From Rhodococcus sp. SGAir0479 (GTDB taxonomy: Bacteria; Actinomycetota; Actinomycetes; Mycobacteriales; Mycobacteriaceae): a stretch of DNA of 64,000 nt. Where the stretch lies: positions 496,001 to 560,000 of the forward strand of contig NZ_CP039432.1 of assembly GCF_005484805.1 (NCBI RefSeq), in the 5' to 3' direction. Shown here piece by piece: positions 1 through 64,000 of this stretch. A program made the translations under genes and the position numbers. The notes beneath the pieces were generated by a model. That model was not told the DNA's origin and made no database searches. It saw only the letters and a list, made by a program, of their open reading frames with translations. Numbering within the stretch: the first letter of the stretch is position 1; the number at the start of each line of letters is the position of its first letter.

Positions 1-43
1 GCAACTCGTCGCGGACTGACCGGCCGGGCGGACCGTTTCCCGC

Positions 44-1087
44 TCAGGCGAGCGCGGCCTCCACGGTCGGCCACGACCGGGCCACCTCGTCACGCCAGTA
101 CGTCCAGGCGTGGACGCCCACCGGTTGCGCGCTGCGGGTGACGTCCGCGCCCGCGTCGCGCAGGGCTCCGGCCAGTTGCTCGGTGCACATGTTGGAACCG
201 GCCTCGAGCGCGCCCCCGACGACGAGCAGATTGGCCAGATCCGGGCGGTCGAGAGTCTCGTGCGGCCCCGCCGATCCGGTCCCGGACGAGAGGTAGATCT
301 TCTTCCCGGCGAGGCGGTGGGCATTGGCGAACAGGTCGTGGTCGGTCCATGCCGCACCGCCCTGCGGACCCCACATCAGCTCGGCGTTCCCGTTGCCGTT
401 CAGCACGATCAGGTCGGTGAGCGCCTTGCCCACCGGTCCATCGGTGAGATAGCAACCGCTGTAGCCGACGGCACCGTCGTACAGCTCGGGATAGCGGGCC
501 GCGAGCATCAACGCGCCCTGCGCACCCGACGAGATTCCACCGATCACGTTGCGGCCGTTGGTGCGGAAGTGGTCGTCGACGAGCGGCGGAAGTTCCTCCG
601 CCAGGAACGTCTCCCAGCGGACGCGGCCGAACTTCGGGTTGTCCTGCTGCCAGTCCTGGTAGAGGCTGCCGGTGCCACCGACGGGCATCACGACGTTGAC
701 GTTCTTGTCGGCGTAGAACCCCTGCGCGTTGCCCTTGGCCGGATCGAGCCAGTTGGTGCGCTCGGGGGTGCCCGAGTTGCCGTCGAGCAGATACAGGACA
801 CCCCGGGCGGCGCCGGGATCGGCGGGGGTGAGCACGTACACGGGCACCTCGCGGCCCATCGCCGGTGACGCGACACTGAGTAGGACCAGACGATCGGTGA
901 CGGCAGTGGCCTTGACGATGGCGGCCGTACCGGCCTGCGATGCCGGCGGGGCGTCGGGGACCGCGGCGGGCACCGACGGGGCGGCGGCGAGCGTGAGTGC
1001 CGTGAGCGTCGCGGCGATCGCGACCACGGGCCAGGTGCGGGACGCAGGCGCGCGCCTGACGAAACGAGGAATTCTGCCGCGGTTCAT
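44..1087 (-). CDS. Antigen 85-type mycoloyltransferase / esterase, secreted
   Basis: A 347-residue alpha/beta hydrolase of the antigen 85/esterase D family. Such enzymes move mycolic acids between trehalose esters, arabinogalactan or proteins in the outer cell envelope. The N-terminus is basic, followed by a hydrophobic stretch at about residues 19-42 and Ala-rich sequence, read as a signal peptide or anchor. GISSG at about 184-188 gives nucleophile Ser186, and VHAWTYW near residue 325 matches the catalytic-His motif of antigen 85 (HSWQYW-like). A strong hairpin separates it from two tiny upstream genes on the same strand, so it probably has its own promoter. The exact acyl acceptor cannot be read from the sequence. 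Confidence 0.85.
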   Translation of the reverse strand: MNRGRIPRFVRRAPASRTWPVVAIAATLTALTLAAAPSVPAAVPDAPPASQAGTAAIVKATAVTDRLVLLSVASPAMGREVPVYVLTPADPGAARGVLYLLDGNSGTPERTNWLDPAKGNAQGFYADKNVNVVMPVGGTGSLYQDWQQDNPKFGRVRWETFLAEELPPLVDDHFRTNGRNVIGGISSGAQGALMLAARYPELYDGAVGYSGCYLTDGPVGKALTDLIVLNGNGNAELMWGPQGGAAWTDHDLFANAHRLAGKKIYLSSGTGSAGPHETLDRPDLANLLVVGGALEAGSNMCTEQLAGALRDAGADVTRSAQPVGVHAWTYWRDEVARSWPTVEAALA

Positions 1088-1142
1088 GATTCTCGATATC
1101 TCTTCTGGGCCGGCGGAATACGTGATTCCGCTATCGAACTGC

Positions 1143-1179
1143 CAATTGGGGCACGCGCGGAAATCGCGTGCCCCAATTG
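1143..1179. terminator. Perfect 15-bp hairpin between small peptide gene and mycoloyltransferase
   Basis: CAATTGGGGCACGCG (1143-1157) pairs perfectly with CGCGTGCCCCAATTG (1165-1179) across a 7-base loop. It lies downstream of the 36-residue gene on the minus strand and upstream of the mycoloyltransferase. There is no U-tract. The placement suggests a terminator or processing stem. Confidence 0.65.
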
Positions 1180-1209
1180 CGTGCCGGAGATGGCCGGCGC
1201 CGGTCGCTC

Positions 1210-1320
1210 CTACTTGGGCGGGGTGCCACCGCTCAGCGTGAAGAGTGAGTTGACGACCCGGGTGATCAGCGGGCCGGCGCTGCCGGTGACGACTCCGATG
1301 GCGTCGTAGACGGATCCCAT
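1210..1320 (-). CDS. Tiny amphipathic protein, 36 residues (porin-like candidate)
   Basis: The ORF begins ATG (1318-1320), with GAGGAG ending five bases upstream, and stops at TAG. The product starts MGSVYDAIGVV and ends GGTPPK, has no signal peptide, and its middle reads as one amphipathic helix. It lies directly after the 64-residue gene on the same strand. Both proteins start with MGS and end with a TPP-containing tail, suggesting related or co-acting peptides. Size, tandem arrangement and lack of a signal peptide recall Corynebacterium PorA/PorH porins. This is an analogy; I cannot show homology. Confidence 0.6.
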   Translation of the reverse strand: MGSVYDAIGVVTGSAGPLITRVVNSLFTLSGGTPPK

Positions 1321-1427
1321 GATTCTCCTCTGGTGTGTCGGTCGAGGCGGTCCGCGAACTGTCTAGGCGTGCAATGCTGTCCGTCGCCGCCCGGCGGTCG
1401 CGGTTGTCGCTCGGTCGGTGGGTGTGC

Positions 1428-1622
1428 TTACGCCGGCGGGGTGGTGGCCGAGAAGCTGTCGATCGAGCCGAACGCGATGTCGATCAGATCGCCGGCATTG
1501 TCGAGCGCGCCCTGGAGGATGCCCTGGGCCGAGCCGAGGAACGCGTCGAGCAGTCCGTCGGCGCCCAGAGAGCCGATTCCGCCCTCGAGCAGTGCGCCCA
1601 GAATTCCTTCGAGAGAACCCAT
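1428..1622 (-). CDS. Tiny Gly/Leu-rich amphipathic protein, 64 residues (porin-like candidate)
   Basis: The start chosen is the ATG at 1620-1622, preceded by GGAGG with a 6-base gap; the longer reading frame to 1679 has no such site. The protein begins MGSLEGILGALLEGG and ends SATTPPA. It is rich in Gly, Leu, Ile and Ala with regularly spaced acidic residues, so it is probably an amphipathic helical peptide without a signal sequence. It is the first gene of a two-gene unit with the 36-residue ORF and sits next to a mycoloyltransferase. In Corynebacterium, short porins of this sort are O-mycoloylated on Ser; Ser candidates are present here. Function is inferred only. Confidence 0.65.
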   Translation of the reverse strand: MGSLEGILGALLEGGIGSLGADGLLDAFLGSAQGILQGALDNAGDLIDIAFGSIDSFSATTPPA

Positions 1623-1813
1623 ACTTGCCTCCTGCAGACCTCGTGTAGTTGTCCGGTGAGAGTCCGGAAACGCTGCCACGCGGTGCGTTACCGGGCGTTC
1701 GTGTCACGGACTGGGCGTCCGGCACGTACCGAAAGGTAACAATCGAACGAACAGCCAGGGGTCGGTTTCGCGAAAAAACCTCGAATCGGAGAAAACGCGG
1801 AGAAAGCGTTGCC

Positions 1814-3265
1814 CTACTGCCGATTCGCGCGCTCGACCAACGCGCGGAACGCGCCGCGGAGCAACTCGCCGTAACGTTCGGTGTCCGGCATCATCGCGGT
1901 ATCGGCGCAGAACGATATCTCTATCTCGTCGCCGTGGTGTGACACGACGAGGTGCCGCAGCCCGACGCCGTCGACGATTCCGAGCAGGCCGAAACTTCGG
2001 ACCAGCGGCGCGTTTCGGAGCACCAGGTCGTCACCCGTCCACGGAATGTTGCTGATCATGGTGTTGAACGCGTCGACGGTTCCCTCGGGTGGCCGCCGGA
2101 ACCGCAGGAGTCGGGTCGTGCCCGCGAGGAACCACGCGGGGGACGACTCGACACGCCTCGCGGCGGCCTGGACGTCCGGATGGCGGTGCCGGTGCTTCTC
2201 CGCGCGCACCGACGCGGTGACCGCGCGAAGCCGCTCGATCGGATCGTCGATGTCGGTGTGCAGGTCGACGGACATCAGCGCGAGGTGGTTCGCGCGGTCG
2301 CCCCCGGATTCCTGCGCGACGCCCGGTCGCGTGCCGCGCAGCGACATCGGGACCATCGCCGCCAGCGAGCCGGCCGGGGTTTCCCCCTTCTCTGCGAGGT
2401 AGGCGGCGAGACCGCCGGAAACGGTGGTCAGCAGTACGTCGTTGAAGGTCACGCCGTCGACGACGGCCTGCACGGCGCGGATGTCCGTCGGTGAGAACCG
2501 CACGGTGTCGAACGTCAGATCCGGGGTGATCCGGTTGTTGAACCGCGTCGCGGGCCTGCGGGGCGCGGGCGGCGCGATCCGTCCGGCCGCGACCTCGGCG
2601 GCGACGCGCTTCGACACGGCGCCGGTCGTCGCGAGGCCGGTGCGAAACGCGCGCCACCCGGCCGGTAGCCGCCGCACGGCGCCGACCAGTTCCGCCGGGA
2701 GCGACCACGCGTCCGGCGTCGACGGCACGGGCGGGTGCGCCGCGTCGCGGCCGAAGATCTGCAGGCCCAGGTCGCGAGCGGCGATGCCGTCACCGGCGCT
2801 GTGGTGGCAGCGGAGGACGGCCACGGTCATTCGTTCGGGAAGCCCCGCGATCCCGGTGACGCCGGTCAGGAAGTGCAGTTCCCACGGAGGGCGGGTCAGA
2901 TCGAGCGGGCGGCCCGCGATCCGGGAGACGTGGCCCCGGAAGGCATCCCACCCCGGCCCGTCCACGGGTTCGACGAACACGTGCTGCGTGAGGTCGAGTG
3001 TGGGGTCGGGTACCCAGAACGGATAGTCCAGTTCCCAGGGCAGTCGCCGGAGTGTGCGGGTGAAGACGGCGCTGCAGCCGAGCCGCGCCCGCATCCACTC
3101 GACGGCCTCACGTCCGGTGATCGGTGCGGCCTCGGCGGTGGTGTCGAACATGTAGATCCCGGTCGCGTTCGAGATGTGCCGCTCGCCCTCGCGGTAGACG
3201 AATTCCGCGTCCTGCGGGGCCAGTCGGACTACTCCGCGGCCGGTGCGCTCGGGGGTGGTGGTCAC
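1814..3265 (-). CDS. Wax ester synthase / diacylglycerol acyltransferase (WS/DGAT)
   Basis: A 483-residue protein of the bacterial WS/DGAT family, which makes triacylglycerol or wax esters from acyl-CoA, the storage lipids of rhodococci and mycobacteria. The active-site motif HHSAGDG is at about residues 154-160, and the N-terminal domain carries the usual HLxxxPW-like segment (RPPWELHF, about 125-132). The length fits the family. The start is GTG (3263-3265) with AAGGAG four bases upstream. It stands alone between the small peptide genes and the hemolysin III-like gene. Rhodococci have many paralogues, so substrate preference cannot be assigned. Confidence 0.9.
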   Translation of the reverse strand: MTTTPERTGRGVVRLAPQDAEFVYREGERHISNATGIYMFDTTAEAAPITGREAVEWMRARLGCSAVFTRTLRRLPWELDYPFWVPDPTLDLTQHVFVEPVDGPGWDAFRGHVSRIAGRPLDLTRPPWELHFLTGVTGIAGLPERMTVAVLRCHHSAGDGIAARDLGLQIFGRDAAHPPVPSTPDAWSLPAELVGAVRRLPAGWRAFRTGLATTGAVSKRVAAEVAAGRIAPPAPRRPATRFNNRITPDLTFDTVRFSPTDIRAVQAVVDGVTFNDVLLTTVSGGLAAYLAEKGETPAGSLAAMVPMSLRGTRPGVAQESGGDRANHLALMSVDLHTDIDDPIERLRAVTASVRAEKHRHRHPDVQAAARRVESSPAWFLAGTTRLLRFRRPPEGTVDAFNTMISNIPWTGDDLVLRNAPLVRSFGLLGIVDGVGLRHLVVSHHGDEIEISFCADTAMMPDTERYGELLRGAFRALVERANRQ

Positions 3266-3359
3266 GGTGCTCCTTCTGCGGGTCCGGCAGACTCGATCAG
3301 GTTAGGTGCACCCGCGACCGTTTCGTGCCGTTTCCCTGCGGGTCGGTTCGCGCCCGGCG

Positions 3360-4040
3360 CTACCCGAACACCACCAGGCAGACCGCGACGAAGTGGCACA
3401 GGGCAGCGACTGCCGTTGCCGCATGGAAGAACTCGTGGTGTCCGAAAGTGGCGGGCCACGGATCGGGCCACTTCGCGGCATAGAGGATCGCCCCGACGCT
3501 GTACAGGACCCCGCCGACGGCCAACAGGACCATCGGTGCGACCCCTGCCTCGTGGACGAGTTCGCCCGCCACCGGGACGATGGCCCAGCCCAGCAGCAGG
3601 TACAGCGGGACACCCACCCAGCGAGGGGCGGTGGGCCACAGCATCTTCAGGGCCACTCCGGCGAGGGCGCCGAACCAGACGACGGCGAGAAGGGTCCTCC
3701 CCGTCTCGGGAGGCAGCGCCAGCAGGCCGAACGGGGTGTAGCTACCGGCGATGAACACGAAGATCATCGAGTGGTCGGCGCGTTTCATCCAGGTCCGGGC
3801 GCGGACCGTGCGCCAGTGGACGCGGTGGTACGTGGCGCTCACCGCGAACAGCCCGCACACCGTCGACCCGTAGACGACGGTGGCCACCCCGGCACGCGGT
3901 GATGCCAGCGTGAACGCCAGCACCACCAGCGCGATGCTCGCCAGCGCAGCCACCACGAGCGACCACACGTGGATCCACCCGCGCATCCGCGGTTTGACGG
4001 GTAACGCCGACGCGAGGTCGTCGAGCCCGAGAGACGTCAT
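3360..4040 (-). CDS. Hemolysin III / PAQR-like membrane protein
   Basis: A 226-residue integral membrane protein with about seven hydrophobic segments, of the YqfA/hemolysin III (PAQR) family. It has the family pattern of conserved His and Asp residues, for example SATYHRVHW after the second segment and [10 protein letters not shown] near the C-terminus. I chose ATG 4038-4040, preceded by AGGGG; an upstream TTG would add eight residues without a ribosome site. It is divergent from the prenyl synthase gene, as in the M. tuberculosis pair Rv1085c/Rv1086. The cellular role of bacterial members is poorly defined. Confidence 0.85.
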
Positions 4041-4095
4041 GGTGTCCCCTGTCGTCGATTCCAAGTGGGCGCCACACCCAACTTACGGAACAGTA

Positions 4096-4113
4096 ACCTA
4101 CGGTTCCGTAGGT
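4096..4113. promoter_or_regulatory. Palindromic operator-like site ACCTACGG-TT-CCGTAGGT
   Basis: Two perfect 8-base arms around a 2-base centre lie in the divergent region between the hemolysin III-like gene and uppS. A flanking copy of part of the site (TACGGAAC at 4084-4091, and TACGGTAGG just downstream) makes a small cluster. The form is typical of TetR-family operators; the cognate regulator is unknown. Confidence 0.55.
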
Positions 4114-4205
4114 ACGGTAGGGCGCGGCCCTGAGGTGTGCACGACACTCGGGGCGCGGGGGCGCCGGTCCCGCGGCGTAGTCTTTGATCCCGTGGTGATG
4201 TCCAG

Positions 4206-4973
4206 GTGAAGATGCGCGGCCTGCTGTACAGCATCTACGAGCGACGGCTCCTGAGCCGTCTCGACGGTTTACAGCATCCGCGACATGTAGCGGTGATGTG
4301 TGACGGAAACCGGCGCTGGGCGCGGGAGAACGGCTTCACCGACGTGAGTCACGGGCACCGGATGGGTGCCCGCAAGATCGCCGAACTGCTGCGCTGGTGC
4401 GACGCCGCCGGCATCGAGATGGCCACGATCTACCTCCTGTCCACCGAGAATCTCCGGCGCGATCCCGAGGAGCTCGACACCCTCCTCGAGATCATCACGG
4501 AGGTCGTCGAGGAGATCTCCGGTCCTGGCAAGAACTGGAGCGTGAAGATCGTCGGCACGCTGGACCTGCTGCCCGAGGATCAGGCCCGGCGTCTGCGGGA
4601 GGCCGCCGAGGGCACACGCGGACGCACCGGCACCCACGTCAACGTCGCCGTCGGTTACGGCGGTCGCCAGGAGATCGCCGACGCCGTGCAGGCGCTGTTG
4701 CGGGCCAAGATGGCCGAGGGGCTCACGGGCGACGACCTCGTCAAGGCGATGAGTGTGGAGGGCATCGACAGCCACCTTTACACGTCGGGGCAGCCGGACC
4801 CGGACCTCGTCATCCGGACGTCGGGGGAGCAGAGGCTCTCGGGCTTCCTGTTGTGGCAGAGCGCGTACTCCGAGATCTGGTTCACGGAGGCCTACTGGCC
4901 GGAGTTTCGCCGCGTCGATTTCCTGCGCGCCCTGCGCGACTACGCCGCGCGGCACCGGCGGTTCGGTACGTAG
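4206..4973 (+). CDS. uppS: Short-chain Z-isoprenyl diphosphate synthase (Rv1086-like)
   Basis: A 255-residue cis-prenyltransferase of the UppS family. VAVMCDGNRRWARENG at about residues 29-44 is the conserved substrate-binding Asp/Asn/Arg segment, and TSGEQRLSGFLLWQSAYSE near 210-228 is the C-terminal signature. It strongly resembles the M. tuberculosis enzyme making Z,E-farnesyl diphosphate (Rv1086), which feeds decaprenyl phosphate synthesis for cell-wall building, and the hemolysin III-like neighbour supports that orthology. The start is uncertain: GTG 4206 or ATG 4212. Its stop abuts the convergent TetR gene. Confidence 0.93.
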   Translation: MKMRGLLYSIYERRLLSRLDGLQHPRHVAVMCDGNRRWARENGFTDVSHGHRMGARKIAELLRWCDAAGIEMATIYLLSTENLRRDPEELDTLLEIITEVVEEISGPGKNWSVKIVGTLDLLPEDQARRLREAAEGTRGRTGTHVNVAVGYGGRQEIADAVQALLRAKMAEGLTGDDLVKAMSVEGIDSHLYTSGQPDPDLVIRTSGEQRLSGFLLWQSAYSEIWFTEAYWPEFRRVDFLRALRDYAARHRRFGT

Positions 4974-5603
4974 TCAGGCCTGCGGTGGCGTGAGCGCCGG
5001 GAACCAGATGTCGGTGAGCACCTCCGCGGCCTGCCGGCGGGGAATCTCGATCGTGCCCTGCACCGCCCAGCGCGTGAAGAACCGCTCCAGTTGGGTGACG
5101 AGGAGCTCGATGCGCACCCGCGCCTCGCGCCGGCGTTCGTCGCCCCAGCGGGCGAGGTAGGCCGGCATCGCGTCCGGGAGCGCCGCGATGGCCGCCCGCG
5201 CCGGTTCCCGGAAGTCGGGTTCGAGCACCAGGGCCTCGTCCCACGCGGGCAGGATGGCGCGGTTGCGGTCGAACCAGTCGATGGCGCGCTCGATCCACCG
5301 GGTGAACTCCGCGCGGGAGCCGGTGCCGAGTACCTCGTCGAGATCGGCGTACACCGAGGCGGCGCGCGGATCCATGGATTCGGAGCCGATCTTGCGCAGG
5401 ACGTCGGTCTTGCCCGTGAAGTGCAGATAGAACGTGGCGCGGCTGCAGCCCGCCGCGGACGCGATGTCGTCGATCTTCACCGCGGCGTAGCCGTGTGCCG
5501 CGAAGAGGTCCCGCGCGCACTCGAGGAGCCGGCGCCGGGTGAGCCGTTTCTGCTCGTCCCGCTGTGTCGGCTTCCTGTCCCGCACCGCTTCGATCTCGTC
5601 CAC
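4974..5603 (-). CDS. TetR-family transcriptional regulator
   Basis: A 209-residue regulator. The N-terminal helix-turn-helix is clear: LLECARDLFAAHGYAAVKID followed by DIASAAGCSRATFYLHF at about residues 25-62. The C-terminal ligand domain is variable and gives no ligand clue. I chose GTG 5601-5603 because GGAGG lies at the right distance; a longer frame upstream has no ribosome site. It is divergent from the FMO/esterase operon across 146 bases holding two inverted repeats, so it probably represses that operon and itself. Confidence 0.9.
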   Translation of the reverse strand: MDEIEAVRDRKPTQRDEQKRLTRRRLLECARDLFAAHGYAAVKIDDIASAAGCSRATFYLHFTGKTDVLRKIGSESMDPRAASVYADLDEVLGTGSRAEFTRWIERAIDWFDRNRAILPAWDEALVLEPDFREPARAAIAALPDAMPAYLARWGDERRREARVRIELLVTQLERFFTRWAVQGTIEIPRRQAAEVLTDIWFPALTPPQA

Positions 5604-5660
5604 CGCGCACCTCCGGTCACATCGTACGGACGCTCCCGCGTCCGGTCGGCGGACACTCGC

Positions 5661-5701
5661 TTGACAGTGTGTCAGCGAATCCGGTTCCATGACGTACGTC
5701 A
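5661..5701. promoter_or_regulatory. Divergent promoter with two inverted repeats (TetR operator candidates)
   Basis: TTGACA at 5661-5666 is a good -35 for the rightward FMO operon and lies within the inverted repeat TGACA-GTG-TGTCA (5662-5674). A second, perfect palindrome TGACGTACGTCA spans 5690-5701, near the expected -10/start site. A repressor bound at either site would block the promoter. Confidence 0.5.
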
Positions 5702-5749
5702 CGTCGGACGTGTCGCCCGCTGCAATATGTTTGCGCGAAAGGAACTTCG

Positions 5750-7084
5750 ATGCCACAGCTGCCCACGGTGTGCATCATCGGTGCCGGTTGTTCCGGGTTC
5801 ACCACGGCCAAGCGGCTCAAGGACCACGGGATCCCGTACGACTGCTTCGAGGCTTCCGACGACGTCGGCGGCAACTGGTACTACAAGAACCCCACCGGCA
5901 TGTCGTCGTGCTACGAGAGCCTGCACATCGACACGTCCTCCACGCGACTGCAGTTCGAAGACTTCCCGGTCCCCGACGACTGGCCGCACTTTCCGCACCA
6001 TTCGCTCATGCACGGCTACTTCCGGGACTACGTGGAGAAGTTCGGGTTGCGGGAGACCATCACCTTCGGCACCAAGGTGGTGCGGGCCGAGCGTCTCGCC
6101 GACGGCCGCTGGGCGGTCACGCTCGACACCGGGCAGACCCGCACCTACGACGCGCTCGTCGTCGCGAACGGCCACCACTGGGATCCGCGGATGCCGGAGT
6201 ACCCCGGCAGCTTCGACGGACAGATCATCCACAGCCACGACTACCTCAACGCGTTCGATCCGATCGACATGCGCGGCAAGAACATCGTCGTGGTCGGCAT
6301 GGGCAACTCCGCGCTGGACATCGCCTCCGAACTCTCGCACCGGTCGATCGCCCGGCACGTCTGGGTGTCGGCGCGGCGCGGGGTGTGGGTGCTGACGAAG
6401 TACCGTGACGGCAAGCCGGCCGACAAGATGATGATGCCGCCGTGGATGCCGCGCAAGCTCGGGCTGGCGATCGCACGGCGCAAGATCAAGAAGTCCCTGG
6501 GGCGGATGCAGGACTACGGGCTGCCGGAGCCGGACCACGAGCCGCTGGGCGCACACCCGTCGGTGAGCATCGACTTCCTGGCCAAGGCCGGCTCGGGAGA
6601 CCTCACGTGCGTGCCGGCGATCGCCTCGCTCGACGGCGACCACGTCCGACTGGTGGACGGCCGACGGATCCCGGCCGACGTCATCGTGTGCGCCACCGGC
6701 TACAACATGAGCTTTCCGTTCTTCGACGACCCGTCACTGCAGCCCGACGAGCAGCACCGCTTCCCGCTGTTCAAGCGGATCATGCAGCCCGGGGTCGACA
6801 ACCTCTTCTTCATGGGACTCGCGCAGGCCTCACCCACGATCGTCAATCTGGCCGAGCAGCAGAGCAAACTCGTCGCCGGTGTCCTCACCGGGACGTACGC
6901 ACCGCCGTCCGACGACGAGATGCGCCGGATCATCGAGGTCGACGACGCGGCCAGCCTGGCGCAGTACTACCAGACCCCACGGCACACGATCCAGGTCGAC
7001 TTCGCGCGTTACGTGCGCGACTTGAAGAAGGAGATCGCCGCGGGCGAGAAGCGCGCGCAGCGCACGCCGGTGGGCGCGCGGTGA
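5750..7084 (+). CDS. Flavin-containing / Baeyer-Villiger-type monooxygenase
   Basis: A 444-residue class B flavoprotein monooxygenase using FAD and NADPH. The FAD-binding GAGCSG is at about residues 12-17. The FMO fingerprint FDGQIIHSHDY (FxGxxxHxxxY) follows the first domain, and a second Rossmann motif GMGNSA binds NADPH. AAAGG precedes the ATG. The next gene, an esterase-type hydrolase, overlaps its stop codon by four bases, so both are translated together. A monooxygenase making an ester and a hydrolase cleaving it is a sensible ketone degradation pair, but FMO versus Baeyer-Villiger activity cannot be decided from the motif alone. Confidence 0.9.
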   Translation: MPQLPTVCIIGAGCSGFTTAKRLKDHGIPYDCFEASDDVGGNWYYKNPTGMSSCYESLHIDTSSTRLQFEDFPVPDDWPHFPHHSLMHGYFRDYVEKFGLRETITFGTKVVRAERLADGRWAVTLDTGQTRTYDALVVANGHHWDPRMPEYPGSFDGQIIHSHDYLNAFDPIDMRGKNIVVVGMGNSALDIASELSHRSIARHVWVSARRGVWVLTKYRDGKPADKMMMPPWMPRKLGLAIARRKIKKSLGRMQDYGLPEPDHEPLGAHPSVSIDFLAKAGSGDLTCVPAIASLDGDHVRLVDGRRIPADVIVCATGYNMSFPFFDDPSLQPDEQHRFPLFKRIMQPGVDNLFFMGLAQASPTIVNLAEQQSKLVAGVLTGTYAPPSDDEMRRIIEVDDAASLAQYYQTPRHTIQVDFARYVRDLKKEIAAGEKRAQRTPVGAR

Positions 7085-8220
7085 CAGCCGTCGAGGGATT
7101 CGCCGACCCCGCGTTCGACGGTCTGCGAGAGTTGTTGCAGCGCAATCTGTCCGACGGTACCGACGTCGGTGCGTCCGTGGCCGTCGTGGCGGACGGGGAG
7201 CAGGTGGTGGACCTGTGGGGCGGGACCGCCGACGTCGACACCGGTGCGCGCTGGGTCAAGGACACGATCGTCAACACGTACTCGCTGACGAAGACCATGA
7301 CGACGCTCGCGGCCCTGGTTCTCGTCGACCGGGGCCGCCTCGACCTCGACGCGCCGGTCGCGCGCTACTGGCCGGAATTCGCCTCGAACGGCAAGAGCGG
7401 GATACTCGTTCGGCACGTGCTCGGACACACGTCCGGTGTCAGCGGCTGGGAGCAGCGGGTGACGCTCGCCGACGTCTGCGACGCACCCCGCGCCGAGGAC
7501 CTGCTCGCCGAGCAGGCGCCGTGGTGGGAGCCGGGAACGGCGTCGGGTTACCACGCCACCAACTTCGGGCACCTCGTCGGCGGCATGGTCCGCCGCATCA
7601 CCGGGGTCGGTCTGGGCGAGTTCTTCGCCACCGAGGTCGCGGAGGCGTGCGGGGCCGACTACTTCATCGGCACACCCGCCGACGTCGACCCGCGGGTCGC
7701 ACCGCTGATCGCGCCGCCGCCCACCGGGTTCGACTACGCGGCGCTGCCGCCGGACGGGGTCTTCGTCAAGACGATGACCAATCCCGTGATCCCGGTCCCC
7801 GAGACGTCGAGCCGCATGTGGCGCGGCGCCGACATCGGGGGAGCGAACGGCCACGGCAACGCCCGCTCGGTGGCGCTCGTCCAATCCGTCGTCTCGCACG
7901 CCGGCCGGACGCCGACGGGTGCGCAGTTGCTGCGGCCGGAGACCGTCGAACGGATCTTCGACGTCCAGGCCGACGGTACCGACCGGGTACTCGGGGTGGC
8001 ACTGCGTTTCGGACTCGGCTACGCGTTGCCGGCCCCGGCCGTCCACCCGTCGATCCCCGAGGGTCGGGTGTGTTGGTGGACCGGCTACGGCGGCTCGATC
8101 GTCGTCAACGACCTCGACCGCCGCATGACGTTCGCCTACGTCATGAACAAGATGAACCCGCAGCTCGTCGGTGCACCGCGCACCGACGCCTACGTCGCAC
8201 AGGCGTACGCGGGTCTGTAG
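7081..8220 (+). CDS. Serine beta-lactamase-fold esterase (EstB / class C-like)
   Basis: A 379-residue hydrolase of the beta-lactamase family (PF00144). SLTK near residue 68 carries the nucleophile and general-base Lys of the SxxK motif; a Tyr-containing segment GYHATNFGHL near 158-167 supplies the YxN-like element. There is no signal peptide, which argues for a cytoplasmic esterase or carboxylesterase and not antibiotic resistance. The start is GTG 7081, whose last bases form the FMO stop (GTGA), so translation is coupled. It ends just before a strong hairpin shared with coaA. Confidence 0.85.
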   Translation: MTAVEGFADPAFDGLRELLQRNLSDGTDVGASVAVVADGEQVVDLWGGTADVDTGARWVKDTIVNTYSLTKTMTTLAALVLVDRGRLDLDAPVARYWPEFASNGKSGILVRHVLGHTSGVSGWEQRVTLADVCDAPRAEDLLAEQAPWWEPGTASGYHATNFGHLVGGMVRRITGVGLGEFFATEVAEACGADYFIGTPADVDPRVAPLIAPPPTGFDYAALPPDGVFVKTMTNPVIPVPETSSRMWRGADIGGANGHGNARSVALVQSVVSHAGRTPTGAQLLRPETVERIFDVQADGTDRVLGVALRFGLGYALPAPAVHPSIPEGRVCWWTGYGGSIVVNDLDRRMTFAYVMNKMNPQLVGAPRTDAYVAQAYAGL

Positions 8221-8223
8221 ACC

Positions 8224-8265
8224 CGGGTGTTCTTTGCGTCTGGAGGGGGACGCAAAGAACACCCG
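8224..8265. terminator. Perfect 17-bp hairpin between convergent esterase and coaA
   Basis: CGGGTGTTCTTTGCGTC (8224-8240) pairs exactly with GACGCAAAGAACACCCG (8249-8265) over an 8-base loop. It lies between two convergent genes, so it can serve both. There is no U-tract, as for the other hairpins in this window. Confidence 0.75.
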
Positions 8266-8272
8266 CACCAGA

Positions 8273-9205
8273 TCAGAGCTTGCGCAGCCGCAGCCGGTTG
8301 ATGGTGTGATCGGCGTCCTTGCGCAGCACCAACGTTGCGCGTGGACGGGTCGGGAGGATGTTCTCGACCAGATTCGGCCGGTTGATGGAGTTCCAGATGT
8401 CCTCGGCCGCGAGGGTCGCGTGTTCGTCGGACAGCGCCGCGTAGTGGTGGAAATGCGCGTCCGGATCCGCGAACGACGTCTTGCGCAGCGCGAGAAAGCG
8501 TTTGATGTACCACGCCTCGATGTCCTCGATGCGCGCGTCGACGTAGATCGAGAAGTCGAACAGGTCCGAGACCATCAGCCGCGGCCCGGTCTGCAGCACG
8601 TTCAGCCCCTCGATGATGAGGATGTCGGGCTGACGGACGAGGTGGTACTGGCCGGGGATCACGTCGTAGGACGTGTGTGAATACACCGGGGCCGCAACCT
8701 CTTCGGCTCCCGATTTGACCTCGGTCACGAACCGCAGCAGCTTGCGACGGTCGTAGCTCTCCGGAAAACCCTTGCGGTGCATGATGCCGCGGCGGGTCAG
8801 CTCGGCGGTGGGGTAGAGGAATCCGTCGGTGGTGACGAGGTCGACGCGCGGGTGGTGCTCCCAGCGAGCGAGCAGCGCCTGCAGCACGCGGGCCGTGGTC
8901 GACTTGCCCACCGCGACGCTACCGGCGACACCGATGACGAACGGCACCTGTCGGTCGGGGTGCTTGTCCCCGAGGAAGGTTGCGGTCGCGGCGAACAGCC
9001 GCTGGCGGGCGGCAACCTGCAGATGGATCAGACGAGCGAGCGGCAGATAGACCTCGGCGACCTCGTCGAGATCGATCTGTTCGCCGAGGCCCCGGAGCCC
9101 GACGAGTTCTTCCTCGGTGAGGACCAGCGGCGTCGCCTTGCGGAGCTTGCGCCACTGCTTGCGGTCGAACTCGACGTAGGGGCTGGATTCGCTCACCCGT
9201 GCCAT
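8273..9205 (-). CDS. coaA: Type I pantothenate kinase
   Basis: A 310-residue enzyme phosphorylating pantothenate, the first and controlling step of coenzyme A synthesis. The P-loop [11 protein letters not shown] is at about residues 92-102, and the family segments [11 protein letters not shown] and [11 protein letters not shown] are present. The length matches bacterial CoaA (about 310-316). I start it at ATG 9203-9205 with GAGAGGTG upstream; the frame stays open further but without support. It is the Rv1092c counterpart and is followed, as in mycobacteria, by glyA, here with a DUF885 gene between them. Confidence 0.97.
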
Positions 9206-9352
9206 CGCTGCACCTCTCGTGAGAGCGGCGTCGACCGCGATCGGTGCATGCGCGTGCTGGGGGAAGGCAGGTGCATGATGCAAATTGTGCTCGCAGCCAC
9301 ACGCGCTCGCTGCGGCGGGTCCGCCTCTCGGCGGAAACCACAGGTGGAGGAC

Positions 9353-9358
9353 TAGTGT
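9353..9358 (+). promoter_or_regulatory. -10 box TAGTGT of a leaderless transcript
   Basis: TAGTGT matches the actinobacterial TANNNT -10 element and ends seven bases before the ATG of the DUF885 gene. No Shine-Dalgarno sequence fits between them, so transcription probably starts at the ATG. Confidence 0.5.
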
Positions 9359-9365
9359 CCCGAGC

Positions 9366-10619
9366 ATGGAACCGGACGCACTGGTACGCGACTACCTCCT
9401 GCTGGGCCTGCGATTCGATCGCCTCGAGGAGGGGTTCGTCGATGCGTACACCGGAGACCCGGCGCTGCGCCGCCAGGTGGAGAACGAGCCGCGTCCGGAC
9501 CCGCGACGACTGGCCGGTGACGCCCGGGCGCTGCGCGCCGACCTCGCCGGCGGCGGGCTCTCGGAGGAACGCACTCGCTTCCTCGACGCGCATCTGACCG
9601 CGCTCGAATGCTCGGCCCGCAAGTTCGCGGGCGACGACATCGGCTTCGTCGACGAGGTCGCCGCCTACTTCGACGTACGCATCGAACCCGGCGACGAGGA
9701 CGTGTACCGCGAGGCGCACCGGCGGATGGACGCCGTGCTGCCCGGACCGGGCACCCTCACCGAGCGCATGGAGGCGCACCGCGCCGCCGATCGCATCCCG
9801 CCCGAGCGGCTGCGCGACTGCGTGGAGGCGTTCAACAGCGCGCTGCGGGACCGCGTGCGCGCCGAGTACACGCTGCCGGACACCGAGCGCGTCGACTACG
9901 AGGTGGTGGGCGACAAGCCGTGGTCGGGCTTCAACTACTACCTCGGCGACTATCGATCCACGGTCGCGATCAACTCGGACCTGGACCAGCACATGTCGAA
10001 TCTGCCGCGGCTGATCGCGCACGAGTCCTACCCGGGGCACCACACCGAGCACTGCCGCAAGGAGGCCGGGCTGGTGGGGGCGGGGCAGCTCGAGCAGACG
10101 CTCTTCGTCGTCAACACCCCGCAGTGCCTCATGGCGGAGGGACTGGCCGACCTCGCGCTCGAGTCGATCGTCGGGACCACGGCGAGCGGTGCCTCGGGTC
10201 CGGGGTGGGGAAGCTGGGCGCAGGAGATCTACGCCGATCTGGGGCTGCGGTTCGACGGCGCCCGCGCCGAGGAACTCTCGGCGGCCTCCAGCGGACTGCT
10301 CTCGGTGCGCCAGGACGCCGCGCTCATGCTGCACGACCGTGGGGCTAGCGCCGACGCCGTCGAGGCGTTCCTGCAGCGCTGGACGCTGTCGAGCCCCGAG
10401 CGCGCCAAGCAGAGCCTGCGGTTCCTGTCGTCGCCGCTGTGGCGCGCCTACATCAGCACCTACGTCGAGGGTTACCGGCTGCTCGGAGGGTGGCTGGCGC
10501 AGGCGCCGGTCGGCCCGCAGCGGTCCGCCCGGTTCCGTCGACTGCTCGACGACCCCCTCACTCCGGGAGCGCTGCGCGACGAGGTCACGAGCGGTGGCGG
10601 AGCCGCGTTGGGGAGCTGA
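9366..10619 (+). CDS. DUF885-family predicted metallohydrolase
   Basis: A 417-residue protein of the DUF885 family (PF05960). It shows the family metal motif [11 protein letters not shown] at about residues 222-232, where the two His and the Glu of HExx(x)H are expected to bind zinc, followed by [10 protein letters not shown] about 35 residues later, which can supply the third ligand. Family members are distantly related to M3/M32-type metallopeptidases, but the substrate is not known. No signal peptide is seen. It is divergent from coaA and directly upstream of glyA; its start fits a leaderless message. Confidence 0.75.
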
Positions 10620-10632
10620 AGGGCCGGTTCCC

Positions 10633-10638
10633 TAAACT
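10633..10638 (+). promoter_or_regulatory. Candidate -10 box TAAACT of glyA
   Basis: TAAACT fits TANNNT and lies about 48 bases before the glyA ATG, leaving a normal leader with GGAG close to the start. The best -35-like sequence, TTGGGG at 10608, is 19 bases away, slightly long. Confidence 0.35.
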
Positions 10639-10685
10639 GAAGGCTGTTGCCTCCACCTTCCGCAATCCAGCCTGGAGATCCGCTG

Positions 10686-11996
10686 ATGACTGCTGTGCCT
10701 GCCACCGACGTGAACACCGCGTCCCTCGCCGAACTGGACCCCGAGGTCGCCACCGCGATGGCGGGTGAGCTGTCGCGTCAGCGTGACACCCTCGAGATGA
10801 TCGCGTCGGAGAACTTCGTTCCCCGCGCAGTCCTCGAGGCCCAGGGCAGCGTGCTGACCAACAAGTACGCCGAGGGCTACCCGGGTCGCCGCTACTACGG
10901 CGGTTGCGAGTTCGTCGACGTCGTCGAGGATCTGGCCCGCGGTCGCGCAAAGGAGGTCTTCGGCGCGGAGTTTGCGAACGTCCAGCCGCATGCCGGCGCG
11001 CAGGCCAACGCCGCGGTGCTGATGGCGCTGATGAACCCGGGCGAGAAGCTGATGGGCATGGACCTCGCCCACGGCGGTCACCTCACCCACGGCATGAAGC
11101 TGAACTTCTCCGGCAAGCTGTACGAGGTCGCGTCCTACGGCGTCCGTGAGGACACCCACGTGGTCGACATGGACCAGGTCCGCGAGACCGCGCTGCGCGA
11201 GAAGCCGCAGGTGCTGATCGCCGGCTGGTCCGCCTACCCGCGTCACCTCGACTTCGCGGCGTTCCGCTCGATCGCCGACGAGATCGGCGCCAAGCTGTGG
11301 GTCGACATGGCGCACTTCGCCGGTCTGGTCGCCGCGGGTCTGCACCCGTCGCCGGTTCCGCACGCGGACGTCGTCTCCACCACCGTCCACAAGACCCTCG
11401 GTGGCCCCCGCTCCGGCATGATCCTGGCGAAGAAGGAGTGGGCGAAGAAGCTCAACTCCTCGGTGTTCCCCGGCCAGCAGGGCGGCCCGCTCATGCACGC
11501 GATCGCCGCGAAGGCCGTCGCGATGAAGATCGCCGGCACTCCGGAGTTCAAGGCCCGCCAGGAGCGCACCCTGGCCGGTTCCAAGATCCTGGCCGAGCGT
11601 CTCGGTGGCGCCGACGTCGCCGGCAACGGCATCTCGGTTCTCACCGGTGGCACCGACGTCCACCTGGTGCTGGTCGACCTGCGCCACTCGCAGCTCGACG
11701 GCCAGCAGGGCGAGGATCTGCTGCACGAGATCGGCATCACGGTCAACCGCAACGCGGTGCCGTTCGACCCGCGCCCGCCGATGAACCCGTCGGGCCTGCG
11801 CATCGGCACCCCGGCGCTCGCGACCCGCGGTTTCGGTGACGAGCAGTTCACGGAGGTCGCCGACATCATCGCGACCGCCCTCGCCCAGGGCGCCGACGCC
11901 GACGTGCCGGCCCTGCGCGCCCGCGTGTCCAAGCTGGCGCAGGACTTCCCGCTCTACGACGGCCTGGAGAACTGGGGTCTGCTGCCCAAGGCCTGA
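10686..11996 (+). CDS. glyA: Serine hydroxymethyltransferase
   Basis: A 436-residue PLP enzyme converting serine and tetrahydrofolate to glycine and methylene-tetrahydrofolate, the main source of one-carbon units. The Schiff-base lysine lies in the signature [16 protein letters not shown] at about residues 223-238. [10 protein letters not shown] near the N-terminus and [15 protein letters not shown] are family hallmarks. ATG 10686 is used because it follows GGAG and gives the normal length. It is the Rv1093 equivalent in the conserved block. Confidence 0.98.
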
Positions 11997-12047
11997 TCTC
12001 CCGGTCCACGACGGCCCGCGCCCTCCAGGGTGCGGGCCGTCGGCGTC

Positions 12048-12677
12048 TCAGTGCGAGGCGTCGTCCGACACGGCGGGGCGATCGGGGTGGTCGTAACGGA
12101 CCACGATGGCGGCGGGGTCCGCGGCGCCCGCGCTGTCGGCGTCGTACGCGAGGAGTGGCTCGATCGTCCACCGATCGGCGGGTGGCGTGCGGCGTTCGAG
12201 GGCGCCGCGGGAGAGCGTCAGCCGGACGAGGACGTCGAGGGCCGGCGCACGGCCGTGCAGCATCGGGCCGGCGACGAGCACCACCTGCGCGGGATCCGCG
12301 TCGACGACCGCGGCCCGCGCCGAGCGGTCGGCGGACTCGTCCCACAGCCGCGGTAGCCACTGGCCTCGCTCACGCAGCGCCGTCACGACTTCCCGCTGCA
12401 GCGCGGGGTAGTCGAACCAGCCGGTCCGGTAGCTGTGCTCGTCGCGGTGGCCGTGCTCGAGCCGGAGCGAGGCGGGCCGCACGTAGTCGTGCAGCGACAC
12501 CACCGCGGCGGGCCGGCCGGACAGACGCAGGTACGCCGCGACCCGCTCGGCGAACTCCTCCGGTGCCGTCGCGTCGGCGCCCGACACCGCGACCACCCGG
12601 ACGCCGGGCTCGGCAGCTGCGCGGTCGGCGACCAGTGCTACGAGTGCGTCCGGGGTGACGGGGCGGAAGACGGTCAT
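12048..12677 (-). CDS. Uridine kinase-like protein with degenerate P-loop
   Basis: A 209-residue protein with the layout of actinobacterial uridine kinase-like proteins: a strand-loop-helix at the N-terminus (VVAVSGADATAPEEF, about 27-41), VSLHDYVRPA in place of the substrate-binding Asp-Phe-Tyr segment, and QVVLVAGPMLHG for the later strand. The loop lacks the GxxxxGK[ST] lysine and glycines of a Walker A motif, so ATP binding in the usual way is doubtful. It could be a non-catalytic member or use a changed loop. It converges with glyA across 51 bases. Confidence 0.6.
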   Translation of the reverse strand: MTVFRPVTPDALVALVADRAAAEPGVRVVAVSGADATAPEEFAERVAAYLRLSGRPAAVVSLHDYVRPASLRLEHGHRDEHSYRTGWFDYPALQREVVTALRERGQWLPRLWDESADRSARAAVVDADPAQVVLVAGPMLHGRAPALDVLVRLTLSRGALERRTPPADRWTIEPLLAYDADSAGAADPAAIVVRYDHPDRPAVSDDASH

Positions 12678-12849
12678 CGGGCGGTCACCGCCCCAGTCTG
12701 GCAGTGGCGCGCGGCCCCGTCGGCGCACGGGCCGTTCACGGGGCGTTCGCTCGACACGCCGGGCGCGTGCGCTGCGGGAACGTTCCGCAGGCGTAGCGTC
12801 GCCGGGTAACAGGCAGCAGGGGAAGCTGACTGTACGGGAGGTCCTGATC

Positions 12850-12903
12850 GTGGCTGATCTGTTCAGTGCGAGAGGGCCGGCACCCGGCCCTCGTGTCGAT
12901 TGA
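12850..12903 (+). CDS. Possible 17-residue leader peptide upstream of phoH2
   Basis: GTG at 12850 follows GGGAGG with an 8-base gap and opens a short frame beginning MADLFSARG and ending at TGA 12901-12903. Codons in the second half lie inside a perfect 9-bp hairpin, GAGGGCCGG-CAC-CCGGCCCTC (12872-12892). In M. tuberculosis, phoH2 is preceded by a small overlapping antitoxin gene (phoAT); this ORF is in the right place but far shorter and I see no proof of homology. It may be a regulatory leader or chance. Confidence 0.35.
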
Positions 12904-12971
12904 CACATCGGGTTCGGACCGGTCCAGCGAAGACGTTCGTGCGGGTGCCGCACAGACACGAGGAGCCTCAC

Positions 12972-14282
12972 GTGACCGCAATCAGCTCCGTCCGCACCTA
13001 TGTCCTCGACACCTCGGTCCTGCTCTCGGATCCGTGGGCCGTCACCCGCTTCGCCGAACACGAGGTGGTCCTGCCGCTCGTCGTCATCAGCGAACTCGAG
13101 GACAAACGACACCATCACGAGCTGGGATGGTTCGCCCGCGAAGCACTGCGGATGCTCGACGACCTCCGTCTCGAGTTCGGTCGCCTCGACCGGCCGGTTC
13201 CGATCGGCTCCGAGAACGGCACTCTCCGAGTGGAGCTCAACCACACCGATCCGTCCGTACTCCCCGTCGGGTTCCGCACGGGCAGCAACGATTCCAGGAT
13301 CCTGGCGTGCGCGCTCAACCTCGCCGCCGAGGGCCGGGACGTGGTGCTCGTCAGCAAGGACATCCCGCTGCGAGTGAAGGCCGGCGCGGTGGGCCTGCCC
13401 GCCGACGAGTTCCGGGCGCACGACATCGTGCCGTCCGGCTGGACCGGCATGACCGAGCTCGACGTCGCGTCGTCGGTGATCGACCAGCTCTTCACGGACG
13501 GCTCCGTCGACCTCGACGAGGCGCGGGATCTGCCGTGTCACACCGGTCTTCGGCTGCTCGGTGAGTCGTCCAGCGCGCTGGGCCGCGTCACCCCGGACAA
13601 ACGGGTCCAGTTGGTGCGCGGCGAGCGGGAGGCGTTCGGTCTGCACGGCCGGTCCGCCGAGCAGCGGGTGGCGTTGGACCTGCTGCTCGACGAGAGCGTC
13701 GGGATCGTCTCGCTCGGCGGCAAGGCCGGTACCGGCAAGTCCGCCCTGGCGTTGACCGCCGGCCTGGAGGCGGTGCTCGAGCGGCGCAGCCACCGCAAGG
13801 TCGTCGTCTTCCGGCCGCTGTACGCGGTGGGCGGTCAGGAGCTGGGATACCTGCCCGGCAGCGAGAGCGAGAAGATGGGGCCGTGGGCGCAGGCCGTCTT
13901 CGACACCCTCGACGGGCTCGCCAGTCCCGAGGTGATGGACGAGGTGATGAGCCGGGGCATGCTGGAGGTGTTGCCGCTCACGCACATTCGCGGCCGGTCG
14001 CTGCACGACTCGTTCGTGATCGTCGACGAGGCGCAGTCCCTCGAACGCAACGTCCTGCTCACCGTGCTGTCACGGCTGGGCACCGGGTCGCGGGTGGTGC
14101 TCACCCACGACGTCGCGCAGCGGGACAACCTGCGGGTGGGCCGGCACGACGGCGTCGCCGCGGTCATCGAGAAGCTCAAGGGACATCCGCTGTTCGCGCA
14201 CATCACGTTGACCCGAAGCGAACGCTCACCCATCGCCGCGCTCGTGACCGAGATGCTCGAAGAGTTCGGGCCCAACGCCTGA
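12972..14282 (+). CDS. phoH2: PhoH2: PIN-domain RNase fused to PhoH ATPase/helicase
   Basis: A 436-residue two-domain protein. The N-terminal PIN domain starts [13 protein letters not shown] (first catalytic Asp at about residue 13) and carries further acidic residues in ISELEDKR and NDSRILACA. The C-terminal PhoH domain has Walker A GKAGTGKS near residue 256 and Walker B FVIVDEAQ near 350. Mycobacterial PhoH2 unwinds and cleaves RNA with ATP and is the toxin-like partner of PhoAT. GTG 12972 is preceded by AGGAG seven bases upstream. It corresponds to Rv1095 and ends before two stacked hairpins. Confidence 0.93.
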
Positions 14283-14349
14283 ACGAGCGCCGTCGGACGG
14301 TGGGAACAGCGTGGTGACGGCCGCCGCCCGGCCTCCGAGGGGAGGAGTG

Positions 14350-14432
14350 CCGGGCGGTGGCTTCAACCGGCGTGACCGAAACCACCGCCCGACGGCTGAG
14401 CGCTCGCCCGCGTCGGGGTAGGGCGAGCGCTC
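14350..14432 (+). terminator. Two consecutive hairpins after phoH2
   Basis: The first stem is CCGGGCGGTGG (14350-14360) with CCACCGCCCG (14382-14391). The second is GAGCGCTCGCCC (14398-14409) with GGGCGAGCGCTC (14421-14432), perfect over 12 bases. They lie 68-150 bases after the phoH2 stop and before the convergent decarboxylase-like gene. A third stem, CCCTCGGC/GCCGAGGG at 14535-14554, sits right behind the stop of that convergent gene. Confidence 0.6.
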
Positions 14433-14559
14433 GTGTGCTGCGACAGAGGAGAAGCAGCGCCTGTGACGCTAAACCCCCGAGCCGCAGTCGGCAATTCGAA
14501 CGGGGGTGAAATTCTCGGTTCATCCGGTTTTTCACCCTCGGCGGGCGCCGAGGGCCCGG

Positions 14560-14970
14560 TCAGTCGGCCGTGCGCGGGCCCAGCTCAGCTTCCAGAACCT
14601 CCTGTACGACGCGCATCGCCGCGAGCCCGGCCGGGGCGCCGCAGTAGGCGCCCGCGTGGATGACGGCCTCGACGATCTCGGTGCGCGTGAGCCCGTTGCG
14701 CAGTGCCCCGCGCACGTGACCGCGCAGTTCGTTCTCGGCACGCAGGGCGATCAGCATGCCGAGGTTGAGCAGACTGCGGCTGCGGCGGTCGAGGCCCGGA
14801 CGCGTCCACACCGACCCCCACACGTGCTCGGTGACGAACTCCTGGATGTCCTCGGAGTCCGTGCCGCGGGTGCGTTCGAAGGCCCGTTCGACGAAGTCCG
14901 CACCCATCACCTCGGTGCGGACGTCGAGTCCGGCCTGGAATGCGGGGGAGGTGTTCTCGTGCTCGGTCAT
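14560..14970 (-). CDS. Carboxymuconolactone decarboxylase-family protein
   Basis: A 136-residue protein of the CMD/AhpD superfamily. The stretch RSLLNLGMLIALRAENELRG followed by HAGAYCGAPAG is the all-helical CMD core with its conserved His/Tyr/Gly. The size fits single-domain gamma-carboxymuconolactone decarboxylase-like proteins (PcaC type). No other protocatechuate genes are nearby, so the substrate is open. ATG 14968-14970 has AGGAAG upstream. It is the last gene of the fumC - epoxide hydrolase-like - CMD run on the minus strand. Confidence 0.85.
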   Translation of the reverse strand: MTEHENTSPAFQAGLDVRTEVMGADFVERAFERTRGTDSEDIQEFVTEHVWGSVWTRPGLDRRSRSLLNLGMLIALRAENELRGHVRGALRNGLTRTEIVEAVIHAGAYCGAPAGLAAMRVVQEVLEAELGPRTAD

Positions 14971-15029
14971 CGCCGTCGGCTTCCTGTGGGAGTCAGCGGC
15001 ACATCTCGCCGGTACCGCACGAGGGCAGC

Positions 15030-15461
15030 CTACCCGCGGCGCACTCGCTCCCGGAGTCCGCGGGCGGTGGCTGTGACCGTGCCCGCGGCGACGTTGCCCC
15101 AGCTGTACCGGTCCCGCCAGACCGCGATCCGGCCGCCGCGCATCTCGAACGTCCCGCACACCCAGAACGTGGATCGCACGGGCCCGACGTACAGGGTGTC
15201 GGTGCGTTCGGTGAGGACCGCGTCGCCGTCGCCCACCACGTGGTGCATCACCGCGTCGAAACGGCAACCCGGACGGTTCGCGAACCGCAGCGCGCGCACC
15301 ACCTTCGCCCGGCCCCGCACCGTGGGCAGACCGGTGTTCTGCCAGACGACGTCGGATGCCAGGTGCGCGGCCGCCCGCTCGACGTCCATGTCGGTGAGCG
15401 CGGCGAAGAACTCCTCCACCACCCGGACGGAGTCGACCCGCCCGTCGGATCCTGCAGCCAT
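15030..15461 (-). CDS. Limonene-1,2-epoxide hydrolase-like (NTF2/SnoaL fold)
   Basis: A 143-residue protein with the cystatin-like alpha+beta fold of limonene epoxide hydrolases such as mycobacterial EphG. RVVEEFFAALTDMDVERAAAHLA is the first helix pair; acidic and Arg residues in VVWQNTGL, FDAVMHH and AVWRDRYSW match the Asp-Arg-Asp active-site arrangement of the family. GGAGG lies directly upstream of ATG 15461. It follows fumC by 28 bases, so the two are likely co-transcribed. The natural epoxide is unknown. Confidence 0.75.
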   Translation of the reverse strand: MAAGSDGRVDSVRVVEEFFAALTDMDVERAAAHLASDVVWQNTGLPTVRGRAKVVRALRFANRPGCRFDAVMHHVVGDGDAVLTERTDTLYVGPVRSTFWVCGTFEMRGGRIAVWRDRYSWGNVAAGTVTATARGLRERVRRG

Positions 15462-15489
15462 GGTGTCCTCCCGGTCGAAGTGTCGCCTG

Positions 15490-16899
15490 TCAGTCGTCCC
15501 GCTCGACCTGCGTCATCGCCAGCACGTCCAGACGCCGGTCCAGTTCGTCCTCGGAGAGCCCGTCTCCGATCAGGCCGCGATCGATCACCGTCTGGCGAAT
15601 CGTCTTCTTCTCCTTCAACGCCTGCTTCGCGACGGCCGCGGCCTCCTCGTACCCGATGGCGGAGTTCAGCGGCGTGACGATCGACGGCGACGACTCCGCG
15701 AGCGTGCGCAGGCGGTCCTCGTCGGCCTCGAGTCCCGCGATGCACCGGTCGGCGAAGAGCCGGGAGACGTTGGCCAGCAGGCGGAACGACTCGAGGAGGT
15801 TGCGCGCCATCACCGGGATGTAGACGTTGAGTTCGAATGCGCCCGCGGCGCCACCCCACGCGACGGTCGCGTCGTTGCCGACGACCTGGGCTGCGACCTG
15901 CGTGACCGCCTCGGGGAGAACAGGATTGACCTTCCCCGGCATGATGGAGCTGCCCGGCTGCAGGTCCGGCAGGCGAATCTCGGCGAGACCGGTCAGCGGT
16001 CCCGACCCCATCCACCGGATGTCGTTGGCGATCTTCGTCAGCGACACCGCGACCGTCCGCAGCGCGCCGGACGCCTCCACCAGACCGTCCCGGGCAGCCT
16101 GGGCCTCGAAGTGGTTGCGGGCCGGGGTGAGGGCGTCGAGATCGGTGGTCCGGACGAGCTCGGCGACCACGCGCGGACCGAAGTCGTCGGGAGCGTTGAG
16201 TCCGGTACCCACCGCGGTGCCGCCGATCGGCAGCTCACCCAGCCGGGGCAGCGTCGCGAGCACTCGTTCCATGCCCGCCTCGATCTGGCGCGCGTAGCCG
16301 CCGAACTCCTGGCCCAGGGTCACCGGGACGGCGTCCATCAGGTGGGTGCGGCCCGACTTGACCACCGTGCGCCACTGAGCGGCCTTGTCGAACAGGGCAA
16401 GTCGCAGGTGGTCGAGGGCCGGCACCAGATCCTTCACGGCGGCTTCCGTCGCCGCGACGTGGGTGGCGGTGGGGAACGTGTCGTTGGACGACTGCGACAT
16501 GTTGACGTCGTCGTTGGGGTGCACCGTCACCCCGGCTCTTGCGGCGAGGCTCGCGATCACCTCGTTGGCGTTCATGTTGGAGCTGGTGCCCGATCCGGTC
16601 TGGAACACGTCGATCGGGAACTGGTCGTCGTGGCGGCCGTCCGCGATCTCGTTCGCGGCGGCGATGATTGCGTCGGCTTTGTCCGGCGCGAGCAGCCCCA
16701 GATCCTTGTTGACCTGTGCGCACGCGGCTTTGAGGAGGCCCATCGCGCGGATCTGTGCGCGTTCGAGGCCACGGCCGGAGATCGGGAAGTTCTCGACGGC
16801 GCGCTGGGTCTGTGCGCGCCACAGCGCGTCGACCGGGACCCGGACCTCGCCCATCGTGTCGTGTTCGATACGGAACTGGGGATCGCTGCTGTCGCTCAT
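15490..16899 (-). CDS. fumC: Class II fumarate hydratase
   Basis: A 469-residue fumarase of the aspartase/fumarase superfamily, interconverting fumarate and malate in the TCA cycle. [13 protein letters not shown] near residue 100 and the signature [11 protein letters not shown] near 318-328, with the catalytic Ser loop, are intact. ATG 16897-16899 is chosen for the usual length; the Shine-Dalgarno is weak. It corresponds to Rv1098c, next to glpX as in mycobacteria, but a strong hairpin stands between the two genes. Confidence 0.96.
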
Positions 16900-16930
16900 G
16901 GATCCAGCTTGCCACCGAGGCGGCTGCGCC

Positions 16931-16978
16931 GCCTGTGCGCACTTTCGGTAGCGGCAGCCACCGGAAGTGCGCACAGGC
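16931..16978. terminator. 19-bp hairpin between glpX and fumC
   Basis: GCCTGTGCGCACTTTCGGT (16931-16949) pairs with ACCGGAAGTGCGCACAGGC (16960-16978) with one mismatch and a 10-base loop. It lies 12 bases after the glpX stop on the minus strand, so it probably terminates or reduces glpX read-through into fumC. Confidence 0.65.
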
Positions 16979-16990
16979 ACGAAGCGCCTG

Positions 16991-18031
16991 TCAGGGCAGC
17001 GGAGGCTGCGCGCCCTCGACGCCGTCGAAGTTGATCGACGAGAACTCGTGCAGCTTCTCGAGGCGGTGGTACGCCTCGATCATGCGGACGGTGCCGGACT
17101 TGCTGCGCATGACGATCGACTGCGTCGTCGCGCCGCCGCCGTAGTAGCGCACGCCGTTGAGCAGGTCACCGTCGGTGACACCGGTGGCGCAGAAGAAGAT
17201 GTTCTCGCCGGTGACCAGTTCCTCGGTCCGCAGGACGCGGTCCAGGTCGTGGCCGGCGTCGAGGGCCTTCTGGCGCTCGGCCTCGTCCTTCGGCGCCAGC
17301 TTGCCCTGCAGCGCGCCGCCCATGCACCGCAGAGCGGCCGCGGCGATGATGCCCTCAGGAGTGCCGCCGATACCCAGCAGCATGTCGACACCGGACTCGG
17401 GGCGGGCCGTCGCGATCGCGCCGGCGACGTCGCCGTCGGAGATCAGGCGGATACGGGCACCCGTCTCGCGGATCTCGCGGATGATGTCGGCGTGGCGCGG
17501 ACGGTCCAGGATCGTCACGGTCGTGTCGGAGACCGCGCGGTTCTTGGCCTTCGCGACCCGACGGATGTTCTCGGCGACACCGGCGGACAGGTCGATGACG
17601 TCGGCCGCCTCGGGGCCCACGGCGATCTTGTCCATGTAGAACACCGCCGACGGGTCGAACATCGCGCCGCGCTCGGCGACCGCCAGCACGGCGATCGAAC
17701 CCGGCGCGCCCTTGCTCATCAGCGTCGTGCCGTCGATCGGGTCGACCGCGACGTCGCACAGCGGGCCGTCGCCGTTGCCCACCTCCTCGCCGTTGTAGAG
17801 CATCGGGGCCTCGTCCTTCTCGCCCTCACCGATGACGACGACACCCTGCATGGAGACCGAGCTGACCATGTGGCGCATGGCGTCGACGGCGGCACCGTCG
17901 CCACCCTCCTTGTCACCGCGCCCGACCCAGCGGCCGGCAGCCATGGCGGCGGCCTCGGTGACTCGCACCAGCTCGAGAGCGAGGTTACGGTCCGGGGCCT
18001 CGCGGCGACTCGATGAAGTGCTGGCCGTCAT
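16991..18031 (-). CDS. glpX: Class II fructose-1,6-bisphosphatase
   Basis: A 346-residue GlpX-type phosphatase that makes fructose 6-phosphate in gluconeogenesis; it is the only FBPase type in mycobacteria (Rv1099c). Metal-binding signatures are present: [11 protein letters not shown] near residue 70 and [16 protein letters not shown] near 95-110. [19 protein letters not shown] is the C-terminal signature. GGAGG lies nine bases before the ATG. It is divergent from the DUF4245 gene, as in M. tuberculosis. Confidence 0.97.
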
Positions 18032-18213
18032 GGGCAGTGCCTCCTGCTGCTGTCACGGTCGGCGCGATGTAACGGCCGACACTGGGAGCGGTCGACCGCG
18101 GTGCGGTCGAACCGTCGATCCGGTGGACGAATCTCGAGTCCGATTCTTTCAGAACGCCCACGAAGACCGGGCTGCTGGGCCACCCTCGCGGCGGAACAGG
18201 AATACTGGACGAC

Positions 18214-18783
18214 GTGCCCGACAAGAAGCCCCGCATCCTCCAGAACGGCCAAGACATGGCGTGGTCGCTGATCCCGCTGGTGGTGGCGTGTCTGATCATC
18301 GCGGGGATCGCGAGCCAGTGCTCGTTCAGTCCGGGCGGCCCCAAGGCCGGCCCGATCCCCAGCTTCGACGCCGATGCAGCTTTCAAGTACGACTCCCGTG
18401 AGCTCGGGTTCCCGATCCGCAAGCCGGAAATTCCGGAAGGCTGGACGCCCAACTCGGGCAGCCGCAGCATCGTCACCGGCGACGGCGGCGGGGACTCGAG
18501 CAACATCGGTTTCATCACCGAGGCCGGTCGCTACATCCAGCTGACGCAGAGCAACGCCACCGAGGAGACGCTCGTACCGTTCGTGGCGGGCGAGCCTCGC
18601 TACGCGACGGGCACCGAGCAGGTGGGCAACCGCACGTGGGACGTCTTCGGCGGCGAGGGCGTCGAGGCCATCTGGGTCAGCGACTTCGGCGACACCCGCA
18701 TCCTGCTCACCGGGCCGGCGCCGCAGAACGAGTTCACCAAGCTCGCGGCCGCCGTCGGCGCCGTCGAGCCGCTGCAACGCTGA
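18214..18783 (+). CDS. DUF4245 membrane-anchored protein (Rv1100-like)
   Basis: A 189-residue protein with a short cytoplasmic N-terminus, one hydrophobic segment at about residues 17-37 (SLIPLVVACLIIAGIASQC), and an extracytoplasmic domain of the DUF4245 family (FPIRKPEIPEGWTPNSG). Its function is unknown, but its position beside glpX is conserved in Corynebacteriales. The start is GTG 18214; the TACTGG five bases upstream resembles a -10 box without the final T. Confidence 0.85.
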   Translation: MPDKKPRILQNGQDMAWSLIPLVVACLIIAGIASQCSFSPGGPKAGPIPSFDADAAFKYDSRELGFPIRKPEIPEGWTPNSGSRSIVTGDGGGDSSNIGFITEAGRYIQLTQSNATEETLVPFVAGEPRYATGTEQVGNRTWDVFGGEGVEAIWVSDFGDTRILLTGPAPQNEFTKLAAAVGAVEPLQR

Positions 18784-18812
18784 CCCGGCAGGCGCCGGCG
18801 GCCTCCGAAGGG

Positions 18813-19556
18813 TCAGTTCACCGGGGTGGTCGCGGCCGCGGCGAGGACCTGTGCGAGATCGCCGGGTCGGCTCCACATGGGCCAGTGCCCGGTGGGCAGG
18901 TCGACGAGGTCCACACGCTCGAGTGTCGAGACCTCGGCGAACATCGGATGACCCGCGTCGGCCAACTCCACTATCTGTGCGCTCGGGATCGAACAGCACA
19001 CGAGGGTGGTCGGGACCGCCCGACGCGCATCGTTGGTGAGCTTGACCTGCTGACGTAGCACGGGCCCTGGTTCCGGAACAGCCCTGGCTCGAAAGCGCTC
19101 GAGAGCCTCGGTGCTCAGGCCCTCGAGGCTGGCCTGCTGCCCGAGCGCGTCGAAGGGCGGTAGGGGAGATTCGACCAGATCCTCGGGCGCGTCCGGGGCG
19201 AAGGCACTGCCGGGCGCCACGGGCCCACTGTCGACCCACACCACGCGGCGGACGAGTTCGGGATGCCGATCGAGTACCAGGCTCACCGGCGCGTTGGCCC
19301 CGCTGTGCGCCACGACGACCACCGGCCGGTCCTCGGAAGCTCCGGCCTCGGTCATGGTTTGCTCGATCGCCCTCGCCTGGTCGTCGAGCGTCCTGGACGC
19401 CCGCTCGGGATCCCGCTCGTCGAGGCCCGGAAGTGTCATCGGGACGGCCTGGTGGCCGGCAGCGGTCAGGTGTTCCAGCACCTCGTCCCATGCCCAGGCC
19501 CCCAGCCAATGGCCGGCGATCAGGAGGATGGTCGGGCTACTCACATTGTTCGTCAC
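18813..19556 (-). CDS. Alpha/beta hydrolase (salicylate esterase-like)
   Basis: A 247-residue hydrolase that starts with the oxyanion-loop segment ILLIAGHWLGAWAWDEV, carries the nucleophile elbow VAHSGAN near residue 90-96, and ends with the catalytic-His segment DLPTGHWPMW. There is no signal peptide. GTG 19554-19556 is chosen because GGGAG lies upstream and it fits family length; a GTG four codons further in is possible. It is divergent from a WYL-domain regulator that probably controls it. The pair is not part of the mycobacterial block and may be acquired. Confidence 0.8.
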   Translation of the reverse strand: MTNNVSSPTILLIAGHWLGAWAWDEVLEHLTAAGHQAVPMTLPGLDERDPERASRTLDDQARAIEQTMTEAGASEDRPVVVVAHSGANAPVSLVLDRHPELVRRVVWVDSGPVAPGSAFAPDAPEDLVESPLPPFDALGQQASLEGLSTEALERFRARAVPEPGPVLRQQVKLTNDARRAVPTTLVCCSIPSAQIVELADAGHPMFAEVSTLERVDLVDLPTGHWPMWSRPGDLAQVLAAAATTPVN

Positions 19557-19646
19557 ACCACGATGCTCCCGCACGTCGCGGACAACGGTATGTCACCATT
19601 TTCGGCATGATTTTCCGGCGCGGTGGGACATGAGGCGGGGTGGGAC

Positions 19647-20339
19647 ATGAAGAGGGCGGAGCGGCTGCACGCGCTGTCCGAGATGTTGCGACGCAGTGGA
19701 CCGCGTGGATGCACTGCCGAGCGCCTGGCGCGAGAGTTCGGCGTGTCCGTGCGGACGGTCAAGCGAGACCTCACCGCACTCGAGAACAGTGGCGCGCCGA
19801 TCTGGTCTCGCCCGGGCCCCGGCGGTGGCTACGGGTTGGTCGCCCGAGGCACTCTGCCGCCGGTCAGCCTGACCCCGGTGCAGGCAGTGGCGCTGCTCGC
19901 CGCGGTCTCTGCCGCGCCGGACGCGCCCTACGCCGATCTCGCCCTGGCGGGGGTTCGGAAGATCATGGACGTACTGGATCCACCGACCCGGGCGAAGGCC
20001 GACGAGCTCGCCGGTCGCGTCTGGGTCGACGCACCGCCCGCTCCGCGCGCGATCAAATCCGCGCTGGAGGAAGCGATGGCCGAGCAACGGGTGGTGCGTA
20101 TCCGCTACACCGCGCGTGACGGCGACACGACCACCCGGGACGTCGAACCGGTGCTGTTCGCCTCCACGAACGGGCAGTGGTACCTGATCGGGTGGTGCCG
20201 CCTACGCAGCGACATCCGGTGGTTTCTCGTGTCCCGAATCGAGCACGCCCGTGCCACCAAGCTTGCCTGCAGCGGTCACGGCATCGACGAGATCGGCATC
20301 CCCCCGGCGACGGCAAGACCCGTGAACGGCCAAGGGTGA
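19647..20339 (+). CDS. YafY-type HTH/WYL-domain transcriptional regulator
   Basis: A 230-residue regulator: an N-terminal winged helix (MKRAERLHALSEMLR, then AERLAREFGVSVRTVKRDL with GGGYGL as the wing) and a C-terminal WYL domain (WYLIGWCRLRSDIRWFLVSRI near residues 180-200). WYL domains bind nucleotides or other small ligands. ATG 19647 is preferred over GTG 19623 because the MKRAERL start is typical of the family. It is divergent from the alpha/beta hydrolase with a 90-base shared promoter region. Confidence 0.88.
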   Translation: MKRAERLHALSEMLRRSGPRGCTAERLAREFGVSVRTVKRDLTALENSGAPIWSRPGPGGGYGLVARGTLPPVSLTPVQAVALLAAVSAAPDAPYADLALAGVRKIMDVLDPPTRAKADELAGRVWVDAPPAPRAIKSALEEAMAEQRVVRIRYTARDGDTTTRDVEPVLFASTNGQWYLIGWCRLRSDIRWFLVSRIEHARATKLACSGHGIDEIGIPPATARPVNGQG

Positions 20340-20397
20340 GTTCGGCACTCGATCAACGCCCCCGATCAGGACGGCCTCCGATGAGCGCAGCCTCCGC

Positions 20398-21006
20398 TCA
20401 GTAGCGCTGCGTGCCGAGCTCGGGACCGGCGCCCCGCCCCGCCGGCGGCAGCGCGGTGGCCGGTGCGACCCGCCAGCTCCCGGGGTCGGGTCCGAGTTCG
20501 CGCAGCCGCAGAACCTGGTCCCGGCACCACGGCGACACCGCGCGGCTGCCGGCCGCGACGCTACCCGCGAAGCCTTCCCACTCGGCCCACACCGTGCCGT
20601 CCACCTCGGCGGGATCCGGGTCCGGTTCCGGCCCGTCGTAGAGGACCCGGAAGACCGGACAGATCTCGTTCTCGACGATCCCGGTGTCCATAGTGGCGCG
20701 GTAGCGGAAGTCCGGGAGGACGACGTCGACCGCGGCCGCGTCGATCCCGAGTTCCTGCCGCAGCCGCCGCCGGACCGCCAGATGCAGCGGTTCGCCCGGC
20801 GCGGGGTGCCCGCAGCAGCTGTTGGTCCACACGCCCGGCCACGTCGGCTTGTGCAGCGCGCGCCGGGTGACCAGCAGCCTGCCGAACGGGTCGAAGACGT
20901 ACGTCGAGAACGCGAGGTGCAGCGGGGTCTCGTGCGTGTGCACGGTCGCCTTCGGCTCCGTTCCGACGGCGTGGCCCGCGTCGTCGAGCAGCACTACGTG
21001 TTCCAT
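20398..21006 (-). CDS. idi: Isopentenyl-diphosphate delta-isomerase, type I
   Basis: A 202-residue Nudix-fold isomerase converting IPP and [13 protein letters not shown] at about residues 61-68 carries the catalytic Cys, and the acidic catalytic Glu lies in [24 protein letters not shown] is the N-terminal signature. It is the third gene of the crtI-crtB-idi operon and supplies DMAPP for carotenoid chain building. It follows crtB by 37 bases. The C-terminal 30 residues are a low-complexity tail. Confidence 0.95.
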
Positions 21007-21043
21007 GTCGTTTCTCGCTCCGATCGGTCGCGGGTGGAGGTGT

Positions 21044-22030
21044 TCAGTCGGTGACGGGCAGCGGTGGCCGGCTCGCCGGGTGGCGCCGAGCCCGCAGTGA
21101 CGACCACCCGGCCGTCGCGAGCCGCGGAGCCGCCACCGCGACGCGCCGCCGCCGCGACACGCGGGCTCGCCGCTCGAGCACCCGGTAGTCGCTGTCCTCG
21201 ACCTCGCGCAGAATGTCGGCGTACAGCACCGAGGCGGTGCGCATCGCCGACCGCACGGCCGGGTCGAGCAGGTCGATGCCGGGCTCGGCAGTGCGGTACA
21301 CCGCCCGGGTGTGCGCAATCAGATGGGCGAGGGCCCGCCGCAGCCGCGGATCGACCCGGCCGGTGGCGCGGCAGTTCCGCAACAGTTCCTCGTCCACTCC
21401 GAACGCCGCGAGTTCGTCCGTCGGCAGATAGATCCGGTCGCGGCCCAGATCCTCGCCCATGTCGCGGATGAAGTTGGTCAGCTGGAACGCCTCACCGAGC
21501 GCCGACGCGGGCCCGACGGCCTCGTCGATCGCACACGTGGTGCCGAGGATGGGAAGCATCTGCAGACCGATCACGGCCGCGGAGCCGTACATGTACTCCG
21601 CCAGCTCCGGCATCGTCCGGTACCGCGAGCGGAACACCGGGGAACCGGGCACGTCCATCCGCATGGAGTGCAGGAACGCGTAGAAGTACTCGTGCGGGAT
21701 GTCGTAGCGCGCGGTGGCGTCGGCGAGGGCGGCGAGCACCAGGTCGGACTCGCTGTGCCCGGTCGGGCCGCCGCCGAGCGCGGCGCGCAGACGATCCTCG
21801 AGGGCGTCCAGCCGGCTGCCGATCGGACCGTCGTCGTCGTCGGCGGCGGCGACGTCGACGACGTCGTCGACCATCCGCGCGAAGCCGTAGAGCGCATGCA
21901 CGCCGGCACGTCTGGCGACCGGGAGCAGCCGCGTCGCGAGGAAGTACGTCTTGCCGTGCTCCGCGTTGAGTGCGCGGCACAGCCGGTACGCGGGATGCAG
22001 TGCCGGGTCGATGCCGTCGAGTTCACCCAT
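21044..22030 (-). CDS. crtB: Phytoene synthase
   Basis: A 328-residue trans-isoprenyl synthase joining two geranylgeranyl diphosphates to phytoene. The first aspartate-rich motif lies in [17 protein letters not shown] at about 52-68 and the second in [20 protein letters not shown] near 186-205. ATG 22028-22030 overlaps the end of crtI by eight bases, so the genes are translationally coupled. The C-terminus is Arg-rich and looks unordered. No crtE (GGPP synthase) is in this operon. Confidence 0.95.
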
Positions 22031-23642
22031 GCCGCACGTCCTCTCGGGTGGGCTCCGGACGCCGGGAGCTCGCGAGGTCGCGGTCGACGATGCGTTCGGC
22101 GGCCAGCCGCCCCGACACGAGAACCGTCGGCACCCCGACGCCCGGGGTGGTCCCGGAGCCGGCCAGCACGACGTTGGCGAGCCCGCGCACCAGATTGGGG
22201 CGTCGGAACGGGCCGGTCTGCCGGAACACGTGCGCCGACGAGAACGGGCTGCCGGCGAGCATGCCTTTGTCGCGCCAGGTGTTCGGGGTGTCGAGGTGGT
22301 CCACCACCATCGACGCGGCCAACTCCCGGTAGCCCCGCTGCTCGAGCACCTGCTGGAGCTCACGCATGTACGGGACGCCGAGCCGGTCCCAGTCCAGGGG
22401 TGCGCTGACGAGATTGGGACACGGCGCGAGGACGGAGATCGGTTCACTGCGTACGCCGTCGCGCACCACGTGCAGGCCGGGGTCGGTGACGGCCGGACGG
22501 GTGACGAGCAGGGACGGGTCGGCCATCAGCCGGCCCCGCCCGCGGGGTGCGGTGATCCGGGCGAACGTCTCGGACCACTCGGCGCCGAAATCGATCGTGT
22601 GGTGCGCCCGGGCCGGCCACGCCTGCGTGACCGCGGTGGGGACCGTGCCGTGGAACACGACGGCCGACGGCGACACCCGCGAGTAGCCCAGCTTGCGCCC
22701 CTTCGCAGTGACGCCGGCGTGGTCCAGCAGCCGGTCCACCACCGGGAGATCGGCGGTGAGGACGACTGCGTCGCACGGGAAGTACCGGCCGTCCGCCGTG
22801 CGGACGCCGGTGGCGCGCCCGTCGTCGACGTCGATGGCGGAGACGTCCGCACCGGTGTGTACGGACCCGCCGTGGCGCGTGAGGGCGTCCGACATCGCCG
22901 CGGCGATCGCGGACATCCCGCCCGTCGGGAAGTAGACCCCCAGCGAGGTGTCCATGTGGGCGATGGCGCCGTACACGCCGAGCGCCTTGTCCGGCGACAT
23001 CCCGGCGTAGAGCGCCTGGAACGTGAAGATCCGCCGCAGCCGGTCGTCGCCGACGAAGGACGCCACCCGCGGGCCGAGGCGGCCGAAACCGCCGAGCCGG
23101 AGCAGCTTCATCGTGTCGGCGCGGGCCGCACGGGTGGCCACCAGATCGAGCGGGGAGTCGAAATTGGAATCGATGAACCGGTCGAACTCGGTGTCGAATA
23201 TCGACGCCAGCCACCGCCGAAGTGCGAGATAACCGCGGGATTCGGCCGGGCCGCACACCCTTTCGATCTCCGCGGACATCGCGGCCGGGTCGGAGAACAC
23301 GTCGAGCGCGGTGCCGTCGGCAAAGCGGGCGTGGTAGCTCGGCGCGAGCTTCGTCAGCGCGAGCGCAGGTTCGGTGGAGTCGAACGACTCGCCGACCGCG
23401 GCGAGGGCGTCGGCGATCAGCGTCGGCATGGTGAGCACGCTGGCACCGTTGTCGATGTCGTACAACCGGCGCCCGGCGGCGTCGCGGACCGGGTACGTGC
23501 CGACCCGGCCACCGACCGTCGACTCCCGCTCGAGCACGGTGACGTGTTTGCCGGCCCCGGTGAGGTGGAGTGCCGCGGCGAGCCCGGCCAGGCCCGCTCC
23601 CACCACGACCACCGACCGGACGGGACCGGTCACCGACCTCAC
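22023..23642 (-). CDS. crtI: Phytoene desaturase
   Basis: A 539-residue FAD-dependent desaturase. VVVVGAGLAGLAAALHLTGAGK at the N-terminus is the dinucleotide-binding fold, and the C-terminal LAGSGTTPGVGVPTVLVSGRLAAE is the carotenoid desaturase signature. It introduces double bases into phytoene on the way to lycopene. GTG 23642 is chosen because a GGAAGG lies ten bases upstream; GTG 23633 is the alternative. The gene follows a 63-residue ORF by 19 bases. Confidence 0.95.
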   Translation of the reverse strand: MRSVTGPVRSVVVVGAGLAGLAAALHLTGAGKHVTVLERESTVGGRVGTYPVRDAAGRRLYDIDNGASVLTMPTLIADALAAVGESFDSTEPALALTKLAPSYHARFADGTALDVFSDPAAMSAEIERVCGPAESRGYLALRRWLASIFDTEFDRFIDSNFDSPLDLVATRAARADTMKLLRLGGFGRLGPRVASFVGDDRLRRIFTFQALYAGMSPDKALGVYGAIAHMDTSLGVYFPTGGMSAIAAAMSDALTRHGGSVHTGADVSAIDVDDGRATGVRTADGRYFPCDAVVLTADLPVVDRLLDHAGVTAKGRKLGYSRVSPSAVVFHGTVPTAVTQAWPARAHHTIDFGAEWSETFARITAPRGRGRLMADPSLLVTRPAVTDPGLHVVRDGVRSEPISVLAPCPNLVSAPLDWDRLGVPYMRELQQVLEQRGYRELAASMVVDHLDTPNTWRDKGMLAGSPFSSAHVFRQTGPFRRPNLVRGLANVVLAGSGTTPGVGVPTVLVSGRLAAERIVDRDLASSRRPEPTREDVRHG

Positions 23643-23661
23643 GCCGCCGCGCCTTCCGCCG

Positions 23662-23853
23662 TCACGACGGCCGCCGGTCGGGGTCGCGCTCCGCCACCCC
23701 GGAACCGGGAGACGCCGACGCAGGAGACGCGGAGGGGCCGGGCGCGGTCCGCTCGGCCAGCCGGTTGGCCTCCAGGAACAGTTCCAGAAACCCGACACCG
23801 TCTCGCCCCGACCCGCCGCCCGGGCGCGGGTGGTTGCCCGACTGCCCGCTCAT
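23662..23853 (-). CDS. Small hypothetical protein, 63 residues, head of carotenoid operon
   Basis: ATG 23851-23853 opens a frame of 63 codons with a strong G/C bias in the third position, consistent with real coding. The N- and C-termini are Gly/Pro/Ser-rich; the middle, GVGFLELFLEANRLAERT, could form one helix. The start codon overlaps the stop of a 15-codon ORF (ATGA), and its end lies 19 bases before crtI, so it looks like part of the crt operon. I do not recognise a family. Confidence 0.45.
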   Translation of the reverse strand: MSGQSGNHPRPGGGSGRDGVGFLELFLEANRLAERTAPGPSASPASASPGSGVAERDPDRRPS

Positions 23854-23897
23854 GACCCGAGGCCTCTCGGTGCGTCCACCGGCATGTACCTGCACAT
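23850..23897 (-). CDS. Possible 15-residue leader ORF of the carotenoid operon
   Basis: ATG 23895-23897 has GGGAGG eight bases upstream, the best ribosome site in this intergenic region. It encodes MCRYMPVDAPRGLGS and its TGA overlaps the next ATG. This may be a translational leader for the 63-residue gene. The imperfect repeat CATGTACCTGCACATG (23883-23898) lies over its start. It may be chance; no conservation can be tested here. Confidence 0.3.
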   Translation of the reverse strand: MCRYMPVDAPRGLGS

Positions 23898-24000
23898 GTC
23901 CTCGCCTCCCGTCCCGGCGGCGCGCTGCGGCCGCATCGTCCGAAGGGATTCGGAGTGACACGACGAGCGGATGGGTGGAGACGGAAAACGAATGTGGCCG

Positions 24001-24219
24001 TCAGTCGGAGTCCTCGTCGGCGTGGGCGAGTGCCTGCTCGACGCGGCGGCGTGCGCCCGCGAGATGCTCCTCGCAGCGCTTCGCCAGGGCCTCGCCGCGC
24101 TCCCACAGCGCGAGCGACGCATCGAGGTCCAGACCACCCTGCTCGAGGGTCTTCACCACGTCGACCAGTTCGTCCCGCGCCGCCTCGTATCCGAGTTCGG
24201 CGACATCTGCGTTGCTCAT
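24001..24219 (-). CDS. xseB: Exonuclease VII small subunit
   Basis: A 72-residue helical protein with the XseB core: [24 protein letters not shown] and [19 protein letters not shown]. It binds XseA to form the exonuclease VII that degrades single-stranded DNA from both ends. Its ATG overlaps the xseA stop by four bases (ATGA), giving coupled synthesis. The C-terminus is acidic. It corresponds to Rv1107c. Confidence 0.95.
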
Positions 24220-25472
24220 GACTCTCTTCCCATCACGGCGGCGCGGACCGCGCCGTCGGCCAACCTGACCCGTATCTGTGTGCCGGGCGGTGCGTCGTCG
24301 ACGGACCGCAGCACCTCCGGCTCGGTGTCGCCGAGCACCTTCTGCACGACGGCGTACCCGCGGGCGAGCGTGGCGGCGGGCCCGAGCGTCGTCAGCCGCG
24401 CGCGCAGATGTTCCACGGTGGTCGACTCGGACGCGATCGCGCGGTGGACGTCGCGGCGGGCGGCGTCGCGCAGGCGTGCCACCTCCTCCGCTCGACGGTC
24501 GATCGCCTGCCGCGGGTCCGCCAGCACCGGTCGGCTGCGCAGCTGATCGAGGCGGTGGGCCTCGCGCTCCACCCAGTTCCGCAGCGCGGCGGCGCTGCGC
24601 CCGCGCAGCTCGGAGACCAGTGCCTGTTCGGCGACGGCGTCGGGCACCACCCGCTTGGCGGCGTCGGTGGGGGTGGCGGCCCGCAGGTCCGCGACGTGAT
24701 CGCTCAGGGGGCTGTCGGGTTCGTGGCCGATCGCGCTGACGACGGGGGTGGTGCAGGCGACGATCGCCCGGCACAGCGTCTCGTCGGAGAACGGCAGCAG
24801 ATCCTCGACGCTGCCGCCGCCGCGAGCCAGGATGATGACGTCGACGCCGGGGTGGGCGTCCAACTCCTCGACCGCGGCGATGAGCTGCGGCACGGCGGTG
24901 GGGCCCTGGACGGTGGCGTGACGCACCTCGAAACGCACGGCCGGCCACCGCCGCTGCGCCACCGTGAGTACGTCCCGCTCGGCGGCGCTCGCGCGGGCGG
25001 TCACCAAACCGATGGTGCGGGGCAGGAACGGCAACGGCCGCTTGAGGCGCGGATCGAACAGCCCCTCGGCGGCGAGGAGTGCGCGCAGCCGCTCGATGCG
25101 GGCCAGCAGCTCGCCGATCCCGACGGCCCGGATCTCCGTCACCCGCAGCGAGACCGTGCCCCGACCGGTGTAGAACGACAGCTTGCCGAACATCACGACG
25201 CGGCTGCCCTCGGTGAGCGGGACCGGTGCGTCGCGGAGCAGCTGCGGCGAACACGTCACCGACAGCGACATGTCGACCGACGGATCGCGCAGGACCAGGA
25301 ACGCGGTGCGCGTCCCCGGCCGCGCGTTGATCTGGGTGATCTGCCCCTCGACCCACACACTCCCGAGGCGATCGATCCACTGGGCGACCTTGGCCGAGAC
25401 CGTTCGCACCGGCCAGGGCTGCTCGGGCGTGCTGGGGGACGGGCCGCTGGAAGCGGGGCGGGCGGACGTCAC
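24216..25472 (-). CDS. xseA: Exonuclease VII large subunit
   Basis: A 418-residue catalytic subunit. The N-terminal OB-fold ([23 protein letters not shown]) is followed by the nuclease domain with [15 protein letters not shown], the conserved [21 protein letters not shown] and [13 protein letters not shown]. The start is GTG 25472, overlapping the stop of the upstream gene by four bases. With xseB it handles single-stranded ends in mismatch and crosslink repair. It corresponds to Rv1108c. Confidence 0.96.
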
Positions 25473-26086
25473 TTGGCTCGGGCGGAGGTGATGCGGTTCG
25501 CGAGCATGGTCCGGAACGGTGCCCGGGACGTCGTGCGCTCCTCGTACTCGAGCAGCGCGGTGAGGTCCTCCACCGACAGCGACGGCAGTCGCGTGCGCAG
25601 CTGCGCGAGCGTCAGCGCCGGGTAGTCGAGTTCCTCGGCGATCGGCGGGAGCGCCGCGCCGGCCGCCGAGCCCGCCGACCCCGTCGACTCTGGCTCGGCA
25701 TCGGTGGGCGTGCCGTCACCGGACGCGTCCGCGACCTCGGTGGGGGTCATCGAGTACAGCGCGAAGCGGCCGGGTGACGCCGAACGGTCACTGCCCGGGG
25801 CCGGGTCCCCCCGCGGCGCCTCGACGTCCACGTCACCGTCGGCGCGGTCCTCGTCGAACACCGCCCACGACGGCTCCTCCTCGGACCGATGCAGGAAACA
25901 GAAGGCCTGGTCACCCTTGATGGCGAGTGCCGTCACCGACTGCTGGACCCGCATCGTCGTCTGCAGGACCTGACTGATCGCCGTCATCGGCAGCGTCACG
26001 GCGGTGGACGGCAGTTTCAACGCCTCTTCGTACGCCGTGATCGCCACTCCGGCGGCCACACGCGCGATGAACGGGGGACGGATCAT
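25469..26086 (-). CDS. Lipid droplet-associated-type protein (Rv1109c-like)
   Basis: A 205-residue protein whose first 75 residues ([26 protein letters not shown], then [19 protein letters not shown]) match the conserved Rv1109c family, annotated in actinobacteria as lipid droplet-associated. The middle is acidic and low-complexity; the C-terminus ([29 protein letters not shown]) is a short helical motif also seen in phasin-like proteins. It is the first gene of the operon with xseA and xseB by GTGA/ATGA overlaps. The lipid role is taken from family naming and not visible in the sequence. Confidence 0.7.
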
Positions 26087-26186
26087 GCCCAACAGCCTGC
26101 CTGACGATCGCGCTATTTGGTAGCCGACGAGTCCCGGCGGCACCCGCCGTGGCGTGCACACGGCGGGCAGTTCCGGGCGTGCCCCG

Positions 26187-26192
26187 TACGCT
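26187..26192 (+). promoter_or_regulatory. -10 box TACGCT of a leaderless ispH transcript
   Basis: TACGCT ends six bases before the ispH ATG. The GGAGG in between is too near the ATG to work as a ribosome site, so the mRNA probably begins at the start codon. Confidence 0.5.
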
Positions 26193-26198
26193 GGAGGC

Positions 26199-27203
26199 AT
26201 GTCTTCGGCAGTTCCTCTCAATCTGGGTATCGCCCGATCCGCCGGCACCGACGCGTCCGGCGGCGGCAAGCGCGTCCTCCTGGCCGAGCCGCGCGGCTAC
26301 TGCGCCGGCGTCGATCGTGCGGTCGAGACGGTCGAGAAGGCGCTCGAGAAGCACGGTGCGCCGATCTACGTGCGCAAGGAGATCGTGCACAACCGCCACG
26401 TCGTCGACACCCTCGCCGACCGTGGGGTGGTCTTCGTCGACGAGACCGACGAGGTGCCCGGCGGCTCGGTGCTGGTGTTCTCGGCGCACGGTGTCGCTCC
26501 GGCCGTCCACGCCGCGGCCGCCGAGCGGAACCTGCACACGATCGACGCCACCTGCCCGCTCGTGACCAAGGTCCATCAGGAGGCCAAGCGGTTCGCGCGG
26601 GACGACTACGACATCCTGCTCATCGGGCACGAGGGCCACGAGGAGGTCGAGGGCACCGCAGGGGAGGCTCCCGACCACGTCCAGCTGGTGGACGGTCCGG
26701 AGGCCGTCGAGCACATCACCGTGCGGGACGGTGCGAAGGTGGTCTGGCTGTCGCAGACGACGCTGTCCGTGGACGAGACCATGGAGACCGTCCAGCGGCT
26801 GCGGCAGAAGTTCCCGCAGCTCGAGGATCCGCCGAGCGACGACATCTGCTACGCCACCCAGAACCGTCAGGTGGCGGTGAAGGCGATGGCGCCCGAGTGC
26901 GACCTGGTGATCGTGGTGGGCTCGCGGAACTCGTCCAACTCGGTGCGGCTCGTCGAGGTCGCGCTGGGCGCCGGCGCGCGGGCCGCGCACCTGGTCGACT
27001 ACGCCCGCGAGGTCGACGTCGCGTGGCTCGAGGGCGTACGGACCGTCGGCATCACGTCCGGTGCCTCGGTGCCCGAGATCCTGGTGCGGGGGGTGATCGA
27101 CCTGCTCGCCGAGCACGGTTTCGGGGAGGTCCAGTCGGTGACCACCGCCAACGAGACGCTCGTCTTCGCGCTGCCGAGGGAACTGCGCGCCGCCCGCGCC
27201 TGA
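26199..27203 (+). CDS. ispH: 4-hydroxy-3-methylbut-2-enyl diphosphate reductase
   Basis: A 334-residue iron-sulfur enzyme, the last step of the MEP pathway giving IPP and DMAPP. The three cluster cysteines lie in [18 protein letters not shown] and [11 protein letters not shown]; the GHEGHEEV His motif is intact. It is the Rv1110 (LytB2) counterpart. The N-terminal 30 residues before [13 protein letters not shown] are variable. Its products feed the prenyl synthase, carotenoid and quinone genes elsewhere in the window. Confidence 0.97.
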
Positions 27204-27213
27204 CGGTCGAACA

Positions 27214-27260
27214 GACGAGAGCGCCCCGGAGTCCGTATCGGATTCCGGGGCGCTCTCGTC
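27214..27260. terminator. 17-bp hairpin between convergent ispH and DUF6542 gene
   Basis: GACGAGAGCGCCCCGGA (27214-27230) pairs perfectly with TCCGGGGCGCTCTCGTC (27244-27260). An outer CAGAC/GTCTG pair extends the stem after a bulge. It lies 10 bases after the ispH stop and can stop transcription from both sides. Confidence 0.75.
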
Positions 27261-27281
27261 GGTCTGATGTCGGTGGCGGGC

Positions 27282-28148
27282 CTACCGGTCGACGGGCGGC
27301 TCGCGGCGGTCGCGGTAGCGCACGCGCGGGACGGGGTGCGGCGGTACCTCCGCGGAAGGTGCGGCCGGTGCCGGCGGGCGGGTGCGCACCGGGATGGGGT
27401 CGCGCGGAATCGGCTGGCGGTCGCGGGCGATGGGTTCGCCGTACACGGGCTCGCGGCGCGGCGGTTCGCGGCGGACCGGCTCCCGGCGGACGGGCTCGCG
27501 ATACGGCGCGTCGTGACGGATCGGCTCCCGCGGCGCCGAGTCGCGGTACCCGCGGGGCGCGTGTGTCGACACCGGTTCGGCCTGCTCGTGGGTGGCCCGC
27601 GACGCCCGCGACTGCGCTGCCCGTCCCGAGCGTCCGCGCCGCTCGGCGGCCGCCGGTGTGCGTGTGGGGCGCGCGTCGGACCGGCGCGGCCGCGACCGCG
27701 TCGGAGCGGCCTGGCCCTGCTGCGTCAGGAACACGCGCGCACCCGCGACCAACGCCACCACGACGGTCGCCGCGAGCATCAACGGAAACCGATTGACCAG
27801 CGGATACGCCACGTTGAGGGCGAGGTCCTTGAGGCCGGTACCGGGATTGTCCGCCAGCAGCTGCTGAGCGATCGGCACCGCGACGAACAGCACCAGCGGC
27901 GGTTGGACGACGGCGGTGAACAGTCCACGGTGCCGCACGGCGAGCACCGCCAGCAGACACCCGAGGAAGTAGAGCGCCGAGAAGACGGAGGTGAGTTCGC
28001 TCCCCGACGCGGCGGCGAACGCGAAGCCGACGAAGGTCAACCCAGCGGCGACGGCGACAGCCCCCCAAGCGGGTATGCCGGGAACGGTGGGGAGGGCCGA
28101 TCGGAGGTCGAGCGGCACCCCGGAACGAGCACGTGGGGTTGCGGACAC
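27282..28148 (-). CDS. DUF6542 membrane protein with Arg/Glu/Pro repeat tail
   Basis: A 288-residue protein with four hydrophobic segments in residues 20-140 (for example WGAVAVAAGLTFVGFAFAAA) and a long basic, disordered C-terminus. The tail contains short tandem units of the type REPVRREP. It matches the position and layout of Rv1111c. Function unknown. The GTG at 28146-28148 is six bases after TACTGT, so it is probably translated from a leaderless mRNA; the overlapping GAGGT touches the start codon and cannot act as a ribosome site. Confidence 0.8.
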   Translation of the reverse strand: MSATPRARSGVPLDLRSALPTVPGIPAWGAVAVAAGLTFVGFAFAAASGSELTSVFSALYFLGCLLAVLAVRHRGLFTAVVQPPLVLFVAVPIAQQLLADNPGTGLKDLALNVAYPLVNRFPLMLAATVVVALVAGARVFLTQQGQAAPTRSRPRRSDARPTRTPAAAERRGRSGRAAQSRASRATHEQAEPVSTHAPRGYRDSAPREPIRHDAPYREPVRREPVRREPPRREPVYGEPIARDRQPIPRDPIPVRTRPPAPAAPSAEVPPHPVPRVRYRDRREPPVDR

Positions 28149-28154
28149 ACCTCG

Positions 28155-28160
28155 ACAGTA
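28155..28160 (-). promoter_or_regulatory. -10 box TACTGT of the DUF6542 gene
   Basis: On the minus strand TACTGT is followed by six bases and then the GTG start, the spacing expected for a leaderless message. Confidence 0.5.
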
Positions 28161-28346
28161 GTCGCTGACGGTCGGCTTGCTTCGTTGGCGGGACCGTCCG
28201 AGACCGAGAATTCGCCGAGAATCGACCGATCTGCCCGACTTGCCCGGGGTGGGGTGCCGAGTCCGGCCGGCGGACGTCCCGGTCACTGCCTCCACTGTGC
28301 CGGACGGCACCGACATGTCCGCTCCGGCGCTGTCGGTCGAGTGCTC

Positions 28347-28352
28347 TACCGT
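28347..28352 (+). promoter_or_regulatory. -10 box TACCGT of the sbcDC operon
   Basis: TACCGT ends eight bases before the sbcD ATG with no Shine-Dalgarno sequence between, again consistent with a leaderless mRNA. Confidence 0.45.
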
Positions 28353-28360
28353 CAGTCGCC

Positions 28361-29545
28361 ATGAGGATCCTCCACACCTCCGACTGGCACATCGGTCGCA
28401 CCTTCCACGGGGTCGACCTCCTGGCCGATCAGGCGCGGGTGCTCGACGCGATCGCGGCCCTGGTCGTCGAGCAGTCGGTCGACGTGGTGGTGGTCCCGGG
28501 GGACGTGTACGACCGTTCCATTCCGAGCGCGGACGCGGTGGCGGTGTGCAACAGAGGGTTCGAGGCCATCCGCGCGGCCGGTGCGGTGATCGTCGCCACG
28601 TCCGGCAACCACGATTCCCCGGTGCGGCTCGGGGCCGGCGCCTCGTTCGCGGCGGCCGGCGGTCTCCACCTGTTGACGCGGGTGGGCGCACTGGATGCGC
28701 CCATCGTGCTGGACGACGCGCACGGCCCCGTCGCGTTCTACGGGATCCCGTACCTCGAACCCGAGATCACCCGTGCCGAACTCGGTGCACCCGAGGCGCG
28801 CTCGCACGCCGACATCCTCGACGTCGCGATGGCCCGGGTCCGTGCGGACCTCGACACGCGCCGCGCGGCCGCTCCGGGCCTGCGGTCGGTGCTGCTGGCG
28901 CACGCGTTCGTCGTCGGCGGTGAGGCCACCGGCTCCGAACGCTCGATCTCGGTCGGCGGCGTCGAGACGGTGTCGGCGTCGTCGTTCGACGGCGTCGACT
29001 ACGTGGCCCTCGGGCACCTGCATTCCCCACAGACCCTGGCCGAACACGTCCGGTACAGCGGGTCGCCGCTGCCGTACTCGTTCGGGGAGCGGTCGCATCG
29101 CAAGGCCGTGTGGCTGATCGACCTCGACGCCGCCGGGCTCGCCGCAGTCGACCGCATCGAGTTGCCCGTGGTGCGGGGCCTGAGTCAGCTCACCGGAACG
29201 CTGGACGAGTTGCTGCACGACGCCGGGTTCGCGGCCGCCGAGGAGCACTACGTGTCCGCCGTCCTGACCGATGCGCTGCGTCCCGTCGACGCCATGCGCG
29301 CGTTGCAGGGCCGGTTCCCCCATGCCGTCCACATGGAATGGCAACGACCCGAGGGCAATCCGGAGCTGCGCTACCGCGAGCGGGTGCACGGTCGTTCCGA
29401 TCTGGAAGTGGCGCAGAGTTTTCTGTCCGACGTCCGAAGCGAGGCGAGTGCCGGAGAGATCCGACTGCTCGAGGACGCGCTGCGCAGCGCGACGGCGGCC
29501 GAGTCCGTGGCGGCCGCCGGCCTCGCCGAGGTGACGTCTGCATGA
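28361..29545 (+). CDS. sbcD: Exonuclease SbcD (Mre11-type nuclease)
   Basis: A 394-residue metallophosphoesterase. Metal ligands are in MRILHTSDWHIGR at the N-terminus, VVVVPGDVYDRS near 45-56, TSGNHDSPVRL near 82-92, LLAHAFVVGG and YVALGHLHSPQ. With SbcC it removes hairpins and protein-blocked ends from DNA. Its stop overlaps the sbcC start (ATGA), so both subunits are made in step. Confidence 0.96.
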   Translation: MRILHTSDWHIGRTFHGVDLLADQARVLDAIAALVVEQSVDVVVVPGDVYDRSIPSADAVAVCNRGFEAIRAAGAVIVATSGNHDSPVRLGAGASFAAAGGLHLLTRVGALDAPIVLDDAHGPVAFYGIPYLEPEITRAELGAPEARSHADILDVAMARVRADLDTRRAAAPGLRSVLLAHAFVVGGEATGSERSISVGGVETVSASSFDGVDYVALGHLHSPQTLAEHVRYSGSPLPYSFGERSHRKAVWLIDLDAAGLAAVDRIELPVVRGLSQLTGTLDELLHDAGFAAAEEHYVSAVLTDALRPVDAMRALQGRFPHAVHMEWQRPEGNPELRYRERVHGRSDLEVAQSFLSDVRSEASAGEIRLLEDALRSATAAESVAAAGLAEVTSA

Positions 29546-32523
29546 GGCTGCACACGCTCGAGGTCACGTCGTTCGGGCCGTTCGCCCAGACGGTGACCGT
29601 CGACTTCGACGAACTGGGCGCCGACGGCCTGTTCCTGCTGCACGGTCAGACCGGGGCCGGCAAGACCACGATTCTCGACGCGGTCGCGTTCGCGCTCTAC
29701 GGCACCGTGCCCGGTGCCCGCAAGGACGGCAAGCGACTCCTGTCCGACCACGCGCCCGCGGGATCGGTGCCGACGGTGACACTGCGGGCGACCATCGGCG
29801 GCCGGCCGCTGCGGATCACCCGCAATCCCGAATACCAGCGACCCAAGAAACGTGGCACGGGCACGCTCACCGAGAACGCCAAGGCGACGCTCGAGTGGCT
29901 CGACGGGACTGGGGAGAACCTCTCGCGCATCCCCGACATCGCGCGTGAGGTGGAGCGGCTGCTCGGGATGACCGCCGACCAGTTCTTCCAGGTCGTCCTG
30001 CTCCCGCAGGGAGAGTTCGCCAAGTTCCTGCGCGCCGACAACGAGGATCGCGGCAAGCTGCTCGAGAAACTGTTCGACACCACGCGCTTCAAGTCGGTGG
30101 AGCAGTGGTTCGTCGAGCGGCGGCGGGCCAGCGCGGCCCGGGTCGAGGACCACCGCAAGCAGGTGGATCTGCTCCTGGCCCGGGTGTCCACGGCGGCCGG
30201 GATCGAGGTGGGCACGGACGGGGACCCGCTGAGCTGGTCGCGCAGACTCCTCGACGAGGCCGTCGAGACGGTGGAGTCGGCGACGACGGAACTCACCCGC
30301 GTGCGTGACGTCGAGGCCCGGGCGCGGGCCGCGGCCGCCGAGGCGCAGCGCAGGCGGGACCTGCAGGTCCGGCGAGCGCGCGCGCTGGCCGAGCTGGAAC
30401 AGCTCGAGGCCGGTGCACCCGAACGTGACCGCCTGGCCGCCGAGGCCGATCGGGCCCGCCGAGCCGATGTGGTCGGCGGCGCCGCCGCCGATGCGGCGTC
30501 CGCGGCCCGTGCGGCGGAGTCGGCGACCGACCGGGCCGGGGCGCTGGCGGAGGATCTGCGGGCCTCGCCGGAGGCGTCGGACCTGGTTGCGGCGCTGTCG
30601 TGGCCGCAGGTCGACGCGGACCGGGACGCGATCCGCGCGCGGGCGCGGGACTGGACGGCCGAGGTCGTCCGGCTCGACGCCCTCGTGGCCGAGGCCGCGT
30701 CGACGGATGCGCTGGCGCGCGAAGTCGAGGACATGCGTCGGCGCGGCGTGGAGCTGTCGGCCCGGGCCGCGGACCTGGAGACGGCCCGCGCCGCGTGGCC
30801 GCAGGCCGTGCGCGACGCCGAGGAGGCCCTGCGCGCAGCCGAGAAGGCGCAGGCCTGCCTGCCCGCCGCCGAGGAGGCATGCGCGCGGGCCGCCGACGCT
30901 GCGGCGGCGGCGCAGGAGTGGCGGACCACACGTAAGACGCTGGACGCGCAGCAAAGCGCGGTGGTGTCGGCCCGAGGCCGGCACCAGGACGCCCGCGAGC
31001 TACTGCTGGACCTGCGTGAGCGGCGCATCGCCGGGATGGCAGCCGAGCTGGCGGCCGGACTGCTCGACGGCGAGAAGTGCGCGGTGTGCGGGTCGCTCGA
31101 GCACCCTGCGCCGGCGCGGGCGGGCGAGTCGTCGGTCACCAAGGCCGACGAGGACGCCGCACGCACTGCCGAACAGAAGGCGGCCGCCCGCCTGGACGCC
31201 GAGACCGCGCGGGTCACCGAACTCGAGCGGGCCGTGGATCTTCTGGTCCAGCGGGGCGGTGACGGGGACCCCGCGGAGCTGCGCGACGCTTACACGGCCG
31301 CGTCGGCCGAGGTGGACCGGACCCGAGCCGCGGCGGCTCGTGTCCCCGATCTCTCGCAGGCCGTCGACGACGTCCGTGCTCGCGGTGCCGAATTGGAAGA
31401 ACAGTCGCGGCTCGTCGGTAACGAGCGAGCGGTGCTGGAGACTCGTATCGACGCTGCCGAAGAACAGGTGCGTCGCATGCGCGAGCGGATGGCGGAGGCG
31501 GCCGGGGACGATCCGGGCGTGCCCGCGCGCCGCGAACGATTCGACGCCCTTGCGACCCGGGCTCTCGAGCTGCTCGACGCCCGGGATCGGGCCGCGACCC
31601 TGGCCGCGACCGCGCGGGAACTGGCCGAGCGCACGCAGACCGCCGCAGCCGATGCCGGGTTCGCGTCGCTCGCCGAGGCCCTCGAGGCGGTGCGGTCCGC
31701 CGCTCGCATCGAAGAGATCGACGCCGCCCTCACCGCGGCGCGTGAGCGCATCGCCGGTGCGCGGGCAGTGCTGGCGGATCCGGACGTCGAAGCGGTGGCC
31801 GGGATCGAACCGGTCGACCCGAGTGGTGCCGAGTCCCTGGCCCGGGAGGCCGTGTCGGCGGTCGAGGCGGCGGCCACCGCGCTGGCCGAGGCGGACACCC
31901 GCCGCACCAACATCGAGCGCCTCACCGGGCAGCTCGAGGCGACGATGGCGCGGCTCGGACCGGTGCTGGCCGAACACGACGAGCTGGCCGGACTGGCCGA
32001 CATCGTGGAGGGGCGCGGTCAGAACTCCCGCAAGATGTCGCTGCGGTCGTACGTGCTGGCGTCGCGGCTCGAGGAGGTCGCGGTCTCGGCGTCGGTGCGG
32101 CTACGTCGCATGTCCGCAGGACGCTACGAGTTCGTGCACTCCGACGAGGCCGGGGCGCGGGGACGCCGCGGCGGGCTGGGCCTCGACATTCGCGACGACT
32201 ACACCGGCGTGGTCCGCTCGGCCAAGACCCTGTCCGGTGGGGAGTCGTTCCTCGCGTCGCTCGCACTCGCGCTCGGCCTGGCCGACGTCGTGGCGGCCGA
32301 GTCGGGCGGGGTGGTGCTCGACACCATGTTCATCGACGAGGGTTTCGGCACGCTCGACGCCGACACCCTGGACCTCGTGATGGGTGTCCTCGACGAACTG
32401 CGGGCGGGGGGCCGGGTCGTCGGGATCGTCAGCCACGTCGACGAGATGCGCCAGCGGATCCCGAGCCGGCTGCACGTGGTACGCGGCCGGACCGGGTCCA
32501 CGCTGGAGATGATCGCCGGTTAG
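29542..32523 (+). CDS. sbcC: Exonuclease subunit SbcC (Rad50-type SMC ATPase)
   Basis: A 993-residue SMC-like ATPase. Walker A GQTGAGKTTIL is near residue 35; then two long Ala/Arg/Glu-rich coiled coils flank the zinc hook EKCAVCGSLEHP near the middle; the C-terminal part has the ABC signature LSGGESFLASLALALGL and Walker B VVLDTMFIDEGFGTLD. It tethers DNA ends and powers the SbcD nuclease. Start at ATG 29542 overlaps sbcD. It overlaps the convergent transporter gene by four bases at its stop. Confidence 0.96.
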   Translation: MRLHTLEVTSFGPFAQTVTVDFDELGADGLFLLHGQTGAGKTTILDAVAFALYGTVPGARKDGKRLLSDHAPAGSVPTVTLRATIGGRPLRITRNPEYQRPKKRGTGTLTENAKATLEWLDGTGENLSRIPDIAREVERLLGMTADQFFQVVLLPQGEFAKFLRADNEDRGKLLEKLFDTTRFKSVEQWFVERRRASAARVEDHRKQVDLLLARVSTAAGIEVGTDGDPLSWSRRLLDEAVETVESATTELTRVRDVEARARAAAAEAQRRRDLQVRRARALAELEQLEAGAPERDRLAAEADRARRADVVGGAAADAASAARAAESATDRAGALAEDLRASPEASDLVAALSWPQVDADRDAIRARARDWTAEVVRLDALVAEAASTDALAREVEDMRRRGVELSARAADLETARAAWPQAVRDAEEALRAAEKAQACLPAAEEACARAADAAAAAQEWRTTRKTLDAQQSAVVSARGRHQDARELLLDLRERRIAGMAAELAAGLLDGEKCAVCGSLEHPAPARAGESSVTKADEDAARTAEQKAAARLDAETARVTELERAVDLLVQRGGDGDPAELRDAYTAASAEVDRTRAAAARVPDLSQAVDDVRARGAELEEQSRLVGNERAVLETRIDAAEEQVRRMRERMAEAAGDDPGVPARRERFDALATRALELLDARDRAATLAATARELAERTQTAAADAGFASLAEALEAVRSAARIEEIDAALTAARERIAGARAVLADPDVEAVAGIEPVDPSGAESLAREAVSAVEAAATALAEADTRRTNIERLTGQLEATMARLGPVLAEHDELAGLADIVEGRGQNSRKMSLRSYVLASRLEEVAVSASVRLRRMSAGRYEFVHSDEAGARGRRGGLGLDIRDDYTGVVRSAKTLSGGESFLASLALALGLADVVAAESGGVVLDTMFIDEGFGTLDADTLDLVMGVLDELRAGGRVVGIVSHVDEMRQRIPSRLHVVRGRTGSTLEMIAG

Positions 32524-33734
32524 CGGTCGGCCGCGGGCCCCCTCGAATTGGTGGCGGGCCCGTCGGCCGGGCCGCCCTCGGCGGCCATGCCCGTATGGCC
32601 GCTCTCGGCAGCGTCCAGCACGGCGTCCTGTTCGAGTCGGTGGTCGATCTGCTCGCCCAGGTATCGGATGACGACCGCGGCCACGGCGGCGACGGGGACG
32701 GCCAGGAACGCGCCGACGATGCCGTACAGGGAACTGCCCGCGGTGACGGCGAGCAGCACGACGACGGCGTGCAGGTTCATGCTCTTGCTCTGCAGCACCG
32801 GCTGCAGCACGTTGCCCTCGATCTGCTGGACCGCGATGATGATCGCCAGCACGATCAGCGCGGTGGTGAGCCCGTTTGCGACCAGGGCCACCAGGACGGC
32901 CAGCGCGCCGGCGACGAACGCGCCGACGATCGGCACGAAGCCGCCGATGAACGTGATGATCGCCAGGACCGGGGCGAGCGGGACCCCCAGGATCAGCAGG
33001 CCCGCACCGATGAAGACGGCGTCGATGAGGCTCACGAGTGCCTGGGTGCGGATGAAGCCGCCGAGGGTCTCCCACATCCGGGTCAGAACTGCCTCGAGGT
33101 GCCGTCCGGCACGACCGCCGCCGACCTCGTGCATCCACGGGACGAAGCGCGGCCCGTCCTTGATGAAGAAGAACGCGAGCACCAGCACCAGGCCCAGCGT
33201 GACGATCATCGAGCCGGCGGTGGTGACCCCGCTGAAGACGCCGGAGGCGATCGCGGTACCGCTCTCCTGCAGCTTGGAGGTGAGGGCGTGGATCGCGGTG
33301 TCGATCTGGTCGTCCTGCAGGTTGATCGGCGGGCCCTTGAGCCAGTCCTGCACCTGTTGGATACCCTCGGTCGCCTTGTTCGCCAACTCCGGCGCCTGGT
33401 CCACGACGGACGGGACGATGAGCGCGATCACCCCGCCGAACAGCGCGAGTGCCACGAAGAGGGTGATCGAGGCCGCGCCGGCCGGGGGCACACCGCGCTT
33501 GGTGAGCGCGCGGGTGGGCGGCCACAGCACCGTGGAGACGACGATCGCCAACAGCACCGGGAGCACGACCACCCAGAGCTTTTCGAGGATCCAGCCGACC
33601 ACGACGGCACCGAGCGCGATCGCGGCGAGGCACAGCGACCACTTCGCGAGCCAGAGACCGCCGGCGCCGATGACTTCCCCGCGGTCGCGCAGTCGGGCGC
33701 GTGGGGAGGTCGGAACGATCTTGTTGACGCTCAC
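32520..33734 (-). CDS. AI-2E family (PerM/TqsA-type) transporter
   Basis: A 404-residue membrane protein with paired hydrophobic segments at both ends and a long soluble loop in the middle (about 130-210). The C-terminal PVLAIITFIGGFVPIVGAF and EGNVLQPVLQSKSMNLHA are the family signature (PF01594). Members export diverse substrates, including autoinducer-2 or ions; nothing here decides which. GTG 33734 is the start with AAGGA upstream. Its stop overlaps that of sbcC tail to tail. Confidence 0.88.
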   Translation of the reverse strand: MSVNKIVPTSPRARLRDRGEVIGAGGLWLAKWSLCLAAIALGAVVVGWILEKLWVVVLPVLLAIVVSTVLWPPTRALTKRGVPPAGAASITLFVALALFGGVIALIVPSVVDQAPELANKATEGIQQVQDWLKGPPINLQDDQIDTAIHALTSKLQESGTAIASGVFSGVTTAGSMIVTLGLVLVLAFFFIKDGPRFVPWMHEVGGGRAGRHLEAVLTRMWETLGGFIRTQALVSLIDAVFIGAGLLILGVPLAPVLAIITFIGGFVPIVGAFVAGALAVLVALVANGLTTALIVLAIIIAVQQIEGNVLQPVLQSKSMNLHAVVVLLAVTAGSSLYGIVGAFLAVPVAAVAAVVIRYLGEQIDHRLEQDAVLDAAESGHTGMAAEGGPADGPATNSRGPAADR

Positions 33735-33863
33735 AGGGCGCGGGTCCTTCCGGTTCGCAGACGACGGTCTGGGATGAATCTACGCATTTCTCGCGCGGAC
33801 GGCTGGAGCAATCGATCCGGTCACGAGCCGGTAAAGGCGGCAATCCGGCCGTCGCGGCGTCCG

Positions 33864-33869
33864 TAGGAT
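33864..33869 (+). promoter_or_regulatory. -10 box TAGGAT of the lipoprotein gene
   Basis: TAGGAT fits TANNNT and ends seven bases before the ATG, the spacing for a leaderless mRNA. Confidence 0.45.
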
Positions 33870-33876
33870 CCCGCGC

Positions 33877-34362
33877 ATGGGCAGAAATAAGGGGAGAACG
33901 ACTGCAACGATTGTCGCCGCATCAGCCCTCGTCGTCGCGCTCGCCGCGTGCAACAACGACGGTGGCACGTCGGAGGAGACCAAGGAGAAGATCAGCTCCG
34001 CGGTCACATCGACTACGGAACCGTCGCCGGGGGAGGAGGTGCAGTCCTCGGCGTCGAGTGTCGTGTCGGGACTGCAACAGAGCGCTTCGAGCGCGGTGTC
34101 GGGTCTCGACCGCGCGTGGGACAACGCGAAGTTGGCCACGTTCGTCGCGTCGTTCCGGACCTTCTATCCCAATCTCGCGAGCGACCGCGACGACGAGTCG
34201 ATCGAGACTGTGGTGAAGGACACGTGCTCGGCCATCGACTCGGGCGCGAGCGCCGAGGAGCAGGTGGCCAAGGTCAAGGAGACCGCGGCCAACGGCGGAA
34301 CCGAGCCCACCGACGAGCAGGCCGATCGCATTCTGCAGATGGTCAAGCCGGCCTGCCCCTGA
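33877..34362 (+). CDS. Small predicted lipoprotein, 161 residues
   Basis: A basic start MGRNKGRTT is followed by a hydrophobic segment and the lipobox ALAAC (Cys at about residue 25), after which the mature protein begins with NNDGGTSEE. The mature part is Ser/Glu-rich with the near-repeat SSASSVVSGLQQ/SSASSAVSGLDR, then a C-terminal helical region with two Cys (DTCSAI and KPACP) that could pair. I recognise no named family. Confidence 0.75.
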   Translation: MGRNKGRTTATIVAASALVVALAACNNDGGTSEETKEKISSAVTSTTEPSPGEEVQSSASSVVSGLQQSASSAVSGLDRAWDNAKLATFVASFRTFYPNLASDRDDESIETVVKDTCSAIDSGASAEEQVAKVKETAANGGTEPTDEQADRILQMVKPACP

Positions 34363-34436
34363 GCGCAGGGAGTCGAGCTGCCGGACCGAACGGCGGTCGG
34401 CGGTTTCAGGCTCGGCGGTTGGGGTATGTCCCCTAC

Positions 34437-34865
34437 ATGAGCATCGAAGACGGTCCCGGCGACACCCTCAGCCCCAGCGAAGGGCTCGATCCCGACGAAG
34501 TACGCAACGACGACGGAGACGAGGTCGTGGACCCGCCCGAGGGGTGGAGCGGCGCCGACAAGTTCGGAACGACCGAGCGCGAGGAGCGCGAAGGCGAGTC
34601 ACTCGACCAGCGTCTCGAGCAGGAGGAACCGGACGTCGAGCCGGTGGAACCGCCGGAGACGCCGGTCGCTGCCACCCCGGACGAGGAACTGACCGAGGAC
34701 CTCGTCGAGGAGGTCGTGGACGACGACACGACGGGCGGTGCCGAGGGTGACGCCAAGCAGGCGGACGTCGTCGAAGGCGTGATCGTCGAGGATTCCCGAG
34801 TCGATCGCGGTCAGATCTCCGGCGCCCCCGAGGACGGCGAGTCGATCTTCCCCATCGTGGAGTAA
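34437..34865 (+). CDS. DUF5709 acidic protein
   Basis: A 142-residue, strongly acidic protein. The central VDPPEGWSGADKFGTTEREEREGESLDQRLEQEEPDV pattern is the DUF5709 hallmark of actinobacteria (quoted here only as its key elements PPEGW, GTT and GESLDQRL). The rest is low-complexity Glu/Asp. Function unknown. The stop codon is the first base triplet of a 14-base tandem repeat. Confidence 0.8.
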   Translation: MSIEDGPGDTLSPSEGLDPDEVRNDDGDEVVDPPEGWSGADKFGTTEREEREGESLDQRLEQEEPDVEPVEPPETPVAATPDEELTEDLVEEVVDDDTTGGAEGDAKQADVVEGVIVEDSRVDRGQISGAPEDGESIFPIVE

Positions 34866-34912
34866 AAGCTGCGGGGTAAAAGCTGTGGAGTAGAAGCTGT
34901 GGAGTAGAAGCT
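34863..34912 (+). repeat. 14-bp tandem repeat beginning at the DUF5709 stop codon
   Basis: Units TAAAAGCTGCGGGG (34863), TAAAAGCTGTGGAG (34877), TAGAAGCTGTGGAG (34891) and a partial TAGAAGCT (34905). The sequence GTGGAG before the first TAA shows that the last codons plus stop are part of the repeated unit. Confidence 0.85.
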
Positions 34913-35074
34913 TCCGGCCGGTCGGCGGAGGACGCGTGCAGTAGCCGCGTCCTCCGCCGTTCTGTCTCGCCCTCGGGCCGCGCAGATACCGCGCTCGCGA
35001 GGGTCGTACCCTGTCGGCGTTGCGTGTCGGTGTCGTCACCGGCGTAGATCGAAGCGAAAGGGACGACCCCCACG

Positions 35075-35509
35075 ATGAGCACGGATCCGGTCGGCGAACT
35101 CGAGGCTCAGCTGGTCGACCTGTGGCGGCGCGGCCGGATCCAGTCCCGCGAGCGGGCCCGCGCGATCCACCCCAAGCTCGATCCGGCGTGCTACCCGCTG
35201 CTGGCGATCCTCACCCGCGACAACGACGCGGTACCCATGTCGGCCCTCCTGGCCGAGCTGGGAGTCGAGAAGTCGACGCTCACCCGGCAGATCGACGCGG
35301 TCGTCCGGCTGGGCCTGGTCGAGCGCCTGCCCGACCCGCAGGATGCCCGCGCGCGACTGGTCGCCCTCACCGACGCGGGCCGGGACCAGCTCTCCGAGCA
35401 GCGGGCCGCGGCCATCGCGGACTGGCACGAGCGCCTGTCGCGGTGGGATCCGGCCGACGTGCGCCAGTTGACGACGCTCCTGCGCCGGCTGGCGGACTCG
35501 ACCAACTGA
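35075..35509 (+). CDS. MarR-family transcriptional regulator (first of two)
   Basis: A 144-residue winged-helix protein. PMSALLAELGVEKSTLTRQIDAVVRLGLVERLPDPQDARA at about 52-90 is the HTH and wing of MarR (key segments: EKSTLTRQI and DPQDARARLV). It lies 82 bases before a second MarR gene and, through that, an MFS exporter. The Shine-Dalgarno AAGGGA is somewhat distant from the ATG. It may regulate the same exporter. Confidence 0.88.
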   Translation: MSTDPVGELEAQLVDLWRRGRIQSRERARAIHPKLDPACYPLLAILTRDNDAVPMSALLAELGVEKSTLTRQIDAVVRLGLVERLPDPQDARARLVALTDAGRDQLSEQRAAAIADWHERLSRWDPADVRQLTTLLRRLADSTN

Positions 35510-35532
35510 GCGCACACACCTGGACACCGATA

Positions 35533-35579
35533 GTTGCGTGGCGCAACCAATTGAGTTAAAGTTGCAATACTCAACTAAT
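35533..35579 (+). promoter_or_regulatory. Promoter/operator of marR2: GTTGC-type inverted repeats
   Basis: GTTGCG-TGG-CGCAAC (35533-35547) is a perfect inverted repeat; TTGAGT (35551) pairs with ACTCAA (35569), and another GTTGC lies between. TTGCGT (35535) and TAAAGT (35557) can serve as -35 and -10 with a 16-base spacer, so the repeats cover the promoter, as expected for MarR autoregulation. Confidence 0.6.
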
Positions 35580-35591
35580 CGGGAGGGTTCC

Positions 35592-36047
35592 ATGGTCGCA
35601 CCGGACACCGCGGAGGTGCTCCTCGATCACCTGCGCGATCTCGTTCGGCGCGGTCGTGAAGTCTCGGCCACGCTCGCCCGGGAGTCGGACGGGGAGATTC
35701 TCACCGAGCCGCTCGGGGCGCTGCTGTCGTACGTGGCCACTGCCGCTGGGGGACGGTGCAATGCGCTCGCCGACCGCATGCGGATCACTCCGTCGACGTT
35801 GAGTCGGCACATCGCCCATGCGGAGGAACTCGGTTATCTCACTCGGGTTCCCGATCCCGCCGATCGCCGGGCCACGCTGCCCGCGTTGACCGACGAGGGA
35901 GCCGCGGCTCTGCGACGCCACCGCGCACGGCAGACGGAGTGGTTGCTCGATTCGATCTCGGACTGGACCGACGACGAGGTGCGCCAGCTCGTGGACGGGC
36001 TGGCACGGCTGCGGTCGTCGGCGCAGGCCAAGGTCGCGGCGCTCTGA
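35592..36047 (+). CDS. MarR-family transcriptional regulator (second)
   Basis: A 151-residue winged-helix protein. NALADRMRITPSTLSRHIAHAEELGYLTRV and DPADRRATLPALTDEG cover recognition helix and wing. GGGAGG precedes ATG 35592 at good spacing. Inverted repeats over its promoter and matching half-sites before the MFS gene 70 bases downstream suggest it represses itself and the exporter until a toxic ligand binds. Confidence 0.9.
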   Translation: MVAPDTAEVLLDHLRDLVRRGREVSATLARESDGEILTEPLGALLSYVATAAGGRCNALADRMRITPSTLSRHIAHAEELGYLTRVPDPADRRATLPALTDEGAAALRRHRARQTEWLLDSISDWTDDEVRQLVDGLARLRSSAQAKVAAL

Positions 36048-36073
36048 CGCGCCAACTTCACTTTCCTTTTTAC

Positions 36074-36094
36074 GCAACTGTTTTCGAGGCAACT
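36074..36094 (+). promoter_or_regulatory. Direct GCAACT half-sites before the MFS exporter
   Basis: GCAACT occurs at 36074 and 36089, 15 bases apart, in the 70-base gap between marR2 and the exporter. The half-site matches the inverted repeats upstream of marR2. Confidence 0.4.
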
Positions 36095-36117
36095 CGAAGA
36101 ATTCGCGAGGTTTCTGC

Positions 36118-37794
36118 ATGAGCACATCCGTTACCCGGGACACCGGGAAGCCTGACCAGGCGACGGACGCGCCGATGACCCATCCGCAGCGCATCCAGGC
36201 GCTCGTGGGTCTGCTACTCGGTATGTTCGTCGCGTTCCTGTCGTCGACGATCGTCTCCAATGCGCTGCCCACGATCATCACCGATCTGCACGGCACGCAG
36301 GACCAGTACACCTGGGTTGTCACGGCCACACTGCTGGCCTCGACGGCGACCACCCCGATCTGGGGCAAGTTCTCCGACCTGGTGAGCAAGAAGCTGCTCG
36401 TCCAGTTGGCGTTGGTGATCTTCACGGTCGGTTCCGTCCTCGCCGGCCTGTCGCAGTCGGTCGCGATGCTCATCGGGGCTCGCGCCGTCCAGGGCCTGGG
36501 TCTCGGTGGTTTGCAGGCGCTGGTCGTCATCGTCATCGCGACGATGTTCAGCCCGCGTGAGCGTGGCCGCTACCAGGGCCCGATGGCCGGCGTCATGTCG
36601 ATCGCCACCGTCGCGGGCCCGCTGATCGGCGGACTCATCGTCGACACCAGCTGGCTGGGCTGGCGCTGGACCTTCTTCGTCGGCGTCCCGCTGGCGGTGA
36701 TCGCGCTGTTCGTCATCCAGCGCACCCTCAACCTTCCGGTCGTGCGCAAGAACGTGAGCATCGACTACATGGGCGCCCTGTTCATCGCATCCGGTGTCAG
36801 CACGCTGCTGATCTGGGTGACGCTGGCGGGCAAGAACTTCGACTGGGCGTCGGGCGTCTCCTTCGGTCTCGTCGCACTCGGCGTGGCGCTGTTGGCGCTC
36901 GCGATCTTCACCGAGACCAAGGCCAAGGATCCGATCATCCCGCTGCGCCTGTTCAAGGACCGCACCACCGCACTGGCGACGCTCGCGAGCGTCGCGGTCG
37001 GCATCGCCCTCTTCGGTGGCGCGGTGTTCCTGGGCCAGTACTTCCAGATCGCCCGCGGCTACTCGCCGACGGCGGCCGGACTGCTGACGCTGCCCATGGT
37101 CATCGGATCGATGGTGTCCTCGGCGGTCTCGGGCGCACTGATCACCAAGTTCGGCCGCTGGAAGGGCTTCATCCTCGGCGGCGCGATCATGATGACGGTC
37201 GGCTTCTTCCTGCTCTCGACCATCGACCACGCCACCAACATGGGTGTGCTCGGGGTGTTCCTGTTCATCCTCGGCATCGGTATGGGTCTGACGATGCAGA
37301 ACCTGGTGCTGGCCGTGCAGAACACCGTCAGCCCGTCCGATCTGGGTTCGGCCAGCTCCGTGGTGTCGTTCTTCCGCTCGCTCGGTGGCGCCGCCGGCGT
37401 CTCCGTCCTCGGTGCGGTCCTCTCGAGCCACGTCTCGGACCTGACGATCAAGGGTCTGACGGCGGCCGGGGTGGACATGAGCCAAGCGGGCGGATCGGCT
37501 GCCGGTCTGTCCAACCTCAAGGAACTGCCGGGCCCGATCGCGGACATCGTCCGCGGCGCCTACGGTGACGCGACCGCACGGATCTTCCTGATCTCGGGCA
37601 TCGTCTCGCTGCTCAGCCTGGCCGCGATCTTCTTCATCAAGGAGGTTGCGCTGCGCACCTTCAGCGCCGACGAGCAGCGTCGGGCCGAAGCCAGCGGCGA
37701 CGACATCGACGCCGAGCTGGCCGAGATCGTCCAGGGCGATCCGGTGTTGGTCGATCCGATGCCGGTCGAGCCGTCGGAGAAGACGCGCAGATAG
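36118..37794 (+). CDS. MFS multidrug efflux transporter (DHA2, 14-TM)
   Basis: A 558-residue transporter with about 14 hydrophobic segments. LDxTIVNVALP-like sequence is replaced by SSTIVSNALPTII near residue 42; motif A WGKFSDLVSKK lies near 82-92; motif C-like GPLIGGLIVD near 165 marks drug/proton antiporters. It has a 50-residue acidic cytoplasmic tail. It follows marR2 and is probably under its control. Typical of multidrug export, but substrates are unknown. Confidence 0.9.
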   Translation: MSTSVTRDTGKPDQATDAPMTHPQRIQALVGLLLGMFVAFLSSTIVSNALPTIITDLHGTQDQYTWVVTATLLASTATTPIWGKFSDLVSKKLLVQLALVIFTVGSVLAGLSQSVAMLIGARAVQGLGLGGLQALVVIVIATMFSPRERGRYQGPMAGVMSIATVAGPLIGGLIVDTSWLGWRWTFFVGVPLAVIALFVIQRTLNLPVVRKNVSIDYMGALFIASGVSTLLIWVTLAGKNFDWASGVSFGLVALGVALLALAIFTETKAKDPIIPLRLFKDRTTALATLASVAVGIALFGGAVFLGQYFQIARGYSPTAAGLLTLPMVIGSMVSSAVSGALITKFGRWKGFILGGAIMMTVGFFLLSTIDHATNMGVLGVFLFILGIGMGLTMQNLVLAVQNTVSPSDLGSASSVVSFFRSLGGAAGVSVLGAVLSSHVSDLTIKGLTAAGVDMSQAGGSAAGLSNLKELPGPIADIVRGAYGDATARIFLISGIVSLLSLAAIFFIKEVALRTFSADEQRRAEASGDDIDAELAEIVQGDPVLVDPMPVEPSEKTRR

Positions 37795-37810
37795 TTCCGC
37801 GCTCGGTGTG

Positions 37811-37850
37811 ACGGGCCGGGCGGTCACCTGAGGGTGGCCGCCCGGCCCGT
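37811..37850 (+). terminator. 18-bp hairpin after the MFS exporter
   Basis: ACGGGCCGGGCGGTCACC (37811-37828) pairs with GGTGGCCGCCCGGCCCGT (37833-37850) with one mismatch and a 4-base loop, followed by TCGTCGTCT. It begins 17 bases after the stop codon. Confidence 0.8.
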
Positions 37851-37864
37851 TCGTCGTCTGCACC

Positions 37865-37870
37865 TATCGT
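37865..37870 (+). promoter_or_regulatory. -10 box TATCGT of the methyltransferase gene
   Basis: TATCGT ends six bases before the ATG with no ribosome site between, so the mRNA is probably leaderless. Confidence 0.45.
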
Positions 37871-37876
37871 GAACGC

Positions 37877-38470
37877 ATGGCCGACACCGAGACCCGATGG
37901 CAGCAGGAACGATCCGCGGCCGACTCCCGCGACTACATCGCGCGCTTCGCGCGTCTCGAAGCGGAGGGGACCGATCTGCACGGCGAGGCGCGGGCCGTCG
38001 ACGCGCTGCTGCCGCGCGGCGCCCGGGTGCTGGACGCGGGGTGCGGCACCGGCCGGCTCGGCGGCGAACTGGCCCGCCGCGGGCATCGGGTCACGGCCGT
38101 CGACCTCGATCCCGTCCTGGTGGCGGCGGCCCGCGAACATCCCGACCTCACGGTGCACGAGGCCGACCTCGCGACGCTGGATCTACCGGGGCAGCGGTTC
38201 GACGCGGTGGTCGCGGCCGGCAACGTGATGATCTTCGTCGCGCGGGGTTCCGAGCGGCAGGTGCTGGCGCGGCTGGCGGCGCACCTCGTTCCCGGGGGCC
38301 TGCTCGTGGCCGGATTCGCGACCGACTACGAGTACACGGTCGACCAGTTCGACGACGATCTCGCCGCGGTCGGGCTGGTGCGCGAGCACCGGTTCTCGAC
38401 CTGGGATCTGCGCCCGTGGCACGACGACGCCGGTTGGGCGGTCACCGTCGCGCGGAAGCCCGGGAACTGA
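37877..38470 (+). CDS. Class I SAM-dependent methyltransferase
   Basis: A 197-residue protein with the SAM-binding motif I VLDAGCGTGRLG near residues 52-63, motif II VTAVDLDP and the later FDAVVAAGNVMIF. The fold is that of small-molecule methyltransferases. Nothing in the neighbourhood identifies the substrate. It is cut off from the MFS gene by a terminator and starts from its own promoter. Confidence 0.88.
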   Translation: MADTETRWQQERSAADSRDYIARFARLEAEGTDLHGEARAVDALLPRGARVLDAGCGTGRLGGELARRGHRVTAVDLDPVLVAAAREHPDLTVHEADLATLDLPGQRFDAVVAAGNVMIFVARGSERQVLARLAAHLVPGGLLVAGFATDYEYTVDQFDDDLAAVGLVREHRFSTWDLRPWHDDAGWAVTVARKPGN

Positions 38471-38534
38471 CCGACACGTCGGTTTCGGTTACGTTCTGTG
38501 CCGACTGTTTCCGTCGACCACATGGGGGGACCGA

Positions 38535-38951
38535 ATGACCGATCCGAACTTCAACGCCGCGCCGACGGGTGCACCGAACGAGCCGTGGGCCGCCGGGCCC
38601 GGGTATGCGCCGCAGCCGTACGCGAATGCGCCGCAGTACCCGGCCGGCCCGCTGCCGCAGTACGGGGGACAGGCGCCGCTGCCGCCGTCGAACGCCGGGT
38701 GGGCCGTGGCCACGATCATCTTCTTCTGGCCGCTGGCGTTCGCCGCGTTCAACCATCTGCACTCGATCTTCCCCAAGTGGTCGATGGGCGACTACATGGG
38801 CGCGCAGTACGCCTCGGAGCGGGTGAAGGCGCTCGGCAAGATCGCGCTGTGGCTCTTCGTCGGACTGCTGGTGCTCTACGTGATCTTCATGATCATCGTC
38901 CTGGTGGCCGCTGCGAACGACGTCAGCTCCAGCAGTACCTACTACCGGTGA
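38535..38951 (+). CDS. CD225/dispanin-family membrane protein
   Basis: A 138-residue protein. The first 50 residues are Pro/Ala/Tyr/Gln-rich (typical of actinobacterial dispanins), followed by a membrane segment NAGWAVATIIFFWPLAFAAF, the conserved loop with ASERVKALGKIA, and a second segment LWLFVGLLVLYVIFMIIVLV. This two-segment layout is PF04505. GGGGGGAC lies before ATG 38535. Bacterial roles are unknown. Confidence 0.8.
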   Translation: MTDPNFNAAPTGAPNEPWAAGPGYAPQPYANAPQYPAGPLPQYGGQAPLPPSNAGWAVATIIFFWPLAFAAFNHLHSIFPKWSMGDYMGAQYASERVKALGKIALWLFVGLLVLYVIFMIIVLVAAANDVSSSSTYYR

Positions 38952-39010
38952 CGGGACGCGGTGGGTCGGGCGCAGATGCGGCCGACCTCCGCACCCGCGG
39001 TGTGACGCCG

Positions 39011-39016
39011 TAGAAT
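39011..39016 (+). promoter_or_regulatory. -10 box TAGAAT of ychF
   Basis: TAGAAT is close to the ideal -10 and ends nine bases before the GTG start of ychF. No ribosome site is present, so the message is leaderless or nearly so. Confidence 0.5.
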
Positions 39017-39025
39017 CCCTATACC

Positions 39026-40105
39026 GTGAGCCTTACCCTCGGAATCGTCGGCCTTCCCAACGTCGGCAAGTCGACCCTTTTCAACGCGCTGACCAAGAAC
39101 GACGTGCTCGCGGCGAACTATCCGTTCGCCACGATCGAGCCCAACGTCGGCCTGGTCGAGCTGCCGGATCCGCGGCTGGACAAGCTCGCCGAGATCTTCG
39201 GTTCCGAGCGCATCCTGCCCGCGACCGTGTCGTTCGTCGACATCGCCGGCATCGTCAAGGGCGCGTCCGAGGGGGCGGGTCTGGGCAACAAGTTCCTCGC
39301 CAACATCCGTGAGGCCGACGCCATCTGCCAGGTGGTCCGCGTGTTCGCGGACGACGACGTGGTGCACGTCGACGGCCGCGTCGATCCGGCGTCCGACATC
39401 GAGGTCATCGAGACCGAGCTCGTGATCGCCGACATGCAGACCCTCGAGAAGGCGCTGCCGCGGCTCGAGAAGGACGCGAAGAAGAACAAGGACCTCAAGC
39501 CGCTGCACGAGGAGGCGCTCAAGGCGCAGGCAGTGCTCGACGAGGGCAAGACCCTGTTCAGCGCCAAGGACAAGCTGGACTTCGGGCTGCTGCGCGAGCT
39601 GCACCTGCTCACCACCAAGCCGTTCCTGTACGTCTTCAATTCCGACGAGTCGGTGCTCACCGACGAGGCGAAGGTGGCCGAGTTGCGCGCGTCCGTCGCG
39701 CCGGCCGACGCGGTGTTCCTCGACGCCAAGGTGGAGCAGGAACTCCTCGAGCTCGACGAGGAGGACCGCCAGGAGATGCTCGACTCCATCGGTCAGTCCG
39801 AGCCGGGCCTGCACGCGCTGGCCCGCACCGGCTTCCACACCCTCGGCCTGCAGACCTACCTGACGGCCGGCCCCAAGGAAGCGCGCGCCTGGACCATCCA
39901 CAAGGGCGACACCGCCCCGCAGGCCGCCGGCGTCATCCACACCGACTTCGAGCGCGGCTTCATCAAGGCCGAGATCGTCTCCTTCGACGACCTCGTCGAG
40001 GCCGGTTCCATGAACGCCGCCAAGGCCGCCGGCAAGGTGCGCATGGAAGGCAAGGACTACATCATGCAGGACGGGGATGTCGTGGAGTTCCGCTTTAACG
40101 TGTAG
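39026..40105 (+). CDS. ychF: Redox-regulated ATPase/GTPase YchF (OLA1 family)
   Basis: A 359-residue Obg-superfamily protein. P-loop GLPNVGKST is at residues 8-16; G3 lies in FVDIAGIVKG near 70; the C-terminal TGS-like domain ends in IMQDGDVVEFRFNV. YchF prefers ATP and acts in translation and stress responses. It corresponds to Rv1112. The start is GTG 39026. Right after its stop the core block ends and a degraded mobile-element region begins. Confidence 0.97.
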   Translation: MSLTLGIVGLPNVGKSTLFNALTKNDVLAANYPFATIEPNVGLVELPDPRLDKLAEIFGSERILPATVSFVDIAGIVKGASEGAGLGNKFLANIREADAICQVVRVFADDDVVHVDGRVDPASDIEVIETELVIADMQTLEKALPRLEKDAKKNKDLKPLHEEALKAQAVLDEGKTLFSAKDKLDFGLLRELHLLTTKPFLYVFNSDESVLTDEAKVAELRASVAPADAVFLDAKVEQELLELDEEDRQEMLDSIGQSEPGLHALARTGFHTLGLQTYLTAGPKEARAWTIHKGDTAPQAAGVIHTDFERGFIKAEIVSFDDLVEAGSMNAAKAAGKVRMEGKDYIMQDGDVVEFRFNV

Positions 40106-40114
40106 TAGACCAGG

Positions 40115-40290
40115 TCAGAGTGTTCTTTTCGGCTCTCTGTCCGCGGTCGAACCCGCAGAGGCTCGGAATATCTCGTCCGCAGCCCTGCGGGTTCTGTCGT
40201 TCGCGTCCGGCCACAGGTGGCTGTAGGTGTTGAGGGTGACCGATCGCGGAGCCGTGCCCGAGCGCGTTGAGCGGTCACGACGTCACAGCC
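40115..40290 (-). pseudogene. Remnant of a phage-type tyrosine integrase (C-terminal end, frameshifted)
   Basis: Translation of the minus strand gives, in pieces, GCDVVTAQRA, then LGHGSA in another frame, then SVTLNTYSHLWPDANDRT followed by RRAADEIF and a stop at 40115. This is the box II end of tyrosine recombinases, with the LGH motif and the catalytic Tyr in NTYSHL. Small deletions or insertions near 40248 and 40266 break the frame, and the rest of the integrase is missing to the right. It is therefore a decayed fragment left by a phage or integrative element. Confidence 0.8.
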
Positions 40291-40462
40291 GGCCCAGTCG
40301 GGGCGGCTGGCGGACTTTGCTCGCGTAGCTGGAGAAGTTGATCGCCGAGATTGTCATTGAGTTCCTCGAGGCGAAGTCATCCCCGATGCTCCAGACTTCG
40401 TCGTCGGTTCGGCGTCGCGTGGCAGCATGGGTTCGACTCACTGCGGCGAGGAAGGATCTCGC

Positions 40463-40642
40463 GTGATCACCGAGAAGGATGTCGAAACCGCGACAAAGGT
40501 TCTCACGAAATGCGGTACCAAGGACCTGTGGTTTCCGAACGCTGGGGAGTCCACGATCCCGTCATGGACGAAGTCGTTCGTTGAGTCTGGGCTGAGTTGC
40601 GATGATCTGCTGGGCCGGCGTGGAACGGTCTTAGCGGTATGA
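40463..40642 (+). CDS. Small hypothetical protein, 59 residues, in a degraded island
   Basis: GTG 40463 follows AGGAAGGA with a 7-base gap and opens a frame beginning MITEKDVETATKVLTKCG and containing DLWFPNAGESTIPSWTKSF. Base composition is lower in GC than the surroundings. A perfect terminator hairpin follows. The next 150 bases hold no gene. It could be a truncated phage-type gene; I do not recognise it. Confidence 0.4.
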   Translation: MITEKDVETATKVLTKCGTKDLWFPNAGESTIPSWTKSFVESGLSCDDLLGRRGTVLAV

Positions 40643-40662
40643 GAGCAGCCATTGAGATGCCG

Positions 40663-40699
40663 AAAGGCCCCCGCGCCGGATGAGGGTACGGGGGCCTTT
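40663..40699. terminator. Terminator AAAGGCCCCCG/CGGGGGCCTTT
   Basis: Perfect 11-bp arms at 40663-40673 and 40689-40699 with a 15-base loop; the stem ends in TTT on the plus strand and AAA/TTT on the other. It serves the 59-residue ORF and possibly the convergent secreted-protein gene. Confidence 0.8.
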
Positions 40700-40793
40700 G
40701 GTTTCAAGGTCAACGCAAGTGGGGTACGCCCGCGGCCCGGGGTCTAATTCCGATGTCACGGCTTGTGCCAGGTCGCCGTCGGCGACCCTTTGT

Positions 40794-41336
40794 CTACGAC
40801 CCGAACGACAGCGAGCCGAAATTTCCTCTCCAGCCGCCGGTTGCGGGCGCCGGGTTGCCGATGGTGAACGGTGCCTGGGTCAGTGCGTAGACGAGCTGCC
40901 CTTCCTCGGAGGTGAGGCAGAGTGCCCCGGCGACGTACGTTCCATCGGCGATGTAGGGGATCTTCGCGGTAGCGGTGTCACCGTTCGCGGGGAACACATA
41001 GTTTTCTGAGCCGTCGGGATTCCGGTTGGTTGATCCGGACCCGCCGCCGCCGACCGGGGACACGGGGGCCCCGACGAAGAAGTTCCGCGGGTTGTTAGCC
41101 ACATCGAGCGTCGGGCTTTTAAGGATGTTGTCCGCGTCTGCCTTCGTGTGAATCCACGGCCCAACGCACGAAACCGATCCGGTCGGTGCGGTGATGGTGA
41201 ACGTCGCCGTGTTCACGCCAGTTTGGATCTGCACTTCGGGAGCTTCTACCGCAAAAGCTGTCCCAGGCATTGCGAGTACTGTTGCTGCCCCGAACGCGGC
41301 CACAGTGAGTCCGCGGCGGATGGTGCGTGTGTTCAT
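40794..41336 (-). CDS. Secreted protein of unknown function, 180 residues
   Basis: A clear signal peptide: MNTRTIRRGL, a hydrophobic core, and a cleavage site after TAFA. The mature protein has two Cys (SCVGPW and ALCLTS) that could form a disulfide and a beta-rich composition, ending in a Gly/Ser/Leu/Phe tail GNFGSLSFGS. GC content is lower than in neighbouring core genes. GAGGGGG lies close upstream of the ATG. I find no family. It may be an acquired gene next to the integrase remnant. Confidence 0.75.
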   Translation of the reverse strand: MNTRTIRRGLTVAAFGAATVLAMPGTAFAVEAPEVQIQTGVNTATFTITAPTGSVSCVGPWIHTKADADNILKSPTLDVANNPRNFFVGAPVSPVGGGGSGSTNRNPDGSENYVFPANGDTATAKIPYIADGTYVAGALCLTSEEGQLVYALTQAPFTIGNPAPATGGWRGNFGSLSFGS

Positions 41337-41726
41337 GTCCCCCTCATTCGTCGATCATTGGACGCCTGGACGCTAGCAGGCGGTTCCGAAGAGGCGACCT
41401 GAACCCCATATGTAATCGATGCTGAGGGGCTGCCTGTCAGACCTGCGAAATATGTCTGCGGCAAGATTGTTTGGATCACCGCACATGGCAACCTGGTAGG
41501 TGGCGAAAGCGCTTCAAATTGACATCTACACAGCGCACGACGTGAACCTCCGACGTGGAACCTGTCCCGACCCGGCTGTGGAGTCAGCGTATCGCGGAAC
41601 AGACTGCGGTGGAACGGATGTCGTAGATACCCGGTATGTGCTGGTGCTCGCCGGTTCGGCGTCCAGATGCCTCGGTAACGATCTGCTTCCCCTGGGACCG
41701 AAACTGCGCGTAGCGCGCCTGTCGTC
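41337..41726. other. 390-base stretch without a recognisable gene
   Basis: Lower-GC region between two divergent secreted-protein genes. Open frames here are short, overlap on both strands and lack ribosome sites. TTGACA at 41519 could be part of a promoter but no matching -10 is evident. Confidence 0.5.
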
Positions 41727-42710
41727 ATGAATGCTGCACAGGTGACGCACGCCAAGCGAGGCTTCGCCGCCGTATCGATAGTGATGTCCTGTGTCGTGGG
41801 CCTGGTGGCCGCGGCCTCGGGAAGCGCTGCGGCAGCGCCGTCGGGGTGGCGCTACACGCTGGTGGCGTTCAGCAACACCAGCGAACGCGACATGGACGTC
41901 TACGAATCGGGAGACGGCGCCGCTTTCCAACTGATTCAACCGTCGGCGTACCGGCCGCCGTCGGGGCTGGTGCGTGACCCGAGCATCTTCCGGAATTCGG
42001 ATGGGCTGTACTACATCACGTACACGACGGGTACCGGGGCAAGTATCGGCTTCGCACGCAGCAGTGACCGCGTCAACTGGACGCCGATGGGGAACTATCC
42101 GGTCCCGTTCTGCTGCGCCCTGCTGCCGGGGACGGGAGACGGCACGGGGTCGGCGAGCCCGCCGGGCTCGTCCGGATCGGCCGGGTCCGCCGACGGGCCG
42201 TCGCTGTCGCCGTTCACCACGAAAGCTTGGGCGCCCGAATGGTTCGTCGACGGCAATCGTGTCCACGTCATCCTGTCGATGTCGACCGGTGGGGGATTCG
42301 TGCCATACGTGATGACGGCGCTGGACCCGTCGCTCCGGTCGTGGAGTCTGCCTGTTCCGATCGCCGGCCTCGGAGCCGACCACATCGACACCACCGTGGT
42401 CAAGGTCGGCTCGACCTATCATGCGTTCACCAAGAACGAGACGACGAAGGTCGTCGAACATGCCGTCGCGTCGTCGGTGTCGGGGCCCTACGCCTTCGTC
42501 CCGCCGGGAGATTGGGGCGCCTTTCGGGAGGGCCCCGCCGTGGTCGAGCTGCCGAACGGTGCCTGGCGGATCTACCTCGACGCCTACACCGAGGGAAGAT
42601 ACCTCTACTCCGACAGCACGGACGGGCTGCGGACCTGGTCGCCGGTGCGCGAGATGCCCGAGCTCTCCGGGAAGGCACGCCACTTCGGTGTGATGCGAGA
42701 GGCGGTGTGA
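41727..42710 (+). CDS. Secreted GH43-like beta-propeller glycoside hydrolase
   Basis: A 327-residue protein with a signal peptide ending near SAAAA (about residue 37). The rest resembles the five-bladed propeller of family 43/62-type arabinanases/xylosidases: GLVRDPSIFRN has the expected catalytic base Asp, GADHIDTTVVKV the pKa-modulating Asp, and WGAFREGPAVVEL the acid Glu. A 20-residue Gly/Ser/Pro-rich insert sits near residue 135. Arabinogalactan of the cell wall or plant polysaccharide are both possible substrates. Start ATG 41727 lacks a clear ribosome site. Confidence 0.7.
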   Translation: MNAAQVTHAKRGFAAVSIVMSCVVGLVAAASGSAAAAPSGWRYTLVAFSNTSERDMDVYESGDGAAFQLIQPSAYRPPSGLVRDPSIFRNSDGLYYITYTTGTGASIGFARSSDRVNWTPMGNYPVPFCCALLPGTGDGTGSASPPGSSGSAGSADGPSLSPFTTKAWAPEWFVDGNRVHVILSMSTGGGFVPYVMTALDPSLRSWSLPVPIAGLGADHIDTTVVKVGSTYHAFTKNETTKVVEHAVASSVSGPYAFVPPGDWGAFREGPAVVELPNGAWRIYLDAYTEGRYLYSDSTDGLRTWSPVREMPELSGKARHFGVMREAV

Positions 42711-42713
42711 CAC

Positions 42714-42751
42714 AGCCCGTCCCGCCCGGCGAGAGCCGAACGGGACGGGCT
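42714..42751. terminator. Perfect hairpin between convergent secreted-protein genes
   Basis: AGCCCGTCCCG (42714-42724) and CGGGACGGGCT (42741-42751) form an 11-bp stem with a 16-base loop immediately after the GH43-like stop. Confidence 0.75.
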
Positions 42752-42765
42752 TGCACGCTACTGCG

Positions 42766-43551
42766 TCAGGAGCCCGACGAATCGCCGTTGAGTGAGCCGA
42801 GGATGTCGAGCGAACCGAGCGAACCGAGCGAGCCCGTCGGCGCCGCATCGTTCTTGGCGAAGTTCGTCGTGCAGCCGTTGAACTTCACCTGATCGACGAG
42901 TGTGGAGGCCTGAGCCGAACCCGTTCCGACGCTGACTCCGTAATGGTCGACGACGGCGTCGGGGTTAGCCGCCGCGATGTCGGCGAGCGGGACGGGCGCG
43001 CGGTCGTGGGCGCCGGCGATGTTGGAGGTGCTCCACCACTGGCCGTCCTGCAGGTCGGCGTGCGTGCCACCGTCCTCGGTGTCGGCCGCTCCGGCGCCCG
43101 GCACCCACACGAGGGTCGTGAAACCGCTGTCCGGGAAGCGCTCGTTGTCGGTGGTGCCGGTGAGACGCAGCTGGAAGGAGGCGGTGGGCTGCGCTGCCCG
43201 CTCCGAGAACCCGATCTCGTGCGCGATCGCGTCGGACAGCTTGATCCCGCCGGCCGCGTGGTAGCTCACGGAGCGGTCCTCGGGACCGTCGACCTCCAGC
43301 CGCAGCGACCCGTCCTCGTCGAGGACCGAGTCCTCGCTGTAGTACGCGACCTGATCACGTTCGTCGTCGAACGGGATGCCCCAGCCGTCGGGCGTCGCCT
43401 CGGTCGAGAGCGCGGCGCAGGTGAACCCGCCGGAAGCGTCGCTCGAGCCGAGAGAACCGGTCGGAGCAGCCCCGGCGAGTGCCGGCGCGACGAGCGCCGC
43501 GGCACTGATGACAGCCGCAGCGGAACCGACGCGGAATGCTTTGCAAGACAT
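42766..43551 (-). CDS. Secreted protein with Gly-Ser-Leu tails, 261 residues
   Basis: ATG 43549-43551 has GAGGTGA eight bases upstream, favoured over two earlier in-frame starts. A signal peptide ends at ALAGAAP. The mature protein starts APTGSLGSSDASG and ends with a related tail, APTGSLGSLGSLDILGS and more Gly/Ser. Two Cys (FTCAAL and FNGCTT) may pair. The body (DGWGIPFDDERDQVAYYSED) has a beta-rich look. I recognise no named family. Confidence 0.7.
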   Translation of the reverse strand: MSCKAFRVGSAAAVISAAALVAPALAGAAPTGSLGSSDASGGFTCAALSTEATPDGWGIPFDDERDQVAYYSEDSVLDEDGSLRLEVDGPEDRSVSYHAAGGIKLSDAIAHEIGFSERAAQPTASFQLRLTGTTDNERFPDSGFTTLVWVPGAGAADTEDGGTHADLQDGQWWSTSNIAGAHDRAPVPLADIAAANPDAVVDHYGVSVGTGSAQASTLVDQVKFNGCTTNFAKNDAAPTGSLGSLGSLDILGSLNGDSSGS

Positions 43552-43820
43552 GTATGTACTCACCTCGTTGGGAGTCGTGGACATTGGTCGACCCACCCCG
43601 GAGGACATGGCTCCCGGATGCGTCCTGACGTATCGAGGCGCGCAGTCAGTTGGACGTGGCGCCCCACCCCCTGTATCCCCCCGCAGGTACAGGCGCCGCT
43701 CGAAAGATTCGACGGTCGAGCGACCTCACGACAGTAACCAACCGGACGATCGGAATCAATCGTGATCGGGGTGACCGGTATGTGTCTCTGTCCGGCGAGG
43801 CCGCCGCGTCCGGCGGACCT

Positions 43821-44795
43821 TCACCGCTCCGGGGCGGGCGCTTCGCTCAAAGTCCGACTCGTGACGAACCGCCGCGGCGCGCCGGACAGCGGATCGGTGA
43901 ATTCGAGTTCGCGCGCCAACAGTTGGAGGGGGAGGGAATGGTCGTCGAGCGCTTCGGGAAGCAGGTCGGGATACCAGGTGTCGCCGAGGATGCCGATCCC
44001 GAGCGCTGCCAGATGCACCCGCAACTGGTGCATTCGACCGGTGTGGGGACGCAGCATCGTGTGCAGCACGGCGCGTCCGGCGGCGCTCACCCCGGTCCCG
44101 TGCACCTCGATCAGCGTTTCGGAATTGGGTGCGCGCGAGTCGTCGACGACCACCCGCAACTCACCTCGTCGTGCCTCGATGTGGTTGCGGTACAACACGG
44201 GAAGCGAGTGACCACCCAGGGTCGGCGCGTCGGGATCCCACCCGGGCGGGAGCGCCGAGACCGCCTCGTAGACCTTGGTGACGCGGCGCTTCTCGAACAG
44301 TGACTGGTAGGCGCCACGCGACGCCGGCCGGGCCGAGAACATCACCAGGCCCGCCGTGGCCCGGTCGAGGCGGTGGATCGGCGTCAGGTCCGGGTTGCCG
44401 AGGCGGGTTCGCAGCCGGACCAGCGCGGACTCGCGCAGGTAGCGCCCGCCGGGAGTGGTGGGCAGAAAGTGCGGCTTGTCGATCACGACGAGGTCGTCGT
44501 CGACGTGCAGGATTTCCTCGCGGAACGGCACCGGTTCCTCCACCGGCAGGTCCCGGTAGTACCAGACGAACTGGTGTGCGCCCAGGGCGGTGCCGCGGCC
44601 GATCGGACTGCCGTCGATGCCCACGATCTCGCCGGCGTCGAACCGGCGGTGGAGGTCGTCGGCATCCAGGTGGCTGAACCGCCCGACGACGTACTCGGCG
44701 ATCGTCGCCCACGGGCCGGACGTCGGGACGCGCAGTCGCGTCGGTCCGACGCCATTTCGGACCGGAAGAGGTGAGGGCATCGGCACGCGTGTCAT
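43821..44795 (-). CDS. RluA-family pseudouridine synthase
   Basis: A 324-residue enzyme converting uridine to pseudouridine in rRNA or tRNA. The catalytic Asp lies in the signature PIHRLDRATAGLVMF at about residues 140-154; LRPHTGRMHQLRVHLA and ILGDTWYPD are the other RluA motifs. The N-terminal 60 residues, with a possible S4-like segment, are actinobacterial. The start is uncertain: ATG 44795, GTG 44786 or ATG 44780. The target site in RNA is not predictable. Confidence 0.92.
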   Translation of the reverse strand: MTRVPMPSPLPVRNGVGPTRLRVPTSGPWATIAEYVVGRFSHLDADDLHRRFDAGEIVGIDGSPIGRGTALGAHQFVWYYRDLPVEEPVPFREEILHVDDDLVVIDKPHFLPTTPGGRYLRESALVRLRTRLGNPDLTPIHRLDRATAGLVMFSARPASRGAYQSLFEKRRVTKVYEAVSALPPGWDPDAPTLGGHSLPVLYRNHIEARRGELRVVVDDSRAPNSETLIEVHGTGVSAAGRAVLHTMLRPHTGRMHQLRVHLAALGIGILGDTWYPDLLPEALDDHSLPLQLLARELEFTDPLSGAPRRFVTSRTLSEAPAPER

Positions 44796-44864
44796 TCTCC
44801 CATCGCGTGCCCCACGCGAGTCCTCACGGGCGTCGCCCCGTGCCTGCGCCGGCCGGGCGCCCGG

Positions 44865-45206
44865 TTACGCGCTGGTCGAACACGGAGCATCGCCGCGCTC
44901 CGCGCTCTCCAACTGGGCGACGGTCGCGTCGAACGCGTCGACGAGCCAGAAATGGCACGACTCGGCGAGGGTTCGTTCTTCCTGGCCCCGAGACTTACCC
45001 GTGCGGAACTGCACGAGCCAGGATTCGCCGGGCCAGCCGGGCGCGCAGTACGTGGCGAGCATGTGCCTGCCGAGAGCGTAGTCGGAGCGGACGGCCCGGA
45101 GTTGATCGACGACCACCACGTGCGTGGGCCGTTCGGTGAGGAGAATCATGGCGTTGGCCGCGTCGGCGAACTGTTCGTGATCGGTGTGCGGGATCGATGC
45201 GCTCAA
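44865..45206 (-). CDS. Hypothetical protein, 113 residues, TTG start
   Basis: TTG 45204-45206 follows GGAAGGAG with a 7-base gap, a very good ribosome site, and gives a protein starting MSASIPHTDHEQFADAANAM. It has beta-strand-like segments (THVVVVDQLRAV, GESWLVQFRTGKS) and a final helix. No family recognised. It sits between the pseudouridine synthase gene and a long regulatory-looking gap. Confidence 0.6.
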   Translation of the reverse strand: MSASIPHTDHEQFADAANAMILLTERPTHVVVVDQLRAVRSDYALGRHMLATYCAPGWPGESWLVQFRTGKSRGQEERTLAESCHFWLVDAFDATVAQLESAERGDAPCSTSA

Positions 45207-45629
45207 GAAGGCGCTCCTTCCGTACGCCGAGAACTGTGTAGCTTTCGTCGTTCCCGGGTTGGAAGCTGAGCCCACAGGACGAAACAACTGCCTGATCTGG
45301 ACTGGACGGGGCTCAACTGCGTGTGTGGCGGATCCCTGGTCCGCCGGTCGTTGTACAACCGAAATACGGCTGCAAACCTCCAACGTACGCCCTCCGGACC
45401 CGTCGGTCGGCAGAAAAGGGGCGGGTCGGGCACGAGAAGAGGCACTGAGCAGCGGTGTTCCGACTGGGGTAACCCACGTCACAGGCCTCGTGACAGGGCG
45501 GTGCCACTGCCTCGGGTTCTGTGAAGCAGTGGCACCTTGCCGAAGAGCGTCCGCGGACTTGAGCTCCGGCCGAACCGCTACTACCCACTGACCCATCCGG
45601 ACGAAACACGCGCCTGTGCGGCGGGGGTG
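45207..45629. other. Intergenic stretch with palindrome and hairpin
   Basis: No gene is supported in these 423 bases. A perfect palindrome GTTGTACAAC lies at 45350-45359. A perfect 11-bp stem, GGTGCCACTGC (45500-45510) with GCAGTGGCACC (45526-45536), is likely the terminator of the membrane-protein pair transcribed from the right. Confidence 0.5.
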
Positions 45630-45953
45630 CTACTGGTCGCGCGGCCCGGAGGGCTCGGGACGCTGTGCCACCCGGGAAGGGGTCGCCTTCGAGGGCGCCC
45701 CGGCTGTCTTCGAAGGCGTCACGACTGCCGCCGACGGTGGCGCCGCCGGTGCCGTGAGGTTCGCGGCGGGCACGTAGCGCGAGACGTAGTCGTGCTCCAC
45801 GTGCTGAGCACGGTAGGTGGTGGCCGTGTACAGCGCTGCGGCGGCGAGCACACCGACCGCGATCAACACCCAGAAGGCGGCGTTGCGTGGCTGCGGAGCC
45901 TGCGGCCCCGGACGGCGTACTGGCTGGCGGTGCCGATTATCCATGCCGCTCAC
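45630..45953 (-). CDS. Small membrane-anchored protein, 107 residues
   Basis: One hydrophobic segment near residues 25-43 (AAFWVLIAVGVLAAAALYTA) follows a basic, Pro-rich N-terminus; the outside part is Pro/Ala/Ser-rich. GTG 45951-45953 overlaps the stop of the preceding gene (GTGA); an ATG three codons later is the alternative. The pair probably forms a membrane complex of unknown role. Confidence 0.55.
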   Translation of the reverse strand: MSGMDNRHRQPVRRPGPQAPQPRNAAFWVLIAVGVLAAAALYTATTYRAQHVEHDYVSRYVPAANLTAPAAPPSAAVVTPSKTAGAPSKATPSRVAQRPEPSGPRDQ

Positions 45954-46192
45954 CCATGTTCGAACTCCCTCTCTGTCGTCTGCTCGTGCTCGGCCGCGCG
46001 CCCGCGCGACGCAACCTGCAGGGCGCCGACCACCAGTGCGAGCAGCACCCCGATCCCCGCGGCGAGCGCCAGGGCTCGACGGCCCTCGGCAGCGGCCGAG
46101 AACGCGGCGATCATGCAGACGGACGTCGTGGTTGCGAGGAGGACGATCGGAACTCGTCGTACGAGTTCCCCGGGTCGCGGTCGTGGACTCAC
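45950..46192 (-). CDS. Small membrane protein, 80 residues
   Basis: Two hydrophobic segments (VPIVLLATTTSVCMIAAFSA and LALAAGIGVLLALVVGALQV) separated by a short Arg-containing turn, with a charged C-terminus. GTG start at 46192. Its stop overlaps the next gene, so both are made together. No family recognised. Upstream lies a long non-coding region with an inverted duplication. Confidence 0.55.
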   Translation of the reverse strand: MSPRPRPGELVRRVPIVLLATTTSVCMIAAFSAAAEGRRALALAAGIGVLLALVVGALQVASRGRAAEHEQTTEREFEHG

Positions 46193-46355
46193 TCGGCGAG
46201 TATGGCGTCCGCCGTCGAAAACGGGTCGATCGGTTGGTTACTTGACCGATTCGGACAGCTGTTCGCCGGCCGGCAGGTGCCTTCTCGCAGGCGCAGGGAA
46301 GCCGGACCCGTCGGCCGACGGGGTGCGGAGCGTTCGGATCCGGCGTTCCCCCGAT

Positions 46356-46684
46356 GAAAAGTAGTGGCTTGTGCCGCCGGATGTCGCCTCGCGGCGTGGT
46401 GAACGGATGGGGTGAATTGCGCCGACGGGCGCGGACGCGGCCGACGGCGACTTCACCCTCGACCCGCGGTGGCGGGACCCTCCGGTCACGGTGTGGCCGT
46501 CGATCGTCGTACACCCCGCATCGCCCGTGGTCAAGCATCGTCCTGCAATTTTCAACGACGGCGTGCGGCGGAGACGACAGGAGGGTGAAATTGCTGTCTG
46601 GCGAGATGGCGGCGGATCCCTCGATTCACCCCGTCCTTCACCCTGCTGCGGCACGACAATCGGTCCGCCGGGGCACTACTTTTC
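46356..46684. repeat. Diverged inverted duplication (two about 105-base arms)
   Basis: The arm 46356-46460 read on the plus strand matches 46684-46581 read on the minus strand almost without gaps. Shared blocks in order: GAAAAGTAGTG, TGTCG, GGTGAA, GGGGTGAAT and TTCACCCTC, with equal 33-base spacing between the last two. I estimate about 70 percent identity over the best 60 bases. No coding frame explains it. It lies between divergent genes, the small membrane pair and the DivIVA-like gene. Confidence 0.65.
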
Positions 46685-46946
46685 GTGGCGGTGCGCGGCG
46701 AGTGCCGCCGTGGACCTTTTTCCGTTTCGAAGAGTTGTGTCGTGGTTCGTTCGCCGGCGCTCCTCGGCCTGGCCCCGGCGCCACCTGCGGGGGCAGTCCC
46801 TCGTATCCCGCCGGCACGACGGTCCAGGATTTCCGATCGAAAGCGAGCCGAATCGTTTCGGCCCGAACACGCACCGTGGCTGCGCGCCACGATTTCATCG
46901 ATCGCGCGAAATGTTCGGAGTATCGGGTGACTGGGAGCTGGACGAG

Positions 46947-47858
46947 ATGAGGATGGGCGGCGAGTTTGCCGACACTGGAATACTTTTCGACAGAGAACGC
47001 CGAGGATATTCGGCTCGGCAGGTCGACGAGTATCTGCGGGAGATCAGAACTCAGGAAAGTGGCCACCTGTCGAGGATTCGCCAGCTCGAACACGAACTGA
47101 CCCTCGTCCTGCGCCAACGCGATTGGGAATGTCGCGTGTCCCGCGAGCGCGAGAACCAGGTCGAATCGCTGCAGAATCGCGTCACGCAGCTCAGCGAGGA
47201 AGTGAGTGCCCTCGAGCGGGCCGCAGGATCGACGTCGGCCCCGGGTATGCGCATCCAGAAGATGCTCACGCTGGCCGAGGACGAGGCACGAGCGGTCGTC
47301 CGCGAGGCGAAGAGGGTTGCCGACGAGATCGCCGCCGCGGCGAGCGAGGAATCGCGGGAGCTGGTCAGGGCGGCTACGGACCAGCTGGCGAAAGCGAACA
47401 GCAAGGTCGAGGAGGCGGAAGCGGTAGGAGCCCGGCTGGTCGGCGAAGCCAGGGAAGAGGCGCGTCGGATAGCGGCCGAGGCAGCACAGGTGCGGGACGA
47501 AGTCGATGCCGAGGTGAAGTTCCGGCGTGAGCACATGGACGCCGTCCTGCAGTCGGAACTGGAACGCAAGCGGCAGCAGGCAGAGACGCTGATTCGCGAG
47601 CAGGAGGACGAAGCGCTGCGTGCGGCGGAAGCCATCGTCGCGGCGGCGAGAGTCGAGTCCGCCGCCGTCGCGGAGAAGGCGCAGTTCTTCGTGGAGAACT
47701 ACCGTCGCGAATTCGAGAGCATCGAACTGTCGCGAAACGCGTCGGTGTGGCAGATGGTCGCGCTCCGAGATTCGTTGGAAGGGCTGATCCGGTCCTGCGG
47801 CCAGATGCGGGGTGTCCCCGAACTGGAACGGCGCATGGAACACGCCGTCCGCGTCTGA
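46947..47858 (+). CDS. DivIVA-like coiled-coil protein
   Basis: A 303-residue protein. The N-terminal FDRERRGYSARQVDEYLREI matches the DivIVA/GpsB membrane-binding domain, and residues 45-260 are a continuous Glu/Ala/Arg-rich coiled coil. Such proteins mark curved membranes at poles and septa; in mycolata, Wag31 directs polar growth. This is a shorter paralogue-like relative, not Wag31. ATG 46947 follows GGGAG with a 9-base gap. A hairpin follows the stop. Confidence 0.7.
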   Translation: MRMGGEFADTGILFDRERRGYSARQVDEYLREIRTQESGHLSRIRQLEHELTLVLRQRDWECRVSRERENQVESLQNRVTQLSEEVSALERAAGSTSAPGMRIQKMLTLAEDEARAVVREAKRVADEIAAAASEESRELVRAATDQLAKANSKVEEAEAVGARLVGEAREEARRIAAEAAQVRDEVDAEVKFRREHMDAVLQSELERKRQQAETLIREQEDEALRAAEAIVAAARVESAAVAEKAQFFVENYRREFESIELSRNASVWQMVALRDSLEGLIRSCGQMRGVPELERRMEHAVRV

Positions 47859-47875
47859 CCCGGGCGCGCCGGGCA

Positions 47876-47906
47876 CCCGGCACGGACGCGGTGCGTCGGT
47901 GCCGGG
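47876..47906. terminator. Hairpin between convergent DivIVA-like and ferritin-like genes
   Basis: CCCGGCACGGACGC (47876-47889) pairs with GCGTCGGTGCCGGG (47893-47906) with a single G-G mismatch and a 3-base loop. Confidence 0.7.
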
Positions 47907-47924
47907 GGCCCGGACCCCCACGGG

Positions 47925-48884
47925 TCAGACGCTCGGCAGCGCAACTTCCTGCGCGATGGTCGCCAGGCGGGCCTGAGCGGCGGAGACGACACCCTGTCGG
48001 TTCTTGTTCGCCTCCTCGTAGGCCACGATCGCCCGGACGTCGGCCGGCTCGGTCAGTTCCTTGACCGCTGCTACCGCACGGGAGACGTTCAGCTCGTCGT
48101 AGTCGGCGATAGGAAGCTCGTCCGGTTCCAGGACGCCCGAGTTCCCGCGGACGCCGCGCAGGGCGTCGGCGACCGAGTCGGCACCCTCGTCACGCGTGAC
48201 CTGTTCGGCGCGTTCGAGAGCCGCGTCGCGGCTGGCGACGATCGTCTTGGCTGCCACGTCGCCGGCGTGGGCGCCGCGGCTGAGCAGGCGGCTGAGCCGC
48301 GGACCCGTGGAGCGAGCGGCGTCCATCGCCCGGTCGATGCTCCTCGTGGACCAGGACACCGGACTGTTCATCCACCGCACTGCCGCCCCGGCGGCGGCCT
48401 GGGCCGGCGTCCGGCGCAGTGCGGCCGGGCCGCCGAGTGCCTCCTCGGCCAGAACGGTCGTCAGCCATTCGACGGTGGCCTCGTGTGCCGTGATGAGCTG
48501 GTCGGCCAATCGCACGACGTCGCGTTGCTTGTCCGCGGTCGCGAGCGCCCTGAGGTACCGCGACCGGTCGAGCAACTGGTGTTCGAGGGCGAGGTCGCCG
48601 AGCAGGGCCTCCTCGAACGGCTGCGCCTGTTCGGTCAGCGCCTTGACGGCTGCGGCCGCCCGGCCGAGCAGCGGTCCGACGAGCGCGGGCAGCCCTCCCA
48701 GGTCACGTAGTGAGCGCTCGATGGCTTCCGCGCGCCCACGTGCGTTGTCCGCGTTCTCGGCGAGCTCGGTCGCCACGGCCTCGGTGCGGGCCTGGGCGCG
48801 ACGGGTCTCGGCCACCTGGATCTCGGTGTTCGTCAGTTCGAGAAGCGTGCGCAACTGCATGATGAGCGTCGACGTGTCAGTCAC
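47925..48884 (-). CDS. Ferritin-like four-helix protein with C-terminal helical motif
   Basis: A 319-residue, almost fully helical protein. Residues 1-160 have the spacing of a ferritin-like four-helix bundle (LRTLLELTNTEIQVAETRRA; EEALLGDLALEHQLLDRSRY; LADQLITAHEATVEWL). The C-terminus ELPIADYDELNVSRAVAAVK plus AYEEANKNRQGV is a short motif shared by several actinobacterial envelope or lipid-body proteins. Metal ligands are not certain, so it may be structural. GTG 48884 has GGAGGA six bases upstream. Confidence 0.6.
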   Translation of the reverse strand: MTDTSTLIMQLRTLLELTNTEIQVAETRRAQARTEAVATELAENADNARGRAEAIERSLRDLGGLPALVGPLLGRAAAAVKALTEQAQPFEEALLGDLALEHQLLDRSRYLRALATADKQRDVVRLADQLITAHEATVEWLTTVLAEEALGGPAALRRTPAQAAAGAAVRWMNSPVSWSTRSIDRAMDAARSTGPRLSRLLSRGAHAGDVAAKTIVASRDAALERAEQVTRDEGADSVADALRGVRGNSGVLEPDELPIADYDELNVSRAVAAVKELTEPADVRAIVAYEEANKNRQGVVSAAQARLATIAQEVALPSV

Positions 48885-49071
48885 CGCGTCCTCCGATTCT
48901 GTAGTCCGAAAAAGCCTTACGGGTTTCGTCTACCCGAGCGGCGACCCGCGCAATCGTCTCGCAAATGCGACATACGGGCGGACCTACGCGAAAAGCGTCG
49001 GACGAGAGGGCGATTCACGGTCGTCCCGACCGGGTATGCGGAGGCATCCGAAACCACCGAAGGAGCTCACA

Positions 49072-49458
49072 GTGAATGACAACGGAGCGGCGAAATACCG
49101 GAAGGCGGGCGTCTCCCTGGGCCTGTTCAGTCTCGCGCTCGGCGCCGCCGAAATCCTTGCTGCGCAGCAGATAACGCGAAAACTCGGAATCGAGGGCCGG
49201 CAATGGCTGGTGCGCGGCTTCGGTGCGCGGGAGGTTGCGGCAGGTGCGACGATCCTCGCTCGGCCCGACGCCTCCGGTGGGGTGTGGAACCGCGTCGGCG
49301 GAGATGTGACGGACCTCACCGCTCTCACCGTCGCCGTCCGGCGATCGCCGGGCAATCCCTTCGCCCTGTCGAGCCTCGCCTTCGTCGTCGGAGCCACCGT
49401 CCTCGACGTCGTCGTCGCGCGCGGCCTGGACCGCACGGGGACCACGGCACGTGCCTGA
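49072..49458 (+). CDS. Small membrane protein, 128 residues
   Basis: GTG 49072 follows AAGGAG with a 7-base gap. Three or four hydrophobic segments (GVSLGLFSLALGAAEILA; VRGFGAREVAAGATILA; LTALTVAVRR; FALSSLAFVVGATVLDVVVA) mark a small integral membrane protein. Similar sequences occur beside cyclase/dehydrase proteins in other actinobacteria, but none is adjacent here. Function unknown. Confidence 0.65.
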   Translation: MNDNGAAKYRKAGVSLGLFSLALGAAEILAAQQITRKLGIEGRQWLVRGFGAREVAAGATILARPDASGGVWNRVGGDVTDLTALTVAVRRSPGNPFALSSLAFVVGATVLDVVVARGLDRTGTTARA

Positions 49459-49503
49459 GCCGCGTTCCGTGCCGTGCGATCAGACCACCCGAGGTTGCCG
49501 GCT

Positions 49504-49806
49504 TCAGCGTCGCGCGTCGTACCTCCCCACCACCGTGCAGAGGCGCGGCGGCACCGGGCCGCCTGCCACCTCACTGATGAGCTCCCGGAGCCGGGTCGCG
49601 TCCGGCAGCGTGAGCAGGGGGTTCTCGATGCCGTCGGCCAGATCGAGAATCAGCAGGAACTCCGGCTCGGACGTACTCGCGTACGCGGTGTAGGTCACGC
49701 CGCGGGGTGTGGCTGCGTTCAGCGCGTCGAACACCTTCTCCAGCTGCGACCGCACCTGCGCGGCGTCGGCGGCGGCCGTGCGGAATTGCACCGTCTGTAG
49801 GCTCAT
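49504..49806 (-). CDS. Small dimeric alpha/beta-barrel (ABM-like) protein, ECF sigma target
   Basis: A 100-residue protein with the beta-alpha-beta pattern of antibiotic-biosynthesis-monooxygenase-like barrels (MSLQTVQFRTA; AAQVRSQLEKVFDALNA; EPEFLLILDLADG). No catalytic residues can be named. AAGGAGAGAACGACC precedes the ATG. It is divergent from an ECF sigma gene, and the gap holds an exact ECF41-type promoter facing this gene, so it is probably activated by that sigma factor. Confidence 0.6.
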   Translation of the reverse strand: MSLQTVQFRTAAADAAQVRSQLEKVFDALNAATPRGVTYTAYASTSEPEFLLILDLADGIENPLLTLPDATRLRELISEVAGGPVPPRLCTVVGRYDARR

Positions 49807-49858
49807 GGTCGTTCTCTCCTTCTCGAGTCGAGTGCGAACGGGTTGATCCGACCGTCCC

Positions 49859-49885
49859 GACGTTCGCGAGCTCGGAAAGGTGACA
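49859..49885 (-). promoter_or_regulatory. ECF41-type promoter TGTCACC-N16-CGTC
   Basis: On the minus strand TGTCACC (49885-49879) is followed by exactly 16 bases and CGTC (49862-49859). The known ECF41 consensus is TGTCACA-N16-CGTC. It faces the small barrel gene with a leader of about 47 bases. Its -35 overlaps the ribosome site of the sigma gene. Confidence 0.7.
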
Positions 49886-49886
49886 C

Positions 49887-50735
49887 ATGACGATCACGGT
49901 CGAGGACTTCGAGGCCGCCCGGCCGCAACTGCTCTCGGTGGCTCATCGCATGCTGGGGTCCGCGCAGGACGCGGAAGACGCGGTCCAGTCGGCGTGGCTG
50001 CGCGCCGCGACCGCGCGCGGCGATGTCGTCGTGGAGAACCCGGTGGGATGGTTGACCACCGTCACGGCGCGGGTGTGCCTGGACGAACTGCGTGCCCGGC
50101 GGCGACGCCGCGAGTTGTCCCTGACGGCCGATGCTGTTCCCGCGGAGCAACTGTCCGCCGACGAAGCCGTCATCCGCGCCGAGAACGTCTCGCGGGCGCT
50201 GATGGTCCTGCTCGACCAGCTCACCCCGTCCCAGCGGGTGGCGTACGTCCTGCACGACCTGTTCGCGGTGCCGTTCGACCGCATCGCCCTCGTTCTGGAC
50301 GGCACGGTGGCCGGAGCGAAGAAGCACGCCAGTCGGGCGCGGCAGCGCCTGGACGGTTCCGTCGTCGACTCGGAACCGGCCGGCCGCGTGGACTCATCGG
50401 TGGTCGACGCATTCATGCTGGCCGCCCGGAGCGGGGACACCCGCGCCATGATCCGGCTCCTCGCGCCGGACTGTGTCCGCGATGCCGACGCCGCGCTGAT
50501 CCCGGAGGGCGTCGCGGCGGTGGTCACGGGGGCCGAGGCGGTGGCAACCGAGACGGCGCGGTTCCTCGCCCGCATCCGAATGGCGTGTCCACTGCGGGTG
50601 GACGGGGCGCGCGTGTACGTGATCGCGCCCGGTGGGCACCCCCTCGCGACCGTCCGCCTGCGCACCGCCGACGGTCGCATCTGCCGCATCACGGTACGAC
50701 GCGTCGGCCGTGCGGACCGCTTCGCTGCCACCTGA
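49887..50735 (+). CDS. ECF sigma factor of the ECF41/SigJ type with C-terminal SnoaL-like domain
   Basis: A 282-residue sigma factor. Region 2 is AHRMLGSAQDAEDAVQSAWLR near residues 20-40; region 4 is LTPSQRVAYVLHDLFAVPFDRIA near 115-137. From about 170 on it carries an NTF2/SnoaL-like extension (AFMLAARSGDTRAMIRLLAPD), which replaces an anti-sigma factor in this group and modulates activity. The usual DGGGK motif is altered to DADAALIPEG. AAAGG precedes the ATG. A promoter fitting its own group lies directly in front, pointing to the divergent gene. Confidence 0.88.
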   Translation: MTITVEDFEAARPQLLSVAHRMLGSAQDAEDAVQSAWLRAATARGDVVVENPVGWLTTVTARVCLDELRARRRRRELSLTADAVPAEQLSADEAVIRAENVSRALMVLLDQLTPSQRVAYVLHDLFAVPFDRIALVLDGTVAGAKKHASRARQRLDGSVVDSEPAGRVDSSVVDAFMLAARSGDTRAMIRLLAPDCVRDADAALIPEGVAAVVTGAEAVATETARFLARIRMACPLRVDGARVYVIAPGGHPLATVRLRTADGRICRITVRRVGRADRFAAT

Positions 50736-50808
50736 CGATCCCGACGTCGAGGGTCCGCCTATATTTCGGGGTCGAGACACATGTCGTAAACCTGATGGAG
50801 GCGCGGGC

Positions 50809-51606
50809 GTGGCCACGAACAGCGATGAGACGTCGGTGCCGTCGATGCTCGACAGGGTCGAGCTGATTCTCGAGGCCGTCGACGACAACGGCTATCTCAC
50901 CAACAGCCAGGCCGCCCGGCTCACCGGAATTCCGCGATCGACGGCGCACCGCCTGCTCGAGAAGATGGTCGCGATGCGCTGGCTGAAGCGGATCGACACC
51001 CGCTACGAGTTGGGCGTGCGTCTCTTCGAGTTGGGGTCCCGCGCAATTCGCGATCACTGGTTCCACAGTCTCTGCCTGCCGATCATGCAGGAGTTGCACC
51101 GCTCCACCGGCGCCGTCGTCCACCTGGCCTATCTCGACGGGATCGACAGCGTCTACTGGGAGAAGCTGTCCGGGGCGTTCGGTGCGAACGTGCCGTCCCG
51201 CATCGGCAGCCGCTATCCCGCCCACCGTTCCGCGGTGGGCAAGGCGCTCCTGTCGCGACTGCGCCCCGAAGCGATCGACGACCCGATGTTCGATCATCTC
51301 GATCACGGTGTGCCCGGCGGACGCGCCGCGCTCCGGACCGAACTCGAACAGACCCGCTCTCACGGCATCGCGTTCGACCGTGGGATCGCCGCGCCGTCAC
51401 TGGGGTGCGTCGGCGCCCCCGTCACGGCGGGGATTCCGGAGCCGGCGGCGATCTCGATCTGCGGCCCCGTGGAGCGGATCACGACGGATCGACGGATGAT
51501 CGACGCGGTCCAGCGCGCGGCGGCCGCGATCGAACGCGCGGCCTCTCGGGACGACGTCAGCGGGCGCGTCGACGCGCCTGATCGACCGCCGCGGCCACGG
51601 GCATGA
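50809..51606 (+). CDS. IclR-family transcriptional regulator
   Basis: A 265-residue regulator: N-terminal winged helix (YLTNSQAARLTGIPRSTAHRLLEKM near 28-52) and a C-terminal effector domain (IGSRYPAHRSAVGKALLS near 131-148 is the conserved IclR segment). GTG 50809 has GGAGG eight bases upstream. Its end overlaps the convergent MBL hydrolase gene by 50 bases. The target is unknown; the neighbouring ssu operon and MBL hydrolase are possibilities. Confidence 0.9.
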   Translation: MATNSDETSVPSMLDRVELILEAVDDNGYLTNSQAARLTGIPRSTAHRLLEKMVAMRWLKRIDTRYELGVRLFELGSRAIRDHWFHSLCLPIMQELHRSTGAVVHLAYLDGIDSVYWEKLSGAFGANVPSRIGSRYPAHRSAVGKALLSRLRPEAIDDPMFDHLDHGVPGGRAALRTELEQTRSHGIAFDRGIAAPSLGCVGAPVTAGIPEPAAISICGPVERITTDRRMIDAVQRAAAAIERAASRDDVSGRVDAPDRPPRPRA

Positions 51607-52297
51607 ACACCGCGGGGCCGTGCCCGGGAACGACGGTGTCCGCATCCAGCGCCGCGAGCTGGTCGAGCGCGGTCAGCGTGTGGTGCCCGCCGTGGTCGAA
51701 GACTTGCGGAAGTAATTGCGGTCCGCGCAGTTTCGACAGCGGGTGGGCGGTGACGAGCGCGTCCCCCGTGACGACGACACCGGGTCCGGGCAGGTGGAAG
51801 GCGGTGTGCCCGGACGTGTGGCCGTGCGTGGCCACCGGCACCGGAGCGCCCGGCAGGTCCAGCGCCTCGCCGGGGGCGAAGCCGCCCGCCTCGACGGACA
51901 GCTGTCGTGTGGCACCCGCGCGCGCGATGCGCAGCAGCCAGGGCAGCACGCCGTGCTTGTGGAGCATCGGGACGAAGTCCCTGCCCGTCGCCTGCTCGAG
52001 GTAGTCGCGGCGCGCGTGCGCGACTTCGACGGGGTCCGTGAGCACCGGGATTCCGTACTGCTCGTGGAACGCGACGACGGCACCCATGTGGTCGATGTGC
52101 GCGTGGGTGAGCAGCATCGCCTCCACGTCCTGAGGACGCCGGCCGAGGCGACGGATCGCGTCCTCCACGGCCGCGACGTCGCCGGGATAGCCGCCGTCGA
52201 TCAGCGTCAACGCGCCGCCGTCCCGCAGGATCACGACGTTCACATCGGTCCCGCTCGCGCGAAACACGTTCGGTGCGACTTCTTCCACGGGCCCCAC
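51557..52297 (-). CDS. Metallo-beta-lactamase-fold hydrolase
   Basis: A 246-residue enzyme with the metal motif THAHIDHMG near residues 64-72, GHTSGHTAFHL further on and VVTGDALV and VPGHGP, giving two metal sites. Such proteins hydrolyse thioesters, lactones or similar; no substrate signal is visible. GTG 52297 or GTG 52288 can be the start. It is divergent from the ssu operon leader. Confidence 0.9.
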   Translation of the reverse strand: MGPVEEVAPNVFRASGTDVNVVILRDGGALTLIDGGYPGDVAAVEDAIRRLGRRPQDVEAMLLTHAHIDHMGAVVAFHEQYGIPVLTDPVEVAHARRDYLEQATGRDFVPMLHKHGVLPWLLRIARAGATRQLSVEAGGFAPGEALDLPGAPVPVATHGHTSGHTAFHLPGPGVVVTGDALVTAHPLSKLRGPQLLPQVFDHGGHHTLTALDQLAALDADTVVPGHGPAVFMPVAAAVDQARRRAR

Positions 52298-52377
52298 AGT
52301 ATCGAACTCGGGTGATTCGAAGTCTTGAACGCCCAGCGTGCGGCGGTGCGGCGTCCAGTCTCCGGTGATGTGGACCG

Positions 52378-52406
52378 TTGACCGGACCGCCCCCCGATCC
52401 GAGGAT
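52378..52406 (+). promoter_or_regulatory. Promoter of the cysteine leader ORF / ssu operon
   Basis: TTGACC (52378-52383), a 17-base spacer and GAGGAT (52401-52406) form a good -35/-10 pair. The -10 ends seven bases before the ATG of the leader ORF, so transcription should begin at or next to that ATG. Confidence 0.55.
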
Positions 52407-52413
52407 TCTCGGC

Positions 52414-52497
52414 ATGACCACTGTCGCCGACACCCACGCGCCCCGGCATGCCCTCGAGGCCTGCTGCCGGTGTGCCCGCTGTCCGCGTCCGTTCTGA
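52414..52497 (+). CDS. Cysteine-rich leader peptide of the sulfonate operon, 27 residues
   Basis: ATG 52414 opens 27 codons beginning MTTVADTHAPRH and ending ACCRCARCPRPF, with four Cys codons at positions 17, 18, 20 and 23. It precedes four genes for uptake and desulfonation of organosulfur compounds. Leaderless polycysteine mini-ORFs are known in mycobacteria to sense cysteine by ribosome stalling upstream of sulfur genes. The same logic fits here: low cysteine stalls the ribosome and frees the downstream start of ssuA. Function is inferred. Confidence 0.75.
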   Translation: MTTVADTHAPRHALEACCRCARCPRPF

Positions 52498-52505
52498 TCC
52501 ACCGT

Positions 52506-52520
52506 CCCGCGCTGCGCGGG
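52506..52520 (+). promoter_or_regulatory. Attenuator-type hairpin CCCGCG-CTG-CGCGGG after the leader ORF
   Basis: A perfect 6-bp GC stem starts nine bases after the leader stop codon, where a ribosome stalled at the Cys codons would influence folding. Several alternative GC pairings with 52521-52560 are possible. Confidence 0.45.
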
Positions 52521-52590
52521 CCCGCTCACCGCCCACCACCGCAGGCGGCTCGGGCGCTCGTCTCGACCTTTTCCGTATCGGAGGTTTTCC

Positions 52591-53601
52591 ATGCGTCGTT
52601 CGACGCGAACACGTTTCGTTCTCGCGGCCCTGACAGCCGTGTCTGCGCTGACGGTCGGTGCCTGCAGCAGTTCCGGCGCGTCGGAACCGTCCGACACCGC
52701 CGGCAACCCGCAGGCCAGCGTCACGCTGCGCATCGGGGACCAGGTGAAGGGCACCCAGTCGCTGTTGGAGGCGGCCGGCGCGCTCGACGACCTCGACTAC
52801 CGGATCGAGTGGTCCACGTTCGAGGCCGGCCCGCCGTTGCTGGAAGCACTGGGCGCCAACAAGATCGATGCCGGCAGCACCGGCGACGTGCCGCCCGTGT
52901 TCGCCCAGGCCAACGGCAATTCCGGGCGTATCGTCGCGGTCCAGGCGCGGACCGGTGCCAACGACTTCCTCCTGGTGCCCGCGAACTCGACGGCGTCGTC
53001 CATCGCCGATCTGAAGGGCAAGAGGATCGCGGTGACACAGGGTTCGAGCTCGCACGGACTGGTGCTGGGACTGCTCGAACAGGCCGGGCTTCCCGTCTCG
53101 GACTTCCAGTTCCAGTTCCTCGGTCCCGCGGACGCCCTGAGTGCGTTCACGGCCGGCCAGGTCGACGCGTGGGCGGTCTGGAATCCGTACTCGACCATCG
53201 GGCAGAACACCGCCGGCGCCAAGGTGATCGCCGACGGCAGCGAGGTCACCACCGGGCAGACGTACTTCTCCGCCGCGTCGGACGCACTGGCCGATCCGGC
53301 GAAGTCGGCGGCCCTGGCCGACTTCTTCGGACGGTTGTCGCGCGCCCAGGTGTGGGCGGACACGCACCCCGAGGCGTGGGTGCCGATCTTCGCGAAGCTG
53401 ACCAAGCTGCCCGAGGACGTCGCGCAGGCATCCTTCGACACGTCCAAGGGGCACTATGTGCCCATCGACGGCGACCGCATCGCGAAGCAGCAGAAGCTGA
53501 TCGACCTGTTCGCCGCCGGGGGACTGCTGAAGCAGGCCCCGGTGGCGGCCGACTGGTTCGACGCCAGGTTCAACGACCGGATCGAGGCGGGGACGAAATG
53601 A
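52591..53601 (+). CDS. ssuA: Sulfonate ABC transporter substrate-binding lipoprotein
   Basis: A 336-residue periplasmic-type binding protein of the SsuA/NrtA/TauA group. A lipobox TVGACSSS places the lipid on Cys at about residue 25. Family features: LRIGDQVKGTQSLLEAAG, ANKIDAGSTGDVPPVFAQ near 88-105, and DLKGKRIAVTQGSSSHGLVLGLLE. CGGAGG lies before the ATG. It is the first gene of ssuACBD; its stop overlaps ssuC (ATGA). Confidence 0.92.
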   Translation: MRRSTRTRFVLAALTAVSALTVGACSSSGASEPSDTAGNPQASVTLRIGDQVKGTQSLLEAAGALDDLDYRIEWSTFEAGPPLLEALGANKIDAGSTGDVPPVFAQANGNSGRIVAVQARTGANDFLLVPANSTASSIADLKGKRIAVTQGSSSHGLVLGLLEQAGLPVSDFQFQFLGPADALSAFTAGQVDAWAVWNPYSTIGQNTAGAKVIADGSEVTTGQTYFSAASDALADPAKSAALADFFGRLSRAQVWADTHPEAWVPIFAKLTKLPEDVAQASFDTSKGHYVPIDGDRIAKQQKLIDLFAAGGLLKQAPVAADWFDARFNDRIEAGTK

Positions 53602-54440
53602 CCGCCGTCCTGACGAAGGAAGTGTCGGCGGCCGGCGCGCCCGGGAGCGCCGCCCCGGCGCGGACCGCGCGCACGAAACGCTCGTGGAAGCCGCTGCTGC
53701 GTCTCGTCTCGCCGCTGCTGCTCCTGGTGTTGTGGCAGGTGGTCAGCAGCGCGGGCCTGGTGTCCGACAAGACGCTGGCGTCACCGGCCCAGGTCGCGTC
53801 GGCGGCGTCCGAACTGTGGTCCGACGGGAGCCTGCAGGATGCGCTGGCCGTCTCCGTGCAGCGGGTCGCGCTCGGCGTCGTCCTCGGTGTCGCGCTCGCG
53901 GTGGTCCTCGGCGTGCTGGCCGGTTTCTCGCGCATCGTGGAACTCGCCATCGATCCGCCGATCCAGATGCTGCGGACCGTACCGTTCCTCGGGCTCATCC
54001 CACTGTTCATCATCTGGTTCGGGATCGGCGAACAGCCCAAGGTGTTCCTCGTCGCGCTCGGTGTGATGTTCCCGCTGTACCTCAACCTCTTTGCGGGGAT
54101 CAGGAGCATCGACGGGAAGCTGATCGAGGCTGCAGAGACGCTCGGACTCGGCAAGGTCCAGCTCGCGTTCCACGTCATCCTGCCCGGCGCGCTGCCGCAG
54201 GCGCTGACGGGACTGCGGATGTCCCTGGGCGTCGCGTGGCTGGCCCTCATCGTCGCCGAACAGATCAACGCGGACGCCGGCCTCGGATACCTGATCAACA
54301 ACGCCCGCATCTATTTCCGCATCGACATCGTCATCTTCGGTCTGCTCGTCTACGCGTTCCTCGGTCTCGCGACCGACGCGGTGGTGCGGGCCCTGGAAGG
54401 AAGGCTGCTGACATGGCGCAAGACGTACCAGGGGATGTGA
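53598..54440 (+). CDS. ssuC: Sulfonate ABC transporter permease
   Basis: A 280-residue permease with about six membrane segments and the EAA-type loop EAAETLGLGKVQLAFHVILPGALPQ in the last third (key residues EAAETLG and LPGALP). PIQMLRTVPFLGLIPLFIIWFG is typical of the SsuC/TauC group. The start overlaps ssuA and its end overlaps ssuB by 28 bases. Confidence 0.94.
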   Translation: MTAVLTKEVSAAGAPGSAAPARTARTKRSWKPLLRLVSPLLLLVLWQVVSSAGLVSDKTLASPAQVASAASELWSDGSLQDALAVSVQRVALGVVLGVALAVVLGVLAGFSRIVELAIDPPIQMLRTVPFLGLIPLFIIWFGIGEQPKVFLVALGVMFPLYLNLFAGIRSIDGKLIEAAETLGLGKVQLAFHVILPGALPQALTGLRMSLGVAWLALIVAEQINADAGLGYLINNARIYFRIDIVIFGLLVYAFLGLATDAVVRALEGRLLTWRKTYQGM

Positions 54441-55147
54441 GCGACGAAGTCGTCATCGCCCGCGGTGTGCGCCGGGTCTTCGGATCCGACGTCGTGCTCG
54501 ACGGGATCGATCTGACGCTGCGCCGCGGTGAGATCGTGGCGCTGGTGGGGCGCAGCGGGTCGGGCAAGTCCACGTTGCTGCGGACGATCGCCGGGCTCGA
54601 CCGCGGTCACGGCGGACGGATCGACCTCGACGGTTCCGTGGCGGTCGCCTTCCAGGAACCGCGGCTGTTGCCGTGGAAGCGGGTGCACCGCAACGTCTCG
54701 CTGGGGTTGTCCGGCGAGAACGGCAAGCAGCGCGCCGTCGACGCTCTCGCGGAGGTCAATCTCGGGCACCGGGTGGACGCGTGGCCGCTCACCCTGTCCG
54801 GTGGTGAGGCGCAACGCGTGTCGTTGGCGCGGGCGCTGGTTCGTGAGCCGGACCTGCTGCTGCTGGACGAGCCGTTCGGCGCGCTCGACGCGCTGACCCG
54901 AATAACGGCGTACGACCTGCTGATCCGGTTGTGGCGTCGCCACGGCTTCGCGGTCCTCCTCGTCACCCACGACGTCGAGGAGGCGGTGCTGCTCGCCGAC
55001 CGGGTCCTCGTGCTCGACGGTGGCCACATCGCGCACGACGTGGCGGTCACGGCGCCCCGCCCACGCTCGCGGGCCGACGACGGCGTCGTCGATCTGCGCA
55101 CGCGTGTTCTCGCTCATCTCGGTGTTCTCGAAGGGATTCCAGCATGA
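54413..55147 (+). CDS. ssuB: Sulfonate ABC transporter ATP-binding protein
   Basis: A 244-residue ATPase: Walker A GRSGSGKST near 43-51, Q-loop FQEPRLLPWKRV, ABC signature LSGGEAQRVSLARAL, Walker B LLLLDEPFGALD, switch His THDVEEA. The RLLPW segment is characteristic of SsuB/TauB. The start ATG 54413 lies within the end of ssuC, and its stop overlaps ssuD by four bases. Confidence 0.95.
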   Translation: MAQDVPGDVSDEVVIARGVRRVFGSDVVLDGIDLTLRRGEIVALVGRSGSGKSTLLRTIAGLDRGHGGRIDLDGSVAVAFQEPRLLPWKRVHRNVSLGLSGENGKQRAVDALAEVNLGHRVDAWPLTLSGGEAQRVSLARALVREPDLLLLDEPFGALDALTRITAYDLLIRLWRRHGFAVLLVTHDVEEAVLLADRVLVLDGGHIAHDVAVTAPRPRSRADDGVVDLRTRVLAHLGVLEGIPA

Positions 55148-56241
55148 CCCTGCACTTCCACTGGTACCTGCCCACGTCCGGTGACGGCCGGGAGGTGATC
55201 GGTGCGCTCGAGTCGCGGGACGCGTCGGGTCGGGCGTCGGAGTTCCGGCCGGCGTCGCTCGATTACCTGACGCTGGTCGCGAAGACCGCGGAACAACTCG
55301 GCTTCGAGGCGGTGCTCACGCCCACCGGGTCGTGGTGCCCGGACGCGTGGATCACCACCGCCGCCCTCATTCGGGAGACCCGCACGCTGAAGTTCCTGGT
55401 GGCCTTCCGCCCGGGGCTGATCACCCCGACGCTGGCCGCGCAACAGGCTGCCGCCTTCCAACAGTTGTCGAACGGCCGGTTGCTCCTCAACATCGTGACC
55501 GGCGGTGACGCCGAGGAGCAGCGCCGCTTTGGTGACTTCCTCACCAAGCAGGAGCGGTACGAGCGGACGGGGGAGTTCCTCGACATCGTGCGCGGGGCGT
55601 GGGGATCGGCACCCTACGACTACGCGGGCAAGTACTACACGGTCGAGGGTGCGGCGGCGTTCCCCACGCCCACTCCGGCGCCGGGGGTCTTCTTCGGTGG
55701 GGCGAGCGAGCCCGCACTGGACGTTGCGGCGCAGCACGTCGACACCTACCTGACCTGGACCGAGCCGCCGGCGAAGGTGGGTGCGCTGATCGACGACGTC
55801 CGTCGCCGCGCCGCTGCGCACGGGCGCACGCTCAGCTTCGGTATCCGCGCCCACGTGATCGCGCGGGACACGTCCGAGGAGGCGTGGGCGGAGGCAGACA
55901 AGCTCGTCGGGCGGATCAGCCCCGCCCAGATCGAGCTGGCCCGCACCCGGCTGGCACAGAGTGAGTCCGAGGGGCAGCGGCGACAGCTGGGGCTGAGCGC
56001 GGACCTGCGCAACCTCGAGGTGTATCGGGGGCTGTGGGCGGGCTTCGGGCTGGTCCGCGGCGGCGCCGGCACCGCCCTCGTCGGCAGCCACGAGGAGGTC
56101 GCCGCCCTGATCCAGGAGTACGCCGCGGTGGGTGTCGAACACTTCGTGCTCTCGGGCCAGCCGCACATCGAGGAGGCGTACTGGTTCGCGGAGGGCGTGC
56201 GTCCGATCCTGTCCCGTCGGGGGCTGCTGCAGGCGGCCTGA
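55144..56241 (+). CDS. ssuD: FMNH2-dependent alkanesulfonate monooxygenase
   Basis: A 365-residue LLM-class flavin-dependent enzyme that cleaves the carbon-sulfur bond of sulfonates, releasing sulfite and an aldehyde. FHWYLPTSGDGR, LTPTGSWCPDAWI, LKFLVAFRPGLITPTLAAQQ and NIVTGGDAEEQRRFGD are SsuD hallmarks. No flavin reductase (SsuE) is in the operon, so reduced FMN must come from elsewhere. It completes ssuACBD and supports the cysteine-leader interpretation. Confidence 0.94.
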   Translation: MTLHFHWYLPTSGDGREVIGALESRDASGRASEFRPASLDYLTLVAKTAEQLGFEAVLTPTGSWCPDAWITTAALIRETRTLKFLVAFRPGLITPTLAAQQAAAFQQLSNGRLLLNIVTGGDAEEQRRFGDFLTKQERYERTGEFLDIVRGAWGSAPYDYAGKYYTVEGAAAFPTPTPAPGVFFGGASEPALDVAAQHVDTYLTWTEPPAKVGALIDDVRRRAAAHGRTLSFGIRAHVIARDTSEEAWAEADKLVGRISPAQIELARTRLAQSESEGQRRQLGLSADLRNLEVYRGLWAGFGLVRGGAGTALVGSHEEVAALIQEYAAVGVEHFVLSGQPHIEEAYWFAEGVRPILSRRGLLQAA

Positions 56242-56339
56242 TCGACGGGTCCGGCCGCGGAAAACCGGTTGTCCGCGGCCGGGCCCCGGTCGTATCGTGA
56301 CGGTGATTAGCCGCCCGAACGATCGAAGGAGTCGGTCCC

Positions 56340-56828
56340 GTGGACCCGATCACCGAACGCGACCTGCGGGCGTCGTTCGTCAACTGTTCGAAGGGCGACG
56401 CCAAACGGCTGCCCGCGCCGCGGGACCTCGGCGATCGGCCGTGGGACGACCTGGATTTCCTGGGCTGGACCGATCCGTCGTTCCCCGGCCGGGGGTACCT
56501 GGTGGTCCCGCGGGAGGACGGGCCGGTCGGCATCGCCATGCGGTTCGAGCCGAACGGCTCCGCCAAGTCGCAGATGTGCGCGATCTGCCTCACCACGCAC
56601 ACCCGCGGCGGTATCGCGCTCATGACGGCCAACAAGATCGGCGAGTCCGGCCGGGCGGGCAACTCGGTGGGCATCTACATGTGCATCGACCTCGCCTGCC
56701 CGCTCTACGCGCGCGGCAAGAAGAAGCCCGCGCTCGGCAGCCGGTACCGCGAGGATCTGAGCCCGGAGGAGAAGACCGAGCGGGTCCGCGACAACGTCAA
56801 CGCGTTCGTCGACCGGCTGTACGCGTGA
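56340..56828 (+). CDS. FBP-domain protein (elongation factor G-binding type zinc finger)
   Basis: A 162-residue protein with a treble-clef-like zinc finger: CAICLTTHTRGG near residue 80 and MCIDLACPLYARGKK near 119, giving four Cys. This is the C-terminal FBP domain, which in staphylococci lets FusB-type proteins bind EF-G; actinobacterial relatives are single-domain. AAGGAG lies before GTG 56340. A role in ribosome or EF-G rescue is inferred from the family only. Confidence 0.78.
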   Translation: MDPITERDLRASFVNCSKGDAKRLPAPRDLGDRPWDDLDFLGWTDPSFPGRGYLVVPREDGPVGIAMRFEPNGSAKSQMCAICLTTHTRGGIALMTANKIGESGRAGNSVGIYMCIDLACPLYARGKKKPALGSRYREDLSPEEKTERVRDNVNAFVDRLYA

Positions 56829-56839
56829 ACCCGCGCGGG

Positions 56840-57751
56840 TCAGTGGGGCACGGCGAGTCCGAATTCCACTGATCCGTCCGCGTCGACGTCGTAGACCTCG
56901 ATCCCGTCGGTGACGTTCGCCTGATCCGTTCCGGTCGCAACCGCAATCTTGTTGCACGCGTTGCGCATCATGTCGATCACCAGCTCGACGGCCTCGGCAG
57001 GGGAGAAGTGCGCGCGAACCTCGGCGATCATCTGCGGATCGAGGTGCCCGGGCTGCCAGACGAGCGCGTCGGTCAGTGCGAGCGCCGCCCGGTGGCGCGC
57101 GGACAGGTCACCGGCCCGGAAGTCGTCGATCGCGCCGTAGAGCGCCTCGTCGCCGCCGGCCAGCATCGCGGTGCGGTTGCGCAGCGACTTGCACAGCCGG
57201 CAGTTGTGCTGGCGGGCCTGGTACAGGCGCACCACCTCCGTGGTGACCGGATCGAGTACGCGTACCCGTGCGACCTCGACGAGGGTGCGCTGGATCAGGG
57301 GCCACGGAGGGTGGTCGGTGTCCCACGCGTCGGGGACCGGCCAGTCCGGCCCGTCGCCCGGGAAGAGGGCGTCCAGACCCGCGCGGACGCGGGGCACCCA
57401 GTCGGCGACGTACAGGGACTGCACGAAGGCGCCGGTCCCGTCCCCGAGCGCCGTGTGCAGCCGTGCGCGCATGGCGTCGTCGATCATCGACACGTCGACG
57501 GTGAACTGTTCGGCGAACTCGACCGCCGGACCGACGGGTTCGGCGGTCCCGACGTCCGGGGGCGCGGGCAGGGCCGGCAGTGCCAGGGTCCGCGCACACA
57601 GCCCGCGGACCGACGCGGCCGGTGGTGTGCCGCCGACCGGCGGCACGGTGGCCACCAGTCGATCGAGGGCCGCGGCGACCTCGGGGGCGTGACGGTCCAA
57701 CGCCGCCGCGCCGTTCTCGTCGGTCCAGTAACCGACACTCGTAGCGTCCAT
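56840..57751 (-). CDS. AhpD-like (carboxymuconolactone decarboxylase-fold) protein
   Basis: A 303-residue, mostly helical protein of the AhpD-like superfamily. The redox motif is NCRLCKSLRNRT (CxxC) near residue 180, followed by GAIDDFRAGDLSARHRAALALTDAL, the typical surrounding helices. The first 100 residues are an unusual extension. AhpD relatives act as thiol reductants. It is convergent with the FBP gene and divergent from rtcB. ATG 57751 is the start. Confidence 0.75.
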   Translation of the reverse strand: MDATSVGYWTDENGAAALDRHAPEVAAALDRLVATVPPVGGTPPAASVRGLCARTLALPALPAPPDVGTAEPVGPAVEFAEQFTVDVSMIDDAMRARLHTALGDGTGAFVQSLYVADWVPRVRAGLDALFPGDGPDWPVPDAWDTDHPPWPLIQRTLVEVARVRVLDPVTTEVVRLYQARQHNCRLCKSLRNRTAMLAGGDEALYGAIDDFRAGDLSARHRAALALTDALVWQPGHLDPQMIAEVRAHFSPAEAVELVIDMMRNACNKIAVATGTDQANVTDGIEVYDVDADGSVEFGLAVPH

Positions 57752-57961
57752 CTGCGGTCCACCGGCCTTCCGGGTCGTGGCATCGTCGTTCCATTGAACT
57801 ACACCCGGCTCGCCGTCGCGGCCGGAAAGGTGAGCGAACAGTTGACGGGGCGCTGCTCGGGGCTTAATCGGTTGCGTTGCGGCGCAATGGCCGTAGCGTT
57901 GTGGTGACAACAACACAGGGGCCGACCCGTGCGCTGTGGGCCGGCCCGACCGGAGAAGGAC

Positions 57962-59158
57962 ATGACCCCGACCACGCACGATCACCACCTCGTGAACTTT
58001 GCCAGCCACATCGACGACGTCACCCTCGCACAGGCGCGCGAAACCGCGTCCATGCCGTTCGTGTACCCGCACGTCGCGCTGATGCCCGACGCGCACACCG
58101 GCAAGGGGTCCGCGGTGGGCACGGTGATCCCCACCCGCGGCGCGGTGATCCCGGCGGCGGTGGGCGTCGACATCGGGTGCGGAATGATCGCCGCCCGAAC
58201 ACAGTTCACGGCTGCCGACCTGGACCGTGCGGCAACGGACGGTCGGACGTTGCACGCACTGCGGCTGCGGATCGAGGACGCGATCCCGCTGTCCCCGGGA
58301 AACTACAACCTCACCGCATCCCTCGGGCAGTGGTTCGCGGAGGCGAAGATCGCCGAACTCGAGGAGCAGGCGGCACGCGACGGCGTCGACCTCTCGCACT
58401 CCCCGAAGTGGCGGGAGCAGCTGGGCTCGTTGGGTGGCGGCAACCACTTCATCGAACTGTGCCTCGACGAGAGTGAGCGGGTGTGGATGTTCCTGCACTC
58501 CGGCAGTCGAGGCGTGGGAAACAAGATCGCGCAGAAGCACATCGGCGTGGCCCAGAAGCTGTGCCGGACGTGGCACATCGAGCTGCCCAACCGCGACCTC
58601 GCCTACCTCACGGAGGGAGCGCCGGAGTTCTGGGCGTACATCCGGGAACTGCGGTGGGCGCAGCGATTCGCGCTGTTGAACCGGGCCGAGATGATGGACC
58701 GCTTCAGTGCCGTGCTGGGGGAGTGGATCGGTGAGACGGTGGTCGAGGCGGAGCGGATCAACTGTCACCACAACTACACCGAGCAGGAGGAGCACTACGG
58801 CGAAACCGTGTGGCTCACCCGGAAGGGCGCGGTGGATGCGCACGAGGGCGTCGACGCCGTCATTCCAGGCTCCATGGGAACCCGGTCGTACGTGGTCCGA
58901 GGTAAGGGCGATGTCCGGGGGTTGTCGTCGGCACCGCACGGGGCCGGGCGGCGGTTCTCCCGCACCCAGGCCCGGAAGCGGTTCACCGTCGCCGATCTCG
59001 CGGAGCGGATGCAGGGCATTGAGTACCGGCACGGGGCGGAGTGGATCGACGAGATTCCCGACGCCTACAAGGACATCGACGTCGTGATGGACGACGCCCG
59101 CGGTCTCGTGGAGATCCGGCACCGCCTGCGGCAGGTCCTCAACGTCAAGGGGACCTGA
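57962..59158 (+). CDS. rtcB: RNA-splicing ligase RtcB
   Basis: A 398-residue GTP- and Mn2+-dependent RNA ligase joining 2',3'-cyclic phosphate/3'-phosphate and 5'-OH ends. Metal residues lie in VGVDIGCGMIA (Cys), SLGGGNHFIE (His), FLHSGSRGVGNK (His) and INCHHNY. SSAPHGAGRRFSR holds the conserved HGAGR motif with the guanylylated His. Length fits the short bacterial RtcB group. GGAGAAGGAC precedes the ATG. No rtcA or archease is near. Confidence 0.95.
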   Translation: MTPTTHDHHLVNFASHIDDVTLAQARETASMPFVYPHVALMPDAHTGKGSAVGTVIPTRGAVIPAAVGVDIGCGMIAARTQFTAADLDRAATDGRTLHALRLRIEDAIPLSPGNYNLTASLGQWFAEAKIAELEEQAARDGVDLSHSPKWREQLGSLGGGNHFIELCLDESERVWMFLHSGSRGVGNKIAQKHIGVAQKLCRTWHIELPNRDLAYLTEGAPEFWAYIRELRWAQRFALLNRAEMMDRFSAVLGEWIGETVVEAERINCHHNYTEQEEHYGETVWLTRKGAVDAHEGVDAVIPGSMGTRSYVVRGKGDVRGLSSAPHGAGRRFSRTQARKRFTVADLAERMQGIEYRHGAEWIDEIPDAYKDIDVVMDDARGLVEIRHRLRQVLNVKGT

Positions 59159-59163
59159 CCGGC

Positions 59164-59253
59164 TCAGCTGAACTCGAACGTGCTCCCGAGGTTGATCAGG
59201 TTTCCGATCGTCCCGATGAGTGCGGGGAGAAGCGAGACGAGGTTGAGGTTCAT
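59164..59253 (-). CDS. Tiny amphipathic peptide, 29 residues
   Basis: ATG 59251-59253 has AAAGGT eight bases upstream and a -10-like TATATT about 50 bases upstream. The product begins MNLNLVSLLPALIGTIGNLI and ends STFEFS: a nearly uncharged hydrophobic/amphipathic helix without a signal peptide. In length and character it joins the two tiny proteins at 1.2-1.6 kb. It could be a short porin, a small membrane peptide or a toxin of type I kind. It was too short for standard gene calling. Confidence 0.5.
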   Translation of the reverse strand: MNLNLVSLLPALIGTIGNLINLGSTFEFS

Positions 59254-59303
59254 CGGTGACCTTTCGCGGGGCGGGACCGGCCGGCGGGGCGTTATGCGAC
59301 CGA

Positions 59304-59309
59304 AATATA
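59304..59309 (-). promoter_or_regulatory. -10 box TATATT of the 29-residue peptide gene
   Basis: TATATT on the minus strand is the most A/T-rich hexamer in the 120-base gap and fits a -10; a weak -35 (CCTGTT) lies 17 bases upstream. It leaves a leader of about 45 bases with an AAAGGT ribosome site. Confidence 0.45.
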
Positions 59310-59370
59310 GCCCGGAACGGTCCCCGAACAGGGCGTTTTGCGGGAACGGCTCCGGCGGAGTGGTGACTGC

Positions 59371-60290
59371 TCAGTACGGAAGGGTTGTGCCGGTGAGTTT
59401 TTCGGCCACCGCCCACAGCGACGGCGCGAGGTCGACGCCGCGCGAGGTGCGGGGTCGTTCGCACCGCCGGGTCGGTCCCACCAGCCCCATGCGCCCGCCG
59501 GGGCCGTAGTAGCCGCCCTGCACGGCCTCGGGGCTGGTCGCCGCGAAGAGCAGCGGTTCCACACCGTGCCGGGCGTCCTGCGAGGGCAGAACCGTCCGCT
59601 CGCTACCGGAGAACACGCCGTGCCGGGGCCGGTCGCGGCCCAGATTGGCGCCGGCAGTCTGCAGGTTGGTCCGGGTGTAGCCGGGTGCGCGTAGGTACTC
59701 AGTAGAGTCCAGTCGCACTCCTCGGCGACCCGCGCCAGGTGCTGGGCCATCAGCATGCCCGCGAGCTTGGACTGCGCGTAACTCATCGCCGGGCTGTAGC
59801 GGTGCCTCGACTGCAGATCCCGGAAGTTGATCCGGCCGTAGTGCGCCGTTGCGCTGGTCATCGTGGTCACGCGGGGCGCGGGCGCACCCAGCAGCAGCGG
59901 GAGCAGCAGGTTGGTCAGGGCGAAGGGGCCGAGAAAGTTGCTGCCGAACTGCAGTTCGAAGCCGTCGACCGTCTCGAACCGTTCCTGCGGGGACATGACG
60001 CCGGCGTTGTTGACCAGAATGTCGATCGGGCGGCCGTCGTCGAGGAAACCCGCGGCGAACTCCCGGACCGAGCCGAGATCGGCGAGATCGATGCGCCGGA
60101 TCTCGAGTCGGGCGCCCGGATCCTCGTGCAGCAGTTCCGCGCACGCCGCCTCAGCCTTGCTCGGGGTCCGGCAGGCCATCACGACGTGGGCACCCGCGGC
60201 GGCCATCCGCCGAGTCGCCTCCTTGCCGGTGCCGCTGTCGGCGCCGGTGACGACGACGTATCGGTCTGTCAGATCGGGAACCTGATACAC
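59371..60290 (-). pseudogene. Short-chain dehydrogenase/reductase, frameshifted near the C-terminus
   Basis: GTG 60290 (GGGAGG upstream) starts an [17 protein letters not shown] is the NAD(P)-binding glycine motif, [12 protein letters not shown] follows, and [11 protein letters not shown] carries the YxxxK pair. The frame runs to [12 protein letters not shown] and then continues as [15 protein letters not shown] in another frame to a stop at 59371. Adding one C in CCCGG (59681-59685) would restore a 306-residue oxidoreductase. This is either a recent inactivating deletion or a base-calling error in a short homopolymer. The family acts on retinol-like or protochlorophyllide-like substrates in name only. 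Confidence 0.85.
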
Positions 60291-60485
60291 GCCGACCACC
60301 CTCCCGTTCGCAGCACGGGGTCGATGCGCCCTCAATCTACCGCTCGGTCGGACGCGGAACCGGCGATCGTCGGGCTTCGTCATCTCCTCGGAACCGACCG
60401 GCGCGATGAGTTCTGCGCGCCGCGGCGGTCTGTCCCGACAGAGCACACGTTTCGGCGAAGCGACGACCGGAAGGATCCGATCACC

Positions 60486-60962
60486 ATGCAGAAGATCACC
60501 CCGTGCCTGTGGTTCGACACCGAGGGCGAGGAGGCCGCCGAGTACTACGTCTCGGTGTTCGAGAACTCGCGGATCCTGGAGGTCTCCCGATACGGTCCCG
60601 GGATGCACCGCCCGGAAGGTCTGGCGCTGACCGTCGAGTTCGAGCTGAACGGGCAGAGGTTCACCGCGCTCAACGGTGGGCCGGAATTCACGTTCGACGA
60701 GGCGGTGTCGTTCCAGGTGAGCTGCGCGGACCAGGCGGAGGTCGACCACTACTGGTCCCGGTTGACCGCCGACGGCGGGAAGGAGAGCCAGTGCGGCTGG
60801 CTGAAGGACCGGTGGGGGGTGTCGTGGCAGATCATTCCCGAGCAGCTCGCGTCCTACATCGGGGGTCCCGATCCGGACGGTGCGCAGCGCGCTATGCAGG
60901 CGATGCTGGGGATGCGCAAGCTCGACATCGACGCGATCCGGGAGGCGTACGAGGGCACCTGA
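60486..60962 (+). CDS. VOC-family (PhnB / glyoxalase-like) protein
   Basis: A 158-residue protein of the PhnB/3-dmu-9_3-mt-like VOC group: [42 protein letters not shown] and [18 protein letters not shown] are family hallmarks. The name methyltransferase sometimes given to it is not supported by a SAM site. Enzymatic role unknown. GGAAGGA lies before the ATG. Confidence 0.88.
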
Positions 60963-61002
60963 CGGTTTTGCCCCGCCCGGCCGAGTACGGTTCGCTGTCC
61001 GC

Positions 61003-61572
61003 ATGGGATTCACGCGTGCCGAGCTCGAAGCGTTCCGCGATGCGGAGGTACCGGACCTGATCGAGCCCGGCTGCCGACTGTTGTTCGTCGGTATCAATCC
61101 GGGACTGTGGACCGCGGCCACCGGTGCCCACTTCGCGCGCCCCGGCAATCGGTTCTATCCGGCGCTGTACCGGGCGGGGATCATCGACCGGCCGATCGAC
61201 CCGGCCGCCGGGATGTCCGACGAGGACCGCGAGCTGTTGGTGTCCCGGGGTGTGGGAATCACCAACCTCGCACACCGGGCCACCGCGCGCGCCGACGAAC
61301 TCACCGACGGCGAATTGCGCACGGGCGGAGAGCGGCTGCGCCGCGTGGTCGCCGACGTGCGTCCCCGGGTCGTCGCAGTCGCCGGGATCACCGCCTACCG
61401 GGCCGCGTTCGGCGTCCGGAAGGCGGTCAAGGGTCGGCAGCCGGAGGACTTCGAGGGCGCGGAGTTATGGGTGGTGCCCAATCCGAGCGGACTCAACGCG
61501 CACGACACCGTCGATTCGCTGGCGCAGATGTACCGGGCCGCGGCCGTGGAGGCCGGCGTGATCTCGCGCTGA
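61003..61572 (+). CDS. mug: G:T/U mismatch-specific DNA glycosylase (MUG/TDG type)
   Basis: A 189-residue glycosylase removing uracil or thymine opposite guanine. [26 protein letters not shown] near 28-53 (key GINPGL and PGNRF) and [12 protein letters not shown] near 159-170 are the two active-site motifs of the MUG branch. It is preceded by the VOC gene by 40 bases and may be co-transcribed. Confidence 0.92.
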
Positions 61573-61651
61573 CGACCCGGCGGCGGTCCCGTCCGAGACG
61601 GCCTCGCCGGTTCCGACCACGTCCCACGGCGCCGGCAGGCACACTCGGGGC

Positions 61652-62353
61652 ATGACGGAGACCGGTACGGCCCGTTGGCGACGGGCATTGTCCTACTCGA
61701 TGATGTGCCTACTGGCGGTGGCCTTCGGGCTGGTGGCCGCGCCGCGGTCCGACGCCGCCGTCGACGCGTCGATCTTCTCGGGCGCCGCCGACCAGGTGAT
61801 CACGGTCTACGCCCCGAACACGGAGTCCACCGTCGCCGCGCTCGCGGCGTGGGAACGCGGGGACGACGGCCGGTGGCAGCCGATCACCGCACCCGCCGCG
61901 GCACGGGTCGGTGCCCAGGGCATCGGCGCGACCGACGAGTTCTCGGCCCGCACGCCGGCGGGGGTCTTCCCCGTGACCGAGTCCTTCGGCCGGCTGCCCG
62001 ATCCCGGCACGGCGCTGCCGTACTTCCGGACCGACGAGCAGGACTGGTGGGATTCGAACCCGCTCTCACCCACCTACAACACCCACGTCCGCCGGCCCGC
62101 CAGCCCCGGCGGGCTGAGCGAGAACCTGTACGCCGAGGGCGCGGTCTACGACTACGCCGCAGTGATCGGTTACAACACGGCCCGCACTCCGGCCGCCGGA
62201 TCGGCGATCTTCCTGCACGTCACCAACGGTCAGCCCACCGCCGGCTGTGTCGCGGTGGACGAGGACACGCTCGTGACGCTCCTCCGTTCCCTGGGCCCGG
62301 CACACCACCCGGTGATCGCGATCGGCGTGGGGACCGCTCCCGTTCCGTCGTGA
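61652..62353 (+). CDS. Secreted L,D-transpeptidase-like (YkuD) protein
   Basis: A 233-residue protein with a signal peptide (hydrophobic core around SYSMMCLLAVAFGLVAA, cleavage near SDAAVD). The YkuD motif is present: AIFLHVTNGQPTAGCVAVDEDT has the His, the TxGC catalytic Cys and its surroundings. Such enzymes form 3-3 crosslinks in mycobacterial-type peptidoglycan; this short form lacks the Ig-like domains of LdtMt2 and may have another target. Its stop overlaps the next gene (GTGA). Confidence 0.8.
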   Translation: MTETGTARWRRALSYSMMCLLAVAFGLVAAPRSDAAVDASIFSGAADQVITVYAPNTESTVAALAAWERGDDGRWQPITAPAAARVGAQGIGATDEFSARTPAGVFPVTESFGRLPDPGTALPYFRTDEQDWWDSNPLSPTYNTHVRRPASPGGLSENLYAEGAVYDYAAVIGYNTARTPAAGSAIFLHVTNGQPTAGCVAVDEDTLVTLLRSLGPAHHPVIAIGVGTAPVPS

Positions 62354-62952
62354 GCGACTCCGGTTCCGCGCTCCCGCTGTTCGCGGCAGACCCGGTCGCG
62401 ACCGTCGTGCTCGTCGTGGCCTTTCTGAGCGTGCTGGTGTCCGAGATGCGGATCGGCCGTACCCATCCGGGCGGGGGCGCGTCCCAGGACGGCTGGACGG
62501 GTGCTGCGGTGGGGCTCGGCTTGGCGGCGGTGTACCTGGGCGGTCCGGCGCTGAGCATCCTGTCCTCGGCCACCGTGATCACCACCGGCGTCTGGTGGTA
62601 CTTCGGGGTCGGTCTCGTCGTCGCTGCGGCCGGCCAGGCGCTGCGCCTGCGGGCGGTCCACGAACTGGGTGCGGCGTTCACCTTCCGGGTGCAGACCACC
62701 TCGGGGCAGCACGTCGTCGACACCGGGCTCTACCGGAACATCCGGCACCCGTCCTACACCGGAGCGCTGGTGTGTGCCCTGGGCTTCACCGTCGCGTACA
62801 CCAATTGGCTCGCACCGGCGACGGTGCTCGTGCTCGCCGCAGCCTACGTCGTGCGTATCCCACACGAGGAACGCGTCCTCGCCGACGGGTTGGGGGACGA
62901 GTACCGGCGGTACATGCGGCGGACCAAACGGCTGATCCCGCGCGTGCTGTGA
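62350..62952 (+). CDS. Isoprenylcysteine carboxyl methyltransferase-family membrane protein
   Basis: A 200-residue protein with four or more membrane segments and the ICMT/PEMT signature TGLYRNIRHPSYTGAL near 130-145 and RIPHEERVLADGLGDEYRRYMRRTKRLIP at the C-terminus (key HEER and EY). GTG 62350 overlaps the previous stop. Bacterial members methylate small or lipid substrates; the actual one is unknown. A perfect terminator follows. Confidence 0.85.
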   Translation: MSDSGSALPLFAADPVATVVLVVAFLSVLVSEMRIGRTHPGGGASQDGWTGAAVGLGLAAVYLGGPALSILSSATVITTGVWWYFGVGLVVAAAGQALRLRAVHELGAAFTFRVQTTSGQHVVDTGLYRNIRHPSYTGALVCALGFTVAYTNWLAPATVLVLAAAYVVRIPHEERVLADGLGDEYRRYMRRTKRLIPRVL

Positions 62953-62970
62953 CGGCCCATGAACACGCCG

Positions 62971-63002
62971 CGGCGGGCCGGCACTTTTGTGCCGGCCCGC
63001 CG
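62971..63002. terminator. Perfect 14-bp hairpin with TTTT loop
   Basis: CGGCGGGCCGGCAC (62971-62984) and GTGCCGGCCCGCCG (62989-63002) with loop TTTT. It separates the convergent ICMT-like and MFS genes. Confidence 0.8.
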
Positions 63003-63034
63003 GTTCCGAGCGGCCGATCAGAGACGCGGTCGGC

Positions 63035-64000
63035 TTACGTCGGGCCGAAGCTCGCCGTGCGCCTCTCCGGCCGCGCTCGTTCGCGTTCCGGCTCCTTGGT
63101 GAAGAACAGCATCGCGACCGCGCCGACGAGGCACAGGGCCGTCATGACGAGGAAGCCGCCGTTGTAGGTGCCGGTGCGGCTGACGATGAACCCCATCACC
63201 GAAGGCGCGATGATGCCGGAGAGCGCAAAACATGCGTCTGCGAAGCCGGCGGCCGTACCGGGCTGGCTGGGGGCAGCGTCGATCGACGCCACCCACCAGA
63301 TTCCACCCGTGATGAAGCCGAAGCCCACGCCCGCAGAGATGCAGATCAGAGCAACGGTGAGATTGCCGCGGAAGAACAGGATCGGCGCGATGGAGGCACC
63401 CGCCAGTAGCAATGCCACACCGATGATGACGAACCGCGACCGGATGCTCTGGGTGCGCTTGTAGACGCGATCCACCAAGATTCCGCCGAGCAGCGCGCCC
63501 ACCACACCGGCCGCCCACGGAGCCACGGAGAAACCGCCGACCTCCTTGATGGAAAGACCGAACTCGTGCTCGAGGTACTGCGGAAGCCAGTACATGAACG
63601 CCCAGAACATGAAGCCCCACGAGAAGTATCCGAGACCGACCAGCCACAGATTGCGGTTGCGCAGGATCGCACCCCAGTCGGTGCTGGACTCGTGACTGCT
63701 GTCCTCTCCGTCCAGCTGGCCTGCCCGGATGTAGGCCAGTTCCTCCCGGGACACGAATTTCGCCTCGCTGGGCGAGTTCTTCAGGACGGGATAGGCCGCC
63801 ACCACCCAGACGATCCCGGCCGCAGCCAGCACCCCGAACATGGCCTTCCACCCCGTGAACGCAATCAACTGAGTGATGATGGGGCCACCGACCAGAAGGC
63901 TGCCGGACACCGCGACGCCGCCGATGAGCGCCAGCGCCTTGCCCCGTTCCTGGGCCGGCAACCAGCGGCTGACGAGTCGAGTAGCCGCGGGGAAGCAGGG
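63035..64000 (-). CDS. MFS transporter, ACS family (5' end outside the window)
   Basis: The frame is open to the window edge, so the N-terminus is missing; 322 residues are visible, the frame already reading PCFPAATRLVSRWLPAQERG at the edge. SRWLPAQERGKALALIGG is the conserved sequence between segments 3 and 4 of anion:cation symporters, and the remaining segments follow (for example WLVGLGYFSWGFMFWAFMYW). Members carry organic acids such as galactonate, tartrate or phthalate. Substrate unknown. Confidence 0.85.
   Translation of the reverse strand, partial: PCFPAATRLVSRWLPAQERGKALALIGGVAVSGSLLVGGPIITQLIAFTGWKAMFGVLAAAGIVWVVAAYPVLKNSPSEAKFVSREELAYIRAGQLDGEDSSHESSTDWGAILRNRNLWLVGLGYFSWGFMFWAFMYWLPQYLEHEFGLSIKEVGGFSVAPWAAGVVGALLGGILVDRVYKRTQSIRSRFVIIGVALLLAGASIAPILFFRGNLTVALICISAGVGFGFITGGIWWVASIDAAPSQPGTAAGFADACFALSGIIAPSVMGFIVSRTGTYNGGFLVMTALCLVGAVAMLFFTKEPERERARPERRTASFGPT

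Follow-up and report, generated by a model that had tools for sequence, protein, structure and literature searches.

The ssuACBD operon of Rhodococcus sp. SGAir0479 is preceded by a short cysteine-rich leader ORF, which is proposed to act in cis as a cysteine-responsive attenuator of these genes, at the level of either translation or transcription. A rough probability of 0.72 is assigned to this reading; it covers attenuators of either type and, therefore, overlaps with the transcription-attenuation alternative considered below. Leader and operon are located in a stretch of 64,000 nucleotides, hereafter referred to as the window. A sequence-only reading of the window had already put forward a cysteine attenuator of the ssu operon; the ORF, its spacing, the operon, the conservation of the Cys codons and the presence of companion leaders speak for that claim, whereas wide conservation found no support in a survey that has gaps.

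Leader ORF and promoter

52378..52406, plus strand: predicted leader promoter with -35 box TTGACC (52378-52383), 17-nt spacer and -10-like box GAGGAT (52401-52406)
52414..52497, plus strand: leader ORF MTTVADTHAPRHALEACCRCARCPRPF, 27 codons plus TGA; predicted leaderless, conserved in the genus
52462..52482, plus strand: Cys tract TGC TGC CGG TGT GCC CGC TGT; predicted site of ribosome stalling under Cys-tRNA shortage

The leader ATG (52414) is located 7 nt 3' of the -10-like box and the stop codon TGA occupies 52495-52497; position 52378, the first coordinate of the finding, belongs to the -35 box and not to the ATG. Four Cys codons (at 52462, 52465, 52471 and 52480) fall within seven codons. 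The -35 box agrees with the consensus in 5 of 6 positions, and the -10 box is weak, sharing 3 of 6 positions with TATAAT; the leader promoter was not among the promoters reported by a sigma-70 consensus scan of the region. From the spacing of -35 and -10 boxes before the ATG, the 5' end of the transcript is expected to coincide with the leader start codon or to lie right beside it, i.e., leaderless transcription of the ORF is predicted. The start seven bases after a -10 box that had been read from the sequence was thus found as described, together with a -35 box.

The ssu operon and its surroundings

52591..53601, plus strand: ssuA, sulfonate-binding lipoprotein (NCBIfam TIGR01728, 3.3e-61, above cut-off)
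53598..54440, plus strand: ssuC, permease (best NCBIfam match NF008470 SsuC, 1.9e-66, below its cut-off)
54437..55147, plus strand: ssuB, ATPase, GTG start (best NCBIfam match NF008420, 2.3e-72, below its cut-off)
55144..56241, plus strand: ssuD, alkanesulfonate monooxygenase (NCBIfam NF001939, 3.3e-120, and TIGR03565, 3.1e-119, both below their cut-offs)

The four genes follow each other with 4-nt overlaps, and 93 nt separate the leader from ssuA. The order ssuACBD given in the sequence-only reading was confirmed, with SsuA identified above the NCBIfam cut-off and the other three products by their best models only. A divergently oriented gene for a metallo-beta-lactamase-fold hydrolase (51557-52297, minus strand) lies upstream of the leader, followed further out by a gene for an IclR-type regulator (50668-51606), and a gene for an FBP C-terminal treble-clef zinc-finger protein (PF16571; 56340-56828) is found just after ssuD on the same strand. 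About 47 nt upstream of the -35 box, a sequence box (GTGATTCGAAGTCTTGAAC, 52312-52330) has close counterparts in the genus loci viewed and occurs once in the genome at up to one mismatch. It is also kept in genome G009 (locus L135), where a natural deletion has removed the ssu leader together with the first two thirds of ssuA, and it may perhaps represent a regulator site.

Conservation within the genus

The nearest named relatives are Prescottella species (Rhodococcus equi clade) with SsuA proteins of 87-91 % identity; five of them are identical in sequence to genomes assigned to the genus of the window. Among 14 genomes of this genus, 11 contain some SsuA match and nine, including the present one, a full-length ssuA. 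All nine possess the leader ORF with its promoter and four to five Cys codons, the leader starting 177-199 nt upstream of ssuA. GTTGAC is found at matching distance (within 1 nt) and a NANNAT box 6-7 nt before the ATG in 9/9, and eight of the nine peptides end with CPRSC directly before the stop. No TANNNT or NANNAT box was detected between leader codon 10 and ssuA in eight of the nine loci, and ssuA, ssuC and ssuD are arranged in the same order in all five named genus loci L003-L007 (ssuB was absent from the query). The five Cys columns are occupied in 9, 8, 8, 9 and 8 of 9 leaders: the fifth Cys, preceding the stop, is missing from the peptide of the window, and two other leaders each lack one internal Cys. 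In the five genus genomes devoid of a full-length ssuA, a strict codon pattern, which also fails to detect the true leaders of G008 and G010 (two of the nine), had no match in four and a match without in-frame start codon in the fifth (G012). Hence, the Cys-rich mini-ORF announced by the sequence-only reading is present as a conserved 27-codon frame with four Cys in seven codons, and the proposed check for Cys codons maintained amid varying flanks gave a positive result in the genus, where several other codons vary. The leader is a real, probably functional and genus-specific element.

That the ORF arose by chance is hardly credible. GC-rich DNA of this kind does yield Cys-rich short frames, 20 of which (9 + 11) were counted on the two strands of the window, frames with a common stop being counted apart; only the ssu leader among them has a -10 box at leaderless spacing, and it has a -35 box as well. 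The window and loci L008-L058 together (795,228 bases, both strands summed) contain 49 short frames in which three or more of seven codons encode Cys; four of them reach four or more, and only the ssu leader among these four is accompanied by a -10 box. At the TGY frequency of the window, at least four Cys in seven codons are expected with P of about 1.6e-5 per position. The arrangement TTGAC, 16 or 17 nt, NANNAT, 5 to 7 nt, ATGAY, a pattern composed after viewing the leader site and its relatives, has a single occurrence in the 64-kb window, whereas 100 shuffles gave none. The decisive check is that start codon, reading frame, stop codon and Cys codons are all retained in 9/9 genomes, which in substance refutes a chance origin; the rarity of such a frame behind a promoter also speaks against it.

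The mode of conservation is unusual for a coding region. Variability at the three codon positions amounts to 0.173, 0.250 and 0.195, i.e., third positions are not the most variable ones, and the Cys columns show no synonymous change, their wobble bases being invariant among the nine leaders, while some other conserved residues do show synonymous changes. Invariant Cys wobble bases and the lack of third-position concentration suggest that constraint on the RNA acts in addition to, or in place of, the usual constraint on coding. The same two features would also fit a conserved promoter combined with an RNA or DNA element (a protein-binding site or a switch made of untranslated RNA), the open frame then being incidental, and the conserved box at 52312-52330 could then be the site of a regulator. 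This explanation is considered unlikely, however, since start, frame, stop and Cys codons are maintained in 9/9 with a 3-nt length difference in the alignment of the nine leaders that preserves the frame, since companion Cys leaders exist in the genome, and since Rfam returned no match at E 0.1 in four of the nine genus ssu leaders (that of the window, L090, as well as L059, L065 and L066). Still less probable is a function of the peptide itself, e.g., as a small metal- or thiol-binding protein: the CCxCxxC spacing found in 7/9 peptides would suit such a role, but three lineages each lack a different Cys, several other positions vary, and the ORF stands first in the operon behind a predicted leaderless promoter, as other leaders do.

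Companion leaders and leader-peptide families

Model NF042934 identified three further leaders above its cut-off in the same genome (C1:93067, 4622258 and 3436935) and a fourth one just below (2244547, 25.0 bits); 14 control genomes gave no score reaching this cut-off. Each of the four leaders starts 7 nt downstream of a NANNNT box, the -35 matches being variable. They precede, in the order given, a DUF4395 gene, a luciferase-like gene, a cluster of a SCO4226-like gene and an ABC ATPase gene, and a sulfite/nitrite-reductase-like gene with cysH. The reductase-like gene was recognized by models below their cut-offs and the neighbouring cysH above cut-off. The leader in front of these two genes, designated sirA-type here (MTDTGVRLVARRHVDLKRVCSCCCLPCGV), passes model NF042936 (leader_Ms4527A) with 50.8 versus 45 bits, demonstrating that the mycobacterial type of Cys leader is present in this genome; the leader of the DUF4395 gene attained 43.0 bits with Ms5788A (cut-off 45 bits). 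Four further Cys leaders with leaderless spacing thus accompany the ssu leader, itself an additional candidate that escapes the models.

Further observations concern individual leader regions. The leader at G000:C1:3436935 (L205, L208; VTRSFLTRRLHLDLVRVAGAACCRLTMR) is followed by the SCO4226-like gene and the ABC ATPase gene; assignment of the first of them as rpsF was rejected. At G000:C1:4622258 (L194, L209), the Cys leader MESTGTSGRWSRRHVDLCRTSSEMCRD shows leaderless spacing and precedes the luciferase-like ORF (PF00296, below the gathering score), which perhaps represents an organosulfur gene. An eleventh region of the NF042934 type scored 20.4 bits (G000:C1:2189883), and the ORF next to the DUF4395 gene had no NCBIfam match at 1e-40.

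None of the nine ssu peptides matched NF042934, NF042933 or NF042936 at E 10, a search in which the HMMER filters drop most matches above about 0.1. Aligned with the sirA-type leader of the same genome, six of the nine outscored 994 or more of 1000 shuffles (MT..V...ARRH..Cys tract); the window's own peptide, L065 and L066 were not significantly similar to it. With Cys positions fixed, 5/9 stayed below 1 %, and L060 was reached by 43 of 2000. A Pfam match of the ssu peptide to IL17 (E 0.057, below cut-off) was judged a chance hit.

Distribution outside the genus

Among 251 genomes of the family, SsuA was detected at E 1e-60 in 72, of which 64 lie outside the genus. About 1 kb upstream of ssuA was taken for 59 of these 64 and for G009 (G171, G205, G207, G224 and G239 were left out), and a filter for Cys codons and -10 boxes applied to the resulting 60 stretches returned 24 rows; on visual inspection, 16 of these appear to be fragments of an ABC ATPase gene read out of frame. 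No polycysteine leaderless ORF resembling the ssu leader was found among these rows or in seven stretches that were read (L117-L123). The filter overlooked the Cys leaders of L122 and L123, which were found by reading, so that other leaders may be overlooked as well; moreover, an ATPase-like frame precedes ssuA in at least 15 loci, meaning that the operon start was not reached there. The two named Gordonia loci L008 and L009, with ssuA, ssuC and ssuD in the same order, contain no leader of the ssu type; in one of them (L009, L121) a Cys-containing frame without leaderless box lies inside the upstream gene. The codon pattern ACCxCxxCPR matched in 17 of 401 family genomes, seven matches being genus ssu leaders; of the remaining ten, nine have no in-frame start codon and one falls inside a frame of 266 codons, whose -10-like box is attributed to chance. 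Among 23 named loci (L008-L030), Actinophytocola and Umezawaea contain Cys frames of the RRHVDF and RLHVDL type about 1.7 kb before ssuA, for which no leaderless box was found. The check suggested earlier, inspection of ssu upstream regions in Rhodococcus, Nocardia and Gordonia, therefore turned out negative beyond Prescottella, the only genus in which the leader was found in a survey that has gaps.

A different arrangement was observed in two genomes of another genus (L122, L123), in which a SAM riboswitch (RF00162; E 2.5e-10 and 2.8e-10, respectively) is followed by a Cys leader of the RRHVDLCR type before ssuA, giving two sulfur sensors in tandem:

L122, 669-764: SAM riboswitch; Cys leader from 794 (NF042934, 36.9 bits, above the cut-off of 27)
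L123, 408-501, minus strand as fetched: SAM riboswitch; Cys leader (NF042934, 25.4 bits, just below the cut-off)

A tentative scenario, which is possible but rated doubtful, would be that an ancestral Prescottella copied a sirA-type leader to a position before ssuA and that this copy drifted beyond the reach of the models, whereas the same operon acquired other leaders elsewhere (RRHVDLCR, or SAM riboswitch plus Cys leader). If such leaders are portable modules, sulfonate use would have joined ribosome-sensed cysteine regulons more than once, each time independently.

RNA structure and proposed mechanism

52441..52470, plus strand: predicted hairpin between Arg-His-Ala codons and the first two Cys codons (pairing in 93.9 % of cells, both sides changing in 1 of 11 pairs)
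52472..52557, plus strand: predicted long-range helix of the Cys tract (52472-52481) with 52542-52545 and 52552-52557 (model only; both sides change in 2 of 10 pairs)
52506..52520, plus strand: GC hairpin after the leader stop (52506-52511 with 52515-52520), with stems near the same place in relatives
52570..52584, plus strand: ssuA Shine-Dalgarno (SD) sequence GGAGG (52580-52584) in a local stem

In the consensus fold predicted for the nine leaders, the Cys tract pairs with the region before ssuA, and the SD of ssuA pairs with CCUCACG; the 3' arm of the long-range helix (52542-52545 and 52552-52557) is located upstream of the ssuA ribosome-binding site. Counting 37 of the 53 predicted pairs (16 outside the main helices of the leader were left out), 93.1 % of cells pair and four pairs change on both sides, a value reached by 23 of 500 shuffles; the covariation score of these pairs was 0.136 as compared to 0.103 in shuffles (reached by 0/500). 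This covariation lends weak support, because the structure was derived from the same alignment, the sequences are related and RNAalifold itself returns a covariation term of +0.38, which is slightly unfavourable. When ribosome footprints were simulated on the Cys tract, the accessibility of the ssuA SD did not rise consistently, and shuffled leaders hide this SD to a similar extent (mean unpaired 0.111 in the leaders versus 0.125 in shuffles).

The notion that RRH codons owe their conservation mainly to pairing, as an RNA arm, with the Cys codons was rejected, as it fails synonymous shuffling in the sirA-type, luciferase-type and DUF4395 leaders (0/25 at 5 %). The ssu leaders gave a weak signal in this analysis (2/9 at 5 %, all nine z values negative). 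In leaders of the SCO4226-like cluster, a stem over the RLHLDLVRV codons beats synonymous shuffles in all five genus copies tested, its arm pairing with non-Cys codons.

The GC hairpin described earlier downstream of the leader stop is present, and in the predicted folds of the nine leaders a stem lies 6 to 13 nt after the stop, followed in most by C/U-rich sequence (by eye). As a conserved element it is weakly supported, since its energy (mean z -0.92) and covariation score (reached by 59 of 500 shuffles) are only slightly beyond controls; presence and position of the earlier claim thus stand, its statistical backing is weak. This stem is central to the possibility that translation of the leader decides between read-through and termination, the latter occurring at the hairpin with its pyrimidine-rich stretch or by Rho acting on the C-rich spacer. 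Such transcription attenuation would be cysteine-responsive too and is regarded as a possible, less favoured mode: C exceeds G in the spacer between leader and ssuA in 9/9, and Rho has been proposed for mycobacterial cys leaders in PMC1262725, but the U run of a classical transcription attenuator is missing after the post-stop stem, which is also not among the terminator-like matches in the region and whose energy and covariation, as stated, barely exceed controls. Control of ssuA translation via the ribosome-binding site appears somewhat likelier than premature termination; it is ranked first because of the mycobacterial precedent, even though the direct tests of SD masking were negative.

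According to the preferred reading of the leader as a cysteine-responsive attenuator, transcripts would begin with, or directly beside, the A of the leader start codon, where ribosomes would initiate without Shine-Dalgarno sequence. With ample Cys-tRNA, ribosomes would pass along the Cys tract and come off; the leader RNA would then fold, and ssuA would be poorly expressed. With Cys-tRNA in short supply, ribosomes would stall in the Cys tract and the RNA would rearrange, turning on the sulfonate genes and bringing in new sulfur. The 5' end, the translation of the leader, the cysteine response and the mechanism are all predictions. Several observations count against this reading: the weak -10 box, third codon positions that do not vary most, the missing matches to leader-peptide models, the loss of the last Cys from the window's peptide and its lack of significant similarity to the sirA-type leader, the RNAalifold covariation term and the SD accessibility results. 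Should the predictions apply, ribosome-sensed cysteine control would extend from mycobacteria to organosulfur scavenging in relatives of Rhodococcus, current leader-peptide models would overlook real members, and sulfonate use in actinobacteria would seem to be coupled to the Cys-tRNA level of the cell in a manner that differs between lineages. This would bear on desulfurization by rhodococci, for which repression by readily used sulfur sources is of practical concern.

Comparison with known systems

Canestrari and co-workers are said to have shown, in 2020, polycysteine leaderless sORF attenuators in mycobacteria. Reference to these mycobacterial sORFs (Canestrari 2020) is made in passages of PMC9031893, PMC13236596 and PMC9094748. 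Candidate Cys leaders before actinobacterial cys operons were proposed by Seliverstov et al. 2005 (PMC1262725), whose relevant passages list cys operons of Mycobacterium and P. acnes and cbs of B. longum; the terms "sulf" and "Rhodococcus" are absent from the main text of that paper. For R. qingshengii IGTS8, several Ssu proteins are tabulated under sulfur-source uptake in a section of PMC8557817, a paper whose text lacks the terms "leader", "attenuat" and "riboswitch", and the passages of PMC11133741 considered contain nothing on Cys leaders. The literature searched, which comprised in part the best 20 and best 10 of thousands of matches, offered no recognisable description of a Cys leader in front of ssu genes in this clade.

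Like the Cys leaders of PMC1262725, as far as the passages on them go, the ssu leader has a run of Cys codons near the stop and no clear terminator. With the RRHVDLCR-type leaders (NF042934, cis_reg_atten) it shares shortness, a position before sulfur genes and R-H before the Cys codons in eight of the nine peptides (Q-H in one of these), but it does not contain the xDLxR block and has no match to that model at E 10. Closer is the likeness to leader_Ms4527A (NF042936): six of nine ssu peptides resemble the sirA-type leader of the same genome, and both have a NANNAT box 6-7 nt before the ATG, whereas VDLKR is missing from the ssu peptides, which do not match this model at E 10 either. The mycobacterial polycysteine attenuators agree with the ssu leader in the predicted leaderless start, the Cys cluster near the 3' end, the position as first ORF before a sulfur operon and the spacer before an SD-led gene; in contrast to them, it occurs in another genus, is attached to ssu and is missed by the NCBIfam models, and the unmasking of the SD was not reproduced by RNA models. 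Taken together, the ssu leader is most likely a further, genus-specific member of the known polycysteine leaderless attenuators, here attached to the ssu operon.
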